64,000 bases of DNA from Henriciella sp. Lineage in GTDB: Bacteria > Pseudomonadota > Alphaproteobacteria > Caulobacterales > Hyphomonadaceae. The DNA lies in NCBI GenBank assembly GCA_013214545.1, contig JABSQB010000005.1:62001-126000 (forward strand), written 5' to 3'. A model generated the notes under the pieces. The model did not search any database. It saw only the letters and a program-made list of their open reading frames with translations, and was not told where the DNA came from. Numbering within the stretch: position 1 is the first letter of the stretch; each line of letters begins with the position of its first letter. Of this stretch, positions 1 through 64,000 are shown one piece after another. The translations under genes were made by a program, and so were the position numbers.

Positions 1-387
1 ATTGAAGCTCTCGACCGTTAGACCATTTGCTTTCAGATCAGATTTGATCGCGGCGTCTATGTCTCTGCCAGCCAGATCATAGCGCCGATTCCAGAAGACA
101 GATGTCGCGCCGGTGTCTGAGGCAAGCTCAGCCAATATCGCGCCCGCATCGCCTGTCTTCAGGATAAGCTGGCCGCCGAGCGCCTCGATATGTTCAGCGA
201 GAGAGCGCAAGGACTTATCGAGCCACCAGTTGGAGGCGCCGCCAGTTTCCCGCAGCGATGTATCTGTTTCGCGGATGTAGAGACAGATGACTCGTTCGCC
301 CGCGGCCTTGATGGCGGCATGCAGGGCAGGGTTATCTGTGAGGCGCAGGTCGCGTCGGAACCAGATTATTGCGGGGTCTCGGCTCAC
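1..387 (-). CDS. phrB: Deoxyribodipyrimidine photolyase, N-terminal part (cut by window edge)
   Basis: This is the first 129 codons of a cryptochrome/photolyase-family protein running off the left edge. Photolyases use reduced flavin and blue light to split pyrimidine dimers in DNA. The reading frame opens with GTG at 387 and gives SRDPAIIWFRRDLRLTDNPA, the family's N-terminal signature. It is followed by a Rossmann-like antenna domain that includes SNWWLDKSLRSLAEHI and WNRRYD. An AGGAG sits 10 bases upstream of the GTG, which supports this start. The flavin-binding C-terminal domain lies outside the window, so photolyase and cryptochrome cannot be told apart with certainty. Confidence 0.92.
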   Translation of the reverse strand, partial: MSRDPAIIWFRRDLRLTDNPALHAAIKAAGERVICLYIRETDTSLRETGGASNWWLDKSLRSLAEHIEALGGQLILKTGDAGAILAELASDTGATSVFWNRRYDLAGRDIDAAIKSDLKANGLTVESFN

Positions 388-575
388 AGCGAATACGCTC
401 CTGATCGTGTCTCTGTCACTCGTTCTACGCGTGCTGTTCGAGATCGGATGACGAAAAATCAGGGAAAAAACAGTTCGATTCGCGGCTTTGACTGCGCGCC
501 CGCGCTTTTCTAACTATTTCGTTTCGAGCTATGCCACATGCTAGGCAATGGACCTGCAATACGAGGATATCCAAG

Positions 576-1367
576 GTGACGGAAACCAGGCGCCTTACCT
601 TCGGGATCGGAATGCTCTGTTATGGTCGCTACGACACATTCCGTGCCGCCCTGGACACCTACAAGGACGCCGGACTGTTCGATCTGGCAGACGAAGTGCA
701 GATCGCGTTCAACGGTCTGGATGATGACGCGCGCGCGCTCGCCGAAGCATATGATCTGCCCTTTATTGGGACGGAAGAGAATTCAGGCATTCTTGGCGGG
801 TTCAAGATGCTGGCGGAGGGGATGAAATCCAACATCGTCCTGTTGCTCGAGAATGACCTGCCATTGATCGAAAGCGCCAAAGAAGCGCGGCGACAGATCG
901 AGAACGCGAAAGCGGCGCTGGCGAGCGATGCAGTCAACGTATTCCGGTTCAGACATCGCATTCATCCCGGCTATCGCGATCAGGCAAGCTGGAAGTTTCT
1001 GCGCTATTATCGCCCGTCACTGATGGCACAGATCCGCCGTCTCTTGCGTCCGGGCAAAGCCGAAAAGATGATCGGCAACTCGATCTACGTCTACACCGAA
1101 CCCGACAAGGTGTTCGATGATGTTGAGCGCATGCCAGAGGGCTGGTTCAGGATTTCCGCGCGCCACATAACCTGGTCCAATCAGTCCATTATGATCAAAC
1201 GGCGTTTCTTTCTCGACGAAATCCTCGCCTATGCGGAAGCCAATCCGTCAAATCGTACAGTCAACGGGTTCCCCGACGTGGAAAAGGAACTTAATTCACC
1301 CCACTGGAGAAAATCCGGCTGGTATGTCGGGGCAGACCTGGGTCTGTTCACGCACGCCGAGCCATAA
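576..1367 (+). CDS. Glycosyltransferase-like protein (GT-A / family 2-like)
   Basis: A 263-residue protein that begins with a GT-A-like strand (LTFGIGMLCYGRYDTFRAAL). It continues with LPFIGTEENSGILGGFKML and an acidic VLLLENDLPL segment, which resembles the nucleotide-sugar binding core of family 2 glycosyltransferases. I chose GTG 576 because GAGGA lies 8 bases upstream. An in-frame ATG at 531 has no clear ribosome site and would add 15 non-conserved residues. It is the first gene of a probable four-gene operon, with 9 bases to the next start. Donor and acceptor sugars cannot be read from the sequence. Confidence 0.7.
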   Translation: MTETRRLTFGIGMLCYGRYDTFRAALDTYKDAGLFDLADEVQIAFNGLDDDARALAEAYDLPFIGTEENSGILGGFKMLAEGMKSNIVLLLENDLPLIESAKEARRQIENAKAALASDAVNVFRFRHRIHPGYRDQASWKFLRYYRPSLMAQIRRLLRPGKAEKMIGNSIYVYTEPDKVFDDVERMPEGWFRISARHITWSNQSIMIKRRFFLDEILAYAEANPSNRTVNGFPDVEKELNSPHWRKSGWYVGADLGLFTHAEP

Positions 1368-1376
1368 GAGGTCTGC

Positions 1377-2108
1377 ATGGTCAAGAATGTCGTCTGTATG
1401 AAGTGGGGCACACGGTATCCATCGCCGTTCGTGAACCGACTCTATCGGGCGATCCGTCGCAATACGACCGGTGACTTACGCTTTGTCTGCTTCACTGATG
1501 ACTCCGAAGGTCTGATGCCGGAAGTCGAACATCAACCCCTGCCACCGATCGATATCCCCGCTGGCCTCGAATGGACCCCGTGGCGCAAGCTGTCGCTCTG
1601 GCAACCTGGTCTGGGCGGTCTGGAAGGCGACGTGCTGTTCCTGGATGTCGACCTGGTCGTGACCGGCAACATGGATCCGTTCTGGGACTATGAGCCGGGC
1701 GAGATGTGCGTTGCGGAGAACTGGACCCAGAAAGGGCAGGGGATCGGCAACACGTCTGTCTATCGCTGGAACATGGGCAAGCATATGGAGATCTACGAGC
1801 AATATCAGCGTGACAATGCCTCTGTGCATGCCGAGCATCGGGTCGAGCAGCATTATGTCTCCGCCATGGTGCCCAAGATGATCTACTGGCCCGACGAATG
1901 GTGCGTCAGCTTCAAACACTCCCTGTTGCCGAAATTCCCGATGAACTGGTTCAAGACCCCGGCTCTGCCAGCGGAAACCAAAGTCGTCGCCTTTACCGGC
2001 CGCCCGGATCAGGATGAAGCTCGTGACGGCAAGTGGCCGGCGCCGTGGTATAAAAAATTCTACAAGCACGTGAAGCCAACGCCGTGGATCGCGGAGCATT
2101 GGCAATAA
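1377..2108 (+). CDS. Glycosyltransferase-like protein with a DVD motif
   Basis: A 243-residue protein with the order expected of a small GT-A enzyme. It has an N-terminal Rossmann-like strand (VVCMKWGTRY), FVCFTDD around residue 40, and DVLFLDVDLVV with a D90-x-D92 metal/nucleotide-binding motif. The later motifs WKKxS-like (WRKLSLW) and MPKMIYWPDEWCVSFKH are rich in aromatics. AGAGG stands 6 bases before ATG 1377. The stop overlaps the next start as TAATG, which indicates translational coupling. It resembles putative glycosyltransferases annotated in many alphaproteobacteria. The substrate is unknown, and a role in surface or capsule sugars is only a guess. Confidence 0.7.
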   Translation: MVKNVVCMKWGTRYPSPFVNRLYRAIRRNTTGDLRFVCFTDDSEGLMPEVEHQPLPPIDIPAGLEWTPWRKLSLWQPGLGGLEGDVLFLDVDLVVTGNMDPFWDYEPGEMCVAENWTQKGQGIGNTSVYRWNMGKHMEIYEQYQRDNASVHAEHRVEQHYVSAMVPKMIYWPDEWCVSFKHSLLPKFPMNWFKTPALPAETKVVAFTGRPDQDEARDGKWPAPWYKKFYKHVKPTPWIAEHWQ

Positions 2109-2296
2109 TGAGTGATAATCAAAGCGCCCGCGATGCAGCGATGACGCTGCTGGCTCAATATGGAGAGGATGCGAGTGTGATCGCAACGCTCCGCGCGGCC
2201 GAAGTCGCCGCCATGGGGGATGCAGAGGCACTGGCGCACTGGGACGCGGTGATCGCTTTTCTCGAAACAGGCCCAACTTCTGAGCAACTCAATTGA
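2108..2296 (+). CDS. Small hypothetical protein, 62 residues
   Basis: The start ATG overlaps the stop of the upstream glycosyltransferase-like gene (TAATG), so translation is probably coupled. The protein is soluble, without signal peptide, membrane segment or cysteine, and looks mostly helical (RDAAMTLLAQYG, VIATLRAAEVAAMGD, HWDAVIAFLE). I do not recognise the family. Its place between a glycosyltransferase-like gene and a radical SAM gene suggests a shared transcript. It could be a small accessory protein. Confidence 0.6.
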   Translation: MSDNQSARDAAMTLLAQYGEDASVIATLRAAEVAAMGDAEALAHWDAVIAFLETGPTSEQLN

Positions 2297-2350
2297 GATC
2301 GCAGCCGTCACGCGTTTGTGACTTCGATTTCGCTTAAGAGAGAATAAAAG

Positions 2351-3301
2351 GTGACTATGGCCGATTCCGAACTGCTCCCGCCAAAATTCTCCGATCCGTT
2401 CGTCACGGTTAAGGGAGAAACGCGCGCGCATGTCGAATATGGCCGCACCAAGACGCTGTGGTTCAATACCGGCACACTCTGCAATATTGAGTGCGTAAAT
2501 TGCTATATTGAAAGCTCTCCGACGAATGACCGTTTGGTCTATCTGACCATGGCCGACGTGCTGCCTTATCTGGACGAGTTGGAAGCAGCTGGTGAGACCG
2601 GGATTGAGATCGGCTTTACCGGCGGCGAACCGTTCATGGCGCCGCAAATGAACGCGATCCTGCAGGTCGTGCTGGAGCGCGGGTTCAGCGTCCTGATGCT
2701 GACCAATGCGATGCAACCAATGATGCGGCCGCGTGTACGAGACGGACTGTTGGCTCTGCGCGAGGCGTATGGCGATCGCCTGACCATGCGCGTCAGTCTC
2801 GACCACTACGACGCCGCCTTTCACGACGAGGAGCGGGGTGAGGGCTCCTTCGAACTGGCGATCAAGGGACTGCGATGGCTGTCTGAAAATGGCTTCACCC
2901 TGGCCCTCGCCGGACGGACCGTCTGGGGTGAAGAAGAGGCGGTCTCACGCGCTGGCTATGAAGGATTGATCGCCCGCGAAGGCTTGGCCATCGACCCGAG
3001 CAATCCGAAAGAACTGGTTCTGTTTCCCGAGATGCGCCCGAATGAAGATCCGCCAGAGATCACGACCGCGTGCTGGGATATTCTCTGCAAAGACCCAAAC
3101 GAACTGATGTGCGCGTCACAGCGCATGGTGGTGAAACGCAAAGGCGCGAAAAGCGCTAGCGTCGTGGCGTGTACACTGCTGCCTTACGATACCCAGTTTG
3201 ATCTTGGCACAACGCTGCAAGAGGCGCGGCAGAGCGTCCGCCTTAATCATTCCTATTGCGCGAGTTTTTGTGTGCTCGGCGGCGGCAGCTGCTCAGCCTA
3301 G
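2351..3301 (+). CDS. Radical SAM protein with a Cys-rich C-terminus
   Basis: A 316-residue radical SAM enzyme. C44-x3-C48-x2-C51 is the site for the 4Fe-4S cluster that cleaves S-adenosylmethionine, and GGEPF at 91-95 is the SAM-binding loop. The C-terminal third has seven more cysteines (241, 246, 254, 274, 303, 307, 314), so a second SPASM/twitch-like iron-sulfur site is likely. The start is either GTG 2351 or ATG 2357, two codons apart, and the ribosome-binding sequence does not decide between them. It follows two glycosyltransferase-like genes and a small gene on the same strand. The substrate is unknown. Its stop overlaps the stop of the convergent DUF6285 gene. Confidence 0.85.
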   Translation: MTMADSELLPPKFSDPFVTVKGETRAHVEYGRTKTLWFNTGTLCNIECVNCYIESSPTNDRLVYLTMADVLPYLDELEAAGETGIEIGFTGGEPFMAPQMNAILQVVLERGFSVLMLTNAMQPMMRPRVRDGLLALREAYGDRLTMRVSLDHYDAAFHDEERGEGSFELAIKGLRWLSENGFTLALAGRTVWGEEEAVSRAGYEGLIAREGLAIDPSNPKELVLFPEMRPNEDPPEITTACWDILCKDPNELMCASQRMVVKRKGAKSASVVACTLLPYDTQFDLGTTLQEARQSVRLNHSYCASFCVLGGGSCSA

Positions 3302-3672
3302 GACTTCGCTGTATTCAATCCAGAATAACGTGGCTGGTCGATCTCGACCTGAGCGATCGTGGTGGCTTTCAGATGCTGCAAAAGGCCGGGTGTTTCGGGC
3401 GTCAGCGTACCCGCCCGGATTTGTTCGCTGAGTTTGCGATTTAAGGCGCCCACATCTGCCTCTTCTTCAGCGCCAAGCAGTTCGATCAGCCGAGCCGCCT
3501 CTGCGGATTCTTGCGCCGGGCGCTGCTCCAGATCTCTGAGAACGCTGGCGAGGGCATTGCTGGCGACGCGGGCATGGAACGCAGCATGGCCCTTGAGATT
3601 GGGCCCAGCCGTTTCGTCGATGAAATTCTTCACCGCCTGAACCAGTTCCGACACACTTGGCTGGTCATGCAT
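3298..3672 (-). CDS. DUF6285 domain-containing protein
   Basis: A 124-residue protein beginning MHDQPSVSELVQAVKNFIDE. It keeps the DUF6285 pattern, including GHAAFHARVASNALASVLRDLE near residues 26-47 and a helical C-terminal half. I chose the start at 3672 because it overlaps the stop of the upstream phosphotransferase gene by 8 bases. A longer reading frame upstream only mirrors that gene. DUF6285 genes are commonly paired with an APH-type phosphotransferase, often next to acyl-CoA dehydrogenase genes. No dehydrogenase is present here. The biochemical function is unknown. Confidence 0.75.
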   Translation of the reverse strand: MHDQPSVSELVQAVKNFIDETAGPNLKGHAAFHARVASNALASVLRDLEQRPAQESAEAARLIELLGAEEEADVGALNRKLSEQIRAGTLTPETPGLLQHLKATTIAQVEIDQPRYSGLNTAKS

Positions 3673-4660
3673 GGGCCGCCTCCAAAAGATTGATGAGATC
3701 GATTTCAGTTTCCGAGACACGGCGGCCGATCGCGGCGCGCTCAACGCTCGCATCCGCGCCCGATCGGAAGGCTTCATACATGATCATGCACATAATCCCC
3801 CATTTCAGCGAGCCGAGCGTCTCCCACCAGTCAATCTCTTTCGAAGTGATGTCGGCGCCCGTCTTGGCATTATAGGTATCGAGTAAGTCGCCCAGCTGTC
3901 CAAACCCGCCAACCCGGTTTTGTGACTGTCCAAAGCGCCAGGAATTCACACAGAGCCAGGCAATGTCCTCTCTTGGATCGCCAATGTGAGCGAGTTCCCA
4001 ATCGAGCACGGCGACGAGACCGCTTTCATCAATCATCAGATTGCCAAGACGAAAATCGCCATGCACCAGGACCGATGGGCGCGGCGCGGGCGCGTTCGCT
4101 TTCAGCCATTGCAGTGCGAGCTCGAATACGGGCCGCGGGGCATCAAAGCCGCGGTAAATCTCTTCATACTGAGCGATCTGAGCCAGGCCGTCGCTGGTTT
4201 GCAGCTCCGGGGGAGCGGATTCTAACGGAATGGCGTGGATGTCCGCCAGCGCCGCGCCGCATTGACCGGCAAGAACGTCGCGTGCGGTCGCATACTCTTC
4301 ATTTCTCAAAATCGGCCGAGCTATGGTTTCACCTTTGACCCAGCTCATTAGGAAGCCATCGCCGACCTGATCCTCGTCATTCAGGACATGCAGGACGCGT
4401 GGCACCGGAACACCGACATCTTGCGCGGCCGAAATCAGCTTCGCTTCAGCTGAAAGACCAATCGCTGCAGAGGATCGTGCCATGCTGGTGCCGCCGGGAG
4501 CACGTCGTAGAATCGCTTCTTCACCGCTGCCGGAAAGGGCCCAGGTCTCCTGGCTTGCGCCGCCGGATAGGCGCCGAAACGTTTCCAGAGAGGCATTCTC
4601 GCCAAAAACTCTTGTGAAAAGAGTGTGAAGGCTGTTTTCAAAGTCGGATTTGCTTCCCAT
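3665..4660 (-). CDS. Aminoglycoside-phosphotransferase-family kinase (ACAD10/11-like)
   Basis: A 331-residue member of the APH/choline-kinase fold. It has RRLSGGASQETW near the N-terminus, LVHGDFRLGNLM with the catalytic Asp and Asn, and VAVLDWELAHIGDPREDIAWL, which carries the metal-binding Asp. These features match the kinase domain related to human ACAD10/11 and bacterial phosphotransferase-family proteins, rather than true antibiotic kinases. The likely substrate is a small hydroxylated metabolite such as a hydroxyacyl group, by inference from the family. I start at ATG 4660. Alternative TTG and GTG codons lie 12 and 3 codons upstream. It overlaps the DUF6285 gene by 8 bases, so the pair is coupled. 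Confidence 0.8.
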   Translation of the reverse strand: MGSKSDFENSLHTLFTRVFGENASLETFRRLSGGASQETWALSGSGEEAILRRAPGGTSMARSSAAIGLSAEAKLISAAQDVGVPVPRVLHVLNDEDQVGDGFLMSWVKGETIARPILRNEEYATARDVLAGQCGAALADIHAIPLESAPPELQTSDGLAQIAQYEEIYRGFDAPRPVFELALQWLKANAPAPRPSVLVHGDFRLGNLMIDESGLVAVLDWELAHIGDPREDIAWLCVNSWRFGQSQNRVGGFGQLGDLLDTYNAKTGADITSKEIDWWETLGSLKWGIMCMIMYEAFRSGADASVERAAIGRRVSETEIDLINLLEAAHA

Positions 4661-4734
4661 CTTCGCCACAATTAACGTCAAACTAGGTATCGCCAAGCTA
4701 TAACGCGCGGGAAAGCCTGGCTGAGGAGCCGAAT

Positions 4735-5490
4735 ATGCCCAAGGGAAAGACCCCAGACGAGATGATCCCGGATATGGGAAAGCCGAAGCCGATCGGCCTG
4801 TTTGCCTGGCTGCGCGGACGTTTCTTTGCCGGGATGGTCATTGCCGCACCTCTGGCGGCGACCTTTTTTATCCTGCAATTCCTGATCACGTTCATCGACA
4901 ATCGGGTTGGACCGCTGCTGCCGCCTCTGCTCAAGCCTGAAACCTATACGAATTACGCGATTCCAGGCTTTGGCGTCTTGGTGCTTGTCATTGCTTTGAC
5001 GGTGCTCGGCGCCGTCACGGCGAACCTGATCGGGCGCTCGTTGATCTCGTTCACCGACAGAATTCTCAGCCGCATTCCACTCGTGAAGAACGTCTATGCC
5101 GCGATCAAGCAGCTCACCGAAGTGCTCGCCAATAATCAACAGGCGAGCTTCGATCGGTGCGTGATGGTGGAGTACCCGAAAAAGGACTCCTGGTGCATCG
5201 GATTTGTGTCCTCCCATGCCAAAGGCGAAATTGGCGCCAAAATGGGGACTGAGAAAATTGGTGTCTTCGTACCAACCACGCCGAACCCGACTTCAGGGTT
5301 TTTGATCTATGTCGATGAGGCTGAAACCGTGGCACTTGAGATGACGGTTGAGGAAGGTGCCAAGATGATCCTGACCGCCGGCCTGGTGGTTCCTGACTTT
5401 GAACCCGATCAGCCGTCGGAAGCGCCCGCTGAGGCTGCGTCAGTCGCTGAACCTGAGGTCGGGACTGAGAAGTTGGCTCAACAGGCTTAA
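4735..5490 (+). CDS. DUF502 family inner-membrane protein
   Basis: A 251-residue protein with two membrane segments (about residues 31-55 and 74-97). After these comes the conserved DUF502 stretch LISFTDRILSRIPLVKNVYAAIKQ and a soluble domain ending GFLIYVDEAETVALEMTVEEGAKMILTAG. A GAGGAG lies just before ATG 4735. The acidic, Ala/Pro-rich tail of about 26 residues looks disordered. Its last 51 bases overlap the 3' end of recG on the other strand. The family is widespread and has no firmly assigned function. Confidence 0.85.
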   Translation: MPKGKTPDEMIPDMGKPKPIGLFAWLRGRFFAGMVIAAPLAATFFILQFLITFIDNRVGPLLPPLLKPETYTNYAIPGFGVLVLVIALTVLGAVTANLIGRSLISFTDRILSRIPLVKNVYAAIKQLTEVLANNQQASFDRCVMVEYPKKDSWCIGFVSSHAKGEIGAKMGTEKIGVFVPTTPNPTSGFLIYVDEAETVALEMTVEEGAKMILTAGLVVPDFEPDQPSEAPAEAASVAEPEVGTEKLAQQA

Positions 5491-7509
5491 GCCTTCCGCG
5501 CGTTTCGGATCGATTGTCTCCGCGGTTTCTGAAGCCAGCTGAGCATCCTTAGCAGCAATCTCAATCAGAGGCGCATGTTCGGTAAAATCGATCAGGCGAT
5601 AATCCACGACGCCAGATTGCGCTTTGCCGAGCAGGTCACCGGCACCTCGAAGTTTGAAGTCGGCTTCAGCGATCTCAAATCCATCCTCGGTGCGCCGCAG
5701 CGTGTCGAGCCGCTCGCGCGCGGTTTCCGTCAGCGGCTGGCGATAGAGCAGGATGCAATAGCTCGCCGCGCTACCCCGTCCGACGCGCCCTCTGAGTTGG
5801 TGGAGCTGCGCCAGGCCGAAGCCCTCGGCGCGCTCAATTACCATGATCGTCGCTTCGGGCACATCAACGCCGACTTCGATCACAGTGGTGGCGACGAGGA
5901 TGCGCGTCTGGCCGGTGCGAAACGCTTCCAAAGCCGCGTCTTTGTCGGCGCCCTTCATGCGGCCATGGACCAGCCCGACATCGGTGTTCAGAGCATCCTC
6001 CAACATGGCTGCGCGGGCGACGGCGGAGCTGCCATCTTCTTCATCAGCGTCCACGCGCGGACAAACCCAGAAGACGCGCTCTCCGCGACTCAGCGCGCGG
6101 CCAACGGCGGTGACGACGTCTCCGATGCGCGTATCAGCAATGGCGCGAGTTTCGACCGGCTGGCGCCCGGCTGGCTTTTCATCCAGCACCGACACATCCA
6201 AATCACCGTGAATGGTCTGGGCCAGCGTCCGCGGGATCGGCGTTGCGGACATGACCAGCATATGTGGGAACTTGCCTTTGCTCATCAGCTTCATTCGGTC
6301 TGCAACACCGAACCGGTGTTGCTCATCGACAATGACCATGGCGAGGCTTTTGAAGCTGACGCCTTCCTGAAACAGGGCGTGCGTGCCGGCGACGACCTGT
6401 ATTGATCCGTCCGCTAGCCCCATCAGCGTCGCTTCGCGTGCCTTGCCCTTATCGCGGCCTGTGAGCACGGCGACTGAATAGCCGAGCGGCGATAGCAGCG
6501 CATCAAGCGTATCAAATTGCTGGCGCGCCAGAACTTCGGTGGGCGCCATGAAGGCGGTCTGGAAGCCGCCTTCCGCGGCTTGAACGGCGGAGAACGTGCC
6601 GACCAGCGTTTTACCAGAGCCGACATCCCCCTGAAGCATACGCCGCATGGGGAAGGGCTCACCGAGGTCGGCCATGATTTCCTTGGTCGCACGGATCTGC
6701 GCGCCAGTTGGTTTGTAAGGAAGTGTTGCCACCAGGCGGTTGAGTGCATCGGTTTGCGGCGGGACGATATTCGCCTCACTCGAGCGGCGCGCGGCCCGGG
6801 CGCGGGCAAAGGTGAGTTCCCTCGCCAGCGCCTCATCATAAGCGAGGCGGGTGCGGGCCCGGTGAGTCGCCTCAGGGTTCCACGCCTCCGGCGCATGAAC
6901 CAGCTGCATGGCGGTTTTGAACCTGGGCCAGTTTTCCTGCGCGATCAGGTTTGGATCGATCCATTCGGGAAGATACTCTGCGATCAGTTCGACGGCTGCC
7001 TTGGTGGAGGTGTGCACGCGTTTATTGGTGAGGCCAGCCGTTAGCGGATAGATCGGCTCGACCGGTGGCGGGAATTCTCCGCGCGCCGGGTCCATGACGA
7101 AGTCGGGATGGCTCATCTGCCGTTCGCCTTGCCACTCTGTGATCTTTCCGGAAACAATCCGCTCCTTGCCGACTGGATATTGTGCCTGCAACCAGCGGGA
7201 ATCTGCGCGGAAATAGGTGATGGTCAAAAAGCCCGAGCCGTCAAACATCTGTATCCGCGTCGGGGCGCGGTCATTATAGGGGGCTTTAACGGCGTGAACC
7301 TCACCCTTCACGGTGGCGATTTCTTCCGGGACTAGATCATCGAAACTGTCGCGCGGGCGGCGATCGAGCCAACGCTCCGGCATATGCAGCAACAGGTCCC
7401 AGACCGTCTCGCCATCAACCAGGCGCTCCAGAACCGGTTTCAGCTTCGGGCCAATGCCGGGCAGGGCATCGAGGGGCTGAAACAGAGGGAACAGGCGTTC
7501 GTCGCGCAT
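5440..7509 (-). CDS. recG: ATP-dependent DNA helicase RecG
   Basis: A 689-residue helicase that remodels stalled replication forks and Holliday junctions. It has an N-terminal wedge/OB domain (LDALPGIGPKLKPVLERL, then VKGEVHAV), Walker A GDVGSGKT at 294-301, DEQH at 395-398, SATPIPRTLAQ as motif III, and QLRGRVGRG as motif VI. The length matches the family. The gene is divergent from sdhE, with a 113-base shared promoter region. Its 3' end overlaps the convergent DUF502 gene by 51 bases. Confidence 0.97.
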   Translation of the reverse strand: MRDERLFPLFQPLDALPGIGPKLKPVLERLVDGETVWDLLLHMPERWLDRRPRDSFDDLVPEEIATVKGEVHAVKAPYNDRAPTRIQMFDGSGFLTITYFRADSRWLQAQYPVGKERIVSGKITEWQGERQMSHPDFVMDPARGEFPPPVEPIYPLTAGLTNKRVHTSTKAAVELIAEYLPEWIDPNLIAQENWPRFKTAMQLVHAPEAWNPEATHRARTRLAYDEALARELTFARARAARRSSEANIVPPQTDALNRLVATLPYKPTGAQIRATKEIMADLGEPFPMRRMLQGDVGSGKTLVGTFSAVQAAEGGFQTAFMAPTEVLARQQFDTLDALLSPLGYSVAVLTGRDKGKAREATLMGLADGSIQVVAGTHALFQEGVSFKSLAMVIVDEQHRFGVADRMKLMSKGKFPHMLVMSATPIPRTLAQTIHGDLDVSVLDEKPAGRQPVETRAIADTRIGDVVTAVGRALSRGERVFWVCPRVDADEEDGSSAVARAAMLEDALNTDVGLVHGRMKGADKDAALEAFRTGQTRILVATTVIEVGVDVPEATIMVIERAEGFGLAQLHQLRGRVGRGSAASYCILLYRQPLTETARERLDTLRRTEDGFEIAEADFKLRGAGDLLGKAQSGVVDYRLIDFTEHAPLIEIAAKDAQLASETAETIDPKRAEGLSLLSQLLSPDLRFSD

Positions 7510-7622
7510 AGGATCTTATGCGCCGATCTGAGGCCTGGATACAAGGCATGATGCAGAGCGCGACAGGATAACGCTGTGCAGAACCGGCCCATCGCTCTAG
7601 GTTGCTTACAGTAGGAGTGCAG

Positions 7623-7901
7623 ATGATGACCCAGTCGCCGCTAGATGAACGTCGCCGCAAGATCAAATTTCGCGCCTGGCGCCGGGGCTTCAGGGAAATG
7701 GACCTGCTGATGGGCTCGTTCGCTGATGCGCATTTGCCGGGCATGAGCGAGGATGACTTATCCGAGTTCGAGCGCCTGCTCTCAACCCCCGACTGGGAAG
7801 TCTATGCCTGGTTGATCGGTCAGAAAGAAGTGCCGGGTAATTATCGCAGCGCGCTTCTGCAACGCATGATGGAGTTTCGCTACGAAGCCCATGCCGGTTA
7901 G
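7623..7901 (+). CDS. sdhE: FAD assembly factor SdhE (succinate dehydrogenase flavinylation)
   Basis: A 92-residue protein carrying the RGxxE signature at residues 21-25 (RRGFREMDLLMG). In SdhE this motif contacts succinate dehydrogenase subunit A and promotes covalent FAD attachment. The rest fits the five-helix fold (FERLLSTPDWEVYAWLIGQKEVP). ATG 7623 has AGGAG five bases upstream and a second ATG directly after it, so the start is 7623 or 7626. A longer frame opening at 7602 has no ribosome site. The divergent recG-sdhE order is common in alphaproteobacteria. Confidence 0.9.
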   Translation: MMTQSPLDERRRKIKFRAWRRGFREMDLLMGSFADAHLPGMSEDDLSEFERLLSTPDWEVYAWLIGQKEVPGNYRSALLQRMMEFRYEAHAG

Positions 7902-7971
7902 CGCGGCGACAAGCCCATAAGAGAATGGACTCACCGCCGCGCGGGCGTATGCTGGCGGCGGAGGAACCATT

Positions 7972-8820
7972 ATGAGCCTGAATATAGAACCGACGGGGGC
8001 GGTTTGTGGCGCAGTTGTCACTGGAATAGACTTGCGTGAGGACCTGTCAGACGACCTCGTTGCGGAGCTTCGCGCGCACTGGGTCGAGAACAAGCTTCTC
8101 ATCTTCCCAAAGCAGCAATTGACCGACAGTGATCTGGAGCGCGTCACGCTGTACTTTGGTGAATTCGGCGAGGACCCATTCTTCGGCCACATCGATGGAC
8201 ACGAGAATATCGCTGCAATTCAGCGTAATGCCGATGAGAAAACGCCGATCTTTGCCGAATTCTATCACTCAGACTGGAGCTTTCTGGAAGTCCCGCCTGC
8301 TGGCACGGTGCTTTATGGCATCACCATCCCGCCGCACGGCGGCAATACGCGGTTTGCGGACCAGGTCCTGGCCTATGAGCGGTTGCCAGACGATATGCGC
8401 GAGAAAGCCGATCAGCTGACGGCCATCCATTCCGCTGAACTTGGATACTCACCAAAGGGCGTCTATGGCGACGATGATCAGGACTCCGGCCGCAGCATGA
8501 AGATTATCCCCAGCGAACGCGCCCTCGAGAAGCGAGAACATCCGTTCGTCCGCACGCATCGCGAAACCGGCGAGAAAGCGCTCTACAGCTCACCATCGTA
8601 CATTCAGGGGTTTGCCGGGCTTGATGAAGAAGAAAGCAGAGCCTTGTTGATGGCCTTCTATCAACACCAGACCGCGGACGAACTCGTCTATTCTCATAAA
8701 TGGGAGAAAGACATGTTGGTCATGTGGGACAATCGCTCGCTCCTGCACGCCGCATCCGGCGGTTATGACGGCTATGACCGGTTGCTGCACCGGCTGACGA
8801 TCGCGGATACAGAATTCTGA
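7972..8820 (+). CDS. TauD/TfdA-family Fe(II)/2-oxoglutarate dioxygenase
   Basis: A 282-residue non-haem iron oxygenase. The iron ligands appear as H99-x-D101 (FYHSDWSF) and H259 (NRSLLHAA). R274 (LLHRLTI) is placed to bind the 2-oxoglutarate carboxylate. The N-terminal GAVVTGIDL and the WDNRSLLHAA segment are typical of the TauD group, whose members hydroxylate taurine, 2,4-D, alkyl sulfates or other small acids. The substrate cannot be read here. GGAGG is 7 bases before the ATG. It is a single gene, ended by a hairpin terminator at 8843. Confidence 0.88.
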   Translation: MSLNIEPTGAVCGAVVTGIDLREDLSDDLVAELRAHWVENKLLIFPKQQLTDSDLERVTLYFGEFGEDPFFGHIDGHENIAAIQRNADEKTPIFAEFYHSDWSFLEVPPAGTVLYGITIPPHGGNTRFADQVLAYERLPDDMREKADQLTAIHSAELGYSPKGVYGDDDQDSGRSMKIIPSERALEKREHPFVRTHRETGEKALYSSPSYIQGFAGLDEEESRALLMAFYQHQTADELVYSHKWEKDMLVMWDNRSLLHAASGGYDGYDRLLHRLTIADTEF

Positions 8821-8842
8821 TCTGCAGCGCATTCTCAGCAAC

Positions 8843-8873
8843 AAAAAAGCCGCCCCAATCGGAGCGGCTTTTT
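8843..8873. terminator. Bidirectional rho-independent terminator between the dioxygenase gene and rplI
   Basis: A perfect 10-bp stem (AAAAAGCCGC / GCGGCTTTTT) encloses a 10-base loop. It has an A-run on one side and a T-run on the other, so it can stop transcripts from both convergent genes. Confidence 0.9.
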
Positions 8874-8894
8874 CTATTCAGATACTGAATTCGA

Positions 8895-9479
8895 CTATTC
8901 GTCGCCTTCCGGCGCTGTGTCGAGCTCAGCTGCAGCTTCTGCCATTTCAGAAGCTTGCTCATCCGCGGCGGCTTGCTGTTCAGCTTGCAGCGTCTCGATG
9001 ATGTTCTCACCAGCGGCCTGGCGCTCAGCTTCATCTTCAGAGCGTGCGACGTTGATGGTGATTTCAACGCGGACTTCTGCGTGCAGCCGAATACCAACTT
9101 CATGCAGGCCCAGGGTCTTGATCGGAGCGTTCAGGCGAACCTGCTCACGCTTGATACTGTGACCTGCTTCGCCAGCAATTTCGACGATGTCGCGTGCATT
9201 GACCGAACCATACAACTGACCAGTGGCACCAGACTGACGGATCAGAACAAATGTCTCGCCGTCCAGGTTTGAGCCAGCCGAGGTCGCCGCATCACGGGCC
9301 TCTGCATTGCGCTTTTCGATTGCTTCACGCTCTGCTTCAAAGCGGGCGCGGTTCTGATTGTTAGCAATCAGAGCCTTGCCTTTTGGCAGCAGGAAGTTGC
9401 GGGCAAAACCGTTCTTGACGCTGACCTCGTCGCCGAGGCCGCCCAGGTTTTCAACACGCTCGAGGAGAATGACTTGCAT
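8895..9479 (-). CDS. rplI: 50S ribosomal protein L9
   Basis: A 194-residue L9. It opens with the canonical MQVILLERVENLGGLGDEV and has NGFARNFLLPKGKA, then a long connecting helix (ARFEAEREAIEKRNAEA) and a C-terminal domain (LYGSVNARDIVE). It ends in an acidic, Ala/Glu-rich extension of about 45 residues, longer than the roughly 150-residue enterobacterial L9 but seen in alphaproteobacteria. It is the last gene of rpsF-rpsR-rplI, 12 bases after rpsR. Confidence 0.98.
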   Translation of the reverse strand: MQVILLERVENLGGLGDEVSVKNGFARNFLLPKGKALIANNQNRARFEAEREAIEKRNAEARDAATSAGSNLDGETFVLIRQSGATGQLYGSVNARDIVEIAGEAGHSIKREQVRLNAPIKTLGLHEVGIRLHAEVRVEITINVARSEDEAERQAAGENIIETLQAEQQAAADEQASEMAEAAAELDTAPEGDE

Positions 9480-9491
9480 CGTTGAATCTCC

Positions 9492-9761
9492 TTACTTCAC
9501 GGTGAATGGCAGCAGCGCGAGCATGCGGGCACGTTTGATGGCCTTGGCAAGCTTACGCTGGTTCTTGAAGTTCACAGCCGTGATCCGAGACGGGACGATT
9601 TTGCCCTTCTCAGAAATGTAGCGCTGCAGAAGCTTCACGTCTTTGTAGTCGATTTTCGGCGCTTTATCGCCGGAAAACGGATCAACCTTGCGGCGACGAC
9701 CGAACGAACGGCGGGCCGGAATGTTGGTGATGTTGATGCCAGAGGTGTTTCTGGAAGCCAT
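9492..9761 (-). CDS. rpsR: 30S ribosomal protein S18
   Basis: An 89-residue S18 with [31 protein letters not shown] and a closing block of basic residues ([20 protein letters not shown]). S18 pairs with S6 on the small-subunit platform, which fits its place between rpsF (17 bases upstream) and rplI. Confidence 0.98.
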
Positions 9762-9778
9762 GATCTTGTTTCCTTCCT

Positions 9779-10117
9779 CTAGTCGTCGCGACGGTTTTTG
9801 CGGCTCATCATAGGCGACGGGTTCTCGTCGAACTCTTCAACCTTGATGGTCATATAGCGCATGATGTCATCTGACAGGCGGTGCTGACGCTCCAGCTCGT
9901 GGATCGCATCGGCCGGGCCGTCGATATTGAACAGGGAATAGTGTCCCTTGCGCTGCTTGTTGATCTGGTACGAAAGATTGCGCAGACCCCAATACTCGGT
10001 CTTGCTGACTTTCGCGCCTTGCTTGTCGAGGAAGCCTGAGAGCTCTTCCATCAACGTCTCGACCTGTGCAGGTGAGATGTCCGGCCTCGCGATGAGGACG
10101 TGCTCATATAGTGCCAT
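9779..10117 (-). CDS. rpsF: 30S ribosomal protein S6
   Basis: A 112-residue S6 starting [20 protein letters not shown]. It contains [22 protein letters not shown] and ends in an acidic tail ([11 protein letters not shown]) followed by basic residues. An in-frame extension upstream to 10249 has no S6 similarity, so I start at 10117, where GGGAAAGA lies just upstream. It is the first gene of the operon, so its promoter should be in 10118-10287, although I could not identify clear -35/-10 boxes. Confidence 0.97.
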
Positions 10118-10287
10118 AATGTCTTTCCCAAAGTTCTGGCTTGCGGCGCAGACGGGCGGGAAAACCTGTCCACGATGGCCCCTCTTATCCGGCTCATTCC
10201 GGGGTCGAGGACCGCAAACCTTGCGAAGCGCGTCGTAAAGCGCAGCCAAGCCTAGAAATCAAGCTGAAAATACACGATGGCCGCAGC

Positions 10288-11115
10288 TTATTTGGAGGTG
10301 TTGCCCGTCATCAACGCTGCGATCTCGGCGCCAGGCGTCATCCCGGTCAGAAACTCAAACGTCCCGAGCCCAAGCAGCTCGCGTCCGGCCTTGATCACGG
10401 CATCGACCGCGACATTGGCGAGCGCGCCGCCAACACTGATCCGCCGGACTCCCATTTCGGCCAGTTCAGAGACGGGTATGAGGCCCTCTTTCGGGCCGAG
10501 CAAGACATTGATCGGGCGGTCGACGGAGGCGAGGACACTGGCAATATCGGATTTGCTGCGCAGCCCCGGTGCGTAGAGTACATCGGCGCCCGCGTCCTGA
10601 TAGGCTTGGAGGCGCTTGATCGAGTCCGCCAGATCGCCATCGCCGGTGAAGTGGTTTTCAGCGCGCGCCGTCAGCACGAATGGAAAGGGCAAGGCGCGAG
10701 CTGCTTCGACGGCCGCTGCGACGCGCTCTTTAGCGTGACTGATGTCATAGAGCTGCCCGTCCTCACCGGTGAAATCTTCGATCGATCCGCCGACAAGGCC
10801 TGCGGCGGCCCCGAGTCTGATAGTTTCCGCGCAATCTTCCGGTGCATCCCCAAAGCCGTTTTCAAGGTCTGCGGAGACCGGGACCGACGTGGCCGCGCAA
10901 AGCTCCCTGACATGATCGATCACCTGATCGCGGGTCAGTTCATAATCATTGACGCCAGTCGAGCGGGCATAGCCAGAACTGGTGCTCGCGAGGGCCTGAA
11001 AGCCGAGATTTTGCATCAGTTTAGCCGAGCCGACATCCCATGGGTTGGGAATGACGAAACATCCGCTCTCGTGCAGCTTTTGAAATGCCTCGCCTTTGCT
11101 GGCTTGATTGATCAT
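10288..11115 (-). CDS. Isocitrate lyase / PEP mutase superfamily protein
   Basis: A 275-residue TIM-barrel enzyme of the ICL/PEPM superfamily. PNPWDVGSAKLM near the N-terminus and SADLENGFGD (metal-site Asp and Glu) around residues 81-90 are typical of the small PEP-mutase-like branch. That branch includes oxaloacetate decarboxylases, 2,3-dimethylmalate lyases and proteins of unknown substrate. The KKCGH-type isocitrate lyase motif is absent. GGAGA is 7 bases before the ATG. It is divergent from fabD with a 117-base gap. The exact reaction is undetermined. Confidence 0.8.
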   Translation of the reverse strand: MINQASKGEAFQKLHESGCFVIPNPWDVGSAKLMQNLGFQALASTSSGYARSTGVNDYELTRDQVIDHVRELCAATSVPVSADLENGFGDAPEDCAETIRLGAAAGLVGGSIEDFTGEDGQLYDISHAKERVAAAVEAARALPFPFVLTARAENHFTGDGDLADSIKRLQAYQDAGADVLYAPGLRSKSDIASVLASVDRPINVLLGPKEGLIPVSELAEMGVRRISVGGALANVAVDAVIKAGRELLGLGTFEFLTGMTPGAEIAALMTGNTSK

Positions 11116-11232
11116 CAGAACTCTCCATGCTGGAGCCCAAATCTAGGCGCTGGGTAAAGATCCTACCACCCGATACTTGCGCATCCCAACAGAGCGGCTT
11201 AAGCGGGCGCGAATTATCGTTAAGGAGCGGAT

Positions 11233-12186
11233 ATGAGCGATTTCGCATTTATCTTCCCAGGGCAGGGCAGCCAGTTCATTGGCATGGGCAAAGACCTCGC
11301 CGACGCCTTTCCCGCTGCCAAAGCCGTGTTTGAAGAAGTCGATCAGGCTCTTGGACAAGACCTGTCTGGCCTGATGTGGTCTGGGTCAGAAGATGATCTC
11401 AAGCTGACCGCCAATACCCAGCCTGCCTTGATGGCCGTCAGCGTCGCCGCGATGCGCGCGCTGGAAGAGGCGCATGGAATTGGTGCAGACCGTGCAAAAT
11501 TCGTCGCCGGCCACTCTCTGGGTGAATATTCTGCTCTTGCTTCTGCCGGGGCGATTTCGGTTGGCGATTGCGCCAAAGTGCTGCGCATTCGCGGCAATGC
11601 GATGCAAGACGCTGTGCCCGCGGGCGAAGGCGCGATGGCCGCGCTGCTCGGCGCCAGCCCAGAGCAGGCCACCGCTTTATGCGCCGCCGGGGCCTCAGAA
11701 GGGCCTTGCGAGATCGCCAATGACAATGCGCCAGGACAAATCGTTATTTCTGGCGCTAAACCGGCCGTCGAACTCGCCATTTCAGGGGCGAAAGAGGCCG
11801 GTGTGAAGAAAGCGGTTCTTTTGCCGGTATCTGCGCCATTCCATTGTTCTTTGATGCAGCCAGCCGCAGACGCGATGGCCGAAGCGCTGTCGCAGATTGA
11901 GATCAAGGCTCCATCCGCGCCGCTGGTTGCCAACGTCACAGCGGCGTCAGGCAGCGATCCGGACGCCATACGCCAACAGCTCGTGGAACAGGTTACCGGC
12001 CAGGTGCGCTGGACAGAATCAGTCCAGTTCATGGCCGCTCAGGGCGTGAATACCACAATTGAAGCGGGCGCTGGAAAAGTTTTAAGCGTCATGAATCGCC
12101 GCACAGTACGTGAATTGGAGGGGCTCACCATGGGCACTCCGGACGATATAGCAGCCGTGGCAGAACGCCTGAACGGCGCAGCATAA
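11233..12186 (+). CDS. fabD: Malonyl-CoA:ACP transacylase
   Basis: A 317-residue FabD, which loads malonyl groups onto acyl carrier protein for fatty-acid elongation. The oxyanion loop FPGQGSQ is at 8-14, the catalytic serine is S95 in GHSLGEY, and a later SAPFHCSLM carries the catalytic histidine. AAGGAG precedes the ATG. It heads the run fabD-fabG-acpP-fabF. The gap to fabG is 19 bases. Confidence 0.97.
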   Translation: MSDFAFIFPGQGSQFIGMGKDLADAFPAAKAVFEEVDQALGQDLSGLMWSGSEDDLKLTANTQPALMAVSVAAMRALEEAHGIGADRAKFVAGHSLGEYSALASAGAISVGDCAKVLRIRGNAMQDAVPAGEGAMAALLGASPEQATALCAAGASEGPCEIANDNAPGQIVISGAKPAVELAISGAKEAGVKKAVLLPVSAPFHCSLMQPAADAMAEALSQIEIKAPSAPLVANVTAASGSDPDAIRQQLVEQVTGQVRWTESVQFMAAQGVNTTIEAGAGKVLSVMNRRTVRELEGLTMGTPDDIAAVAERLNGAA

Positions 12187-12205
12187 AGGCAGGAGAGGGT
12201 TAGAA

Positions 12206-12943
12206 ATGTTCAATCTGAGTGGAAAATCTGCGCTGGTGACCGGGGCGACCGGTGGAATCGGTGAATCGATTGCCCGAACCATGCATGCCGCCGGCGCCGA
12301 CGTGATCCTGTCGGGCCGCCGCGTCGAGAAACTAGAAGCCCTTGCCGCTGAGCTTGGCGACCGGACGCACATCGCGCCTTGCGACCTGTCTGACCCTGAT
12401 CAGGCCGATGCGCTCGTTAGCACTGCGATTGAGCTGGCAGGCAAGCTCGACATCCTCGTCGCCAATGCGGGTGTGACCCGAGACAAGCTCCTCATGCAGA
12501 TGAAAGATGAGGAATTTCAAGACATTATCCGCGTAAATCTGGAGAGCTATTTCCGCCTTTGCCGGAAAGCTGTACGCCCGATGATGAAAGCGCGTGGTGG
12601 CCGAATTATCGGCATTGCTTCAATTGTCGGCGTAACCGGCAATCCCGGCCAATCCAATTATTGCGCCTCCAAGGCTGGCATGATTGGCTTTACCAAATCC
12701 CTGGCTCAGGAAGTTGCAAGTCGCGGCATCACAGCGAACACAATCGCGCCAGGGTTCATAGAATCACCCATGACCGATGTACTGCCAGACGCCCAGAAAG
12801 AGGCGCTCCTGGGGCAGATTCCAGCCGGTCGACTGGGGCAGGGAGGCGATATCGCGGCGGCTGCTGTGTACCTCGCCTCAGACCAAGCTTCATATGTGAC
12901 GGGGCAAACCCTACATGTGAATGGCGGAATGGCGATGATCTAA
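12206..12943 (+). CDS. fabG: 3-oxoacyl-[ACP] reductase
   Basis: A 245-residue short-chain dehydrogenase. The NADPH loop TGATGGIG is at 12-19, NAG at 87-89, and the catalytic triad is S139, Y152, K156 (YCASK). [15 protein letters not shown]-like sequence and a C-terminal [13 protein letters not shown] are diagnostic of FabG. It reduces beta-ketoacyl-ACP in each elongation round. It sits between fabD and acpP, as in many alphaproteobacteria. Confidence 0.97.
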
Positions 12944-13058
12944 ATTCATAGCACTTTCCACAGTATGCAGGGCTTGGCGTTGTCACAAAGTGTGTGCTAA
13001 CGGCAACACCATGGCTCCTGCGAGGGCCTATCCATCAGGCAGTATCAGAGAGGTATCC

Positions 13059-13295
13059 ATGTCTGACGTTCTTGAGCGTGTTAAAAAAATCGTTGTCGAA
13101 AATCTCGACGTAGAGGGTGACAAAGTTGTTGAAAGCGCAAGCTTTATCGACGACCTGGGCGCCGATTCACTCGACCTGGTCGAGCTGGTCATGGCGTTTG
13201 AAGAAGAGTTCAATATCGAGATCCCGGACGACGTGCAGGAAAATATCCGCACCGTCGGTGACGCGGTGTCTCACATCAACGCTCACATCGGTTAG
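13059..13295 (+). CDS. acpP: Acyl carrier protein
   Basis: A 78-residue acidic protein with the phosphopantetheine site S37 in [19 protein letters not shown] start at ATG 13059, which has AGAGAGG just upstream and gives the classic N-terminus [12 protein letters not shown]. The 115-base leader after fabG is long for this operon and may hold a separate promoter, as is common for the very highly expressed acpP. fabF follows after 10 bases. Confidence 0.97.
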
Positions 13296-13305
13296 AGGCT
13301 GATAC

Positions 13306-14601
13306 ATGCGCCGCGTTGTCATCACGGGTATTGGAATCATTTCGCCTCTCGCTGCTAATCGAGAGGCGTCTTGGGAGCGCTTGATTGCTGGAGAGTCGGG
13401 CGCCGGACCGATCGATACGTTCGATCCGGAGAATACGGCCTGCAAGATTGCTTTCCAGGTTCCATACAAGGATGGCCGCGGCGGTGGATCGGAAGACGAT
13501 CCTCACGCGTTCGACCCCGATGCGGTGGCGAGCGCCAAGGAGCGTCGCCGTATTGACGAGTTTATCCTCTACGCCATCGGCGCTGCTGAAGAAGCGGTCG
13601 CGGATTCTGGCTGGGTTGCTGAAACCCAGGAGCAGCAGGAACGCACAGGCGTTCTGATCGGCTCCGGGATTGGTGGTCTGCAGAGCATCTATGACTCGTC
13701 GATCAATCTCTATGAGAATGGGCCGCGTAAGGTGAGCCCTTTCTTTATCCCCTCCGCGCTGATCAATCTCGCCTCAGGCCAGGTTTCGATCAAGCACGGG
13801 TTCAAGGGACCCAACCATTCTGTGGTGACCGCTTGCGCAACTGGCGCGCATGCGATCGGTGATTCCGCCCGACTGATTCAGTATGGCGACGCCGATGTCA
13901 TGGTCGCAGGTGGATCTGAAGCGGTGATCTGTGAGCTGGCAATTGCCGGCTTCTGCGCCGCCAAAGCCATGTCGACCAAATTCAATGATGAGCCCAAAAA
14001 AGCTTCCCGACCGTATGATGAGGCCCGCGATGGCTTTGTCATGGGCGAAGGCGCTGCGGTGCTGATCCTAGAAGAATATGAGCACGCCAGAGCGCGCGGC
14101 GCGAAGATTTACGCAGAAGTGGCAGGTTATGGCCTGACCGGCGATGCTCACCATATCACGGCGCCAGCAGAAGGCGCTGAAGGCGGCTATCGCGCAATGA
14201 AAATGGCCGCAGGTCATGCTGAGCGCAATCTCGGCCTGACGCTTGATCAGATCGACTATGTCAATGCTCACGGCACTTCAACGCCGCGCGGCGACGAAGG
14301 CGAAGTCGGGGCGGTTGAGCGCCTGTTTGGCGACCATTCCAAGAACCTGTCTCTGTCATCCACCAAGTCGGCTGTTGGTCACTTGCTTGGCGCTGCTGGC
14401 GCGATTGAGACAGCGTTCTGCGCGCTTGCCATTCGCGACCAGGTGATGCCGCCAACGTTGAACCTCGACAATCCGAGTGTTGAGTCACCGATCGACCTTA
14501 TTCCGCACAAAGCCAAGAAGGCACCGGTGCGGGCGGCGATGACCAACTCGTTCGGATTTGGCGGAACTAACGCATCTCTCATCCTCAAGCAGGTTGACTA
14601 G
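13306..14601 (+). CDS. fabF: 3-oxoacyl-[ACP] synthase II
   Basis: A 431-residue condensing enzyme with catalytic C177 (VTACATG), H322 (NAHGTSTPRGD), K354 and H359 (KSAVGHLLGAAG). A Gly/Asp-rich insert near residues 55-72 (DGRGGGSEDD) occurs in other alphaproteobacterial FabF proteins. It carries out chain elongation with malonyl-ACP. No fabH or plsX is in the window. Confidence 0.97.
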   Translation: MRRVVITGIGIISPLAANREASWERLIAGESGAGPIDTFDPENTACKIAFQVPYKDGRGGGSEDDPHAFDPDAVASAKERRRIDEFILYAIGAAEEAVADSGWVAETQEQQERTGVLIGSGIGGLQSIYDSSINLYENGPRKVSPFFIPSALINLASGQVSIKHGFKGPNHSVVTACATGAHAIGDSARLIQYGDADVMVAGGSEAVICELAIAGFCAAKAMSTKFNDEPKKASRPYDEARDGFVMGEGAAVLILEEYEHARARGAKIYAEVAGYGLTGDAHHITAPAEGAEGGYRAMKMAAGHAERNLGLTLDQIDYVNAHGTSTPRGDEGEVGAVERLFGDHSKNLSLSSTKSAVGHLLGAAGAIETAFCALAIRDQVMPPTLNLDNPSVESPIDLIPHKAKKAPVRAAMTNSFGFGGTNASLILKQVD

Positions 14602-14658
14602 ACCCGCGACTAACGCGACCAATTAAGCGCTGGGGCCAGAACAGGACTTTGCGTCTGC

Positions 14659-15684
14659 ATGCGTTTTCTAAAAGCTCTTTTCGCGTTTGTGATTGTCATC
14701 GCGCTTATTGCCGGTGGCGCGGCCGCCTATGGCTGGTATTGGCTGCAAGGTCAGGTCGCCGAGCCTGGGCCGCTCGCGGCTGAATATGAATTCACGATCG
14801 AAAGCGGTGAAGCGCTGGCCAGCGTCGCAAACCGGCTCGAGGCAGAGGGTGTGATCGCAGACAAGCGAATCTTGCGGCTGAAAGCCCGCCTCGATGATGT
14901 TGAGACCGATCTAAAGGCCGGGTCATATGTTGTGCCTGCAAAGGCCAGCGTCGCTGAGGTCTTGGACCAGTTCATCGAAGGGGATGTGATCGAGTATCGC
15001 CTGACCATTCCTGAAGGTTTGACGACGGCGCAAATTCTTCGCCGGGTCGAAGCGGCAGACCGGCTGACCGGCGACATGCCGGAGCGGGAATTCGCTGAAG
15101 GCGTTCTGTTGCCCGACACGTATGCCTTCGGGGCTAATACGACGCGGACTCAATTCCTCGAGCGGATGGAAGCCGCGCAGCAAGCGCTGCTTGTGGAGCT
15201 ATGGCCGACTCGTCAGGAGGGTTTGCCGATCAGCACGCCAGAGGAAGCGGTCATCCTTGCTTCGATCGTCGAAAAGGAAACCGCCTCAGCAGATGAGCGC
15301 CCGCTGGTGGCTGGCTTGTTTGTCGGCAGATTGAAGAAGGGCATGCGCCTGGAGAGCGATCCGACCATTATTTATGGGGTCTCGCGCGGCGAGCCGCTCT
15401 ACAATCGTCAAGGCCAGAGACGGACGCTGTATCGCTCTGAAATCAATCGGAAAACCGATTGGAACACGTATCAGATTGATGGTCTGCCGATCACGCCGAT
15501 CAGCAATCCGGGGCGCGATGCGATTGCCGCGGTTCTGGACCCGCCAGCGACTGATTACGTCTTCTTTGTTGCCGACGGTAAAGGCGGACATTTGTTTGCC
15601 GAGACCTATGCCGAGCATAAGAGAAATGTTGCCGCCTACCGCGCTTATGAGCGCGGAGAGATTGCGCGCGAACGGGAGAACTGA
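14659..15684 (+). CDS. mltG: Endolytic murein transglycosylase MltG
   Basis: A 341-residue YceG/MltG protein. One N-terminal membrane anchor (about residues 5-27) is followed by a LysM-like region (SVANRLEAEGVIADKRILRLKARL). The catalytic domain has VILASIVEKETA with the active Glu, LESDPTIIYGV, and YNTYQIDGLPITPISNPG-type sequence. It cleaves nascent peptidoglycan near the synthesis machinery and is thought to end glycan strands. Its stop overlaps the yicC start (ATGA). Confidence 0.95.
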   Translation: MRFLKALFAFVIVIALIAGGAAAYGWYWLQGQVAEPGPLAAEYEFTIESGEALASVANRLEAEGVIADKRILRLKARLDDVETDLKAGSYVVPAKASVAEVLDQFIEGDVIEYRLTIPEGLTTAQILRRVEAADRLTGDMPEREFAEGVLLPDTYAFGANTTRTQFLERMEAAQQALLVELWPTRQEGLPISTPEEAVILASIVEKETASADERPLVAGLFVGRLKKGMRLESDPTIIYGVSRGEPLYNRQGQRRTLYRSEINRKTDWNTYQIDGLPITPISNPGRDAIAAVLDPPATDYVFFVADGKGGHLFAETYAEHKRNVAAYRAYERGEIAREREN

Positions 15685-16565
15685 TGGGTATTTCTGGGAT
15701 GACCGGCTTCGCACGCGTTAGCGAGGAAGCCGAATGGGGGAGCTGGAGCTGGGAAGTGCGCAGCGTCAATGGTAAGGGCCTCGACGTGCGTGTGAACATG
15801 CCGTCTGGGCTGGAAACCGTCGACCAGGCGATCCGCAAGCAAATCAGCAAGACGTTCAAACGTGGCAGCCTGCAAGTTGGCCTGCGGATCGAATTGTCCG
15901 GCGCTGAGACGGTTAGCATCAATGAAGATGTGCTTTCGACGCTCATGGCGGCCTATGAGCGTGCGGAAGGTGCCCTTGCGACAGGACCGGCGCTTGCGAC
16001 CCTGATGGGCATACGCGGTGTGGTTGAGGCTGAAACGCTATCCATGCGCGATCTGAACGAGATTGCAGGCGCGACAGAGGCCCTGATCGAGACCGGAACG
16101 CAAGCCATCGCCGTGCTTCATCAGCGAAGAGTTGAGGAAGGAGCGGAGCTTAAAGCGCTGTTTGTCGGACAATTGTCAGAGATGAGCACGCACACTGGCC
16201 AAGCCCTTCAACACGCGGAGACGCAGAAATCGGCCATTGGCGAGAAATACCGCACCAGGATTGCAGAGTTCGATACTGAAGGGGTCGTCTCGGACGAACG
16301 TCTGGCAACAGAAATTGCGGTGCTCGCGGCGAAAGCGGACGTCACTGAAGAACTCGACCGGCTGCAAGCGCACATTTCGCGTGGGCAATCCCTGATTGAA
16401 AGTGACGGCGCAGTCGGCCGTGATCTCGGCTTCCTCGCGCAGGAACTGAACCGTGAAGCGAACACGCTGTGTTCGAAATCTGCATCCCTGGATTTGACGA
16501 ATGCCGGACTCGCGCTCAAAAGCGTGATTGATCAGTTCAAGGAGCAAGCCGCGAATGTCGAATAG
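15684..16565 (+). CDS. yicC: YicC family protein (endoribonuclease-like)
   Basis: A 293-residue YicC with the canonical N-terminus SGMTGFARV and EVRSVNGKGLDVRVNMPSGLE. It also has the C-terminal DUF1732 domain (RLQAHISRGQSLIESDGAVGRDLGFLAQELNREANTLCSKS). Family members have been linked to RNA cleavage and stationary-phase stress. It overlaps mltG by 1 base and gmk by 11 bases. The mltG-yicC-gmk order is typical. Confidence 0.95.
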   Translation: MGISGMTGFARVSEEAEWGSWSWEVRSVNGKGLDVRVNMPSGLETVDQAIRKQISKTFKRGSLQVGLRIELSGAETVSINEDVLSTLMAAYERAEGALATGPALATLMGIRGVVEAETLSMRDLNEIAGATEALIETGTQAIAVLHQRRVEEGAELKALFVGQLSEMSTHTGQALQHAETQKSAIGEKYRTRIAEFDTEGVVSDERLATEIAVLAAKADVTEELDRLQAHISRGQSLIESDGAVGRDLGFLAQELNREANTLCSKSASLDLTNAGLALKSVIDQFKEQAANVE

Positions 16566-17199
16566 CGCCGATCAAGACCCGCGTCGCGGTCTCATGCTGG
16601 TCATATCCAGTCCCTCCGGGGCCGGAAAAACCACGCTCGCTCGTAAGCTGATGAAAGAGTTCGACGACGTCGTTCTGTCCGTGTCGGCCACCACGCGCGA
16701 GCCACGACCGAACGAGACCGATGGCGTGGACTATCATTTCCGCAGCGAGTCAGATTTCCGGCAGATGATTGCGGGCCGTGAATTCCTCGAATGGGCAAAA
16801 GTCTTTGATCGCTACTATGGCACCCCGCGCGCCGATACAGTGGCGCAGCTCGAAGCGGGCAATGACGTTCTGTTCGACGTTGACTGGCAGGGTGCTGACG
16901 CGCTGCATGACCAGATGCCAAATGATTGCGTCTCGGTTTTCGTGCTGCCGCCCAGCATTGAGGCTCTGGAACAACGTCTGGCCGCGCGCGAAGGCTCAAC
17001 CCCAGACATGGTGGCGCGGCGCATGCGGGACGCCCAGGCAGAGATCCTGCACTGGCGTCGCTATGACTATTGTATCGTCAATGATGATCTAGAAGAAGCT
17101 TACGGCAAGCTGCGCCGGATCCTCTTGGTGGAGCGCACCAAGCGGTTGCGCGAGCATAAGTTGGAAGATCATGTTCGCCGGCTGCTCGGCGAGCTTTAG
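16555..17199 (+). CDS. gmk: Guanylate kinase
   Basis: A 214-residue kinase converting GMP to GDP. The P-loop SSPSGAGKTT is at 18-27, then VSATTREPRPNETDGVDYHF (GMP-binding) and LRRILLVERTKR. I start at ATG 16555, inside the end of yicC, with GGAG about 10 bases upstream. Its stop overlaps the stop of the convergent epimerase gene by 4 bases. Confidence 0.96.
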   Translation: MSNSADQDPRRGLMLVISSPSGAGKTTLARKLMKEFDDVVLSVSATTREPRPNETDGVDYHFRSESDFRQMIAGREFLEWAKVFDRYYGTPRADTVAQLEAGNDVLFDVDWQGADALHDQMPNDCVSVFVLPPSIEALEQRLAAREGSTPDMVARRMRDAQAEILHWRRYDYCIVNDDLEEAYGKLRRILLVERTKRLREHKLEDHVRRLLGEL

Positions 17200-18059
17200 T
17201 GGATCACTGTCAGCTTGATTTTGCCTGCCAGCGTCTCGCCTGGCTCTAGCCAATTCAGCCCAGTTACGTCATCGGGCAGATCTGTATTCAGTGCGTTCGG
17301 CGCATGAGTAATCGGCTCAGCGCAGAAAAAATCTTTGCCTGCAGGGACGAAGACCGTTGCGTGTGTGAAGACGGGATCTGACTTGATGCTGACCCCATGG
17401 GTCGGCCAATTGATCTCGATCGAGCCAGGGTCGAGCGAATAAGACGTGTCCAAAGTCAGATCCTCAACAATCCGCGCGCGCGAAAGGTCTTCTGTGATCT
17501 TGATCGGGCAGCGGGTGGTCCCACCGGTCTCGGTATCGAACCCCCAGATATGGCTGGTTGGCACAATCAAAGTGGCTTTCTCGCGCGCAAAATAAGGGTG
17601 CCATCCCAGGCCGGCCGGCATTGGCGTATCGCTCAGATTGGTTACGGCAAGCTCGACCGTCAGGCGATTGTCGGTCAGCCGAAAAGACTGGCGCGCATCA
17701 TAACTCCACGGCCAGGCATCCGCCTCATGGTGAAAGTGCAGTGTCGCAGCGGTTTTCGACTGCGATTCCACCTTCCAGACATCCTGCCAGCCATGCCCAT
17801 GAATGGCGTGCGGCTCGGGCGGGAAATTAGCATGCAGGTCAATCTTGCTACCATTGATGCCAAACTGTGCCTCAAAGATGCGACCGACAAACGGTACCAT
17901 CGGGAAAGACGCATATTGGGTCGGATCGAAGGCCGGGCCAACGCGATCAGGCGCAGGTCTCATAACATCCAGGTCGCGATGTTTGAATTTGCTAACCGCG
18001 CCGCCTGCGCAGGGATCCAGCTCCAGGAGCATATCACCTTTGGTCAGCACGATGCGCAT
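17196..18059 (-). CDS. Aldose 1-epimerase family protein
   Basis: A 287-residue galactose-mutarotase-fold protein. AIHGHGWQ and GLGWHPYF hold the two conserved histidines that act on the sugar ring. A C-terminal acidic residue in the FFCAEPITHAPNALN segment fits the catalytic Glu. I start at ATG 18059, which overlaps the 3' end of ksgA by 26 bases. The true substrate may be an aldose or a sugar phosphate. Confidence 0.85.
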   Translation of the reverse strand: MRIVLTKGDMLLELDPCAGGAVSKFKHRDLDVMRPAPDRVGPAFDPTQYASFPMVPFVGRIFEAQFGINGSKIDLHANFPPEPHAIHGHGWQDVWKVESQSKTAATLHFHHEADAWPWSYDARQSFRLTDNRLTVELAVTNLSDTPMPAGLGWHPYFAREKATLIVPTSHIWGFDTETGGTTRCPIKITEDLSRARIVEDLTLDTSYSLDPGSIEINWPTHGVSIKSDPVFTHATVFVPAGKDFFCAEPITHAPNALNTDLPDDVTGLNWLEPGETLAGKIKLTVIH

Positions 18060-18894
18060 CAAACGCCTCCCCAAACTTATCGGCCAGCGCTCTGAAATCA
18101 TTCTGGGTCAGAGTTTCGGCTCTCGACGTAGGGTCTATCTTGCAGGATTCGAGCCAATGGACAGCGTTCAGTTGCACCGCTTTAGCCAGCGACTTGAGCG
18201 ACGCGCGGAGCATCTTCCGGCGCTGTCCGAACGCGGCAGTGGTGACTTTCTCGAGACTGGCCAAATCCCGGTACCGTGCGTCGGCTGAGAGCGGCTTGAA
18301 CACAGCGACCGCTGAGTCGACCTTGGGTGGCGGTTTGAATGCGCCGGGAGGAAGCGTGAAAGCGATATGCGCGTCGCATACAGCGGCGGTGAGCACCGCC
18401 AACCTGCCATATTGGCGATCGCCTGATTTGGCGCAGGCCCGCTCGGCGACCTCTTTCTGAAACATCAGCGCCATCTCGCCGCGCCAAGGACCCGCTTTCA
18501 GCCAATTGATCAGAAGTGGGGTGCCGACATTGTAGGGCAGGTTGGCGACGATCATAACGGGCTGGTCTGCGCGGGATACGGCTGGGAGCTGCGCCCAGTC
18601 TATCTTGCGGGCATCTTGTTGAATAATGTCCAGCCGACCCTCGTTCGCCTCTGGCCAGGCACGCAGCGCATCAGCAAAGCGGTCATCGGCTTCAACGCAG
18701 GTCAGGTGCGCTGCACCAGCGTCGAGGAGGGCGCGGGTGAGGCCGCCCGGGCCAGGGCCAACTTCAATGACTGTGCGGCCATCAACCGGTCCCGCGGCAA
18801 GGGCTGTTCGCCTCAAGATGTCTGGATCAAACAGAAAATGCTGACCCAGCGCTTTCCGCGCCCGCGCCTGCGTAAATTCGGGGCGATCAGGCAT
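18034..18894 (-). CDS. ksgA: 16S rRNA (adenine1518/1519-N6)-dimethyltransferase
   Basis: A 286-residue KsgA. ALGQHFLFDPDILRR and the SAM-binding VIEVGPGPGGLTRALL are near the N-terminus, and the catalytic NLPY motif is at 118-121. It dimethylates two adenines near the 3' end of 16S rRNA late in small-subunit assembly. It overlaps pdxA by 8 bases and is the last gene of the conserved lptD-surA-pdxA-ksgA set. Confidence 0.96.
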   Translation of the reverse strand: MPDRPEFTQARARKALGQHFLFDPDILRRTALAAGPVDGRTVIEVGPGPGGLTRALLDAGAAHLTCVEADDRFADALRAWPEANEGRLDIIQQDARKIDWAQLPAVSRADQPVMIVANLPYNVGTPLLINWLKAGPWRGEMALMFQKEVAERACAKSGDRQYGRLAVLTAAVCDAHIAFTLPPGAFKPPPKVDSAVAVFKPLSADARYRDLASLEKVTTAAFGQRRKMLRASLKSLAKAVQLNAVHWLESCKIDPTSRAETLTQNDFRALADKFGEAFDAHRADQR

Positions 18895-19900
18895 CGAAAC
18901 TGGCTCGATTTGCGATCATGGTTTGCGCCAGCTCTATCGCAGCAATCAGACTGTCTGGTTTGGCATTGCCCTTGGCGGCCGCGTCATAGGCCGTGCCGTG
19001 ATCCGGGCTTGTGCGGATGATGGGCAGGCCCAGCGTCGTATTGACGCCTCCCCACATATCCAGCGTCTTGACCGGGATTAGGCCCTGATCGTGGGTCATC
19101 GCGATCACCACGTCATAATCGCCGTTCAAGGCTTCATGAAACACAGTGTCAGCAGGCCGCGCGTCAGAGATGCGAATGCCGTCAGCGCGAAGATGCGCGG
19201 CAATCGGATTGATGAGGTCCTGTTCCTCACTGCCAATCGATCCGCCTTCTCCGGCATGAGGGTTTAGTGCGGAAAAGGCGATGCGAGGGTCCCGGATCGC
19301 GAAGTCGCGGCGCAGGGCCGTGTCAGTGATTTGAGCAATCAGACTGAGGCTGCCGGGGGTTAGATGCTCTATGACTTGCATCAGCGGGATGTGGATGGTG
19401 GCTAATGACACGCGAAGGCCGCCACCAACCAGCATCATGACCGGCTTAATGCTGTGGTTGAAGTTTGCGCTACAGAGGTCTGCGATGAATTCCGTGTGCC
19501 CGGGATGAGAGAAGCCGGCTTGATACAGCACCGCTTTGGAAATCGGATTTGTGACCATGCCGCTTGCTGCTCCGGTGAGGCAGAGCTCTGTCGCGCGCTG
19601 GATACTATCAATAGTGGCCGCAGCACCGATCGGAGAGGGTTGCCCGACGCTTAATGCATCGAGGTCTTCGATTTCGATCGGTAGGAGCGGCAGAGCTTTT
19701 GGAAAAAGATCAGCGACTTCGGCAACGGTGTTGACACGCTCGACTGGAATATCGCCCTCATACAGGCGCGGATCTCCCACCACGAAAAAAGGCGCGCCGC
19801 CCGCTGCTGAGAGTGTCTTCCAAGCAAGGCCGGTGATTTGAGGGCCGCACCCGGCCGGATCCCCCATAGTTACGGCGAGAGGCTGATGCGACGTCGACAA
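18887..19900 (-). CDS. pdxA: 4-hydroxythreonine-4-phosphate dehydrogenase
   Basis: A 337-residue PdxA in pyridoxal-5'-phosphate synthesis. It has VTMGDPAGCGPQI at the N-terminus, GHTEFIADLC, LNPHAGEGGSIGSEE and AMTHDQGLIPVKTL, whose histidines bind the metal ion. It lies 8 bases after surA and overlaps ksgA. Confidence 0.95.
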   Translation of the reverse strand: MSTSHQPLAVTMGDPAGCGPQITGLAWKTLSAAGGAPFFVVGDPRLYEGDIPVERVNTVAEVADLFPKALPLLPIEIEDLDALSVGQPSPIGAAATIDSIQRATELCLTGAASGMVTNPISKAVLYQAGFSHPGHTEFIADLCSANFNHSIKPVMMLVGGGLRVSLATIHIPLMQVIEHLTPGSLSLIAQITDTALRRDFAIRDPRIAFSALNPHAGEGGSIGSEEQDLINPIAAHLRADGIRISDARPADTVFHEALNGDYDVVIAMTHDQGLIPVKTLDMWGGVNTTLGLPIIRTSPDHGTAYDAAAKGNAKPDSLIAAIELAQTMIANRASFDA

Positions 19901-19908
19901 TGGCGTGA

Positions 19909-21147
19909 TTAGCGGCGGATAATCGTCGCTTCGCGTCGCAGATTGCGCAGGCTGCGTTCCGAGATCATGCCAAGTTGTTGAGAGAACAGTCGATCTTCGA
20001 TCTGCTCGGCGCTCGGGACAGCCTGCATGTCATCTCTTCGGTCGCAGACATACATCACCGCCAGCGTGCCAGACTGGGCGAAAATATCGGTCGCTTCACC
20101 GACCGGTGTGTTGGTGACCATGGCTTGGGCTTCCGGGCCGAGATCGTTGACATTGAGATCCGTCAGCGTGACCGCACGCAGGTTTTCGTCCGCGTCTGCA
20201 ACCGTTTCGACCTCGGCGCACCCTTCGATCTGCTCCACAGCGGCTTTCAGGTCAGCGTCGCTGCCATTGTTCACGGTTAGGCGCGCGACGTCGACCAGGG
20301 TCACAGAATCGGACGGATCGCGCTTGGCGCGGACACTCATCAGATAAATTCCGTCCTCGACTGTGATAGGGTCGGTCAGGCCGGGTCCACTCAGGCTCTG
20401 AACCGCAGCTTTGCGTTCATCTTCAAAGTCATCAAGGACAACCCAGCTCATGTCACCGCCTGTTGCGGCTGTCGGCGCTGATGAGAATCGCTGCGCTGCG
20501 ACTTCAAATGGAGCGCCAGCGCGCAATTGCTCAAGAATAGAATTGGCCGCCGTTAGCGCTTGCGTTTTGTCTTCGGGTGTTGGCGCGAACAGAAAAATCT
20601 CCGAAACCAGATACTGTTCTTTCTGGGCATCTGCCTGCAGTCGTTTCAACTGTTCTTGAATCTGGTTGTCCGAGATTCGAATCCGAGACCCATAAAGCCC
20701 GTTCATGATTCGGCGCCAGGCAATCTCTGCGCGGGTCTGGTCTTCCAGGCTGGTTGGATTGACGCCGGATTGCAGCAAAGTCGAAACCAGCGATTCGCGA
20801 GTCAGACCAGATTGCTGCGCCAGGCGGTCGATCGAACTGGCGATCTCACTATCAGAGATCTCGACTTCATATTCGGCCGCTTCCTGCAGCTGAAGGCGTT
20901 CATCAATCAACTGTTCGAGAGCTTGCGCTGTGATCTGCTGAACTTGCTCTGGTGTTGGTTCCCGGCCGCCAAGACTAAGCAGCAGCAGCCTTGCGCGCTG
21001 TCTGACGTCGGTAAACGAAATCGGATCATCGTTCACAACTGCAACCACGCCTTCGATCTGAAGGGTTTCTGGCGCCGCTTCCTGAGCGCTCACATAGCCG
21101 CAGGCTGTAAAGCCCATCAAGGTTGCCAGGGCAATTGACCGAAACAT
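19909..21147 (-). CDS. surA: Periplasmic chaperone / peptidyl-prolyl isomerase SurA
   Basis: A 412-residue exported protein. The signal peptide ends near ACGYVSAQ-E. The N-terminal chaperone domain reads VVAVVNDDPISFTDVRQRARLLL, and a parvulin domain runs over about 175-275 (VSEIFLF, AAQRFSSAPTAATGGDMSWV). A second, more degenerate domain contains two cysteines (EGCAEVE and YVCDRRD) that could form a disulfide. SurA delivers beta-barrel proteins such as LptD to the Bam complex, which fits its place directly downstream of lptD. Confidence 0.9.
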   Translation of the reverse strand: MFRSIALATLMGFTACGYVSAQEAAPETLQIEGVVAVVNDDPISFTDVRQRARLLLLSLGGREPTPEQVQQITAQALEQLIDERLQLQEAAEYEVEISDSEIASSIDRLAQQSGLTRESLVSTLLQSGVNPTSLEDQTRAEIAWRRIMNGLYGSRIRISDNQIQEQLKRLQADAQKEQYLVSEIFLFAPTPEDKTQALTAANSILEQLRAGAPFEVAAQRFSSAPTAATGGDMSWVVLDDFEDERKAAVQSLSGPGLTDPITVEDGIYLMSVRAKRDPSDSVTLVDVARLTVNNGSDADLKAAVEQIEGCAEVETVADADENLRAVTLTDLNVNDLGPEAQAMVTNTPVGEATDIFAQSGTLAVMYVCDRRDDMQAVPSAEQIEDRLFSQQLGMISERSLRNLRREATIIRR

Positions 21148-21257
21148 ACTCTATCTCCTGCGGCAAAATTCAGTCCGCGTTTAGCATGCGGAACATAACG
21201 GTTGCTGAACAATGCGCAACGCACGTGGCTGCAATGTGTCGATACTGCGTTTGTGAT

Positions 21258-23465
21258 TTAGTCGACGTCGTTAGAGCCAAGGCCGCCGAGGGTTTTCAGA
21301 GCGAAGCGGAACTTGATTGAGTCTGTGGGCCCGAGTGTTCTGTCGATCGCCTCCGAGCGCTCAAACGAGACTTCAAAACGTGAGCAGTCGTCTTCGTAGG
21401 CCAAACCGAACGACTGACTGATATCGCGCGGATCAGACAGTGCACCTTGCGAGTTCACGCGGCCTGAAATATCGCGACTTAAGCCGTAAAGCAGGTAGTA
21501 ATTGTCAGTGACTTTGAAGTCGGCGTTCACCTGAATGCCTTCATCATTCAGGCCAGAATTGGTGATCCTTCCATCAATCCGGTAATAGCGCGCATTTGCC
21601 CGAAAGCGCCAAAAATTGGTGTTCACGCGCGCGTCGATCCGATTGAGATTCAGGTCGTCATCATCCAGCCGTACGCGGGTTTCGAGCCGAAGAGGGTTAC
21701 CAAAGTCCGCAGATAGACCGGCAACCCAATCGGATACTGTTCCGTCCAGATTTGAGCCGACGTCAAATACCGGGTCACTCATGTCGCGCCAGCGCTTGCC
21801 GCCGAGCGCAGAGATGGACATGCCATTCTTCCACCGCGCCGTCACCGAGGTTCCAATGGATGCCTTGCTGCCGCCTTCATAAGTATCGAAGCCCGCTGCG
21901 GCGTTGGCTTCAAATAAAGACGACTCATCGAGCTCATAGAATAGGCTGTCCTCTATCGGGATGTCAGGGTCATTTGTCCCTGCGGTTCCATAGGCGACCA
22001 TGCCTTCCGGCTCGACGATCAGATCGATGTATTTGCCAGGACGAAAGAGGGGGTAAGAGACACGTGTGCCGATACTGGCGACACCGCGAGAGACTTCATC
22101 TACCCCGCTTGGAGTGTCATCCAGTTGATAATAGTCAAATCGTCCTTCAGCGAACGGATTGACCAGGATGCCGCCAGGCAGAACACGATTGGCATTCCAT
22201 TCAACGCCGCCAGATGCGCGGTAGCTGTCGATTCCCAATTCCCGCTCAAGGATGGCGGTGGAGCCCGAAACAGCGACGGTACCGTACTTGCCATAGTCGA
22301 GCAGACGCTCCCCAAACATGAGCGGCAGAGCCCGCGGCAAGCGCGCGTCTGAATCATTGTCGCGATTGGTTTCGAAGGTCAGCAAAGCGCTGTCAAAGTA
22401 CCAGTCTCGGCTCTGCGCTTGCGTATAGAGTTGGTTCAGCAAGTACCTTGGTTGACCGGCATACAGGCCGCGGTCGCTGTTTTCGCCTTCGATGTCGTAA
22501 CGCCGCGTGTACAAGTCGTCGCTCACCTGTTCAACAGCGAAGCCCCAGCTCCAGCCAGGTCGGATTTCGAAGCCACCTTCAGCAAAGATGTGACCGCGCC
22601 ATTCCTTTTCGCCGAACTTCTCGCCGTCAGAATCGAATTCCTGCTCATTAGTCAGACTGACATCCGCCTGCACGGAACCGGACCAGAAGCGCTTGCGATA
22701 CTGCGCCTCGAGCAGCGGATTCACGTTGGCCATGACGCGCGGCGAGATGGTCAGGTCGGAATAGGGCGAGATCGCCCAGTAATAGGGTTGTTGATAATAG
22801 ACACCGAGTTTTGAGGAGGTGCCAAAATCAGGCGGCAACAGACCAGAGCGACGCCCTGAACTCGGATCGGGATGCGCGAAGAATGGCAGATACAGCACCG
22901 GCACGCCGGCAACTTCCAAGACCGCGTCGCGATACGACATCATTTCAGACTGCTCATCGAGCACCGCGCGGCGTGCGCGCAAAGCCCAGGTCGGGCGATC
23001 GTCTTCGTCGCAGACTTCGCACGACGTGTAGACGATTTTTTCCAGCGCGTTGTAACCGTCAGATGACCGGACTGCGGATTCCGCCACCGCGACGCCGCCT
23101 TCGGCGGTGCGGGTCGAAAAACCGATGGCATACCCGTCGATCAGATTACTGCTGGTTTCGATTTCGTTTGCAAAGGTTTCACTGCCGTCTGCGTCAATGA
23201 CAATGACATTGCCGATCGCGCGAACCCGGTCTGTCTCGCGGAAATAGATCAGGCGGTCGGCACGCAGGATGCGCCCTTCATATTTAGCCTCAACATTGCC
23301 CTCAGCGATGACGGAATTGTCCGCCTCATTGACGAAAATATTGTCCGCATCGAGGATGACTTTTGGTTGTTCGGCGGCGGGTTCAGATGCCGTATCCTGG
23401 GCCGCCGCAATCCCGGTATGCGCGAGAGTTGCCGCAAAAAGCAGGAAACTGGTCCATTTGTGCAT
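21258..23465 (-). CDS. lptD: LPS-assembly protein LptD
   Basis: A 735-residue outer-membrane protein. The signal peptide ends near GIAAAQ-D. An OstA/LptA-like beta-jellyroll follows (ILDADNIFVNEADNSVIAEGNVEAKYEG), and from about residue 190 comes a C-terminal barrel with FFAHPDPSSGRRSGLLPP and many aromatic strand ends. It inserts lipopolysaccharide into the outer leaflet. Only three cysteines are present (SCEVC and DDCSR). surA lies 110 bases downstream. Confidence 0.95.
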   Translation of the reverse strand: MHKWTSFLLFAATLAHTGIAAAQDTASEPAAEQPKVILDADNIFVNEADNSVIAEGNVEAKYEGRILRADRLIYFRETDRVRAIGNVIVIDADGSETFANEIETSSNLIDGYAIGFSTRTAEGGVAVAESAVRSSDGYNALEKIVYTSCEVCDEDDRPTWALRARRAVLDEQSEMMSYRDAVLEVAGVPVLYLPFFAHPDPSSGRRSGLLPPDFGTSSKLGVYYQQPYYWAISPYSDLTISPRVMANVNPLLEAQYRKRFWSGSVQADVSLTNEQEFDSDGEKFGEKEWRGHIFAEGGFEIRPGWSWGFAVEQVSDDLYTRRYDIEGENSDRGLYAGQPRYLLNQLYTQAQSRDWYFDSALLTFETNRDNDSDARLPRALPLMFGERLLDYGKYGTVAVSGSTAILERELGIDSYRASGGVEWNANRVLPGGILVNPFAEGRFDYYQLDDTPSGVDEVSRGVASIGTRVSYPLFRPGKYIDLIVEPEGMVAYGTAGTNDPDIPIEDSLFYELDESSLFEANAAAGFDTYEGGSKASIGTSVTARWKNGMSISALGGKRWRDMSDPVFDVGSNLDGTVSDWVAGLSADFGNPLRLETRVRLDDDDLNLNRIDARVNTNFWRFRANARYYRIDGRITNSGLNDEGIQVNADFKVTDNYYLLYGLSRDISGRVNSQGALSDPRDISQSFGLAYEDDCSRFEVSFERSEAIDRTLGPTDSIKFRFALKTLGGLGSNDVD

Positions 23466-23581
23466 TCTGCGACTCCGAACTCCTTGGTCTTAAGTCGCAT
23501 ACGCCCTGCCTATCCCAGCGTCTAGCCGCGGCACCCGTTAGAGATGTGAAATTACAGTCAGTTGTGTCTTTGCTGCGTCGC

Positions 23582-24694
23582 TCAGTCGAGCGCCAGTGAT
23601 GCCAGTCCTCCAGGGTACGTCATGGCGCGCCCTTCCAGTTCGAGTTCCACCAAAATCGCCGCACAACGATGTTCGCCGATTTCAGCGGCTCTGGCGATGT
23701 CTTCGATTGAGACTGGCAGCGAGGTGAGCAGCGCCGCGACGAGGTCCTTTTGATGCACAGGGATCTCTGACCCAGGCGTATCCTCGCCGCCGAACTCTGG
23801 TCCCGAAGGGGCGAACAATCCGCGTTGTCGTGGCTGCGCCAGGACTTCCAGAACATCATCAGCATTGCGAACGAGGATGGCGCCCTCACGCAAAAGGCGG
23901 TTTGTTCCGGCATATCTCGGATCCAGAGGCGAGCCCGGCACAGCCATGACGTCACGGTTTTGCTCCAACGCTGTGCGCGCCGATATGAGGGATCCGGAGC
24001 GTTCGGCCGCTTCGATCAAAAGGACGGCTTCAGAGACACCGGTAATGATCCGGTTTCTGCGCGGAAAATCGCGGGCTTTGGCGCGATGCCCGAGCGGGCT
24101 CTCGCTTATGATGAGGCCGTTTTCGACGATCGCGTGAAAAAGCCGCTCGTGTTGAGGCGGATAAATATGATCTATACCGCCACCAAGGACTGCGATCGTG
24201 CCACCTGACAGGGCTGCGGCGTGCGCTTCGCCATCAATACCGCGGGCCAGGCCCGAAACAATGACCACGCCCTCGCTAGACAGGCCGCCAGAGATGTCAC
24301 GGGCCAGTTTTCGTCCTGCAGCTGAGGCCTGCCGCGCGCCGACGATCGCAACTGACTTGCGTTGAGCAAGCGCCAGGTCGCCGAGAACGCTCAGAACGGG
24401 CGGCGGCGGTGCGAGCTGGGACAAAAGCGGCGGATAGTCGGCTTCATTTGCACAGATGATCTTGCCGCCCGCCGCCAGGGTAGCTTCATATTCGCGTTCA
24501 ATCTGACCTCTGGGCGGAATCCTGTGGCCGGATCGACCAGCCGTCAGACCTGGCAGCGCGTCGAGCGCGGCGGCGGCTGAGCCAAAGCGGGCAATGCGTT
24601 GGAAGAACGTTACCGGCCCGATGCGCGGCGTGCGCGTCAGTTGAAGCCAGTCCAGTTTATCAGTTTCGCTTGGTCCCCCAGACCGTTTTGCTAT
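23582..24694 (-). CDS. dprA: DNA processing protein DprA (start codon uncertain)
   Basis: A RecA-loading protein for incoming single-stranded DNA. The Rossmann-like domain is plain: VAIVGARQASAAGRK, VSGLARGIDGEAHAAAL, TIAVLGGGIDHIYPPQHERLF, SESPLG and PRRNRIITGVSEAVLLIEA, followed by a C-terminal winged-helix region. The N-terminal helical domain is also in frame (LDWLQLTRTPRIGPVTFFQR), but there is no ATG, GTG or TTG between the frame opening and TTG 24424. I extend to ATA 24694, which overlaps the plsY stop as ATAG. CTG 24655 is another option. It is cotranscribed with plsY. Confidence 0.88.
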   Translation of the reverse strand: MAKRSGGPSETDKLDWLQLTRTPRIGPVTFFQRIARFGSAAAALDALPGLTAGRSGHRIPPRGQIEREYEATLAAGGKIICANEADYPPLLSQLAPPPPVLSVLGDLALAQRKSVAIVGARQASAAGRKLARDISGGLSSEGVVIVSGLARGIDGEAHAAALSGGTIAVLGGGIDHIYPPQHERLFHAIVENGLIISESPLGHRAKARDFPRRNRIITGVSEAVLLIEAAERSGSLISARTALEQNRDVMAVPGSPLDPRYAGTNRLLREGAILVRNADDVLEVLAQPRQRGLFAPSGPEFGGEDTPGSEIPVHQKDLVAALLTSLPVSIEDIARAAEIGEHRCAAILVELELEGRAMTYPGGLASLALD

Positions 24695-25287
24695 TTTCCC
24701 TTACTCCCGAATTTTGGCTCGGTCCCCTTGAGTAGCCGTTTGATATTTTCACGATGCGTCCAGAAGACGAGCACACTCAAGCCCAAGAGCAGGAGAGATG
24801 CAAACTGTGTTTCGCCTAAAAGGTAGGCGCCGATCGGAACGCAGGCGGCTGCCGTCAAAGCCGAGAGCGACGAAATTCGGGTGAGGGCAAATAGAATCAA
24901 CCAGATTGGTGCGCCAACCGCCAGCGCGAGCGGTGAGGCAAAAACCAATAAGCCGGCATAGGTTGCGACGCCTTTACCGCCTTTGAATCCGAGCCAGATC
25001 GGGTAGCAGTGGCCGATAAACGCAAACAGGCCCGCGATTAGGCCGAAGTTCCGTTCACCCGTCACGCTGGCAATGATCAACACGGCGAGGCCCGCTTTGA
25101 AACTGTCGAGCAGAAGGGTAGCGAACGCCAGATCCTTGCGACCCGTGCGCAGGACGTTGGTCGCGCCGATATTGCCCGAACCCACCTGGCGAATATCGCC
25201 GAGTCCGGCCAGCCGCGTTAGCAACAGGCCAAATGGGATGGATCCCAATAAATATCCGGCAAACGCGGCAATGAAATACCAGTACAT
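24691..25287 (-). CDS. plsY: Glycerol-3-phosphate acyltransferase PlsY
   Basis: A 198-residue multi-pass membrane enzyme that transfers acyl groups from acyl phosphate to glycerol-3-phosphate, the first step of phospholipid synthesis. GSGNIGATNVLR and GFKGGKGVAT are the family's substrate-binding loops. I start at ATG 25287, which has GAGGG five bases upstream. An extension to 25338 adds 17 non-conserved residues. It is followed directly by dprA. Confidence 0.94.
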   Translation of the reverse strand: MYWYFIAAFAGYLLGSIPFGLLLTRLAGLGDIRQVGSGNIGATNVLRTGRKDLAFATLLLDSFKAGLAVLIIASVTGERNFGLIAGLFAFIGHCYPIWLGFKGGKGVATYAGLLVFASPLALAVGAPIWLILFALTRISSLSALTAAACVPIGAYLLGETQFASLLLLGLSVLVFWTHRENIKRLLKGTEPKFGSKGK

Positions 25288-25384
25288 GACACCCTCTTCT
25301 GCGAGGTGCTTATGAGCTGCGCCGAAACACGCCGTCAAGCTGGTGCCCTGCTATTGATTTGAGGCGTTTGCGGCAAAAGTTATT

Positions 25385-25412
25385 AAAAAACAGTATTATG
25401 AGTCAAATACTG
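25385..25412 (-). terminator. Rho-independent terminator after the peptidoglycan-binding protein gene
   Basis: On the minus strand, CAGTATT and AATACTG form a perfect 7-bp stem around an 8-base loop, followed directly by six T. The stem is AT-rich and so weaker than the other terminators here. It lies 22 bases past the gene's stop codon. Confidence 0.7.
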
Positions 25413-25433
25413 AATGTTCTGACCGAGGTAGGG

Positions 25434-26633
25434 CTAGATTCGCGCAATGATATCTAACGCCGTCATGGTTTCAGCGCTGAGGAATCCGACTTCAAGCCCG
25501 TGCTCGCGCTGGAACCGCTCCAAAGCCGATTGCGTCTGAGGACCATGAATCCCGTCCTGAGCGGCGAAATAACCAGCCTCTGATAATGCGGCTTGTGCAG
25601 CAATCACTGTGGTTTGCGCCCGATAGGGTGTACAATCAGGGGCGGTACAGACTGAAGGCTCCACGTTAAGCGCCTGGATCGTTTCCAGCGTCATGTAACC
25701 CCGAGACAGCGTCTGATCACGTTGGAATTGTTCGATCGCGCCCTGGGTCTCCGGTCCATAGATGCCATCGATCTGGATGGTGTAGCCGCGATCGACCAGC
25801 GCAGACTGAATCTGGCGCACCGTTTCCCGGCTCGCCATCTGGTCGCAAAGCACTTCTGCGCGCACAAGCCGGGACGGCTCGGTGACAACCTCGCGTTCGA
25901 CGTACTGATAGGTGGCAGGAATGATCTCAATCTCATGCCGCGCGGCTGCGAGCTGTTTTTGGTACGGAATAGCCGCATACTCCGCAGAAACGGCCACACG
26001 GCGGGCAAAAGCGGGGCGTTGCACCACTTGGCGGGCGACCCGTTTATAGCGCGCGGGCACGGTTTGAGTCTCGGTGCGTGGTGGGGACACCATTCTGGTA
26101 TGGTGAACGATCCGTTTCTTCGCCGGAATCTCGACTTTGCAGAGAATTGTGCCGGTGCCGTGTATGCCGCGATCTGTAGTATTTGCGGCAGCCGCGGGCG
26201 ATCCATGCCCATACAGGCCTTTGCTGCGCTTCCAAACCGTTCTCGCGGGTTCAACCTCGATCGTTTCCGTCCAGGTTTCGTATTTTGCCGGGATATTAAC
26301 CTCAGTTTCGCGCGCCGGAGCGACCAGAATGTCCTCAAATTTCAGGGCATAAGTCGGGGCAACGGTCTGATAAGCGAACATAGGCTGCTTAACCATGATG
26401 CGTTGGCGTCTTTGTTCATAAACAGCCGGAATATGGCGCTGGCGTTCGAATGCCGGATGCACGACGACGCGTTCTGTCACCAGATCATAAGATTCCGGGG
26501 TCAGAGCGTTCGCAAAACAACGTTTCTCGGGATCGGGTCCGACAAGGGTCATCGTCGGAATGGCCTGCGCCATACCCGCCATGGTGAGCCATAAAAGCGT
26601 TACACCTAATACATGCCGGATCGATCGCAGCAT
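25434..26633 (-). CDS. Exported repeat protein with two peptidoglycan-binding domains
   Basis: About 399 residues. A signal peptide (LLWLTMAGMAQA) precedes a middle region of about eight imperfect repeats of 22-24 residues. Each has the pattern VxxPAxxxxxxIPAxYxxxxE, for example VAPARETEVNIPAKYETWTE and VSPPRTETQTVPARYKRVAR. The C-terminus has two PG_binding_1 domains (IQSALVDRGYTIQIDGIYGPETQGAIEQFQ and AQAALSEAGYFAAQDGIHGPQTQSALERFQ). Similar repeat plus PG-binding proteins occur in other proteobacteria without a known role. I prefer ATG 26633 to GTG 26639. It probably acts in the periplasm on the cell wall. Confidence 0.85.
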   Translation of the reverse strand: MLRSIRHVLGVTLLWLTMAGMAQAIPTMTLVGPDPEKRCFANALTPESYDLVTERVVVHPAFERQRHIPAVYEQRRQRIMVKQPMFAYQTVAPTYALKFEDILVAPARETEVNIPAKYETWTETIEVEPARTVWKRSKGLYGHGSPAAAANTTDRGIHGTGTILCKVEIPAKKRIVHHTRMVSPPRTETQTVPARYKRVARQVVQRPAFARRVAVSAEYAAIPYQKQLAAARHEIEIIPATYQYVEREVVTEPSRLVRAEVLCDQMASRETVRQIQSALVDRGYTIQIDGIYGPETQGAIEQFQRDQTLSRGYMTLETIQALNVEPSVCTAPDCTPYRAQTTVIAAQAALSEAGYFAAQDGIHGPQTQSALERFQREHGLEVGFLSAETMTALDIIARI

Positions 26634-26875
26634 CTTCACCCCATCGGTCAGCGATCAATCTAGGCGGGGCAGCTTTCTCAGCGGTCAATCGAATAGATCA
26701 AAATCGATCGATCCATCGAATTTGAGCAAATATCTAATCAAACCTGCCGAGTGTGCGGATCAGCTGTGAAATCATTACCAATTTGTTGAGAATCTCGTTT
26801 GACTCGCTTGCATCGTTCTGACGTAATCTTTACGAACCCGCTTTAATCGCACGTTTGTCCAACAAGGCTGTACGA

Positions 26876-27469
26876 ATGTCCAATGCAGCAGAGCAACGCA
26901 AGCCCGGTCCGCGCGGCGCGAACCGCGAGCGTATCTTGCGGGCCGCTTTGGACATCATCTCCAAGCGCGGTGTCGACAAAGTGACTCATCGCGCCGTTGC
27001 ATCAGTCGCGGGTGTGTCGCCAGGAACTACGACGTACCACTTCGCCACTCGCGAAGATCTCGTGCGGGACGCGTTTTCGCTTTATATTGATGATTATCAA
27101 CGCACTTTGGTCGAAACGCTGACTCAGCGTCCGGTCCATACGCGGGAAGACTTCATCCGTTTCCTGGGCGGGATGACGACCTTGAACCCGGAGAATTCCG
27201 GGCTTGAAGCCATTGAATACGAAATGGTCCTGTTTGCGGGCAGGGACGAAGCGATGCGGATGCGCGTTGCGGCCTGGTCGCGTACGCTTGAGAGTTGGTT
27301 GTCTGATCCACTCGAGCGCCTAGGCGCCAGTCGTCCGCTCGAAGCCGCAAGGATGCTGGTCGCCATGTCTCGTGGCAGCGAATTTGAAGTGCTGTCCCGA
27401 AGCCAGGAAATTCACCGCGATCAATTTGCCGCCCGGTTGAGCGCCTTGCTCGACGCAGTCTTGCGCTAA
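26876..27469 (+). CDS. TetR-family transcriptional regulator
   Basis: A 197-residue repressor-like protein. The N-terminal helix-turn-helix reads [47 protein letters not shown]. The C-terminal ligand domain is helical and unrecognised. ATG 26876 has AAGG about 10 bases upstream, and a TTG at 26855 is an alternative. It is divergent from the peptidoglycan-binding protein gene, which is the natural candidate target. Its stop overlaps the convergent ruvX stop by 4 bases. Confidence 0.88.
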
Positions 27470-27927
27470 ACCGAACTATTGGCGAGGCGATCGAGCGCCG
27501 TTTGCAAGATAATGGCGGCCGCAGATGCATCGATCGTTTCAGCCCGCCGGGCGCGGGTCATGTCTGCTGCCAGCATTACGCGTTCTGCTTCGGCGCTGGA
27601 CAGGCGCTCATCCTGAAAGGCGAGAGGCACGTCCCGATACTGCAGCAAATTGAAGACAAGCGCTTTGGTGGCCTGAACCCGCGGGCCCGAACTGCCATCA
27701 AGATTGAGCGGGAGCCCAACCACCAAACCAACGCAGCCGCGCTCATCATAAAGCTCGAACAAGCGATTGAGCGCTGGGCGCAGCTTCTTTCCGCGGGAAA
27801 TGATCTCAACCGGGCTGGCAATCATGCGCAGGCCATCGCTGGCGGCGACGCCGATCGATTTGGCGCCGGGATCAAGTCCCAGCAGAGGGCCGTCAGCGGG
27901 CAGTTTGTCGAGCTTCAGTTCAGGCAT
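27466..27927 (-). CDS. ruvX: Holliday junction resolvase-like protein RuvX/YqgF
   Basis: A 153-residue RNase H-fold protein with [18 protein letters not shown] (first catalytic Asp), [28 protein letters not shown] and a C-terminal [10 protein letters not shown]. The family is implicated in processing of the 16S rRNA 5' end and possibly in junction resolution. I start at ATG 27927 with GGAAG upstream. It is divergent from gatC. Confidence 0.92.
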
Positions 27928-27988
27928 GGGCTTGTCTTCCGCTTCACTCGCGCGTATCGCTGCGCCGGTCAATTGGAGTTGCTGCCTA

Positions 27989-28276
27989 ATGAGCGTCACA
28001 AAAGATGATGTCCGCAAGATTGCCCGTCTGAGCCGGATCGCCGTGCCGGAAGATCAAATGGAATCGCTCGCCGAAGATCTCAGCGGGATCATGGGCTGGA
28101 TTGAGCAGCTCAACGAAGTCGATATTGAAGGTGTCGAGCCGATGACCTCCATCGTGGCCGCGAAACTTCCAATGCGCGAAGACGTCGTCACAGACGGCAA
28201 CATTCAGGATCAGGTGCTGGCGAACGCACCCAAGTCAGACGAAGGCTTCTTCGTCGTCCCGAAAGCGGTCGAATAG
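27989..28276 (+). CDS. gatC: Asp-tRNA(Asn)/Glu-tRNA(Gln) amidotransferase subunit C
   Basis: A 95-residue GatC with the canonical [28 protein letters not shown] and the C-terminal [12 protein letters not shown]. It stabilises the GatCAB complex that amidates misacylated tRNAs. I start at ATG 27989, with GGAG about 11 bases upstream. A convergent lipoprotein gene separates it from gatA. Confidence 0.96.
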
Positions 28277-28282
28277 CAGCGC

Positions 28283-28795
28283 CTATTCGATAGACGCAGA
28301 TTCCAGCGTGGTTTCAGCGTCGGCACCGGTTTCTGAATTATCGCTGTCTTCTTCGCTAGTCTCCTCTGCCTCTTCAGCATCGCGATCCCATTCATAGATC
28401 GCTTTAACGCGGCAAGACTGCCGGGTATCGGACTTATCGAACCCGAAGGTGCTGTCAGAGGCGAAAATTCGGTCGCCCTTGGTCAGGCAGCTTGAGAAAG
28501 AATCGATGGCCAGCGATTGCGCCCAATCCAGATCAAAGCAGCCCCCGAAAGTCTCGACGAGATAGTGGTCTCTACCTTCGCGAATGACGACGGCGCGGCG
28601 CGTTGTTTCGCCAAAACTGTCAATGCTGCGGGTGAAACAGACGCGGTCGATTTCGTCGCCCCGGCGGACATCATTGGCGAAGACCTGGTCGGCGCGCGCT
28701 TGTTCGCGTTCTGCGACAGCTTCTGGCGAAGTGTCGGTTGCGCATGCGGAAACGGAAAACAAAAGGACGGCGAGAGCAGTACGATGAGTTAGCAT
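28283..28795 (-). CDS. DUF6491 family lipoprotein
   Basis: A 170-residue predicted lipoprotein whose lipobox VSAC follows a short hydrophobic signal (ALAVLLFSVSAC). The domain DRVCFTRSIDSFG ... VIREGRDHYLVETFGGCFDLDWAQSLAI ... SCLTKGDRI ... SCRV matches DUF6491, with paired cysteines typical of a periplasmic protein. An acidic tail of about 35 residues follows. GGAG lies just before ATG 28795. The function is unknown. It lies on the opposite strand between gatC and gatA. Confidence 0.8.
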   Translation of the reverse strand: MLTHRTALAVLLFSVSACATDTSPEAVAEREQARADQVFANDVRRGDEIDRVCFTRSIDSFGETTRRAVVIREGRDHYLVETFGGCFDLDWAQSLAIDSFSSCLTKGDRIFASDSTFGFDKSDTRQSCRVKAIYEWDRDAEEAEETSEEDSDNSETGADAETTLESASIE

Positions 28796-28960
28796 AGTCA
28801 CTCCAATTGCTAATTGTCGTTGGTGCGTCCCTGTCAGAACTAAATCACAGCGTGGATGAATGATCGACAACAAACTCATCAAACTACCGCGATTTGGACT
28901 TGCTTCACCGGGTGAAGGCGGCATACGAAAGCGCGAAAATATTTGGACACAGGAGATCGC

Positions 28961-30436
28961 ATGAGCGAGCTCACAAAACTCACACTGACCGACGCGCTAG
29001 ACGGTCTGGGCAAAGGCGAATTTTCCTCCGTCGAACTGACCCAGGCTTTTGTCGATACGATTGAAGCGTCGAATGACGCCTTGAACGCGTACGTCGTCAA
29101 AACGCCAGACCAGGCTCTGGCCATGGCGAAAGAGTCCGACGCGCGCCGCGCTGCGGGTAATGCTGGCCGCCTCGATGGCGCGCCGCTTGGCGTCAAGGAT
29201 CTCTATTGCACCAAAGGCGTGCGCACGACGGCCTGCTCAAACATCCTTGGCGAGTTCACGCCGACTTATGAGAGCACCGTGACCCAGAACCTCTGGGACG
29301 AAGGCGCTGTGATGCTCGGTAAGCTCAATATGGATGAGTTTGCGATGGGCTCATCGAACGAAACCTCACGGTTCGGTCCGCCATCCAACCCGTGGCGGCG
29401 CGGGGGCAGCAATGCCACGCTGACCGCGGGCGGTTCTTCAGGTGGGTCTGCGACCGCTGTGGCGTCTGACTTGTGCCTGGCTGCGACCGCCTCTGATACT
29501 GGTGGCTCTATCCGCCAGCCTGCTGCGTTTACCGGTACAGTCGGCATCAAGCCAACTTATGGCCGGGCCTCGCGCTATGGCATGGTGGCGTTTGCGAGTT
29601 CACTCGATCAAGCTGGCCCAATTGCTAAAACGGTATCCGACGCAGCGCTGCTGACCGAAATCATGTGCTCGCATGATGCCAAGGATTCGACCTCGCTGAA
29701 TGTCGAAACGCCTAACTGGCTCGCAGATGTCGGCAAAGGCGTCAAAGGCATGAAAATCGGCGTCCCGAAGGAGTACCGCGTCGACGGTATGCCGCAAGAG
29801 ATCGAGGATCTCTGGCAGACCGGGATTAAGTGGCTCAAATCCATGGGCGCTGAGATTGTCGATGTCTCGCTGCCGCACACCAAGTATGCGCTGCCAGCTT
29901 ACTATATCGTGGCGCCCGCTGAAGCGTCGTCCAATCTGGCGCGCTATGACGGCATGCGCTACGGCGCCCGCGTCGATGGCAATGACTTGACCGGAACCTA
30001 TGAAGGCACACGGGCAGGGGGCTTTGGTGCGGAAGTGCAGCGTCGCCTAATGATCGGCACTTATGTGCTCTCCTCTGGCTATTATGACGCCTACTATCTG
30101 CGGGCGCAGAAAGTGCGGACCCGGATCCTGCAGGATTTCGAGACCGTCTTCGCCGATGTAGACGCATTGCTGACGCCAACCTGCCCAAGCGCGGCCTTTG
30201 CCTATGGTGAGAAGACTGACGATCCGGTGCAGATGTACCTGAACGACATCTTCACGGTGACCGCGAACCTTGCTGGGCTGCCAGGCATTTCCGTGCCTGC
30301 GGGGGTCGACAATGACGGGCTACCGCTTGGCCTGCAGGTCATCGGTAAAGCGCTTGATGAAGCGACCTGTTTCCAGGTTGCAGGCGCTTTGGAAGAGGCA
30401 GCAGGCTTTGTCGCGAAACCGGACAAGTGGTGGTAG
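28961..30436 (+). CDS. gatA: Asp-tRNA(Asn)/Glu-tRNA(Gln) amidotransferase subunit A
   Basis: A 491-residue amidase-signature enzyme with the Ser-cisSer-Lys triad K79 ([10 protein letters not shown]), S159 (GGSSGGSA) and S183 ([12 protein letters not shown]). It releases ammonia from glutamine for GatB. I start at ATG 28961 with AGGAG upstream, not at TTG 28943. It is followed by a small membrane protein gene 9 bases away. Confidence 0.97.
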
Positions 30437-30445
30437 GCTGAGACC

Positions 30446-30802
30446 ATGAGCAGCCGTGCGCGCTTCTGGGTCCTAACGCTGGCGATGTTCGTCATCAGCT
30501 GCGCCGTGATCTTGCTGACCGCTTACAGCGTCGGGGCTGATCCGCTGCATCCACGTTCGCGCCATATCTGGGCCCTGTCGTTGATCGCGGCGGCCTATGC
30601 ATCAATCCGGGTGTCGATGATCCTCGGACGCTTTCTGGACGCACGCGACGAGGGAGGATCAGGGCTCAGCGGCCTGCCGCTGATCGGCAAGAAAGAGCAT
30701 ACAATCGACCGCCGCATGGCAGAGCGCCGCGCCCGGGTTGAAGCGGCGCAGAAGCGCAGTAAAGAAACAAAAGATACAAAAGAGGATGCAGGCGATGAGT
30801 GA
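30446..30802 (+). CDS. Small membrane protein between gatA and gatB
   Basis: A 118-residue protein with two predicted membrane segments (about residues 7-30 and 41-60) and a basic, charged C-terminal tail ([27 protein letters not shown]). I do not recognise the family. It starts 9 bases after gatA and overlaps gatB by 8 bases, so it is surely translated with them. The C-terminal tail may be a short coiled coil. Confidence 0.75.
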
Positions 30803-32306
30803 GCGCCCGACATATACGCTGAAAGGCGACACCGGAGACTGGGAAATCGTTCTCGGCCTGGAAGTGCACGCGCAGGTTTCCTCCAATGCCAAGCTGTTTT
30901 CCGGCGCCTCGACCACGTTCGGGGCAGAGCCGAACCAGAATGTCTCTCTGGTCGATGCGGCAATGCCGGGCATGTTGCCCGTGATCAACAAGTTCTGCGT
31001 CGAGCAGGCCGTGCGCACGGGTCTTGGCCTGAATGCCCAGATCAACAAGGTCTCGCGCTTTGATCGCAAGAACTATTTCTACCCGGACCTGCCGCAGGGC
31101 TATCAGATCAGCCAGTTTGAGCATCCGATTGTCGGTGAAGGCGTGATCGAGGTGGATGTTGAGCCGTCCCATGGCGACCCGGCCTATGCCTTCCCGGTTC
31201 GGATTGAGCGTCTGCACCTGGAGCAGGATGCCGGTAAATCCATTCACGATATGGATCCAACCGCCACTTATGTGGACTTGAACCGATCTGGCGTGGCGCT
31301 GATGGAAATCGTGTCCAAGCCGGATATCCGCACGCCGCTTGAAGCCGCAGCCTATGTGAAGAAGCTCAAGGCCATCGTTGTTGCGCTTGGCACCTGTGAT
31401 GGCGATATGGAGAAGGGCAATCTGCGCGCTGACGTCAACGTCTCCGTTTGCAAGCCCGGCGCTTATGAGAAGTTCCGCGAGACCGGTGATTTCGGTCATC
31501 TCGGCACGCGCTGCGAGATCAAGAACATGAACTCGTTCCGCTTCATCCAGGCCGCGATCGAGTTTGAGGCGCAGCGCCAGATCGAGATCATCGAAGGCGG
31601 CGGCACCGTCGATCAGGAAACGCGCCTGTATGACCCCGACAAGGGCGAGACGCGTAGCATGCGCTCTAAGGAAGACGCGCACGATTATCGCTACTTCCCG
31701 GACCCTGACTTGCTGCCGCTTGAGATCGACGATGCGTTCATTGAAGGCATTCGCGTCAATCTGCCGGAGCTGCCGGACCAGAAACGCGCCCGGTTTGAAA
31801 GCGAGTATGGTCTGTCCCGCTATGACGCTGGCGTCCTGACCGCCGATGCTGAAAGCGCGGACTTTTATGAGACCGTCGCCAAAGGCCGCGATCCAAAACT
31901 TGCCGCCAACTGGGTATCTCAGGAATTGTTTGGCTACCTCAACAAAGCCGAGCTCGACCTTTCTCAAACACCAGTCTCAGCGGTTCAGCTGGGCGGTCTG
32001 ATCGATCTCATTCGCGATGAAGTGATCTCGGGCAAAATTGCCAAGGATGTGTTCCAGCGCATGATTGATGGCGAAGGCGACCCGGCGGATATCGTCGAGA
32101 AACACGGTCTGAAACAGGTGACCGATACGGGCGCCATCGAAGCCATCATTGATGAGGTTATCGCCGCGAACCCTGAACAAGCGGCCGCGGTGAAGGAAAA
32201 ACCGAAATCGATGGGCTGGTTTGTCGGTCAGGTGATGAAAGCGTCCAGCGGCAAAGCCAATCCGCAAGCGGTGAACAAGATCCTGCGCGAAAAGCTCGGA
32301 CTTTAA
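30795..32306 (+). CDS. gatB: Asp-tRNA(Asn)/Glu-tRNA(Gln) amidotransferase subunit B
   Basis: A 503-residue GatB with [59 protein letters not shown] and a C-terminal YqeY-like tRNA-binding tail ([21 protein letters not shown]). It phosphorylates and amidates the aminoacyl-tRNA using ammonia from GatA. I start at ATG 30795, inside the end of the small membrane protein gene. Confidence 0.97.
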
Positions 32307-32310
32307 CCGC

Positions 32311-33036
32311 TCAGGGCAGGAGCAATCCGCAGCCGATCCCTTTCAGCACTGCGCTGATGCGATTGTTGACGCCGAATTTCACGAAGACGCGGCGCAGCAT
32401 TGTGTCGACCGTATTTTCGGTGACGCCAAGCTTTTCGGCAATTTCCTTATTGGCGAGACCATCGGCGACGAGGGACAAGGCTTCCATCTCGCGCGGACTA
32501 AGCGGCTTTTCCGGGTCGTCGCCATTGATCTGTTCGATCTCAAAATAGCGATTGTGGGTGTGAAGACAGGCAAATTGCAGCGCCACAAGTTGAGCGCGTG
32601 ACAGGTCGAACTCTATGTTCTTTGCGGTCAGGCTGAAAATCGCGATTGTTCCCATCGGACCAAAAACCGGCACCGCAATGCCGTCGATAAAGCCAGCTTG
32701 CTTATGCGCCGCGAAGATCATCTCTTGTTGTGCATTGACGGGGCGCTTGTCGTAGACGTCCTTCCAGTGAAAGGCTTCCGCCTCTTTCAAAGCCTGCTGA
32801 ATGATCGGATCGATTTTTCCAAAGTTCTTTTCGATGTACTGGCGGGCATAGTCGCGCGGGTAGTTTTGGCGGACCAGACCCGTGCCGGGTGCAATCGCGC
32901 GCAAACGTTTGGCCATGATGAAATAGGCGCTGTATTCAATTCCATACCGCGCCAAATGCTGGTCGAACGCGTGGAACAAAGCCTCAGCCGTCCCGCACGT
33001 GATCGTTCGCTGGATAAAGCTCTCAAGCGTTTCCAT
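32311..33036 (-). CDS. LuxR-family regulator with autoinducer-binding domain (possible solo)
   Basis: A 241-residue protein. The N-terminal autoinducer-binding domain keeps several ligand-pocket residues known from TraR: Y67, D76-P77, W91 and G119 match TraR Y61, D70-P71, W85 and G113. The position of TraR W57 is Y63. The C-terminal LuxR helix-turn-helix is LSPREMEALSLVADGLANKEIAEKLGVTENTV. No luxI-type synthase is in the window, so it may be a LuxR solo. It is the last gene of a minus-strand run, 29 bases after the HIT gene. Confidence 0.87.
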   Translation of the reverse strand: METLESFIQRTITCGTAEALFHAFDQHLARYGIEYSAYFIMAKRLRAIAPGTGLVRQNYPRDYARQYIEKNFGKIDPIIQQALKEAEAFHWKDVYDKRPVNAQQEMIFAAHKQAGFIDGIAVPVFGPMGTIAIFSLTAKNIEFDLSRAQLVALQFACLHTHNRYFEIEQINGDDPEKPLSPREMEALSLVADGLANKEIAEKLGVTENTVDTMLRRVFVKFGVNNRISAVLKGIGCGLLLP

Positions 33037-33065
33037 CGTCCCCTCACGCCGGGGATTTTAGCACA

Positions 33066-33503
33066 TTACGCCAAAAAAGGGCGGATTTTCTGGGCGATGC
33101 CTTCCAGCTCACCGATATCTGCCATCTGCCCGCCGGCATGACTGCCGAGCGCGCGGCCGCTCCAGCGCGGGATGATGTGGAAATGAAGGTGGAACACGGT
33201 TTGGCCCGCGGGCGCGCCATTGAACTGGGTCACCACCACACCATCGGGCACCAGCGCCTTCTCTACCGCCTGCGCCACAGCCTGAACACGCGCCATATAG
33301 GCGCCGAGTTTTTCGGTCGGCATATCGAGGAAATTGCGTGCTTCAACCTGTTTGGGAATGACCAGCGTGTGGCCTTCCGACTGGGGGAACACGTCCATAA
33401 AGGCGAGGGCAACATCATCTTCATAGACTTTTACACTCGGCATCTCCCCGCGCAGGATCTTCGCGAAGATATTATCGGGATCATAATCGGCGTGCAGGGT
33501 CAT
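33066..33503 (-). CDS. HIT family nucleotide-binding protein
   Basis: A 145-residue histidine-triad hydrolase with H105-x-H107-x-H109 (VFHLHFHIIPRW). It has the N-terminal NIFAKILRGEMPSVKVYEDD common to bacterial HIT proteins that hydrolyse adenosine phosphoramidates or dinucleotides. Its start overlaps the stop of the upstream acetyltransferase-like gene (ATGA). Confidence 0.93.
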   Translation of the reverse strand: MTLHADYDPDNIFAKILRGEMPSVKVYEDDVALAFMDVFPQSEGHTLVIPKQVEARNFLDMPTEKLGAYMARVQAVAQAVEKALVPDGVVVTQFNGAPAGQTVFHLHFHIIPRWSGRALGSHAGGQMADIGELEGIAQKIRPFLA

Positions 33504-34666
33504 GAATTGTCCTTCTTAAACGGTGTTCGCTTGGTCAGGTAAGCGTTTTCGTGCTCGACCGCCTGACGTTCGCGGGCGAGATAGTCATCAATCGCCTCTC
33601 TGAGGCCCTTATGCGCGATCCAGTGAGCGGAATAGGTGGTGACCGGCGCATATCCGCGGGCCAGCTTGTGCCCACCTTGAGCGCCAGCCTCGACGACGGC
33701 AAGCTTGTTGGCGATGGCAAAGTCGATGGCCTGATAGTAGCAGGTTTCAAAATGCAGGAATGGCCGCGGGTCAGTGCAGCCCCAATAACGGCCATAAAGC
33801 GTTTCGGAGCCAATCAGATTGAGCGCGCCAGCGATTGGAATGTCATCCTCACAGGCAAGAACCAAAAGGATATGCTCAGCCATCCGCTCGCCCAACAGCG
33901 AGAAGGTTTCCCGGTTCAAATAGGGATAGCCCCATTTGCGCGACCCGGTGTCCATATAGAACTCGAAGAACGCGTCCCAGTGATGCTCTTTGATATCCTC
34001 GCCTGTCAGGTGTTTGAACGTCAGCCCAGCCTGAGCTTTCGCGCGTTCCTTGCGCAGGTTCTTGCGTTTTGACGAGGAAAGCGCTGCGAGGAAGCCGTCA
34101 AAGTCTTCGTAATTGTCATTGCGCCAGTGAAATTGCTGATCGTTGCGGATGAGGAGGCCGAGCTCGTCTAACTGCTCGGCCTGCACCGGATCTACGAAAT
34201 TGACATGCAGTGACGAAAAATCATTCTGCGCTGCAACTTGGATCGCGGCAGAAACCAGCGCGTTGCCGAGACGGATCTGGTCCGGCCCAGGCTTGGTCAG
34301 AAGCCGGCGACCGGTGACGGGTGTGAACGGAACTGCCGCCAGGAGCTTGGGAAAATACTGTCCGCCAGCGCGCTGATAGGCTTCAGCCCAGCTGTGATCG
34401 AAGACAAACTCGCCCTGACTGTGGGTCTTGGCATAGAGCGGCATCGCCGCAATGATTTCGTCGTTCGGGTCTTCCACCACGACATGGCAAGGCGACCAGC
34501 CAGTCTCCGGGATCGCGGCGCCGGAGGATTCCAGCGCCTCCAGAAACTCCCAGGTCAGGAATGGATCAAAGGCAACGCCAGCTGGGTTCGCGACCGCATT
34601 CCAGGCGGCTGGATCAATCTCCACCATTTCGGTGACTATGCGCGCTTTGAAAACCGTTTCGTCCAT
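33500..34666 (-). CDS. GNAT-like / DUF482 (FemAB-related) protein
   Basis: A 388-residue protein of the DUF482/COG3146 group, built from two GNAT-like halves. Characteristic stretches are NPFLTWEFLEALE-like (FDPFLTWEFLEALESSGAA), HWRNDNYEDFDGFLAALSSSKRKNLRKERAK, FYMDTGSRKWGYPYLNRETF, and VVEAGAQGGHKLARGYAPVTTYSAHWI near the C-terminus. It is predicted to transfer an acyl or aminoacyl group, but no substrate is known. It overlaps the HIT gene by 4 bases and lies 6 bases after the phosphodiesterase gene. Confidence 0.85.
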   Translation of the reverse strand: MDETVFKARIVTEMVEIDPAAWNAVANPAGVAFDPFLTWEFLEALESSGAAIPETGWSPCHVVVEDPNDEIIAAMPLYAKTHSQGEFVFDHSWAEAYQRAGGQYFPKLLAAVPFTPVTGRRLLTKPGPDQIRLGNALVSAAIQVAAQNDFSSLHVNFVDPVQAEQLDELGLLIRNDQQFHWRNDNYEDFDGFLAALSSSKRKNLRKERAKAQAGLTFKHLTGEDIKEHHWDAFFEFYMDTGSRKWGYPYLNRETFSLLGERMAEHILLVLACEDDIPIAGALNLIGSETLYGRYWGCTDPRPFLHFETCYYQAIDFAIANKLAVVEAGAQGGHKLARGYAPVTTYSAHWIAHKGLREAIDDYLARERQAVEHENAYLTKRTPFKKDNS

Positions 34667-34672
34667 GAGGCC

Positions 34673-35407
34673 TTATGTATTCAAAATGTGGCGCTTTGCG
34701 AGCTCTGGATCAAATCCTTCGAAGATTTGACTGTCTGTGAGCGGCGCGAGGGCATTGCAGGTCTCTGGATCGGTCACAGTCCAGGTCACCAATGGTGTTT
34801 TCGCGCGCACAGTCTGGAGCGACGCGTGACCGGCGTCACTGGTATGACAGGCAAAATAATCGACCTCGGTTTGTGCGATCGCGGGAAGGTCCGTGTGACC
34901 TGTCATGTCCGACTGAATAATGAGCTGTCCGCGCATCATTTGCTTGGGGAGGGCCGCAACCGCCTGGGGAGAAAAGCTCATCGCTGCGACGGGACCGCGA
35001 TATTCCATCAGAAGTGTGCTGACCGCGCCCGCAAACGCGACCGGACCTGTGTTGCCATCGATCTTCAGCTCGCAAAGCAATGGCGTCCTGCCGGGCCAGC
35101 GTGTCAGAAGCTCCGACAGAGAGACGATCGTGCCGCCGCCTCTGAGCGGCAGGCCAAGCAACTCGGTGCTGTGCAGCTGTTCGACAATGCCCTCGCGATC
35201 CGTCATCCGCCCCAGCACGGAGTCATGAAAGACGATCGGGACGCCGTCTGCAGATGGGCGGACATCAAACTCAATGCCCAGACCCGCCTCGGCAGCTGCC
35301 AGACAGGCTTCGAGACTGTTTTCAGTTAAGCCGCCCTCGGTCCACAGCCCGCGATGGGCGTAGACAAAATCAGACAGCTCAAACCGATTAGCCAATCTCG
35401 AACACAC
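34673..35407 (-). CDS. Glycerophosphodiester phosphodiesterase family protein
   Basis: A 244-residue TIM-barrel phosphodiesterase. AHRGLW, the ENSLEA motif, IEFDVRPSADGVPIVFHD and LLCELK give the catalytic His-Arg, Glu-x-Asp and the second His of the family. It cleaves glycerophosphodiesters to glycerol-3-phosphate and an alcohol. I start at GTG 35407, which overlaps the end of the ridA gene by 20 bases. TTG 35395 is an alternative. It is in a tight minus-strand operon. Confidence 0.87.
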   Translation of the reverse strand: MCSRLANRFELSDFVYAHRGLWTEGGLTENSLEACLAAAEAGLGIEFDVRPSADGVPIVFHDSVLGRMTDREGIVEQLHSTELLGLPLRGGGTIVSLSELLTRWPGRTPLLCELKIDGNTGPVAFAGAVSTLLMEYRGPVAAMSFSPQAVAALPKQMMRGQLIIQSDMTGHTDLPAIAQTEVDYFACHTSDAGHASLQTVRAKTPLVTWTVTDPETCNALAPLTDSQIFEGFDPELAKRHILNT

Positions 35408-35846
35408 CGTCCACTTCAACCGCGACGCCGAGGGGCAACACGGGGCTTGCCACCGCAGAGCGGGCATGACGGCCAGCGTCACCAAAGACATCGACCATCA
35501 GATCCGAACAGCCATTGATCACCTGCGGAAGGGCCTCAAAGTCCGGATGTGCATTGACGAAGCCGCCAAGCTTTACCACGCGCTTGATCTTGCTGAGGTC
35601 ACCGACTGCTGCCTTGCACTGAGAGATCAGGTTGATGGCGCACAGGCGGGCAGCGGCTTGACCAGCTTCCAGATCCATATTCTCGCCGAGGCGGCCTTTG
35701 ACGAGGCCGTCCGGGCCAACGCTAACCTGGCCTGAGACGAACAATTGCGAGCCGGTAATGACGAAGGGTACATAATTCGCGACGGCGGCCATCGGCTCGG
35801 GCAGTGTGATTCCCAGCTCTGACAGGCGGGTTTCGGGTGATGACAT
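35388..35846 (-). CDS. RidA family protein (YjgF/UK114-like)
   Basis: A 152-residue member of the RidA superfamily, in the longer alphaproteobacterial branch. It has VPFVITGSQLFVSGQVSVGPDG and the conserved Arg in RHARSAVASPVLPLGVAVEVDGVFEI. Canonical RidA hydrolyses reactive enamine/imine intermediates, but activity of this branch is less certain. AAGGA precedes ATG 35846. It overlaps the phosphodiesterase gene. Confidence 0.88.
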   Translation of the reverse strand: MSSPETRLSELGITLPEPMAAVANYVPFVITGSQLFVSGQVSVGPDGLVKGRLGENMDLEAGQAAARLCAINLISQCKAAVGDLSKIKRVVKLGGFVNAHPDFEALPQVINGCSDLMVDVFGDAGRHARSAVASPVLPLGVAVEVDGVFEIG

Positions 35847-35906
35847 GGGGCATCCTTCCAGTACTAGTCTGCCGCTAGCGCTACCGCTGCAGGCGCTGCG
35901 ACGCAA

Positions 35907-37187
35907 TCAGGATTTTTGAGCTTTGTCCTTGGCCAGACGGATCGCGCGCCCAGTGACGACGGAGGCATCGCCAAACCGCGACCGCGCCGCATCGCTGGCG
36001 CGTTCCGCTTTGGCCCGCTTTTCCACGCCAGGGTCGACCAGATCGCGCGTATCCCAGCGCGCATCCTCGAGGTGAGAAATGCCGATGCCGATCAGGCGAT
36101 AGGCTTTACCCTGCTGGGTTTCGCGCTCCAGCATGGGCTTGGCATATCGAAACAGAACATTGGCGAGATTGGTCGGCGTTGGGATGGTCACTGATCGGGT
36201 GAGATTGCGAAAATCCTTAGACTTCAGCTTCAGCGTAATCGTGGAGCCTTCGACATTGCTGCGTTTGGCCCGGATCGCGGTCTCCTCACAGACCTGCCAG
36301 AGGCGATCTTCCAGCAGCTTGTAGTCGGCAATATCGTCATTGAATGTCCGCTCCGCCGACACGGATTTGCGGATCGCATCGGTGCGGACAGGGCGATTAT
36401 CGATCCCTTGTGAGCGTTGATGGAGCCAGAGACCCGTCTCGCCATACAATCGGATCAGGTCCCGCGCCTCCGCGGCTTGCAGGTCAGACACCATCCGGTA
36501 GCCATCGCGCTCTAGTTTCTTCGCCAATTGCTTGCCGACCCCGTGTAGAAAGCCAACCGGCTTGTCAGCGAGCATCGCCACGGCCTCATGTTTGGCGAGC
36601 AAAGCGAAGCCGCGCGGTTTGTCGAGTTCGCTCGCCGTCTTGGCCAGGAATTTGTTCTCAGACAGTCCGATCGAGATGGTGATCCCGATCTCAGTCTCGA
36701 TTTCACGCGACAGACGGGCGAGGGACCGGGCGGGAAAGGCATCATTAACGCGGGTCGTGCCGGTGAGGTCGAGAAAGCCCTCATCCACACTTAGCATCTG
36801 AACTTTTGGGGTGATCGCCTGAAATTTCTCCCGAATCTGTTTTGAGGCGGTCGAATAGGCTTCCCGCCGCGGTTTGACTACGACCGCTTCCGGGCAGGCT
36901 TTTAGTGCTTTGAACATTGGCATGGCGGAGCGGACGCCGTGCAGGCGGGCAATGTAGCAGCAAGTCGCGACAACCCCGCGTTTGCCACCGCCAACAATGA
37001 CCGGTTTGTCCTTCAAGTCCGGATTATCGCGCTTTTCGATCGCCGCGAAAAAAGCATCGCAATCAATATGGGCAATCGACAGGGTTTCCAGGTCGGGGTG
37101 CGAAACCAGACGATAAGAACCGCAATTTGGACAGGACTCCGCAAGGTCGGAGACGTCAGTATCGCAGTCTCGGCACATCGAAGGCAT
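35907..37187 (-). CDS. dinB: DNA polymerase IV (DinB) with N-terminal zinc finger
   Basis: A 426-residue Y-family translesion polymerase. An N-terminal C5-x2-C8 ... C19-x2-C22 zinc ribbon precedes the catalytic palm, which has HIDCDAFFAAIEK with D42 and SVDEGFLD with D135-E136. The helix-hairpin-helix region LHGVGKQLAKKLERDGY and a little-finger domain follow. The zinc ribbon is a known feature of many alphaproteobacterial DinB proteins. The start could also be ATG 37178. A GTTC-N7-GTTC SOS box lies 5 bases upstream of ATG 37187, so LexA control is likely. There is no clear ribosome site, and the mRNA may be leaderless. Confidence 0.95.
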   Translation of the reverse strand: MPSMCRDCDTDVSDLAESCPNCGSYRLVSHPDLETLSIAHIDCDAFFAAIEKRDNPDLKDKPVIVGGGKRGVVATCCYIARLHGVRSAMPMFKALKACPEAVVVKPRREAYSTASKQIREKFQAITPKVQMLSVDEGFLDLTGTTRVNDAFPARSLARLSREIETEIGITISIGLSENKFLAKTASELDKPRGFALLAKHEAVAMLADKPVGFLHGVGKQLAKKLERDGYRMVSDLQAAEARDLIRLYGETGLWLHQRSQGIDNRPVRTDAIRKSVSAERTFNDDIADYKLLEDRLWQVCEETAIRAKRSNVEGSTITLKLKSKDFRNLTRSVTIPTPTNLANVLFRYAKPMLERETQQGKAYRLIGIGISHLEDARWDTRDLVDPGVEKRAKAERASDAARSRFGDASVVTGRAIRLAKDKAQKS

Positions 37188-37191
37188 GGAT

Positions 37192-37206
37192 GTTCATGCC
37201 ATGTTC
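37192..37206. promoter_or_regulatory. LexA (SOS) box upstream of dinB
   Basis: The forward strand reads GTTC, seven bases (ATGCCAT), GTTC. This is the direct-repeat LexA site known from alphaproteobacteria. It lies 5 bases from the dinB start codon and about 95 bases before divK. dinB is a standard SOS gene, which supports the call. Confidence 0.75.
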
Positions 37207-37257
37207 CGGGTTTTGGCGCAATTGGAAAAGAAACGTTAACGAAGCGGACGGTAAAAA

Positions 37258-37294
37258 GAATCGGGGCAAAGACACTCCCTGGTGATTCGGAATC
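37258..37294. promoter_or_regulatory. Cluster of three GANTC (CcrM) sites upstream of divK
   Basis: GAATC at 37258-37262, GATTC at 37284-37288 and GAATC at 37290-37294 lie 39 to 7 bases before the divK start. GANTC is the target of the cell-cycle methylase CcrM in Caulobacterales. A single site is expected about once per 256 bases by chance, so the cluster may reflect methylation-dependent control. Confidence 0.5.
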
Positions 37295-37300
37295 GCGACT

Positions 37301-37693
37301 ATGGCGAAACAAACCGCTCAAAAGGTCCTGATCGTCGAGGACAATGCGCTGAATATGCGCCTGTTTAGCGATTTGCTTGAAGCGAGCGGATACGAAACCC
37401 TGCAATGCACTGACGGTGGCAAGGCGGCAGCGCTCGCAGTTGAGGAGCAACCCGATCTCATCATCATGGATATTCAGCTGCCAGAGGTCTCGGGCCTCGA
37501 TATTACACGCTGGCTGAAGGATGATGAGCGCACGTCTGCCATCCCGGTTCTGGCTGTGACAGCGTTTGCGATGCGCACAGACGAGCTGCTGGTGCGCGAA
37601 GCGGGTTGTGAAGGGTATCTGTCAAAGCCGATTCAGGTCCGGTCTTTCCTGAAGACGGTCGATGATTTGATGCCGAAAGCCAAAGCGTCATGA
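37301..37693 (+). CDS. divK: Single-domain response regulator DivK
   Basis: A 130-residue stand-alone receiver domain. VLIVEDNALNMRLF carries the acidic pocket, D57 (LIIMDIQLP) is the phospho-acceptor, and AVTAFAM and YLSKPIQV hold the conserved Thr and Lys. The sequence and the pleD neighbour identify DivK, which controls the kinases DivJ/PleC/DivL in asymmetric division. Its stop overlaps the pleD start (ATGA). Confidence 0.95.
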   Translation: MAKQTAQKVLIVEDNALNMRLFSDLLEASGYETLQCTDGGKAAALAVEEQPDLIIMDIQLPEVSGLDITRWLKDDERTSAIPVLAVTAFAMRTDELLVREAGCEGYLSKPIQVRSFLKTVDDLMPKAKAS

Positions 37694-39054
37694 CCGCCCG
37701 GGTCCTGGTCGTCGATGATATCGAGGCCAACCGGCGGGTCATGAAGGCCAAGCTGGAAGCACGCTATTACACTGTAATGCTTTCGCACACCGGAGAGCAT
37801 GCGATCTCCAGCGCGATCCATCAGCAGCCCGACATCATTCTGCTCGATGTGATGATGCCGGGTATGGATGGCTATGAGGTTTGCCGACAGCTGAAATCCA
37901 ATATCGCGACGCGCCACATTCCGATCGTGATGCTGACCGCTCTGACGGACGGTGACGATCGTTTGCGAGGGCTGGAAGCCGGGGCAGATGATTTTCTGTC
38001 CAAGCCTGTCGATGATTTCGCACTATTTGCGCGCCTCGAAGCGCTGTCGCGATACAATGCTGTTGCCGATGAATTGCGCACCCGTGAGGCCGCCAATCCT
38101 CACACAGCAAATTTTACCGAGCACGAGATGAGCACGCTGTCCAAACCAGCGAGCGTGCTCGTCGTTGATCAGAATAATCAGGAAGCCCGCCGGGTTGCAG
38201 AGGCGTTGCATAAAGTCGGGCACGAGGCAGAAACCTGGATCGATGCGCAAAAAGGCGGGATCAAGTTCAAGGAACTCGATTTAATCATTCTGGCATTGTC
38301 CGGACAGCGTCATGACGCGCTGAAACTCTGCGCGCAGATGCGATCCCTGCGTGAGGCGCGAGACTTCGCCATCATCGTCACGTGCGATGAGAAGGACGAA
38401 CAGCGTGCCGCAGAAGGCCTGCGTATTGGCGCGTCAGACGTGATTCAAACCCCTCTGGATCTGCAGGAATTACAGGCGCGCGTCGCGACACAAGTCAGAC
38501 GCAAGCGCTACATTCAGATCTTGCGCAAACGCGTTGATACCGGGCTGGAACTCTCGGTCATTGATCAACTGACGGGGCTCTATAATCGCCGCTACATGCT
38601 GGAGCGGCTGCAGCTCTGGATGCAGCGTTCTTCAGTCGACGGTAAACCGGTTTCAGTCGTCGCTTTCGATATTGATCACTTCAAAACCGTCAATGATGTG
38701 CATGGCCACGAGGCGGGGGACCTGGTGCTGCAGGAGTTTTCTGAGCGTCTGCGCACGAATATCCGCCCGAAGGACATTGCCTGCCGGCCGGGCGGGGAAG
38801 AGTTTCTGGTGATTATGCCTGAAACGCCTGGCGATCTCGCTTATATCGGGGCCGAACGGATCCGGCATGCGATCGCCAACGAACCCTTCCTGGTTGAGCG
38901 CAAGAATGAAGAGATCCGGGTGACCGTCAGCGCTGGCGTCGCCACGCATTACGGCGAGGACGCTCTGCTTGCAGACCTGCTGCACCGGGCCGACCAGGCG
39001 CTCTACAAGGCCAAGGAGAATGGCCGCAATCGGATTGAGAAACTCGCGGCATAA
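37690..39054 (+). CDS. pleD: Response regulator / diguanylate cyclase PleD
   Basis: A 454-residue protein, the same length as I recall for Caulobacter PleD. It has receiver 1 (1-120, phospho-acceptor D53), a degenerate adaptor receiver 2 (about 153-270) and a GGDEF-family cyclase domain (about 290-454). The active site is GGEEF at 368-372, and an RxxD inhibitory c-di-GMP site (R359-D362) stands before it, so product feedback is likely. It makes cyclic di-GMP to drive the motile-to-sessile transition. The terminator follows directly after the stop. Confidence 0.96.
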   Translation: MTARVLVVDDIEANRRVMKAKLEARYYTVMLSHTGEHAISSAIHQQPDIILLDVMMPGMDGYEVCRQLKSNIATRHIPIVMLTALTDGDDRLRGLEAGADDFLSKPVDDFALFARLEALSRYNAVADELRTREAANPHTANFTEHEMSTLSKPASVLVVDQNNQEARRVAEALHKVGHEAETWIDAQKGGIKFKELDLIILALSGQRHDALKLCAQMRSLREARDFAIIVTCDEKDEQRAAEGLRIGASDVIQTPLDLQELQARVATQVRRKRYIQILRKRVDTGLELSVIDQLTGLYNRRYMLERLQLWMQRSSVDGKPVSVVAFDIDHFKTVNDVHGHEAGDLVLQEFSERLRTNIRPKDIACRPGGEEFLVIMPETPGDLAYIGAERIRHAIANEPFLVERKNEEIRVTVSAGVATHYGEDALLADLLHRADQALYKAKENGRNRIEKLAA

Positions 39055-39083
39055 AAAAACCGGGCGCTCGGCCCGGTTTTATT
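39053..39083. terminator. Bidirectional terminator between pleD and rpmG
   Basis: A 10-bp perfect stem, AAAACCGGGC / GCCCGGTTTT, with a 5-base loop, flanked by A and T runs. It begins inside the pleD stop codon and serves both convergent genes. Confidence 0.9.
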
Positions 39084-39104
39084 GTTCGGTATCGAAGTCC
39101 GATC

Positions 39105-39272
39105 TTACTTGATCTTGCCTTCTTTGAACTCGACATGCTTTTTCGCAATCGGGTCGTACTTCCGCTTGACCATTTTCTCGGTCATGTTGCGTGGGTTCTT
39201 CTTCGTAACGTAGAAGAAGCCTGTGCCTGCAGTTGAATTCAGGCGAATTTTGATCGTTGCCGGTTTGGCCAT
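39105..39272 (-). CDS. rpmG: 50S ribosomal protein L33
   Basis: A 55-residue L33 read from the sequence: [20 protein letters not shown] at the start, then [20 protein letters not shown] and a basic C-terminus ending KEGKIK. It lacks the CxxC zinc pairs found in some L33 forms, as is usual for alphaproteobacteria. It is a single-gene unit with a terminator downstream. The order rpmG-Nudix-rnr is conserved in related genomes. Confidence 0.96.
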
Positions 39273-39356
39273 GACGGTGCGCCTTTTGTTAAGGGCTGAA
39301 TCTCGAAAACGCGTCTAATGATGGGTTGTGAGACGGAAGTCAACCACGCGGACGCA

Positions 39357-40082
39357 TCAAATTCTGTCCGCAGAGTGCCCGCTACGGGTCCAGCGCAGGA
39401 ATGGTGGGCCGAGATCGTCTTTTCCGGCCAGTCTTTCCTTGATTTCCCCTAGCATGAAGCGGGTCACATTGGGCAGATCGAGCGCCATGGCGTCGTCCAA
39501 AGTAACCCATTGCAGATCGTGCAGTTCGGCGCCGTCCAGCGGGGGACGGTCGTCGATCAAGACTTTTTCAGCTTCGGCCATGAAGAAGCGGGCATCAAAC
39601 CGCTTTGGCCGGTAAGGCGGGGTCACCGCGCGGCCAATAAAGCGTAAATGTTCCAGGTTCGGCGCAATATCCATGGCGTAGAGCGGCTCCCAGCCGGCTG
39701 GCGCCTTGGTCGGCATTTCGGCAGACTGACCAAGCAGAAGTCCGGTTTCTTCAAAGGTTTCCCGGATGGCCGTCAATGCAAAGGCCCGCGGAATGCGTTT
39801 GGATTGAAACCGCAGCCGCGCTTCTTCAGCAGCAGCAAGTTCCCGATAGCTATGCGCGCGTCCATCCTGTGGATCGACCCGTCCGCCGGGGAACACGTAT
39901 TTATCGGGCATGAAATCATGCCGGCCGGAGCGCTTGCCCATCAGAACCCGCGGCTGCGCCTGATCACGGCGGACCAGGATCAGCGTCGCGGCATCACGCG
40001 GGCGCGGACTTGGGCGATCGGTGACGATAACTTCTGCCGCATCCTCTCGATCATAGGCATTTCCAAGATCGGGTTTGCTCAT
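39357..40082 (-). CDS. Nudix hydrolase
   Basis: A 241-residue Nudix-fold protein. The core of the Nudix box is RETFEETG at 107-114, with FPGGRVDPQDG about 40 residues earlier, a spacing longer than the standard G-x5-E. This layout is common in the Nudix proteins coded next to rnr in alphaproteobacteria. The substrate, probably a nucleoside diphosphate derivative, is not known. The start overlaps the rnr stop (ATGA). Confidence 0.88.
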   Translation of the reverse strand: MSKPDLGNAYDREDAAEVIVTDRPSPRPRDAATLILVRRDQAQPRVLMGKRSGRHDFMPDKYVFPGGRVDPQDGRAHSYRELAAAEEARLRFQSKRIPRAFALTAIRETFEETGLLLGQSAEMPTKAPAGWEPLYAMDIAPNLEHLRFIGRAVTPPYRPKRFDARFFMAEAEKVLIDDRPPLDGAELHDLQWVTLDDAMALDLPNVTRFMLGEIKERLAGKDDLGPPFLRWTRSGHSADRI

Positions 40083-42337
40083 CGCTTTTTCTTGCCTCTG
40101 CCGCCGGGCTTTCCTTTGCCGCGGCTGACTTTGCCAGAGCCTTTGCGGCGATCATAGCGCTTCCCCCGCGTCCGCGGCTGCAGTTTCTCTCCGGGACGGC
40201 GCGGTTTCGGATCGGATAAGAGCTCCAGCAGCAGACCGCCCTCGAGCGGCGTCACTTCAGCCAATCTGACTTCCACGGACTGGCCGAGCTCATAGCGTTT
40301 GCCTGAGTCTTCGCCAACGAGGGCCTGGGCATGTTCATTGTAGCGCCAGTATTCGTGCGAGATGCGCGATGCGGGGCAAAACCCGTCGGCGCCCGTCTCA
40401 TCAAGGCGGACAAACAGCCCCGACGCAGTGACGCCGGTGATCCGACCTGAAAACTCCGCGCCCACGCGGTCGGCGAGGAAGAGGGCGAGATAGCGATCGG
40501 TGGCTTCGCGCTCTGCGGCCATGGATCGGCGCTCGGTCTGGACCAGGTGCTGAGCGGTCTCATCGAGTTGCGCGGCCTGCTTCTCCGTCAGGCCCTCGGG
40601 TCCGAAGCCCAGCGACTGGATCAAGGCGCGATGAACGATGAGATCGCTATACCGTCGGATCGGGCTGGTGAAATGCGCATACTTCTTCAGGTTGAGGCCG
40701 AAGTGCCCGATATTCTCGGGACTGTAGATGGCTTGGCTTTGCGTGCGGAGGACGATCTCAGACACGGCTTCTGAGTGCTCTGTTTCTTCAAAGTCGAGGA
40801 GCAATCGATTGAACCGCTTGGTTTGCGTGCGCTCGCTGAGGGGCCAGTCAATATCCAGCGTCTTCAAGAACTCGGTCAGCGCGGCGATCTTGGCATCGGA
40901 CGGCGCATCATGGACGCGGTAGAGCAGGGGGCTGCCACGCTTTTCCAGCTCTTCCGCGGCGCAGACATTGGCCTGGATCATCAGCTCTTCGATCAGCTTA
41001 TGCGCATCGAAGCGGGCTTTTGCCCGGATCCCTGCCACCGTGCCATCTTCTGCGATCTCGACCTTGCGCTCAGGTAGATCCAACTCCAAAGGGCCGCGGC
41101 GTTCGCGGGCTTTGCTGAGCGCAGCGTAAGCCTCCCACAGCGGCCGCAACACGGGTTCGAGCAATTTGCTCGCGCGCTCGCTCGGTTGTCCATCAATCGC
41201 CTGCTGCGCCTCTTCATAGGACAAGGCTCCGGCAGAGCGCATCGTGGCGCGCATGAACTTGTGTGAGCGCTTGGTGCCGGATTGATCGAAACGGATTTCA
41301 ACCGCCATGCAGGGCCGGTCCTGGGCTTCCTTCAAAGAACAGGCATCGGCGCTCAGTTCGAACGGCAGCATCGGCACCACCCGATCCGGGAAATAGGTTG
41401 AGTTGCCGCGTTTAAGCGCCTCTACATCGAGCGCGCTGGCCGGTGTGACATAGGCTGCAACATCAGCGATCGCGACAATCACGCGGAAGCCACCGTCCAG
41501 ACGTTCAGCAAAGACAGCATCGTCATGGTCACGCGCATCGGCGGGATCAATGGTGATGAGGGGCGTCTCGCGCAGGTCGGTTCGCTTCACATCTACCGGA
41601 ACGTGAGACTGCGCCTGTTTAACAACTTGGGCCGGAAACTCGGTTGGAATGTCATGCGCGGCGATGGCCAGCAGCGACGCTGCCCGTGGATCTTCTCGGC
41701 GACCGATAATCTCAGTGATGCGCGCGCGCACTGGGCCATAGCCGCGTTGAGGCATCGGCATGGCAATGACGAGATCGCCGTCTTCAGCGCCGTTGATATC
41801 GGCTTCGCGCACATGCAGTTCGTGTTTGATCTTGCGGCTGGCGGGTTTCACCCGTCCGCCGCGTGCTGTGCGAAGATAGACTCCGGTAACCGGGCGCTCA
41901 TCATCGCGCGTCTCGAACAGTTTCATCAGCCGCGCAGACCAGACGCCATTGCTTTGCTTGATCCGGGCGAGGCCGCGATCACCGACACCCGGGGCGGGCC
42001 CTTTCGACTTGCCGCTATAGCCATCATAGATCAGCTCAGGGCCATATAGCCCCTCTTTGCCGCTCGCACGTGCGATCAGATCGCCGTGATCATCAGTGCG
42101 CTCGAAAACGATGACTGAGGTCGGGGGCGGCACGTCCGACCGTGCCCAGGCGCGCTTGCCTGTTTTTGTCAGGGTGCCGTCAGCTTCCAGCTCTTTCAGG
42201 ATAGCGCGCAGGGTTTGCCGTTCGCGGCCTTTCACTTTGAGGCCGCGGGCAATGTCTTGTTTCGATGTTGCGTCCGGATTGTCCTTCAGAAAGTCCAACA
42301 CGGTTTGTCGATCAGGAAAACTCATGGCGCGCGCCAT
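40079..42337 (-). CDS. rnr: Ribonuclease R
   Basis: A 752-residue RNB-family 3'-5' exoribonuclease. It has an N-terminal winged helix (TVLDFLKDNPDATSKQDIARGL), cold-shock domains, and a catalytic RNB domain starting TIDPADARDHDDAVFAE with the metal-binding aspartates. A C-terminal S1 domain (FSGRITGVTASGLFVRLDETGADGF) is followed by a basic Lys/Arg/Gly-rich tail. It degrades structured RNA. The start is ATG 42337 or 42325, and neither has a clear ribosome site. Confidence 0.96.
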   Translation of the reverse strand: MARAMSFPDRQTVLDFLKDNPDATSKQDIARGLKVKGRERQTLRAILKELEADGTLTKTGKRAWARSDVPPPTSVIVFERTDDHGDLIARASGKEGLYGPELIYDGYSGKSKGPAPGVGDRGLARIKQSNGVWSARLMKLFETRDDERPVTGVYLRTARGGRVKPASRKIKHELHVREADINGAEDGDLVIAMPMPQRGYGPVRARITEIIGRREDPRAASLLAIAAHDIPTEFPAQVVKQAQSHVPVDVKRTDLRETPLITIDPADARDHDDAVFAERLDGGFRVIVAIADVAAYVTPASALDVEALKRGNSTYFPDRVVPMLPFELSADACSLKEAQDRPCMAVEIRFDQSGTKRSHKFMRATMRSAGALSYEEAQQAIDGQPSERASKLLEPVLRPLWEAYAALSKARERRGPLELDLPERKVEIAEDGTVAGIRAKARFDAHKLIEELMIQANVCAAEELEKRGSPLLYRVHDAPSDAKIAALTEFLKTLDIDWPLSERTQTKRFNRLLLDFEETEHSEAVSEIVLRTQSQAIYSPENIGHFGLNLKKYAHFTSPIRRYSDLIVHRALIQSLGFGPEGLTEKQAAQLDETAQHLVQTERRSMAAEREATDRYLALFLADRVGAEFSGRITGVTASGLFVRLDETGADGFCPASRISHEYWRYNEHAQALVGEDSGKRYELGQSVEVRLAEVTPLEGGLLLELLSDPKPRRPGEKLQPRTRGKRYDRRKGSGKVSRGKGKPGGRGKKKR

Positions 42338-42374
42338 ACAGGAAGTTGCGCGGTTTGGCTTGTCCTATTTGACA

Positions 42375-42890
42375 TTATGCTTGGTGTGACAATACCGGCG
42401 TCTCTGGGAATGAGCTTTGTTGCTCGTCCAGATTGATCCGCAATTCGAGCAGGTAGTTCTCAAATCCCGCCTTCTCGTAAGCGCGCACAGCCGGCGCATT
42501 GTCGGGATAAACCGTGAGATGCACTTCCGGCAGATCGTTGTCCTTGGCCCAGGCAAACAGATGATCGAGGACGAGCTGATTGACGCCTTTGCCGCGATGA
42601 TCCGGATCGACATAGAGGAACCCGATAAAGGCATGCTCGTCGGGGGTGAGATAGTGGCGAGAGGCCTTGCGCTTGGCGTAGCCAGAGCCAATCAATTTGC
42701 CATCCAGCTCTGCGACCGCGACCTCTGCGTCTTCAGCCTCGATCAGCGCGCCAACGTCATAATAGCTGATCGGATCAGGCTTCAGCATGTGATCATAGGG
42801 GCGCTCTGCTGTGATGATCCCTTGTTCAAAGGTCAGCAGGATCGGCAGATCATCTGGTTTTGCGGTGCGTATGGATATCTCGGACGACAT
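42375..42890 (-). CDS. GNAT family N-acetyltransferase
   Basis: A 171-residue GNAT protein. It opens MSSEISIRTAKPDDLPILLTFE and carries the acetyl-CoA loop FLYVDPDHRGKGVNQLVLDHLF. The C-terminal motif is HLTVYPDNAPAVRAYEKAGFENYLLELRI. The acceptor is unknown. I start at ATG 42890, and reading upstream to 43031 gives AT-rich sequence without similarity. It lies 37 bases from rnr. Confidence 0.87.
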   Translation of the reverse strand: MSSEISIRTAKPDDLPILLTFEQGIITAERPYDHMLKPDPISYYDVGALIEAEDAEVAVAELDGKLIGSGYAKRKASRHYLTPDEHAFIGFLYVDPDHRGKGVNQLVLDHLFAWAKDNDLPEVHLTVYPDNAPAVRAYEKAGFENYLLELRINLDEQQSSFPETPVLSHQA

Positions 42891-43030
42891 GTAAGCGCCG
42901 TATCCTGAAGCATGGTGGGCTGTCCAGACAGATCTTCTAAAGTGTTTGCGGGATGGAAGCGGTCGGTAGTGATAAATAAGTATCCAATCAGAAATAGATA
43001 AAATGCAGGATTTAATTATAGAATGAATCA

Positions 43031-43050
43031 ACCAATATCTGTATTGTGGT
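43031..43050. promoter_or_regulatory. Imperfect 20-bp dyad upstream of the luxR-like gene
   Basis: ACCA and TGGT bracket 12 bases here, and the same stretch holds a CAATA-N4-TATTG repeat at 43033-43046. It lies in a strongly AT-rich leader (35 G+C among bases 42961-43080), 63 bases before GTG 43114. It may be an operator for the regulator itself. Confidence 0.35.
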
Positions 43051-43176
43051 TTTAAGGGACAAAATACTGCGTAAATAAAAGGGAGATTGATTCTCGCTAT
43101 TTAAGAGTGGGGCGTGGATCAGATTTTCCGAAGATCGGTTGGCGAGTTTAGCTCGCCCCGCTTGGGAGTTGCGCAG

Positions 43177-44034
43177 ATGAGTTTGAACGCCGAACTGCTC
43201 AGATTGTATCGAACCAGCTCCCTGGCGGACTTGTTGGATCAGACAGCAGCGGCCTTTTCAAAAATTGGATTACCGCACCTGGTCATGAAGTGGACGCCAG
43301 CTGCGGGCAGTCACATGAGTATGCGCGAGAACAGCTCTATTGTCTGGAGCAATTTCTCGTCCTGTTTCGGTGACAAAGCGGCGGAGATTTATGATCTCCT
43401 GCAGGAATCTGTGGTAATTGGCCTCGAGCAGGCGCGCTCCAACACGCTTGAACGACAAAATTGGCGGCTTGAACAAGACGGGATGTATCAATTGAGCGCC
43501 GACGCGCCCAAACCCTTCTTCCTGACCCAATACCAAAAGAACATCATTCGTGACTTTGGTGAGCGTGAATGGCGCGAATTTTTCGTCCTGCCGCTGTCGC
43601 GGGAACGCGAACGCGTTTTGGTTCTTGAAGCCAAGACCCAGAAAAGACTCTCCAAAGATGCGGTAGAAACCGCCAAGACCACATTCTCTGTGTTCGCTTG
43701 CGTTTACCAGGGTTTGCATCGGCCGGAACTCACCAGCATCGGTAGCGATACTAACGACGTCGCCAAAAGCTATTTATCCCGACGGGAAATCCAATGCCTG
43801 CAATGGCTAGCAGCCGGAAAGACGCTTTCTGAAGCGGCCACGATTCTCGGCATTTCCGAGCGCACCCTGCGATTTCACGTCAATAATGCCAAACAAAAGC
43901 TCGGCGTCTCGACGACGATCCAGACCGTGGTTGCGGCGGCGCTGGAGTATGGCTTCGATCCGCGCGATCCACGCCGGTCATTGTATCAGTCCAGTCGTAC
44001 CCCGGCGCCACCGGATGTCCGGGAAGCCAGCTGA
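43177..44034 (+). CDS. LuxR-type transcriptional regulator with divergent N-terminal domain
   Basis: A 285-residue regulator. The C-terminal LuxR helix-turn-helix (about 199-255) reads LSRREIQCLQWLAAGKTLSEAATILGISERTLRFHVNNAKQKLGV, the form usual for acyl-homoserine-lactone regulators. The N-terminal domain (about 1-180) has the expected length but not the invariant Trp/Tyr/Asp-Pro ligand residues. I prefer ATG 43177, with GGGAG 9 bases upstream. GTG 43114 would add 21 residues. It is the probable regulator of the adjacent exported-protein genes. Its stop is 19 bases from the end of the convergent gene. Confidence 0.85.
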   Translation: MSLNAELLRLYRTSSLADLLDQTAAAFSKIGLPHLVMKWTPAAGSHMSMRENSSIVWSNFSSCFGDKAAEIYDLLQESVVIGLEQARSNTLERQNWRLEQDGMYQLSADAPKPFFLTQYQKNIIRDFGEREWREFFVLPLSRERERVLVLEAKTQKRLSKDAVETAKTTFSVFACVYQGLHRPELTSIGSDTNDVAKSYLSRREIQCLQWLAAGKTLSEAATILGISERTLRFHVNNAKQKLGVSTTIQTVVAAALEYGFDPRDPRRSLYQSSRTPAPPDVREAS

Positions 44035-44053
44035 GCCCATTTGCCAACAGAGC

Positions 44054-44632
44054 CTATTTGTTCGTGTAGGTGATGTTTGCGTGACCCGAAATGTACTTCG
44101 CATCGACGGTGAGCCCTTTGGCAGGATTGGATGAGGTGTAAGAGTTGTGTGAGGAGTTCTGGCTATGGTTGAACGCGCCAGTGCCTTTTCCGGTTCCGTG
44201 ATCAAAATGCCAGTTTGAGGTATAGGTGACGAGGGGTTTGTCCGCCGCCACGCCGCAATACTGAGAGAACTCGACGGACGCCTCGTAATAATTGCTGCGC
44301 TGTTCGTCGCCATTCTCATCTTTGTAATAGGCGTAGACTTTTCCCAGCGTCGGCGTGCACGCGCCGCAATCCGGCGAGCATTTATTGCCCGTAGCTTGAA
44401 CCCCGACCACACCATAGGCTCCAGCCTTAACTTTGTGGCTGTCGACACTCTTGCCATTATAGGTCAGGCGGGCATGCTTTGATTTGCCGTCGTGCAAGCG
44501 AAACGTGAGGTCGGTATCGGTTGAATTGGTGATCCGCAACTCGAATATCGAGGACGTGGCATGAGCGATGTCGGCCGTCGCCGCCAAACCAAGGGTCAGG
44601 ATCAAACCCGCTGAAACAGCTTTCAGATTCAT
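44054..44632 (-). CDS. Exported protein of unknown family, four cysteines
   Basis: A 192-residue protein with a clear signal peptide (cleavage after AHA at residue 25), leaving about 167 mature residues. The mature part looks beta-rich (FELRITNSTDTDLTFRLHDG, GAYGVVGVQATG). It has four cysteines (NKCSPDCGAC and QYCG) that could form two disulfides, and a His/Ser/Asn/Gly-rich stretch near the C-terminus (HFDHGTGKGTGAFNHSQNSS). I do not recognise the family. AGGAGGT lies five bases before the ATG, the strongest ribosome site in the region. It is divergent from the next exported protein, with a lux-box-like dyad between them. Confidence 0.75.
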   Translation of the reverse strand: MNLKAVSAGLILTLGLAATADIAHATSSIFELRITNSTDTDLTFRLHDGKSKHARLTYNGKSVDSHKVKAGAYGVVGVQATGNKCSPDCGACTPTLGKVYAYYKDENGDEQRSNYYEASVEFSQYCGVAADKPLVTYTSNWHFDHGTGKGTGAFNHSQNSSHNSYTSSNPAKGLTVDAKYISGHANITYTNK

Positions 44633-44692
44633 CTCTACCTCCTGAAGCATAAAGGAAGGTGGCGAAGTGTGCGCCGCAGCTGCCGGATTGAA

Positions 44693-44710
44693 ACTGTCCG
44701 ATATGACAGT
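44693..44710. promoter_or_regulatory. Lux-box-like 18-bp dyad in the divergent promoter region
   Basis: ACTGTC, six bases, GACAGT is a perfect 6+6 inverted repeat. With one flanking base on each side it fits the NNCT-N12-AGNN pattern of LuxR-family boxes. There are 61 bases between it and the leftward start (44632) and 63 between it and the rightward start (44774). On the right, TAGAAC at 44732-44737 is placed as a possible -10 element. Confidence 0.6.
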
Positions 44711-44773
44711 CGAGTGCATTTTGCCGTTCGATAGAACTGAACGCCTCACGCCATCGAATATGAAGGGAATGCT

Positions 44774-45316
44774 ATGAGACGATTGCTCCGAACAACAATC
44801 ACCGCGGGTCTTGGCAGCGCGGCCATGATGGCGACTGGCCTCTCAGGCGTCGCGCACGCAGCGACCGAAGTAGAGAGATATACACATTCCTCATGTGACG
44901 ACGAAGGCGCGTCCTGCGGCGTGATCGTGATGGGAAATGGCGGGGGTTACATTCTCGAATGGGTCGAGGTGAAAGCGCACACGGCTCAACCCAGCAACGC
45001 GCCTTCAGGTTGCTCGGGTGTTGGCAAGAAGATCGGTGAAGATGTTGATTTAAATCAATATGTTACATTCATTGTCCCAGCCAGTTGTTCGTACAAGCTC
45101 AAGCTCAAGATCAAGAGTGCGAATCAGAAAGACAAGAACATCTATCTGACCCCCGGCTGCCAGGTCATCGCAGAAGTCAAAGGCACAGCTACGGACAATA
45201 CGTGGAAATCTCTGAAAGTTTCGGCCTTATCGAATAAAGTGCCGACCACCAGCGGCGGAACGCCCATCGATAGCCTGGGCAATAAATGCGGACAGCTCGG
45301 CTCCAGCGGATTTTGA
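44774..45316 (+). CDS. Exported protein of unknown family, six cysteines
   Basis: A 180-residue protein with a signal peptide (MRRLLRTTITAGLGSAAMMA onward, cleavage after VAHA near residue 29). The mature protein of about 150 residues has six cysteines (SSC, ASC, SGC, ASC, PGC, NKC), enough for three disulfides. It has no transmembrane segment after the signal and a Ser/Gly-rich C-terminus. It has no family I can name. AAGGGAA precedes the ATG. It is transcribed towards the secretin gene, 79 bases before that start, so the two may be cotranscribed. Confidence 0.75.
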   Translation: MRRLLRTTITAGLGSAAMMATGLSGVAHAATEVERYTHSSCDDEGASCGVIVMGNGGGYILEWVEVKAHTAQPSNAPSGCSGVGKKIGEDVDLNQYVTFIVPASCSYKLKLKIKSANQKDKNIYLTPGCQVIAEVKGTATDNTWKSLKVSALSNKVPTTSGGTPIDSLGNKCGQLGSSGF

Positions 45317-45331
45317 TCGGCATTGATCATC

Positions 45332-45366
45332 GGGAGAGTGGTCCCGCTTAGGTCCGCCGCTCTCTC
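45332..45366 (+). other. Stem-loop between the exported-protein gene and the secretin gene
   Basis: GAGAGTGG (45334-45341) can pair with CCGCTCTC (45357-45364), eight pairs including one G-U, around a 15-base loop. There is no T-run after it, so it is not a classic terminator. It could lower read-through into the secretin gene or stabilise the upstream mRNA. Confidence 0.35.
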
Positions 45367-45395
45367 CTTCAAACGGATGATTCTGGCCAATCGGA

Positions 45396-46937
45396 ATGAG
45401 CCAGTCCAAATGGGAAGAGGCGACGTCACTCCAGATGATGCTCCATAAAACCTGGTCCTGGAATGGATGGCTTCGAACAATATCCCTTGCCTGTGCATGT
45501 GGCTTCAGCCTGATCCTGTCTTCGTGCATCGCAGACCCCGATTTCGCCAGTGGCAGCGAGACTGCTGCATTGATTGAAGCCTATCAGGCGCAATCGATCG
45601 CAGCCGCTGAGGCGCGCGAAGCAAAGGAAGAGGCCGCGCTGAAACTGGTCCGCGTCGAGTCGCTGGGAGAGGGCGAGCAGCCGGTCTTGTCGGTGGATTT
45701 GGTGCATGCGGATTTCAACCGCGTGATTGGACGGATTCTGCAGAGTGAACTGGTCGAATACAGGACCGAACTGCTGCGTTACAATCGCCGTGTATCTGCG
45801 CGCTTTTCCCGCCGTCCGCTGGCGGATGGCTTGAATGTGCTGCTGGACGGGTCCGGTCTGGTGGCTGTCTGGAAGGATGGGATGCTCAACTTTTATGAGG
45901 ATCAGTTCTTGTCTGCGGACTCTGAGACCAGCGTTTCTGATGATGAGGAGGAAGGAACGATCGTCAGCCAGGAAGTCGTCCTCAGATACATTGCCGCGGC
46001 AGATATGGTGGACCTGATCACGGCCCTGTTCAGCGCTGAATATGATTATGATGACGAAGCGCTGACCGTTGGCAGTTTGCCAGAGCTGAACGCCGTGTTC
46101 GTTGCCGGTCCGTCTGATGCCGTCACGGAAGCCGTTAGCGTTATCCGGCGTGCAGACCGCCCTGTCGCTCACGTGATCATTGAGGCCCTGGTGGTGAATA
46201 TCGACACGTCTTCTGTTAAATCGCTGTCGCTCAGTTTCACAGATGGGGCGTCAGGCAGGTTCGATCTCTCGACCCTGGTGCCTGGCCAGACGGGCGGCAA
46301 TATTGTTGCGTCATTCTCAGATCTCGCAGCCAATTCTGCCGCGATTACGGCGACGATCGAGTTTCTGGCGGCTCAAAATGCAGCTGAGATCCTGGCCCGG
46401 CCTTATGTTGCGACGCGCAGTACGGAATCTGCCGTTATCGCGATCGTCGATGATCAGTTTGCTCGCGTCGACACGTCTGGCGATGATTCCTCCATCATCA
46501 CGACCGACTCGGTCACGGCCGGGATATCCATGCAGATCACACCAATTGTCATGGCCGATCAGTCCATTCGCATTGATATCAATCTCGAAGATTCAAGACT
46601 CTCCGCGACGGCGGGGGACATCATTATCGCCAAGAAGCGCAGCACGGCGACAACGTCGATGATTGTCGATTCGGGGCAAACCATTGTGATTGGCGGCCTC
46701 AACTCTCGCTATCGCTTGACCGATAAATCCGGCTTCCCGTGGCTGCGTCATGTGCCGCTTCTGAACATGTTTACGAGCGATCAAGGCGCGGTTGAGTCGC
46801 GTGAGGAGCTCGTCGTGTATCTGACCCCATACATCTGGGTGCCAGGCCTCGATACGCCGCTACCGCTATCCGGACGACCCGTGCCAGACATTCCGGATTA
46901 TCTCAGCGTCGAAACGGGCGGTCGCCCCGCCGAATAG
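45396..46937 (+). CDS. Stand-alone lipoprotein secretin (type II/III/IV pilus secretin family)
   Basis: A 513-residue protein from ATG 45396. A signal with lipobox LSSC puts the lipidated Cys at 44. An STN/N0-like domain (about 110-165, RRPLADGLNVLLDGSGLVAVWKDGMLNFY) and a Secretin_N domain (about 190-265) follow. The secretin core ends SMIVDSGQTIVIGGLNSR ... FPWLRHVPLLNMFTSD ... EELVVYLTPYI. Secretins form large outer-membrane pores, and the lipid anchor resembles pilus-type secretins such as MshL or BfpB. No ATPase, pseudopilin or platform gene is near. ATG 45435 or 45438 are possible starts. Confidence 0.87.
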   Translation: MSQSKWEEATSLQMMLHKTWSWNGWLRTISLACACGFSLILSSCIADPDFASGSETAALIEAYQAQSIAAAEAREAKEEAALKLVRVESLGEGEQPVLSVDLVHADFNRVIGRILQSELVEYRTELLRYNRRVSARFSRRPLADGLNVLLDGSGLVAVWKDGMLNFYEDQFLSADSETSVSDDEEEGTIVSQEVVLRYIAAADMVDLITALFSAEYDYDDEALTVGSLPELNAVFVAGPSDAVTEAVSVIRRADRPVAHVIIEALVVNIDTSSVKSLSLSFTDGASGRFDLSTLVPGQTGGNIVASFSDLAANSAAITATIEFLAAQNAAEILARPYVATRSTESAVIAIVDDQFARVDTSGDDSSIITTDSVTAGISMQITPIVMADQSIRIDINLEDSRLSATAGDIIIAKKRSTATTSMIVDSGQTIVIGGLNSRYRLTDKSGFPWLRHVPLLNMFTSDQGAVESREELVVYLTPYIWVPGLDTPLPLSGRPVPDIPDYLSVETGGRPAE

Positions 46938-46997
46938 AGGGGACGATAAGCGGGGACGCTGAGAGCTGACGAAAAGAGAAACCCCAGAGCGCGCCGA

Positions 46998-49547
46998 CTA
47001 CTTCTTGGCCGGCGCCTTCTTTTTCTTCGTCGCGCGCTTCTTCTTGCCGCCTTTGGCTTCTTTCGCTGCCAGGATTTCCAGCGCCTGATCGATGTTCACC
47101 TCGGTGGGCTGCATGTCCTTGGGCAGGGTGGCATTGGTTTTCTGGTGTTTGATGTACGGCCCATAACGGCCATCCAGAACCTGCACCGGATCGCCGCTGC
47201 TTGGGTGCGCGCCGAGATCTTTCAGGACCTTTGGCGCGGCCCGTCCGCCGCGACCGCCGCCAGCGCGCTTGTCGGCAATCAGCGACACGGCGCGGTTCAG
47301 GCCAATCGTGAACATCTCTTCGACACTCGCCAGGTTTGCGAACGTGCGCTGGTGCTGCACATAAGGACCATATCGACCGAGATTTGCCAGGATCGGTTCC
47401 TCATCCTCAGGGTGCTTGCCCACCTCACGCGGCAGGCTGATCAGCATCAGAGCCTTTTCCGGGTCGAGTTCCTGCGGAGACCACCCTTTGGGCAGGCTGG
47501 AGCGTTTGGGTTTCTCTTCGCCGATGCCCATTTCGAGATACGGGCCAAAGCGCCCGGATTTGAGCAAGATCGGCTGGCCGGTTTCCGGATGCGTGGTGAT
47601 TTCCTCGCCGTCTGGATTGATCGCATTCTCCGCCTCTTCCTGGGTCGAGAAGGGGCGCGTGAATTTGCATTCCGGATAGTTTGAACAGCCCACGAAAGCG
47701 CCATGGCGGCCGAGCTTCAGGCTCAGCTCGCCTTCATTGCAGAGCGGGCACAAGCGCGGCTTTTCTTTGATGTTTCCATTCTCGTCGACCGGCGGGAAGA
47801 CATGATGACCGAGCGCCTCATTGAGGACATCCAGAACCGCAGAGACGCGGAGGTCTTTTGTCTCATCTATGGCTGCCGTGAACTGCGTCCAGAACTCGCG
47901 CAGAAAGGCTTTCCAGTCGAGCTTGCCATCTGAAATGACGTCGAGCTTCTCTTCAAGATTGGCGGTATAATCATACTCAACATAGCGCTGGAAGAAATTC
48001 TCCAGGAAGGACGTGACCAGAATGCCCTTGTCTTCTGGGATCAGTTGTTTCTTTTCGATGCGGACATAATCGCGGTCAACCAGAGTCGAGAGCGTCGACG
48101 CATAGGTTGAAGGGCGGCCAATGCCGAGCTCTTCCAGCCGCTTGACCAGGCTCGCCTCGGTGTAGCGCGGTGGCGGTGAGGTGAAGTGCTGTTCGGATTT
48201 CGCTTCGAGTAGATCGGCATGCTCGCCTTCGCTCAGCTTCGGCAGGCGCGCTTCGGCATCTTCATCCTTGTCGCTATCGTCGCGACCCTCTGTATAGAGC
48301 TTGATGAAGCCATCAAAGATCAGGACCTGACCCGTCGCTCGCAGCATGGCTGACTTGTCTTTATTGTGCAGGTCGATGGTCGTGCGCTCAAACTTGGCGG
48401 GCTCCATCTGAGAGGCAACCGCGCGGCGCCAGATCAGGGCGTAGAGTTTCCAAAGGTCGCCATCAGACTGTTTGTAATCGTCCGGGCGCAAGCTGAAATT
48501 GGTCGGCCGGATCGCTTCGTGGGCTTCCTGAGCGTTCTTCTGCTTGGATGAGTACCGGCGCGGCTTCTCCGGCAGATACTGGGCGCCATAGTCGGATTGA
48601 ATGTGATCGCGGGCAGCGTGATAGGCCTCTTCGGCCATGTTGACGCCGTCGGTCCGCATATAGGTGATGCGGCCTTCTTCATACAGTTTCTGAGCGGCTT
48701 GCATGGTGCGCTTGGCGGAGAAGCCAAGTCGGCGCGAAGCATCCTGCTGCAGCGTCGATGTGATGAAGGGCGGCGGCGGATTGCGTTTGACCGGTTTGGC
48801 TTCAACGCTGGAGACAGAATAACCGCCAATCTTGACCTTATCGAGCGCGGTTTGAGCCGCAGCCGCATCTGGCAGGTCGAATTTCTTGAGCGCCTTACCG
48901 TCCAGAGAGTGCAGACGGGCTTCGAAATCCGTACCCCCTGGCGCCCGCAACTTGGCCCCGATGGTCCAGTATTCTTCCGGTTTGAACTTCTCGATTTCAA
49001 GTTCGCGGTCGACGACGATCCGCAAGGCGACAGACTGGACCCGGCCGGCAGAGCGCGAGCCGGGCAGTTTGCGCCACAGCACCGGCGACAGATTGAAACC
49101 TACAAGATAATCCAAAGCGCGCCGGGCGAGATAGGCGTCGACCAGTTCTTGATCGATTTCGCGCGGATTATCCATCGCGCTGGTGACGGCGGCCTTGGTG
49201 ATCGCATTGAACACGACCCGCTCAACCGGCGTGTCTTTCTTAAGCGCGCGGCGTTTTTTCAGGGCATCAAGAAGGTGCCAGGAAATCGCTTCACCTTCAC
49301 GATCCGGGTCGGTTGCGAGGATCAGTTTACTACCGGATTTGACAGCTTCGGCGATCTCTCGGATGCGTGCCTGACTCTTTGAGTCAGCCTGCCAGATCAT
49401 CTCAAAATCATTGTCCGGATCCACCGATCCGTCCTTTGAAGGCAAGTCACGGATGTGCCCGTACGAGGCGAGTACTTTGTAATCACTGCCGAGATATTTG
49501 TTGATTGTCTTCGCTTTGGCGGGGGACTCAACAACAACAACTTTCAT
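46998..49547 (-). CDS. topA: DNA topoisomerase I
   Basis: An 849-residue type IA topoisomerase that relaxes negative supercoils. It has a Toprim domain (VVVVESPAKAKTINKYLG, ATDPDREGEAISWHL), the catalytic Y296 in GRITYMRTD, and a zinc finger with CPLCNEGELSLKLGRHGAFVGCSNYPEC. Several C-terminal repeats of the GRYGPY type precede a Lys-rich tail. Unlike the usual dprA-topA-rnr order, it is separated from both partners here. Confidence 0.97.
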   Translation of the reverse strand: MKVVVVESPAKAKTINKYLGSDYKVLASYGHIRDLPSKDGSVDPDNDFEMIWQADSKSQARIREIAEAVKSGSKLILATDPDREGEAISWHLLDALKKRRALKKDTPVERVVFNAITKAAVTSAMDNPREIDQELVDAYLARRALDYLVGFNLSPVLWRKLPGSRSAGRVQSVALRIVVDRELEIEKFKPEEYWTIGAKLRAPGGTDFEARLHSLDGKALKKFDLPDAAAAQTALDKVKIGGYSVSSVEAKPVKRNPPPPFITSTLQQDASRRLGFSAKRTMQAAQKLYEEGRITYMRTDGVNMAEEAYHAARDHIQSDYGAQYLPEKPRRYSSKQKNAQEAHEAIRPTNFSLRPDDYKQSDGDLWKLYALIWRRAVASQMEPAKFERTTIDLHNKDKSAMLRATGQVLIFDGFIKLYTEGRDDSDKDEDAEARLPKLSEGEHADLLEAKSEQHFTSPPPRYTEASLVKRLEELGIGRPSTYASTLSTLVDRDYVRIEKKQLIPEDKGILVTSFLENFFQRYVEYDYTANLEEKLDVISDGKLDWKAFLREFWTQFTAAIDETKDLRVSAVLDVLNEALGHHVFPPVDENGNIKEKPRLCPLCNEGELSLKLGRHGAFVGCSNYPECKFTRPFSTQEEAENAINPDGEEITTHPETGQPILLKSGRFGPYLEMGIGEEKPKRSSLPKGWSPQELDPEKALMLISLPREVGKHPEDEEPILANLGRYGPYVQHQRTFANLASVEEMFTIGLNRAVSLIADKRAGGGRGGRAAPKVLKDLGAHPSSGDPVQVLDGRYGPYIKHQKTNATLPKDMQPTEVNIDQALEILAAKEAKGGKKKRATKKKKAPAKK

Positions 49548-49625
49548 GGGAGGGCGGCTCCTGAATGGGCTTCGAGGCGGCGGAAACTGGTTGTGCCCGC
49601 GCCCTCTGTCAAGAGCGCGACCGAA

Positions 49626-50744
49626 TTAGCCGTCTTCCTGATAGGCGAGAACTGTGAGGGAAATGAACAAGGCGCAAAGGGCCGGAGACCAGGCTGCGAT
49701 TAAAGCTGGAATGGCGCCAGATGAGCCAAAGCTCGAGGCGATCTGAGTGACAAAGAAGAGCGCCACGGCCGCACCCGCGCCGGTCGCGATTAATCGGCTG
49801 GTTCCGCCAAGTCTAGACAGTCGCAAACACACGATGGCGCCAATCAAAGCCATGGCGGTGTACAAGACCGGAAGAGAGGTTAGGCCAAACCAGCGCATAG
49901 AGAAGCGCGACGTATCGAGGCCGGCGCGATTGGTCTGGCTGATAAAGCCGGGCAAGCTCCAGAAGCCGATTGTGTCGGGTGAAGTGAAGCGCGAAAGCAG
50001 CGTGTTGGGGTCAAGGTCGGTTTCGATCGCCAGGCTTTCGAGACGAAGCGGCGCTGCACCAGGCGTGTTTTCAACCAGGTTCGAAAGCTGCCAGAACCCT
50101 TCTGAAATGGTCGCTGTTTCGGCGTCGATGCGGCGAATGAAACGGAAGCGATTGGTCGCGCGTGCGCCTTCATAGACACGGCCCTCTTCAAGGAAACGAA
50201 CATTGGTGAAGATTTGACCGGTGCTGTCGACCGAGGCGGCGTGAATAACGATCTGGCTGTCATCATTGCCTTGCCTTAGCCAGACATCGGTTCGGACACG
50301 GTCTACGACTTGTCCGCCTTCCTGAAGCAGATTGGCGCGAGTTTCCTCAAACCGCTCAGACAGTAAGGCGCCCATCGGGTTCAGTATCGCCATCGCGAAC
50401 ACGCCGAGGCCCGCGGCCATGACGATGACCGGTGCGAGGAACTGCCAGGCCGATTGACCCATCGAGCGGATAACCGAGAGCTCGGAGCTTTTGGACAATT
50501 GGTTGTAAGCAATCATCGCAGCCACGAGGACGGCGAAGGCAAGGGTTTCCTCGAGCAGGCCGGGCAGTTTCATCAAAGAGAGTTGCACGGCGCCCCACGG
50601 CGACAGCTCAACATTCTCGCCAACGGTCCGCAGCTGCTCAACGATATCGACCAGCATGATGGTGATCGCGAACAGGCCCATGACCAGGGACAAAGCAAAC
50701 AGGCATCGCAGGAAGATATAGCGCTGGATCCGGGACCCCATCAT
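49626..50744 (-). CDS. lptG: LPS export permease LptG
   Basis: A 372-residue YjgP/YjgQ membrane permease with N-terminal helices (YIFLRCLFALSLVMGLFAITIM), KLPGLLEETLAFAVLVAAMIAYNQLSKSSELSVIRSMG, a periplasmic jellyroll and C-terminal helices. With LptF and LptB it extracts lipopolysaccharide from the inner membrane. Its ATG overlaps the lptF stop (ATGA). Confidence 0.94.
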   Translation of the reverse strand: MMGSRIQRYIFLRCLFALSLVMGLFAITIMLVDIVEQLRTVGENVELSPWGAVQLSLMKLPGLLEETLAFAVLVAAMIAYNQLSKSSELSVIRSMGQSAWQFLAPVIVMAAGLGVFAMAILNPMGALLSERFEETRANLLQEGGQVVDRVRTDVWLRQGNDDSQIVIHAASVDSTGQIFTNVRFLEEGRVYEGARATNRFRFIRRIDAETATISEGFWQLSNLVENTPGAAPLRLESLAIETDLDPNTLLSRFTSPDTIGFWSLPGFISQTNRAGLDTSRFSMRWFGLTSLPVLYTAMALIGAIVCLRLSRLGGTSRLIATGAGAAVALFFVTQIASSFGSSGAIPALIAAWSPALCALFISLTVLAYQEDG

Positions 50745-51844
50745 GATGACGGTGCTCCTTTGATCCGCTCTCCGCGATTGAACAGGATGTAAGAGAGAAT
50801 GCCGATCGCTGCGATGGGGACGATCCATTGGGCAATATTGAGGGACGGGTCACTGCCGCTGCTCGACTGCACGGACAGCTGAATGATGATCAGAAGAAGG
50901 GCCCCGGACGATGCGAGAACGATCCGGCGCGAATAGCCCCTGCGGCTGAAATTGCCGCCCATGACCGCGAGCATGGCAAGCATGGCCATCGCTATCCCGA
51001 TCAAGGGCGAGGACAGACGCGAATTCGCCTCGGAGAGATATTCAAGCTCGTTCCTGCGTTCATTATAGCTGGACCGGTCAATGAATAAGAGCTCGTGAAG
51101 ATAGCGGTCGGACGCTTTATAGATGAGCTTTCGATCCTCATTTACAAAGGGCGACAGGTCGAACGTCGACTGCTCGAAGTTGAGGATATTCAGCGCGCCA
51201 TTCTGGTCCAGCTGATGGATCTGACCATTGTACATGATGATGGCCGGTTGGCCGTCGACTTCAATGAAGCGCCCCCGCTCGGCGAGATAATCACGCGCAT
51301 CCGGTTGGCCCACGCGCTCGGCGATCTGCACGCCAATCAGGTCTGGTCCTTGCTGACCGCGGGCGAACACAGTGAGATTGGCATCAGGCGTTGTGAATTG
51401 CCCGGGCCGGACCAACGAAGAGGCGAGATCGGCGCGGGCCTCATTAACGGTCGTGCGCATTTCGCGCTGCGCAGAGGGTTGTACCCAGAGATTGACGCCG
51501 AGATGGATCACCGCGCCAAGAACGGCGAGGCGAATGATCGGCGATGCGACTTGCCAACGCGTCATGCCCGCGGCTTGCGCGACGACGATTTCACTGTCGC
51601 GATGCAAGCGATTGAGCGCCCAGATGGTGGCCACGAACATCGCCATCGGGGTCAGCAGGGCGACAATTTGCGGGACGCCGAGCGCGACGATCTTGAAGAA
51701 GGTCAGCGCGCCCTGGCGATTCTCAACGATGATATCAGTCTGTGACAGGCCCTGCGCGAGGATGGCGAGCACGGTCAAACCGCCGACAATAATCAGCACT
51801 GACCGCAAGACGCGGTTAAAAAGATAACGCTGAACCCGGTTCAT
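50741..51844 (-). CDS. lptF: LPS export permease LptF
   Basis: A 367-residue partner of LptG. It has the N-terminal MNRVQRYLFNRVLRSVLIIVGGL, then FVATIWALNRLHRDSEIVVAQAAGMTRWQVASPIIRLAV, which is the coupling helix to LptB. A periplasmic domain and three C-terminal helices follow. It is divergent from pepA, an order common in proteobacteria, with a 94-base shared promoter region. Confidence 0.94.
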   Translation of the reverse strand: MNRVQRYLFNRVLRSVLIIVGGLTVLAILAQGLSQTDIIVENRQGALTFFKIVALGVPQIVALLTPMAMFVATIWALNRLHRDSEIVVAQAAGMTRWQVASPIIRLAVLGAVIHLGVNLWVQPSAQREMRTTVNEARADLASSLVRPGQFTTPDANLTVFARGQQGPDLIGVQIAERVGQPDARDYLAERGRFIEVDGQPAIIMYNGQIHQLDQNGALNILNFEQSTFDLSPFVNEDRKLIYKASDRYLHELLFIDRSSYNERRNELEYLSEANSRLSSPLIGIAMAMLAMLAVMGGNFSRRGYSRRIVLASSGALLLIIIQLSVQSSSGSDPSLNIAQWIVPIAAIGILSYILFNRGERIKGAPSS

Positions 51845-51938
51845 AGTTGAATTTGTTCGTTTTCCTGTCTGTTTTCCTGCCTAACGAGTTGCGCCGCGCG
51901 CGTCGATGCTTACTTTGCGCCTCAAATGGAGTTCTTGC

Positions 51939-53405
51939 ATGAAAATTACATTCACTGACGCTTCTAAGTCGGAAATCGTCGGATTTATTGTTGATGAGGG
52001 TGGAAAATTGCCCGCGGCCGCTCAGGCGCTCGATGACGAAACAGGGGGGCTGCTAAATGAGGCCGCAAATTCAGGTCGATTCAGTGGCAAAAGCGGTCAG
52101 CAAGCATTTGTCGTCCTGCCAAAAGGCAGCAGCGCTAAACGCGCCGCCTTGATCGGAGGCGGAAAGGCCAAAGGGCGCGATGATCGCGCTTGGGAACGCA
52201 TTGGCGCGAGTGCCTATAAAGCGCACTCGAATAGCGGGTTCAAATCCCTCGACCTGCATATTGATGCCGCTGACAACGCTGCGCGCACCGCGCTTGGCGC
52301 CAAGCTTGCGGCATATCGCTTCGACACATACCGCACCAAGCTAAAGACCGAGGATAAGCCGAGCCTCAACGCGCTGAACCTGGTCACCGAAGACACCAAA
52401 ACCGCGAAGACGGCATTCAAGCCCCTCGATGCTGGCGCAGACGGCACCTATCTGGCGCGTGATCTCGTCAATCTGCCGCCGAATGACCTTTACCCCGCAA
52501 GCTATGCCGCGCGGATCGAAGAGCTCGCCGAGCACGGCCTCGAAATCGAGGTCCTGGGCGAGAAAGAACTGGCCAAGCTTGGCATGAATTCCATGCTCGG
52601 CGTCGGGCAGGGCAGCGTCAAAGAATCAAAGCTCGCAATCATGCGCTGGAATGGCGGCAAGGATGGCGACGCGCCGGTCGCGCTGGTTGGCAAAGGCGTC
52701 TGTTTCGATACAGGCGGCATCTCGCTCAAGCCAGGTGCCGGGATGGAAGATATGCGTGGCGATATGGGCGGATCTGCCGCGGTTGTTGGCGCCATGCTGG
52801 CGATCGCCAAACGCAAGGCCAAAGCCAATGTCGTCGGCCTGGTTGGCCTGGTCGAGAATATGCCGGATGGCGATGCGATCCGCCCGGGCGATATTTTGAA
52901 ATCGGCTTCGGGTCAGACGATTGAAGTACAGAACACGGACGCTGAGGGCCGCCTCGTGCTCTGCGACGTGCTCTGGTATGTGCAGGAGCATTACAAGCCC
53001 ACCGCCATTGTCGACCTTGCGACTTTGACGGGCGCCATTGTTATTGGTCTCGGTCACCACCATGCGGGTCTGTTCACCAATGATGATAAGCTGTCTGATC
53101 AGCTCACCGCGGCGGGTCTCGCCGAAGGCGAGCGGGTCTGGCGTCTGCCGCTGGGGCCTGAATATGATCGCCAGCTGAAGTCAAAATTCGCAGACATGCG
53201 TAATATTGGTGGCCGCGCCGCTGGATCGATTACGGCTGCGCAATTCCTGCAGCGCTTCGTCAATAAAGGGCAAACCTGGGCGCATCTGGATATTGCCGGC
53301 GTCGCCTGGGTTGAAGGCGAAAAAGCCCCAACTGATCCAAGCTGGGCCAGCGGTTTTGGCCCGCGTCTGCTCGATCGCTGGATTGCGGATAATTACGAAG
53401 GCTAG
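51939..53405 (+). CDS. pepA: Cytosol (leucyl) aminopeptidase
   Basis: A 488-residue M17 aminopeptidase with the metal and catalytic motifs VGKGVCFDTGGISLKPGAGMEDMRGDM and VQNTDAEGRLVLCD. It releases N-terminal residues and in some bacteria also binds DNA. I start at ATG 51939, which has GGAG about 8 bases upstream, rather than 33 bases earlier. holC follows after 3 bases. Confidence 0.96.
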   Translation: MKITFTDASKSEIVGFIVDEGGKLPAAAQALDDETGGLLNEAANSGRFSGKSGQQAFVVLPKGSSAKRAALIGGGKAKGRDDRAWERIGASAYKAHSNSGFKSLDLHIDAADNAARTALGAKLAAYRFDTYRTKLKTEDKPSLNALNLVTEDTKTAKTAFKPLDAGADGTYLARDLVNLPPNDLYPASYAARIEELAEHGLEIEVLGEKELAKLGMNSMLGVGQGSVKESKLAIMRWNGGKDGDAPVALVGKGVCFDTGGISLKPGAGMEDMRGDMGGSAAVVGAMLAIAKRKAKANVVGLVGLVENMPDGDAIRPGDILKSASGQTIEVQNTDAEGRLVLCDVLWYVQEHYKPTAIVDLATLTGAIVIGLGHHHAGLFTNDDKLSDQLTAAGLAEGERVWRLPLGPEYDRQLKSKFADMRNIGGRAAGSITAAQFLQRFVNKGQTWAHLDIAGVAWVEGEKAPTDPSWASGFGPRLLDRWIADNYEG

Positions 53406-53408
53406 AAC

Positions 53409-53879
53409 ATGAGTGAGGCCCAAAAGCCCGAATGGTGGTTCTACCATTTGCAGCGCACGACGCTGGAACGGGCGGTTGGGCCTTTGCTTGAGAAGTGTCT
53501 TGAGCGCGGGTGGCGAGTCCTGGCGGTCAGTCCGGACATCACCCGCCGCGCGGCGCTGGATGAGGCGCTTTGGACTTATGATGACCAAAGCTTCCTGCCG
53601 CATGGCCAGGCCGAGGCGGAGGGCCTGGAGCCCGCGCAGCAACCGATCCTGATCAGCGATGCAACGGAGAACCTTAATGAGGCGGCCGTGGTGTTGCTAA
53701 TGGACGGCGTCGACATGCGCGCCGATGCCGCTTTCGAACGCTGCATGGTCATGTTCGATGATGGCGATCAGGCCGCACGTCAGAAGGCGCGGGAACAATT
53801 CAAAGCAGCGAAGGATGCCGGACTGACCGCGCGCTACTTCCAGCAGGCGGGACGCGGATGGAAGGAGGCGGGCCAATGA
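53409..53879 (+). CDS. holC: DNA polymerase III subunit chi
   Basis: A 156-residue HolC: WWFYHLQRTTLERAVGPLLEKCLERGWRVLAV, then LDEALWTYDDQSFLPHG and PILISDATENLNEAAVVLLMDG. It links the clamp loader to single-strand DNA-binding protein. It follows pepA by 3 bases, the usual partner order, and overlaps the glutathione S-transferase gene by 4 bases. Confidence 0.93.
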   Translation: MSEAQKPEWWFYHLQRTTLERAVGPLLEKCLERGWRVLAVSPDITRRAALDEALWTYDDQSFLPHGQAEAEGLEPAQQPILISDATENLNEAAVVLLMDGVDMRADAAFERCMVMFDDGDQAARQKAREQFKAAKDAGLTARYFQQAGRGWKEAGQ

Positions 53880-54550
53880 TCGAGCTTATTCTTGGCAACA
53901 TGAATTACTCGTCCTGGTCGATCCGTGCGGCGCTTGTCGCGCGCGCTTCTGGATTAGAGATTTCCGAAACCATCCTGCCGCTCGGATTTGATGAAACCCG
54001 TGAGACTTTGATCGAGACGACGGGGTTTCACACCGTACCGGTCCTGAAATCAGGCGAGCTATTGATTCGCGACAGCCTGGCCATCACCGAGTGGATTGCC
54101 GAGCAGGCAGAACCTGGACGGGTCTGGCCGATCGATTCAGGCAAACGGGCGCTTGCACGCTCCATAGTGGCGGAAATGCATTCAGGCTTCCTGCAGATCC
54201 GATCGAGAATGCCCGTCGATATTCGCACCCGTGCGCCAGCACCGGAAATGGATGAGGCGCTGCAATCAGAGATCCAGCGCGTCCTGACCATTTGGACGAC
54301 GTGTCGGAAGAGCTATGCGAGCGATGGCGCGTTTCTGTTCGGCGACTGGTCCGCCGCCGACGCGTTTTTTGCGCCAGTGGTTACGCGGTTTCGAACCTAT
54401 GGATATGATTTGGACGGCACCGCCGCCGAATACGCGAGCGCTGTTTGGGAAACCGACTTGCTGAAACAGCTACGCCAGCAGGCTGAGGCCGAACCGTGGG
54501 AGATTGAAATGGGCTTCCTTGGACCGGCGCGCGCCTGGGTCCAGGAATGA
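53876..54550 (+). CDS. Glutathione S-transferase family protein
   Basis: A 224-residue GST. The thioredoxin-like N-terminal domain has LILGNMNYSSWSIRAALVARASGLE, whose serines stand at the usual catalytic position, TVPVLKSGELLIRDSLAITEWIAE as the glutathione-binding region, and an all-helical C-terminal domain with FLFGDWSAADAFFAPV. I start at ATG 53876, which overlaps the holC stop, with GGAGG 7 bases upstream. The electrophile substrate is unknown. Confidence 0.9.
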   Translation: MIELILGNMNYSSWSIRAALVARASGLEISETILPLGFDETRETLIETTGFHTVPVLKSGELLIRDSLAITEWIAEQAEPGRVWPIDSGKRALARSIVAEMHSGFLQIRSRMPVDIRTRAPAPEMDEALQSEIQRVLTIWTTCRKSYASDGAFLFGDWSAADAFFAPVVTRFRTYGYDLDGTAAEYASAVWETDLLKQLRQQAEAEPWEIEMGFLGPARAWVQE

Positions 54551-54736
54551 TCAGTGCTTCTCGCCAGCGGGTTTTGTGATCAGCGTGATCACGAGCACGA
54601 TGAGCATCAAAACCCCATAGCTGCCCGCGACTTTGAACGTATGCGCCGGTAACTCACCCGTCCACAAGAAGTAGAGGCCATATCCAGCGGCGATCAGCAC
54701 CGCGATGGCCAACATCATTCGTAGCGTTCCGCCCAT
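54551..54736 (-). CDS. Small two-helix membrane protein, 61 residues
   Basis: Two membrane segments (about residues 7-25 and 36-54) flank a short loop (WTGELPAHTFK). The protein ends KPAGEKH. AGGAG lies just before ATG 54736. It is not a recognised family. It is convergent with the GST gene, with no gap between stops. Confidence 0.65.
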   Translation of the reverse strand: MGGTLRMMLAIAVLIAAGYGLYFLWTGELPAHTFKVAGSYGVLMLIVLVITLITKPAGEKH

Positions 54737-54886
54737 GATCGTCTCCTGTAATGCCGGATCAGGGTACCAGACTTGCAAACGGATATGAAGAATGGGTGTA
54801 ACTGTGCATGCAGCTGTTGCCGCCATTCGATTGCGTCGCTATAGGCGCGCCAAGTTCTGATTATTTGATAGTTACAGGAGCCTGAC

Positions 54887-55309
54887 ATGGCTGGAACGCG
54901 TACTTTTTCGATCATCAAGCCAGACGCCACTGCGCGCAATCTGACCGGTGCGATCAATAAAGTGATTGAAGAGGGTGGTCTGCGCATTGTTGCTCAGCGC
55001 CGCATCCACATGACGCAAGCGCAAGCTGAGCGTTTTTACGACATCCACAAAGAGCGCCCGTTCTTTGGTGAGCTGGTTGAGTTCATGACCTCAGCCCCAG
55101 TTGTGGTTCAGGTTCTGGAAGGCGAAAACGCCGTCGCCCGCTACAGAGACGTCATGGGCGCGACCAATCCTGCCGAGGCCGCTGACGGCACCATCCGCAA
55201 GCTGTTCGCGCAGTCGATTGGCGAAAACTCAGCCCACGGCTCAGACAGCGACGAGAATGCAGCGATCGAAATCGCGCAATTCTTCAGCGAAGCGGACATT
55301 GTCGGCTAG
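54887..55309 (+). CDS. ndk: Nucleoside diphosphate kinase
   Basis: A 140-residue Ndk with [18 protein letters not shown] and the phospho-accepting H117 in NSAHGSDS. It balances nucleoside triphosphate pools. AGGAG lies 7 bases upstream. The terminator at 55334 follows. Confidence 0.97.
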
Positions 55310-55333
55310 GCAACAAGTATTTCTGATGGATCG

Positions 55334-55363
55334 AGCCGCTCTCAGACCGGGAGCGGCTTTTTC
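55334..55363. terminator. Terminator shared by ndk and the 3' coding end of purN
   Basis: AGCCGCTC pairs with GAGCGGCT around a 9-base loop, followed by TTTTT on the plus strand. On the minus strand the same bases encode the last codons and stop of purN (stop at 55344-55342), so the hairpin is partly coding. Confidence 0.85.
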
Positions 55364-55947
55364 TTTGACAAGATCTCACGTGCTGCGAGCGCCGTCGCGC
55401 GCGGATAGAGCTGGTGTTCTTCGCCAAGCACGCGGGCCGCGAGATCGTCTGCCGTATCCCCGTCGAGAATCGGGACGCGCGCCTGGGCGATGACCGCGCC
55501 TTCATCGACACCTTCCGTGACCCAGTGGACCGAACAGCCGGCTTCCTCGTCGCCTGCATCCAGCGCGCGTTGGTGGGTGTTCAGACCGGGATACTTGGGC
55601 AGCAGGGAGGGATGAATATTGATCATGCGACCTTCCCATTGCTGCACGAACCAGGGCGTCAGGATGCGCATAAAGCCCGCCAGCACGACCATCTCAACCT
55701 CATGCTCGATCAAGACCGCGTGGAGCGCGCGTTCGAACGATTCCCGGTCTTGCCCGAACGGCTTGTGATCAACCGCCACGGCGGCAAGACCTACCTTCGC
55801 GGCGGTTTCGAGGCCTTTTGCATTCGGGCGATTGGAGAGAATGAGTACCGGTTCAGCCGGATAGCCGTCTGTCTGCGCCGCCTGAAGGATCGCTTCCATA
55901 TTGGTGCCGCGGCCGGAAATCAGAATCGCCGTGCGAAGCCGGGTCAT
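55342..55947 (-). CDS. purN: Phosphoribosylglycinamide formyltransferase
   Basis: A 201-residue PurN. It has AILISGRGTNMEAILQ, then VLAGFMRIL, MINIHPSLLPKYPGLNTHQRALDAGD and GCSVHWVTEGVDEG, which contain the catalytic Asn, His and Asp. It performs the third step of purine synthesis with 10-formyltetrahydrofolate. Its start overlaps the purM stop (ATGA). Its last codons form a terminator hairpin. Confidence 0.96.
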   Translation of the reverse strand: MTRLRTAILISGRGTNMEAILQAAQTDGYPAEPVLILSNRPNAKGLETAAKVGLAAVAVDHKPFGQDRESFERALHAVLIEHEVEMVVLAGFMRILTPWFVQQWEGRMINIHPSLLPKYPGLNTHQRALDAGDEEAGCSVHWVTEGVDEGAVIAQARVPILDGDTADDLAARVLGEEHQLYPRATALAAREILSKKKPLPV

Positions 55948-56972
55948 TTTTCTGCAAGGTCGCCAATGATGACAGGGGTTTCGCCGAGGGCGCGCAGCTC
56001 CGCCACGACCGCATCGGCCTCATCAGCAGCGGCAGCGAAAACCAGACCTATACCCATATTGAAGGTGCGGTGCATTTCGTCTTCAGCGATATTGCCTTCG
56101 CGCTGAAGCCAGTCGAAGACCGGAGGGGCACCCCAAGCTGCACGATCGATTCGCGGCGTGAGATGGTCTGGGCACATGCGCGGCGTATTCTCGGTCAGAC
56201 CGCCGCCCGTAACGTGGGCGAGGCCTGTGATCTTGCCCGACTTGATCAGCGGCAACGCGGCGTTGGAATAAAGCCGCGTCGGGGTGAGCAGGGCTTTTCC
56301 GAGGCTTTCCTCATTCGAGAACGGCGCTGCGTCGTCATAAGACAGGCCTGTGCGTTCAACGACCTTTCGAATGAGCGAGTAGCCATTTGAGTGCGGCCCG
56401 CTCGACGAAATGCCAATCAAGACATCGCCTTTGGTCATTTCTGCGAGTTTCGGCAACATTCCCGCGCGTTCCACGGCGCCGACAACGAATCCTGCGAGAT
56501 CGTAGTGGCCAGGCGGGTACATGCCCGGCATTTCAGCGGTCTCCCCGCCAATCAGCGCGCACCCTGCCTGTTTGCAGCCTTCTGCGATACCGGAAATGAC
56601 GCTCTCTGCGATGCCCTGTTCCAGTTTGCCGGTGGCAAAATAGTCGAGGAAAAACAGAGGCTCAGCACCTTGCGCCAGCACATCATTGGCGCACATGGCG
56701 ACGAGATCGATGCCGACAGTGTCGTGAATGCCAGTCTCAAAGGCGAGCATCAGTTTAGTGCCAACCCCGTCGGTTCCGGAGACCAGGACCGGGTCGTGCC
56801 AGCCTTCTTTCTTAAGATCGAATAGCGCGCCGAACCCGCCCAGACCGCCCATAACCCCGGCGCGACGGGTCGCTTTGGCGAGCGGGCCAATGGCTTTGAC
56901 CAGCTCATCGCCTGCCTCAATATCGACACCAGCGTCGCGGTAAGAAAGGGAATCAGATGCGTTTTTCGTCAT
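55944..56972 (-). CDS. purM: Phosphoribosylformylglycinamidine cyclo-ligase
   Basis: PurM, about 342 residues, closing the imidazole ring to make AIR. It has LSYRDAGVDIEAGDELV, GVMGGLGGFGALFDL, LVSGTDGVGTKL, GGETAEMPGMYPPGHYDLAGF and HVTGGGLTENTPR. The start is ATG 56972 or 56990, since neither has a distinct ribosome site. It is coupled to purN. Confidence 0.96.
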   Translation of the reverse strand: MTKNASDSLSYRDAGVDIEAGDELVKAIGPLAKATRRAGVMGGLGGFGALFDLKKEGWHDPVLVSGTDGVGTKLMLAFETGIHDTVGIDLVAMCANDVLAQGAEPLFFLDYFATGKLEQGIAESVISGIAEGCKQAGCALIGGETAEMPGMYPPGHYDLAGFVVGAVERAGMLPKLAEMTKGDVLIGISSSGPHSNGYSLIRKVVERTGLSYDDAAPFSNEESLGKALLTPTRLYSNAALPLIKSGKITGLAHVTGGGLTENTPRMCPDHLTPRIDRAAWGAPPVFDWLQREGNIAEDEMHRTFNMGIGLVFAAAADEADAVVAELRALGETPVIIGDLAEK

Positions 56973-57038
56973 GGCTGCGCGCGTTAGCATGGGCTTTGTC
57001 TGCTGACCAGCGCGGTTCGACGGTTCACGCATGCCCAG

Positions 57039-57055
57039 ACTGTTGTTAGAACAGT
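57039..57055. promoter_or_regulatory. Inverted repeat in the purM / DUF2066 divergent promoter
   Basis: ACTGTT, five bases, AACAGT is a perfect 6+6 dyad 22 bases before the DUF2066 start and 66 before purM. It could be an operator. No known binding protein is implied. Confidence 0.35.
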
Positions 57056-57077
57056 TCGGAGTTTAGAGGACCGCCAT

Positions 57078-58088
57078 ATGATTCGCTTGATCCTGATCGC
57101 CTTCGCGTTTGTTTCTACATCTATTTTAAGCGCTCATGGCCAAAGCCAGGAAGTGTATACAATTCGTGGCATTGCCGTGGATGAACGCGCGCCGACGGTC
57201 GCAGAAGCACAGCAAAAGGCCTTTGCGACGGCAAAGCTGATCGGGGCGCAGCGACTGATTGAGCGCCTGACCTTGCCTGAGGATCGCGCGGCAGCAACGG
57301 ATCTAATCATCGATCAGGTTTTGGCCGATCGCATCGCAGCGGCTGTTGATGTCGAAGAAGAGGTCGCTGGCGCAGGGCGTTATCGGGGCAGCCTCGCCGT
57401 GGTCTATAATCCATCGCAGCTGCGCCTTGCGCTAACGCAGGTAGGCTTGCCGTTTACGGACAGCACCGGTCCAAAAGCGGTCTTGTTCACCACGACGTCA
57501 AATGGAATGGATTTCGCCTGGAACCGAGCCTGGGGAGAGCCGCCAAAAGAGAGCCTAGTTCCGCTTCTTGTGAGCGGCGCTTCGGGATACCGGCCAGATA
57601 CTGATTGGCAGATCCTGACCGATGAAATCTCCCTTTACGGGGCGCAACGTGCCATGTTTGCCAATCTGCGCGGAGGACAAGGCGGATATCTTGTCGATCT
57701 GGTTTCTGTCACCGCTTCTGGTCCGCGGACCATCGGCACGACTCGGCGGGCGCCGACACTCGACAGCGCCGTTGCTGCGGTGGCTGAATTACTCAATGAA
57801 GACTGGAAACGCACCTCGATTGTTCGCGATACGACACGGACATTGATCGAAGCGACGGTCCGTTACACGTCGCTGACCGAATGGAATACACTGCGCGGCG
57901 CGCTTGTGCAGTCGCCGCTCGTCTCCAACTTTCAGACCCGCGCGATCTCCACCGATGGGGCCTTCATCGCATTCGCCTTTGCCGGGGATGGACAGCGGCT
58001 CACCTCAGACCTGCGTGATCGCGGAGTCGTCATCAATGCCGAGGAAATCGGCTGGGTCATGACGTCGGCGATTAGCGGCGGGCAATAG
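57078..58088 (+). CDS. DUF2066 family exported protein
   Basis: A 336-residue protein with a signal peptide (FVSTSILSAHGQ). It has the DUF2066 N-terminal pattern VDERAPTVAEAQQKAFATAKLIGAQRLIERLTLPEDR and the second block LAVVYNPSQLRLALTQVGLPF. The function is unknown. The family is regularly found between purM and hda in proteobacteria, as here. hdaA starts 17 bases downstream. Confidence 0.85.
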   Translation: MIRLILIAFAFVSTSILSAHGQSQEVYTIRGIAVDERAPTVAEAQQKAFATAKLIGAQRLIERLTLPEDRAAATDLIIDQVLADRIAAAVDVEEEVAGAGRYRGSLAVVYNPSQLRLALTQVGLPFTDSTGPKAVLFTTTSNGMDFAWNRAWGEPPKESLVPLLVSGASGYRPDTDWQILTDEISLYGAQRAMFANLRGGQGGYLVDLVSVTASGPRTIGTTRRAPTLDSAVAAVAELLNEDWKRTSIVRDTTRTLIEATVRYTSLTEWNTLRGALVQSPLVSNFQTRAISTDGAFIAFAFAGDGQRLTSDLRDRGVVINAEEIGWVMTSAISGGQ

Positions 58089-58105
58089 GTCAGAGAGCGT
58101 ACTCG

Positions 58106-58774
58106 ATGCCGCCTTCGAGGCAGATCCCGCTGCAATTTCCGGAGGCCAGTCTCAGCTTCGATGACATGTCGATCACAGGGGCCAATCGGGCTGTTTGCGC
58201 CGCGATCAGAACCGTTGAGCGCTGGCCGTATCACGTATTCTGTCTGATCGGTTCCGAAGGGAGCGGGATCACCACGCTGGCCCGCGCCTGGGCGCGCGAA
58301 CGGGATGCGACCTATTTGACCGCAGACGAGTTTGGCAAACTCAATTTGAAAGCGATCGAGGATCTGACCCGTAAAGACGTAGTCATCGACGATGTCGACC
58401 AGATCAAGCGCGCCGATGGGTTGTTGATGTTGCTCAGCGCCTTCAAAAGAACAGGGCACCGCGTATTGCTCGCGGCGCACAGCGCCCCGGCCTCATGGCA
58501 CGTCCAGTCGCCGGATCTGAATTCGCGCTTGCACGCGGCGCCTCTGGCCGAGATTCCGGCGCCGGATGAGGAGCTCATGAGGGCCCGTCTAAAACGCGCC
58601 TTTGCACGTTCTGTCCTCGAACTTCCGGATTCGGTTGAAGACTATCTTGTCACGCGACTGGGGCTGGATTACTCGCTCATCGAGCATTCTGCAGAAATCC
58701 TGGCTGGTGCGAGCGGAGAGCGTCCTCTGACCATCCCGCTGGCGCGAGAGATTTTGGAAGAAGAGCAGAGTTAA
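58106..58774 (+). CDS. hdaA: DnaA regulatory-inactivation protein HdaA
   Basis: A 222-residue DnaA-related ATPase. The N-terminal QIPLQF (6-11) is a sliding-clamp-binding motif, with which Hda proteins dock on DnaN and trigger DnaA-ATP hydrolysis. The P-loop region GSEGSGIT (49-56) lacks the canonical Lys. The Walker B region is VVIDDVDQI (92-100). It has no DNA-binding domain, as expected. It stands between DUF2066 and ppk. Confidence 0.92.
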   Translation: MPPSRQIPLQFPEASLSFDDMSITGANRAVCAAIRTVERWPYHVFCLIGSEGSGITTLARAWARERDATYLTADEFGKLNLKAIEDLTRKDVVIDDVDQIKRADGLLMLLSAFKRTGHRVLLAAHSAPASWHVQSPDLNSRLHAAPLAEIPAPDEELMRARLKRAFARSVLELPDSVEDYLVTRLGLDYSLIEHSAEILAGASGERPLTIPLAREILEEEQS

Positions 58775-58797
58775 GCCACCAAGCTGGGTGAGGGCCT

Positions 58798-60972
58798 ATG
58801 ACCAACCGGGTGAAAACGCCGAAAGACGCCTCCGAGCGATACATCAATCGCGAACTGTCCTGGCTGAAATTCAATGAACGGGTCCTGGAGGAAGCGGAAA
58901 ACAAGTCGCATCCGCTGTTGGAGCGTCTGCGTTTTTTGTCGATCTCGGCGAATAATCTCGATGAGTTCTTCATGGTCCGGTATGCGGGTCTGCGCGAACA
59001 AGCGCGCGCCGGTATTCAAAAGCTCAGCATCGAAGGGCGCACGCCGGGCGAACAGATTCAAGAAATTGAATCGTCGGTTCTGGCTCTGATGAAGGATCAG
59101 CAGTCGTGTTGGAAATCCTTGCGCGCTGAACTCAAAAAGGAACAGATCGAAGTTCTCGCCATGTCCGAGATTAAGCGCTCGGACATGACCTGGTTGGAGG
59201 ATCGGTTCGAGAGCCACATTTTCCCGATCCTGACCCCGCAAGCCGTTGATCCGGCGCATCCATTCCCGTTCATTCCCAATCTTGGTTTCGCCGTCGCGTT
59301 CCAACTCAATCCGGTCAAAGGCAGTACAGGCGAGCCGATGGTCGGTCTGGTGCCGATGCCGGCATTCTCTGCGCGGTTCATCCGTTTGCCGGACAAGAAG
59401 TCTGGGGTGTTGCGATTTGTGCGACTGGAAAGCGTCATCGCGCATTTTCAGCATTTGTTGTTCCCCGGCTTTGAAGCCAACGGGCATTGCGTGTTTCGCA
59501 TCGTCCGCGACAGCGATATTGAGATCGAGGAAGAAGCCGAAGATCTGATCGCAGAGTTTGAAATCCTGCTGAAACAACGCCGCCGGGGGCGGATCGTTCG
59601 CATCCATATCGATTCAGATGGCCCGGAATCGCTGCGAGATTTCGTGGCGCGGGAAATCGGCGCTGAAGCGCGCGATGTCATGCTGCTGGATGGCCTGCTC
59701 GGGATGAAGGATTTGTCCGGGCTGATCATGAATGATCGCCCGGATTTGTTGTTCAAATCGTTCGAGGCCCGCTTCCCGGAGCGCATTCGGGAAATGGGCG
59801 GGGACTGTTTTGAAGCCATCCGCGCCAAGGACATTCTGGTTCATCACCCTTATGAATCCTTCGACGTGGTGGTGCAGTTCATCCGCCAGGCCGCCCGCGA
59901 TCCGAACGTTGTGGCGATTAAACAGACGCTGTACCGGACGACGCTGAACTCGCCGATTGTTTCCGCGCTGATCGAAGCTGCAGAAGAAGGCAAGAACGTC
60001 ACCGCGCTGGTTGAAATCAAGGCCCGGTTTGATGAGGAAACCAATCTGCGCCTCGCCCGCGATCTGGAACGTGCGGGTGTGCAGGTCGTTTATGGCTTCA
60101 TTGATTATAAAACCCACGCCAAGGTATCGCTCATCCTGCGCCGTGAAGGGGCGGAGCTGCGAACCTATACGCATTTCGGCACAGGCAATTATCACCCGGT
60201 GACGGCCAAGATTTATACCGACCTCGCGCTGTTCACCGCCGATCCGGTGATGGGCCGTGATGCCGGGCGGTTGTTCAACTATATCACCGCATACAGAGAT
60301 CCGCCGGAAGAGGGGCCGAAGCTCGAGAAGCTCGTCATGTCGCCATTTGCTATGGAGAGTTTCCTGATCGAGCAGATCAACGCCGAAGCGCGTGCAGCTA
60401 AAGCCGGAAAACCTTCAGGCATCTGGGCCAAGATGAACTCTGTCGTCGACAAGGACGTCATCGACGCCCTGTACAAAGCCAGTCAGGCGGGCGTGCCGAT
60501 CCGCCTCGTGGTGCGGGGCATTTGCTGCTTGCGGCCAGGCGTGCCGGGACTGTCTGAAACGATCCAGGTCAAGAGCCTGGTCGGACGGTTCCTCGAGCAC
60601 TCGCGGATTGTCTGTTTCGCCAATGGCGCCACGCTGCCGTCTGAACAGGCCAAGGTTTATATGTCATCCGCCGACTGGATGGACCGCAATCTCAAACGCC
60701 GGGTTGAGGCGCTGGTGCCGATTGAGGTGCCGACGGTTCATCGACAAGTTCTGAACCAGATTATGGTTGCGAATCTGAATGATGACGAGCAAAGCTGGGA
60801 AATGGGCGCTGATGGAAACTATACCCGGATCACCGCGAGTGAGCCTGATGGCGGGTTCAGCGCGCACAAGTATTTCATGGATAATCCGAGCCTCTCCGGC
60901 CGTGGATCGGCGCTTGTTGTGAGTGAGCCGCCGCGTCTGGCGCCGCGCAAACGCGAACGCAAATCGAAATGA
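58798..60972 (+). CDS. ppk: Polyphosphate kinase 1
   Basis: A 724-residue PPK1. It has an N-terminal domain (YINRELSWLKFNERVLEEAENKSHPLLERLRFLSISANNLDEFFMVR) and two catalytic phospholipase-D-like domains. The motif IDYKTHAKVSLI carries the autophosphorylated His, with FGTGNYHPVTAKIYTD nearby. It makes polyphosphate from ATP. It overlaps ppx by 4 bases. Confidence 0.97.
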   Translation: MTNRVKTPKDASERYINRELSWLKFNERVLEEAENKSHPLLERLRFLSISANNLDEFFMVRYAGLREQARAGIQKLSIEGRTPGEQIQEIESSVLALMKDQQSCWKSLRAELKKEQIEVLAMSEIKRSDMTWLEDRFESHIFPILTPQAVDPAHPFPFIPNLGFAVAFQLNPVKGSTGEPMVGLVPMPAFSARFIRLPDKKSGVLRFVRLESVIAHFQHLLFPGFEANGHCVFRIVRDSDIEIEEEAEDLIAEFEILLKQRRRGRIVRIHIDSDGPESLRDFVAREIGAEARDVMLLDGLLGMKDLSGLIMNDRPDLLFKSFEARFPERIREMGGDCFEAIRAKDILVHHPYESFDVVVQFIRQAARDPNVVAIKQTLYRTTLNSPIVSALIEAAEEGKNVTALVEIKARFDEETNLRLARDLERAGVQVVYGFIDYKTHAKVSLILRREGAELRTYTHFGTGNYHPVTAKIYTDLALFTADPVMGRDAGRLFNYITAYRDPPEEGPKLEKLVMSPFAMESFLIEQINAEARAAKAGKPSGIWAKMNSVVDKDVIDALYKASQAGVPIRLVVRGICCLRPGVPGLSETIQVKSLVGRFLEHSRIVCFANGATLPSEQAKVYMSSADWMDRNLKRRVEALVPIEVPTVHRQVLNQIMVANLNDDEQSWEMGADGNYTRITASEPDGGFSAHKYFMDNPSLSGRGSALVVSEPPRLAPRKRERKSK

Positions 60973-62426
60973 GGTCGGCCAAGAAAATTGCGGTGATCGA
61001 TATCGGGTCAAACTCGTGTCGCATGGTGATTTACGAACAGGCTGGCGGGGCGCTGATCCCGTATTTCAACGAGAAGGCCATGGCGGGTCTTGGCCGCGAC
61101 CTGGCGGAAACGGGGCGCCTGTCACCTGCGGGTAAAGAACTCGCGCTGCAAACCTTCCATCGCTTTCGCGCCATCACGGCGAGCTTGAAGATCTCGAACA
61201 TACGCGCCGTTGCGACCGCGGCGGTTAGAGAAGCTATCGATGGTGATGACTTCAAGAAAGCCGCCGAGAAGATCCTCGGCGTTTCGATCCAGGTTTTGAC
61301 CGGCGCCGACGAAGGACGTTTATCCGCGGGCGGGGTGCGGACAGGCTTTATCGAGCCTAAGGGCCTCGTCGCAGACCTTGGCGGGACCAGTATGGAACTA
61401 CTGCCCCTCGAAGATGACACGTTGGGCGAAACGTTTCTGCTCGGCCCATTGGCGCGCAGCAAAGATGTAGACCTGCCCCTGGACAAGCGCGCCAAAGCCA
61501 TTCGCAAAATTCTGTCTAATAGCGATCTCTTCTCAGAGCATCAGGGCGGAAAGCTATACGCAGTAGGCGGGGCCTGGCGAAATGTCGCCGCCGTCCACAT
61601 GATGCTGCGCAATTATCCGCTCCGTGTCGCGCACGGCTACACCATGACGCGCCGCGACGTTCAGAATGTCATTGATGCGGCCGATCTTGCGGCCTCCGAC
61701 AAACTGACGCGTGAGCAGCTCCAGAGCGTCTCGAAACGCCGGTACGACACGCTGTTACATGCGGCGATCCTACTGGACACATTGATGGAGCAGCTCGGCA
61801 CCGACAAATCCGTCATCTCTTCCTTTGGTCTGCGCGATGGCGTGGCGGCTGAGGGGCTCAAATCAGATGGCGCGAGCGGGCTGCTAGAGGCCGTCCCGCT
61901 CTTCCTGAGATCATCGCAGGAGTCCGTGGTGTTCGGTCGCGAACTGTTCAGTTTCATTTTCCCAATTTCCGATCAGTTCAAGCAGTCTGAAGCCGTACTT
62001 CGGGCAGTCTGTCTGATGGCCGATGCCGGGGCCCGCATGCACCCGGATCACCGTGCCAATCTTGTCTATGAGCAAGTTTTGCGCGCGCCGGTGCCAGCCC
62101 TCTCGCACGCACAGCGCCTGTTTGCGGCCTATGCGGCAGCATCTCGTTATACGTTCAAATTTGTCGAAGAGCCGGGCTATGCGGGGATGCTAAAGCTCAG
62201 CCATAAGCGCCGCGCCAAGATCCTGGGCTGCGCCATGCGGCTCGCTGGGGTCTATTCGGGGCGTTCAGGTCCAATCCTCGCGACCGCGCGCCTGAAAGTG
62301 GCGGACGGCGCGCTGTGCATGCATGTCGACCGCAATTACAGCGATCTTATTTCAGATACGGTTGAGCGGCGTCTCGGGCAGCTCTCAGGCTTGATGAAGC
62401 TGCATCCGCGTTTGATTGTCGAATAA
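60969..62426 (+). CDS. ppx: Exopolyphosphatase (Ppx/GppA family)
   Basis: A 485-residue Ppx/GppA phosphatase. VIDIGSNSCRMVIYEQ and LVADLGGTSMELL are the two actin-fold nucleotide/phosphate loops. RAVATAAVREAIDGDDF and LTGADEGRLSAGGV follow the family pattern, and a helical HD-like C-terminal region closes it. It degrades polyphosphate or pppGpp and is coupled to ppk by ATGA. Confidence 0.93.
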   Translation: MRSAKKIAVIDIGSNSCRMVIYEQAGGALIPYFNEKAMAGLGRDLAETGRLSPAGKELALQTFHRFRAITASLKISNIRAVATAAVREAIDGDDFKKAAEKILGVSIQVLTGADEGRLSAGGVRTGFIEPKGLVADLGGTSMELLPLEDDTLGETFLLGPLARSKDVDLPLDKRAKAIRKILSNSDLFSEHQGGKLYAVGGAWRNVAAVHMMLRNYPLRVAHGYTMTRRDVQNVIDAADLAASDKLTREQLQSVSKRRYDTLLHAAILLDTLMEQLGTDKSVISSFGLRDGVAAEGLKSDGASGLLEAVPLFLRSSQESVVFGRELFSFIFPISDQFKQSEAVLRAVCLMADAGARMHPDHRANLVYEQVLRAPVPALSHAQRLFAAYAAASRYTFKFVEEPGYAGMLKLSHKRRAKILGCAMRLAGVYSGRSGPILATARLKVADGALCMHVDRNYSDLISDTVERRLGQLSGLMKLHPRLIVE

Positions 62427-62428
62427 AG

Positions 62429-63595
62429 CTAGAGCTCGAACAGCCGAACTTCGCCATCCTGGAAGGACAGCGCCAGTTTACCCGACAGCAAGGCGAGCGC
62501 CTTCTTACCGAACAGTTCGTAGCGCCAGCCATTCATCGCCGCGATTTCGGACCCAGTCTCGCCGCGCGCCAGTTTCTCAACATCAGCAGAATTGGCGATT
62601 AAGCGCGGCACCACATTCGCGTCTTCGCTAACCGCTTTCAGCAGGACTTTCAGCATTTCCGGAGCGCCCGCGGGCATTTCCGGGTTCTGTTGGCGTTTTG
62701 GCAGCTTTGGCGCGTAGGTATCCGGGTCATCAATCGCGACGCGGATAGCATCCATCAATCCATCCGCGTATTTCGAGCGGATAAAGCCTTTGGGAACCGC
62801 GCGAAGGCGGTCAAAGGCCTTCTCAGATTGCGGTTTTTGTCCGGCAATCTCCTGGATCGCATCGTCTTTCAAGATCCGGCGCCGAGGTTTGTTCAGCGTC
62901 TGCGCCTTTTCTTCCCGCCAGGCCGCGACGGAGGCGAACACGGACGTGTAATCCTTGTTCGGCTTGCGAAGCTTCAGGCGTTTCCAGGCATTTTCTGGCG
63001 ATGTGTCATAGAGCGCCGGATCGGTCAGATCTGCCATCTCGGCCTCGACCCATTCGAGGCGGCCCTGATCCTTAAGCCATTGCAGCATCTTCGTGTAAGC
63101 GTCACGCAGATGGGTGACATCACCGAGCGCGTAGACCAGCTGTTTCTCAGTCAACGGGCGCCGCTTCCAGTCCGTGAATTGGCTGGATTTATCGATACGG
63201 CGTTTCAGAATGCGCTGGATCAGATTGTCATAGGAGACGGAGTCGCCGATCCCCAGCGCCATTGCAGCGATCTGCGTGTCGAAAACCGGGGCAGGGGGGT
63301 GACCGATCAGGCGATTGAAGATTTCGAGATCTTGCCGCGCCGCATGGAAGACTTTTGGTCGACTCGGATCCGCCAGTAATTGCAGGAAGGGCCCAATGTC
63401 GAGATCATCCGACATCGGGTCGATCATCACTTCATAGTCTTCGCAAGACGCCTGGATCAGGCAGAGCTCAGGCCAATATGTGGTTTCGCGATGAAACTCT
63501 GTGTCGACGCACAGGAAGCTGCCCTGGGCCAGTCGCTCGCACGCTGCCGCAAGCTCGTCCTGATCTGTAATGGGAATAAGCGGGTCACCAGACAT
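62429..63595 (-). CDS. rnd: Ribonuclease D
   Basis: A 388-residue DEDD exonuclease. FLCVDTEFHRETTYWPELCLIQ holds Exo I (Asp, Glu), VFHAARQDLEIFNRLIG is Exo II, and KQLVYALGDVTHLRDAY is Exo III. Two HRDC domains follow (about 220-295 and 305-380). It trims tRNA precursors and other small RNAs. It is convergent with ppx, with a two-base gap. Confidence 0.95.
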   Translation of the reverse strand: MSGDPLIPITDQDELAAACERLAQGSFLCVDTEFHRETTYWPELCLIQASCEDYEVMIDPMSDDLDIGPFLQLLADPSRPKVFHAARQDLEIFNRLIGHPPAPVFDTQIAAMALGIGDSVSYDNLIQRILKRRIDKSSQFTDWKRRPLTEKQLVYALGDVTHLRDAYTKMLQWLKDQGRLEWVEAEMADLTDPALYDTSPENAWKRLKLRKPNKDYTSVFASVAAWREEKAQTLNKPRRRILKDDAIQEIAGQKPQSEKAFDRLRAVPKGFIRSKYADGLMDAIRVAIDDPDTYAPKLPKRQQNPEMPAGAPEMLKVLLKAVSEDANVVPRLIANSADVEKLARGETGSEIAAMNGWRYELFGKKALALLSGKLALSFQDGEVRLFEL

Positions 63596-63655
63596 TGCAC
63601 CGCCCCTAGAGCAAGCCGCGCGGTTTTGCGAGTGGGAATCTGCAAAATGCAGCGT

Positions 63656-64000
63656 CTAGCCCGTTTTTCGCCGCAGCAATGATCGTGGTTTTACAGACGG
63701 TTCCGCGATCTGCTTCGGCACGGACAGCTCGGATGGGAAGGCTTCGGCATCTTCATTGACGATCCATTCTTCCGACTCATCGTGGTCGTCGTGACCGTTG
63801 GAACCGCGCAGCGAGGCGACGATCTCGGTCAGGCTGGTATGCGCTTCGGCCGCTGTGCCGCTATCATCAGAGACGTTCTGACTGGACGGACGTGCGCTTG
63901 CTGCCAGATTGCGGAACCGCATCCGCATTGGAGTCGAAATCGCGCTACCAAAGGCGATACATTCGCGGTCAGCGAGCGAGGACAGGAAGGCGAGCGTCGA
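63656..64000 (-). CDS. HerA-like ATPase (DUF87), C-terminal part, cut by window edge
   Basis: The last 114 codons of a larger gene that enters from the right edge. The visible N-terminal part, LAFLSSLADRECIAFGSAIS followed by TPMRMRF, matches the region near the end of HerA/DUF87 DNA-translocating ATPases (a REAIAFGEGVxxPxRxRF pattern). After that comes a low-complexity acidic tail (HDDHDESEEW) ending LLRRKTG. The ATPase core is outside the window, so the call rests on a short segment. Confidence 0.65.
   Translation of the reverse strand, partial: STLAFLSSLADRECIAFGSAISTPMRMRFRNLAASARPSSQNVSDDSGTAAEAHTSLTEIVASLRGSNGHDDHDESEEWIVNEDAEAFPSELSVPKQIAEPSVKPRSLLRRKTG

Follow-up and report, generated by a model that had tools for sequence, protein, structure and literature searches.

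A LuxR-family regulator, two exported cysteine proteins and a putative lipoprotein secretin form a conserved gene cluster and a candidate regulon in Henriciella

Here we describe a four-gene cluster of the marine bacterium Henriciella (Hyphomonadaceae) that sequence comparison across 61 genomes supports well as an inherited unit. The cluster adjoins topA in a 64,000-nucleotide stretch of one contig (the window), and its neighbours are GNAT, RNase R, NUDIX and TopA. It encodes a LuxR-family regulator (P0001), two exported proteins (P0002 and P0003) and a predicted lipoprotein secretin (P0004, the lipo-secretin), with a lux-box-like dyad between the genes for the exported proteins (Table 1). An earlier note on this DNA had described these four genes and the dyad, and domain searches, coordinates and conservation all agree with it. 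Gene order, co-inheritance, the conservation and placement of the site, and sequence divergence are observed. Starting from these, we propose a LuxR regulon, controlled through the dyad, that includes a self-targeting lipo-secretin exporting small disulfide proteins. We give this proposal an even chance of being right. Among the titles listed in searches of openly accessible papers, none describes such a system.

Table 1. Genes and regulatory site of the cluster, in positions of the window
Feature	Positions	Strand	Description and basis
Regulator P0001	43177..44034	+	285 aa; LuxR-family, C-terminal GerE HTH; Pfam, orthologues, alignment
Exported protein P0002	44054..44632	-	192 aa; four conserved Cys; orthologues, alignment, model
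Dyad ACTGTCCGATATGACAGT	44693..44710	.	18 bp, lux-box-like; conserved across orthologous intergenic regions
Exported protein P0003	44774..45316	+	180 aa; six conserved Cys; orthologues, alignment, model
Predicted lipoprotein secretin P0004	45396..46937	+	513 aa; lipobox LSSC; one Secretin_N and secretin domain

The cluster genes travel together, and the earlier note's grouping of them withstood a co-occurrence check that could have refuted it. Of 61 genomes, the same eight have both the lipo-secretin and P0003. Orthologues of P0001 were found in nine (all eight cluster genomes and one contig end), and P0002 in seven, all among the eight (it is absent from G028). The cluster genomes share the chromosomal place and the gene order as far as the contigs extend. 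More widely, P0003 is present in 9 of 105 genomes of the family, and the lipo-secretin profile in 9 of 398 genomes of the order and 2 of 385 of the class. Ten of the 11 lipo-secretin copies found adjoin a P0003-like gene, the exception being locus L101. This core pair also occurs in two further genera beside other regulator genes, AraC-type in one genome (G471) and XRE-type in another (G398). Identity is 40-81% for the cluster proteins against 79-97% for the flanking proteins. Together with the different cargo found at one chromosomal location, this suggests diversifying pressure, as in bacterial competition.

The LuxR-type regulator of the earlier note is confirmed for the DNA-binding part of P0001, which matches the GerE/LuxR HTH in Pfam (PF00196, 5.4e-15). 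Its start was set to 43177 by alignment with relatives. LasR, CviR and RhlR, LuxR-family regulators with lux-box-like sites, are among its PDB matches and are alike in the GerE HTH and the CTG-N10-CAG dyad. P0001 differs from them in its N-terminal domain, in which Pfam recognised no autoinducer-binding domain at E<=1, a threshold that a diverged domain could escape. This domain is of no recognised family, and its profile gave no useful PDB match. The targets also differ, being exported proteins and a secretin if P0001 controls them. PADLOC gave weak CARF/Csa3-type matches for P0001, in part to the HTH only.

The signal peptides of P0002 and P0003 (..AHA) were read by eye. Mature P0003 has six cysteines invariant in 8/8 sequences, and mature P0002 four (7/7). 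That neither belongs to a recognised family, as previously claimed, holds for Pfam and NCBIfam above cut-off and for PHROG at E<=1. The sole Pfam match of P0002 at E<=1 is DUF7729 (E 0.019, under its cut-off), and the aegerolysin sequence family gave none at that threshold. Sequence search of the PDB found no match for P0003 and nothing better than E 0.088 for P0002. PADLOC returned nothing for P0002, P0003, the secretin, one array protein and one protein of G471.

Structural models weakly suggest a resemblance of both exported proteins to membrane-binding modules. P0003 was modelled as a beta-sandwich (pLDDT 76.4, pTM 0.74) that is weakly like domain 4 of cholesterol-dependent cytolysins, with a Z that common beta-sandwiches also attain. 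P0002 gave a low-confidence beta-sandwich (pLDDT 54.8, pTM 0.54), weakly alike in fold to aegerolysins and actinoporins, with Z no higher than common beta-sandwiches reach. Unlike members of these three groups, P0002 and P0003 have no match to their sequence families in Pfam.

P0004 belongs to the secretin superfamily (PF00263, 1.8e-29; 102.9 bits, with the cut-off at 27.5) and has a single Secretin_N domain (PF03958, 8.3e-8). The lipid anchor that had been claimed for it finds support in a lipobox read by eye (..LSSC-IADPDF), at which C-x-A-x-P is invariant in 9/9 orthologues; lipidation is thus predicted. The PilQ, GspD and MshL models all score P0004 far under their cut-offs (TIGR02515 for PilQ, 106.3 bits against 284.35; TIGR02517 for GspD, 94.8 against 351.35). 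Secretins are known as components of larger machines, and lipoprotein secretins such as HxcQ and BfpB serve type II secretion systems or type IV pili. Lipoprotein secretins that do not need a pilotin are mentioned in one paper (PMC4471445). P0004 shares with the HxcQ/BfpB type the secretin domain and a lipobox predicted to allow pilotin-free targeting to the outer membrane. It differs in that its cluster has no genes for an inner-membrane machine and in that it travels with P0003-type genes.

The dyad lies 60 bp from the ATG of P0002 and 63 bp from that of P0003, and it is kept in 8/8 orthologous intergenic regions. CTG-N10-CAG alone is not unusual in the window (22 found, 18.4 expected); the weight of the dyad rests on its conservation. 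Among 29 genomes scanned, the exact pattern is present in exactly the 8 cluster genomes. Of nine one-mismatch sites in the cluster genomes, seven lie upstream of signal-peptide genes unlinked to the cluster, and six of these genes encode several cysteines. The reversed-pattern control gave five sites in the cluster genomes, a number that the nine by themselves do not exceed by much. Box-to-ATG gaps are 54-69 bp across 15 pairs. The TA spacing present on the P0003 side has no counterpart at the distant promoters or on the P0002 side. In profile comparison some of the unlinked families are similar to P0003 (92.1% and 67.1%). Since exact sites mark the cluster genomes and one-mismatch sites precede unlinked signal-peptide genes, the dyad-linked genes of the cluster and the unlinked exported-protein genes form a candidate regulon. 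The dyad also offers a handle for finding exported-protein families without a match in the databases searched. No box was found in the scanned parts of G471 and G398.

In the proposed mechanism the regulator would bind the 18-bp dyad and probably activate P0002, a P0003-secretin operon and the unlinked genes for small signal-peptide proteins. The lipo-secretin gene has no box of its own, and its operon with P0003 is assumed. Sec would take the exported proteins through the inner membrane, and their disulfides would form in the periplasm. They would then cross the outer membrane, or be displayed there, via the lipo-secretin, which would target itself. Its constant partner would be a P0003-type protein, in the role of substrate, plug or adaptor, and the remaining exported families would make up an exchangeable, quickly diverging cargo that perhaps acts on membranes or neighbouring cells. 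A bolder version, possible though doubtful, is that the lone self-targeting lipo-secretin provides the entire outer-membrane step of a new export route for scattered and exchangeable disulfide-type proteins, two of them weakly like membrane-binding modules in their models, with one LuxR-family switch and a P0003-type adaptor or gate.

The earlier note had also reported no secretion ATPase, pseudopilin or platform gene. This is true of the cluster itself. The contig, however, carries T2SS genes at a distance of about 92 kb, the genome having genes for GspC, D, E, F, G, K and M, and another part of the genome encodes a secretin and an ATPase of the Tad type. The cargo may therefore leave via the T2SS. 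The lipo-secretin could be an alternative outer ring of the resident T2SS that replaces GspD for dedicated substrates, with the inner-membrane Gsp proteins driving export, and no other engine lies close to the cluster. However, Pfam found no type_II_gspD_N0 domain in the lipo-secretin at E<=1, its single Secretin_N repeat compares with three in the resident GspD, and cluster-less members of the genus also have GspD-like matches. We regard this arrangement as rather unlikely. A secretin that keeps company with one exported partner, in an operon under the control site of scattered exported proteins, would imply a minimal export route or else another outer ring for the T2SS.

Co-regulation and co-inheritance do not establish a substrate relation. 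The exported proteins might not pass the secretin at all, and the secretin might instead be an uptake or efflux gate; P0002, P0003 and the arrays would then reside in the periplasm or at the surface and belong to one shared stress or density response. P0003-like genes nevertheless adjoin lipo-secretin genes in three genera beside different regulator genes, an arrangement that speaks for a direct tie in the case of P0003. We consider this gate reading improbable. We think it very unlikely that the secretin is a domesticated export gate from a filamentous phage. The best PHROG is pIV (3.9e-31), which has a similar core, and 46 phage records match. Yet identity is 24-27% among the matches listed (10 of 46) with coverage of at most 58%, the PilQ score is comparable (106 bits), and P0004, in contrast to pIV, is a predicted lipoprotein. 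Nor are there filamentous phage genes among the window genes listed, and none of the 12 viral-contig stretches that fit the P0003 pattern encodes a relative. Least probable of all is a chance neighbourhood in which the dyad serves one gene only; gene histories do partly differ, but the genes co-occur in 8 genomes and the core pair turns up again beyond the genus.

Several candidate readings were rejected or found weak. One is a plasmid or phage origin: P0003, P0002 and one array protein have no plasmid match, the plasmid matches of the secretin are below 60% identity with none covering 80%, and the viral-contig stretches mentioned above encode no P0003 relative. Profile alignment (hhalign) did not unite P0002 with P0003 (0.8%), P0002 with seven G471 paralogues (6.6%), or P0003 with four 300-aa G471 proteins (1.0%) despite similar-looking cysteine spacing; P0002 and the G000/G010 array family reached 10.6%. 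A P0003 match in G1085 (E 1.8e-4) has two internal stops and ordinary metabolic genes around it. Secretin matches of 28-30% (G045, G047, G041, G004) showed no P0003-type layout in five stretches; by eye, those of G047 and G004 appear to lie in separate operons with pseudopilins. Beyond the earlier note, the present analysis adds the unlinked sites, the relatives in other genera that have different regulators, and the resident T2SS.

Within a sample of the own genome and 60 relatives (61 in all), near full-length orthologues of the lipoprotein secretin P0004 (lipo-secretin) with at least 50% identity occur in 8 genomes, and the exported protein P0003 is found in the identical set. Many additional weaker matches to the lipo-secretin in the 61 genomes are other secretins. 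The second exported protein, P0002, is present in 7 of these 8 cluster genomes and absent from G028. The LuxR-family regulator P0001 is present in all 8 as well as in G026, a genome 84% complete in which the gene lies at a contig end. Gene order is constant and, up to the limits of each contig, the cluster is flanked by a GNAT/RNase R side and by topA; the G014 contig stops within the regulator gene and the GNAT gene was not picked up beside the cluster in G010.

All four ORFs of the cluster are open, and two of the proteins, the regulator and the secretin, could be assigned to a family. No recognised family was found for the N-terminal domain of the regulator. Signal peptides and the lipobox were assigned by eye. 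Six cysteines are invariant in the mature part of P0003 (alignment of 8 sequences) and four in that of P0002 (7 sequences). A CTGCGTAAAtA-like stretch 5' of the regulator gene is kept in several relatives and is possibly part of the regulator promoter.

Identity among the cluster genomes is 90-97% for TopA and 79-93% for RNase R (the latter in 7 genomes); for the cluster proteins it is 40-81% (regulator), 54-74% (P0002), 47-79% (P0003) and 44-67% (secretin). G010 and G024 share the regulator at 81% identity, and G015 and G024 share P0003 at 79%. The secretin tree groups G028 with G014 (support 100/100), and the regulator and TopA trees separate them. These differing histories are a sign of reassortment, not proof, because several tree forks are open and the regulator tree has two long branches.

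The core pair of lipo-secretin and P0003 also recurs outside the genus. The P0003 profile (E<=0.01) matches 9 of 105 family genomes, the 8 and G471 from another genus, and the secretin profile (E<=1e-35) recovers the same nine among 398 genomes of the order. In the class sample the secretin is found in 2 of 385 genomes, the own genome and G398 (another family, two copies). P0003 matches 2 of 398 genomes in the phylum sample, the own and G1085, the latter doubtful. P0002 does not accompany the pair (1 of 385 in the class sample, own only). The G471 lipo-secretin is 33% identical with a lipobox C-IASPD. In its vicinity are two P0003-like genes (98.8% in profile comparison), seven small exported paralogues, four 300-aa exported paralogues whose C-terminal parts are hydrophobic, and an AraC-type gene; among the array proteins scanned, no Pfam match exceeds its cut-off. 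In G398 an XRE-type gene lies upstream of one copy, which sits directly 3' of a P0003-like gene; the other has no P0003-like neighbour and only a gene for a 153-aa lipoprotein-like ORF upstream. Thus 10 of 11 lipo-secretin copies are adjoined by a P0003-like gene, and strong matches to a widened P0003 profile are confined to lipo-secretin loci (11 genomes).

The lux-box-like dyad between the divergently oriented P0002 and P0003 genes is kept in all eight orthologous intergenic regions, the rest of which is hardly alignable. The pattern ACTGTCSRAWNYGAYAGT, derived from these eight dyads, was scanned across 29 genus genomes. Exact sites occur once each in 8 of them, precisely the cluster genomes; scanning of parts of G471 and G398 did not reveal the box. 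Allowing one mismatch adds 9 sites in the cluster genomes and 2 among the remaining 21. These counts alone are little proof, because the reversed pattern gives 5 and 6 matches, respectively; the position of the sites is what counts. Seven of the nine precede genes with signal peptides (by eye), and both sites in non-cluster genomes are inside ORFs, one transketolase-like and one of 270 codons of unknown kind. Most of the seven also fall inside ORFs in mechanical lists, which we judge to be spurious frames or too early starts. A two-mismatch site lies before another exported gene (G024:C3, L112).

Coordinates of the dyad, related sites and lipo-secretin loci (G000, own genome, with the window at G000:C84:62001-126000; other G numbers, relatives' genomes; C, contig; L, locus)
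Feature	Position	Remark
Dyad ACTGTCCGATATGACAGT	window 44693-44710	60 bp from P0002 ATG, 63 bp from P0003 ATG
CTGCGTAAAtA-like stretch	window 43040-43113	5' of regulator gene
Seven one-mismatch sites	G000:C13, C72, C95; G010:C339; G024:C4; G028:606393; G001:C2	before signal-peptide genes
One-mismatch site	G003:C4	within transketolase-like ORF
One-mismatch site	G000:C51	98 bp before methyltransferase-like ORF
Variable-cargo place	L132 (G001:C2), L133 (G010:C339), L134 (G000:C95)	
Large array around distant lipo-secretin	L087:5922-16143 = G471:C1:3249921-3260142	
Lipo-secretin copy	L101:8971-11231 (G398:C2)	no P0003-like neighbour

The gap from box to ATG is 54-69 bp, mean 61, in 15 pairs: those of the 8 P0003 genes, of the G024:C3 site and of 6 among the seven one-mismatch sites before signal-peptide genes. 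The narrowness of this range leans on start codons that we selected: the upstream one of two at C13, the downstream one of two at C95, and the one at G001:C2. Towards P0003 the box is followed by a TA, at offset 23 in 7 of 8 genomes and 22 in the window. This would fit a -10 element placing the box near -43, a position common for LuxR-type activators. The TA spacing was not seen at the remote promoters or on the P0002 side.

The gene at G024:C4 is short, near the contig end and has one cysteine after the signal peptide; those at the other six sites have several each. Both G000:C13 and C72 have two signal-peptide genes, with the box in front of the first. A search with the P0003 profile, made without reference to the box, recovers the G028 array (two hits, 3.5e-5 and 0.0016) and a G024:C3 gene (1.8e-4); its match to a G000:C13 gene is not significant (E 0.15). 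In profile comparison with P0003 the G028/G024 family scores 92.1% and the G000/G010 family 67.1%. None of nine remote proteins scanned attains a Pfam cut-off. At one chromosomal place, from a gene we take to be L31-like to a conserved ORF, the exported-protein family differs between species: G000 and G010 share a cargo family (in G010 the contig ends on the L31-like side) and G001 has three genes of another family, the first with an in-frame stop. The box is in front of the cargo in each, and from these arrangements it looks like cargo is exchanged at a fixed site.

An earlier note had proposed signal-controlled export through a dedicated outer-membrane pore. Its observation is borne out, and is stronger than was visible then: it now comprises a core pair that is inherited together, a conserved site and a candidate regulon. 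Putative export through the lipo-secretin is a plausible mechanism. The lipo-secretin could act alone, borrow a type II secretion system (T2SS) or gate something else. The contig that bears the cluster also has, ~92 kb from it, genes with matches to GspC, D, E, F, G, K and M; elsewhere the genome encodes a Tad-type secretin together with a T2SSE-family ATPase. A T2SS paralogue working with the resident T2SS seems rather unlikely to us. No match to the GspD N0 domain was seen in the lipo-secretin, which has one Secretin_N repeat compared with three in the resident GspD. For dedicated export through the lipo-secretin we consider the chances even. Separate operons in G004:C6 (L069) and G047:C19 (L067) encode a 695-696-aa secretin together with proteins that are pseudopilin-like by eye.
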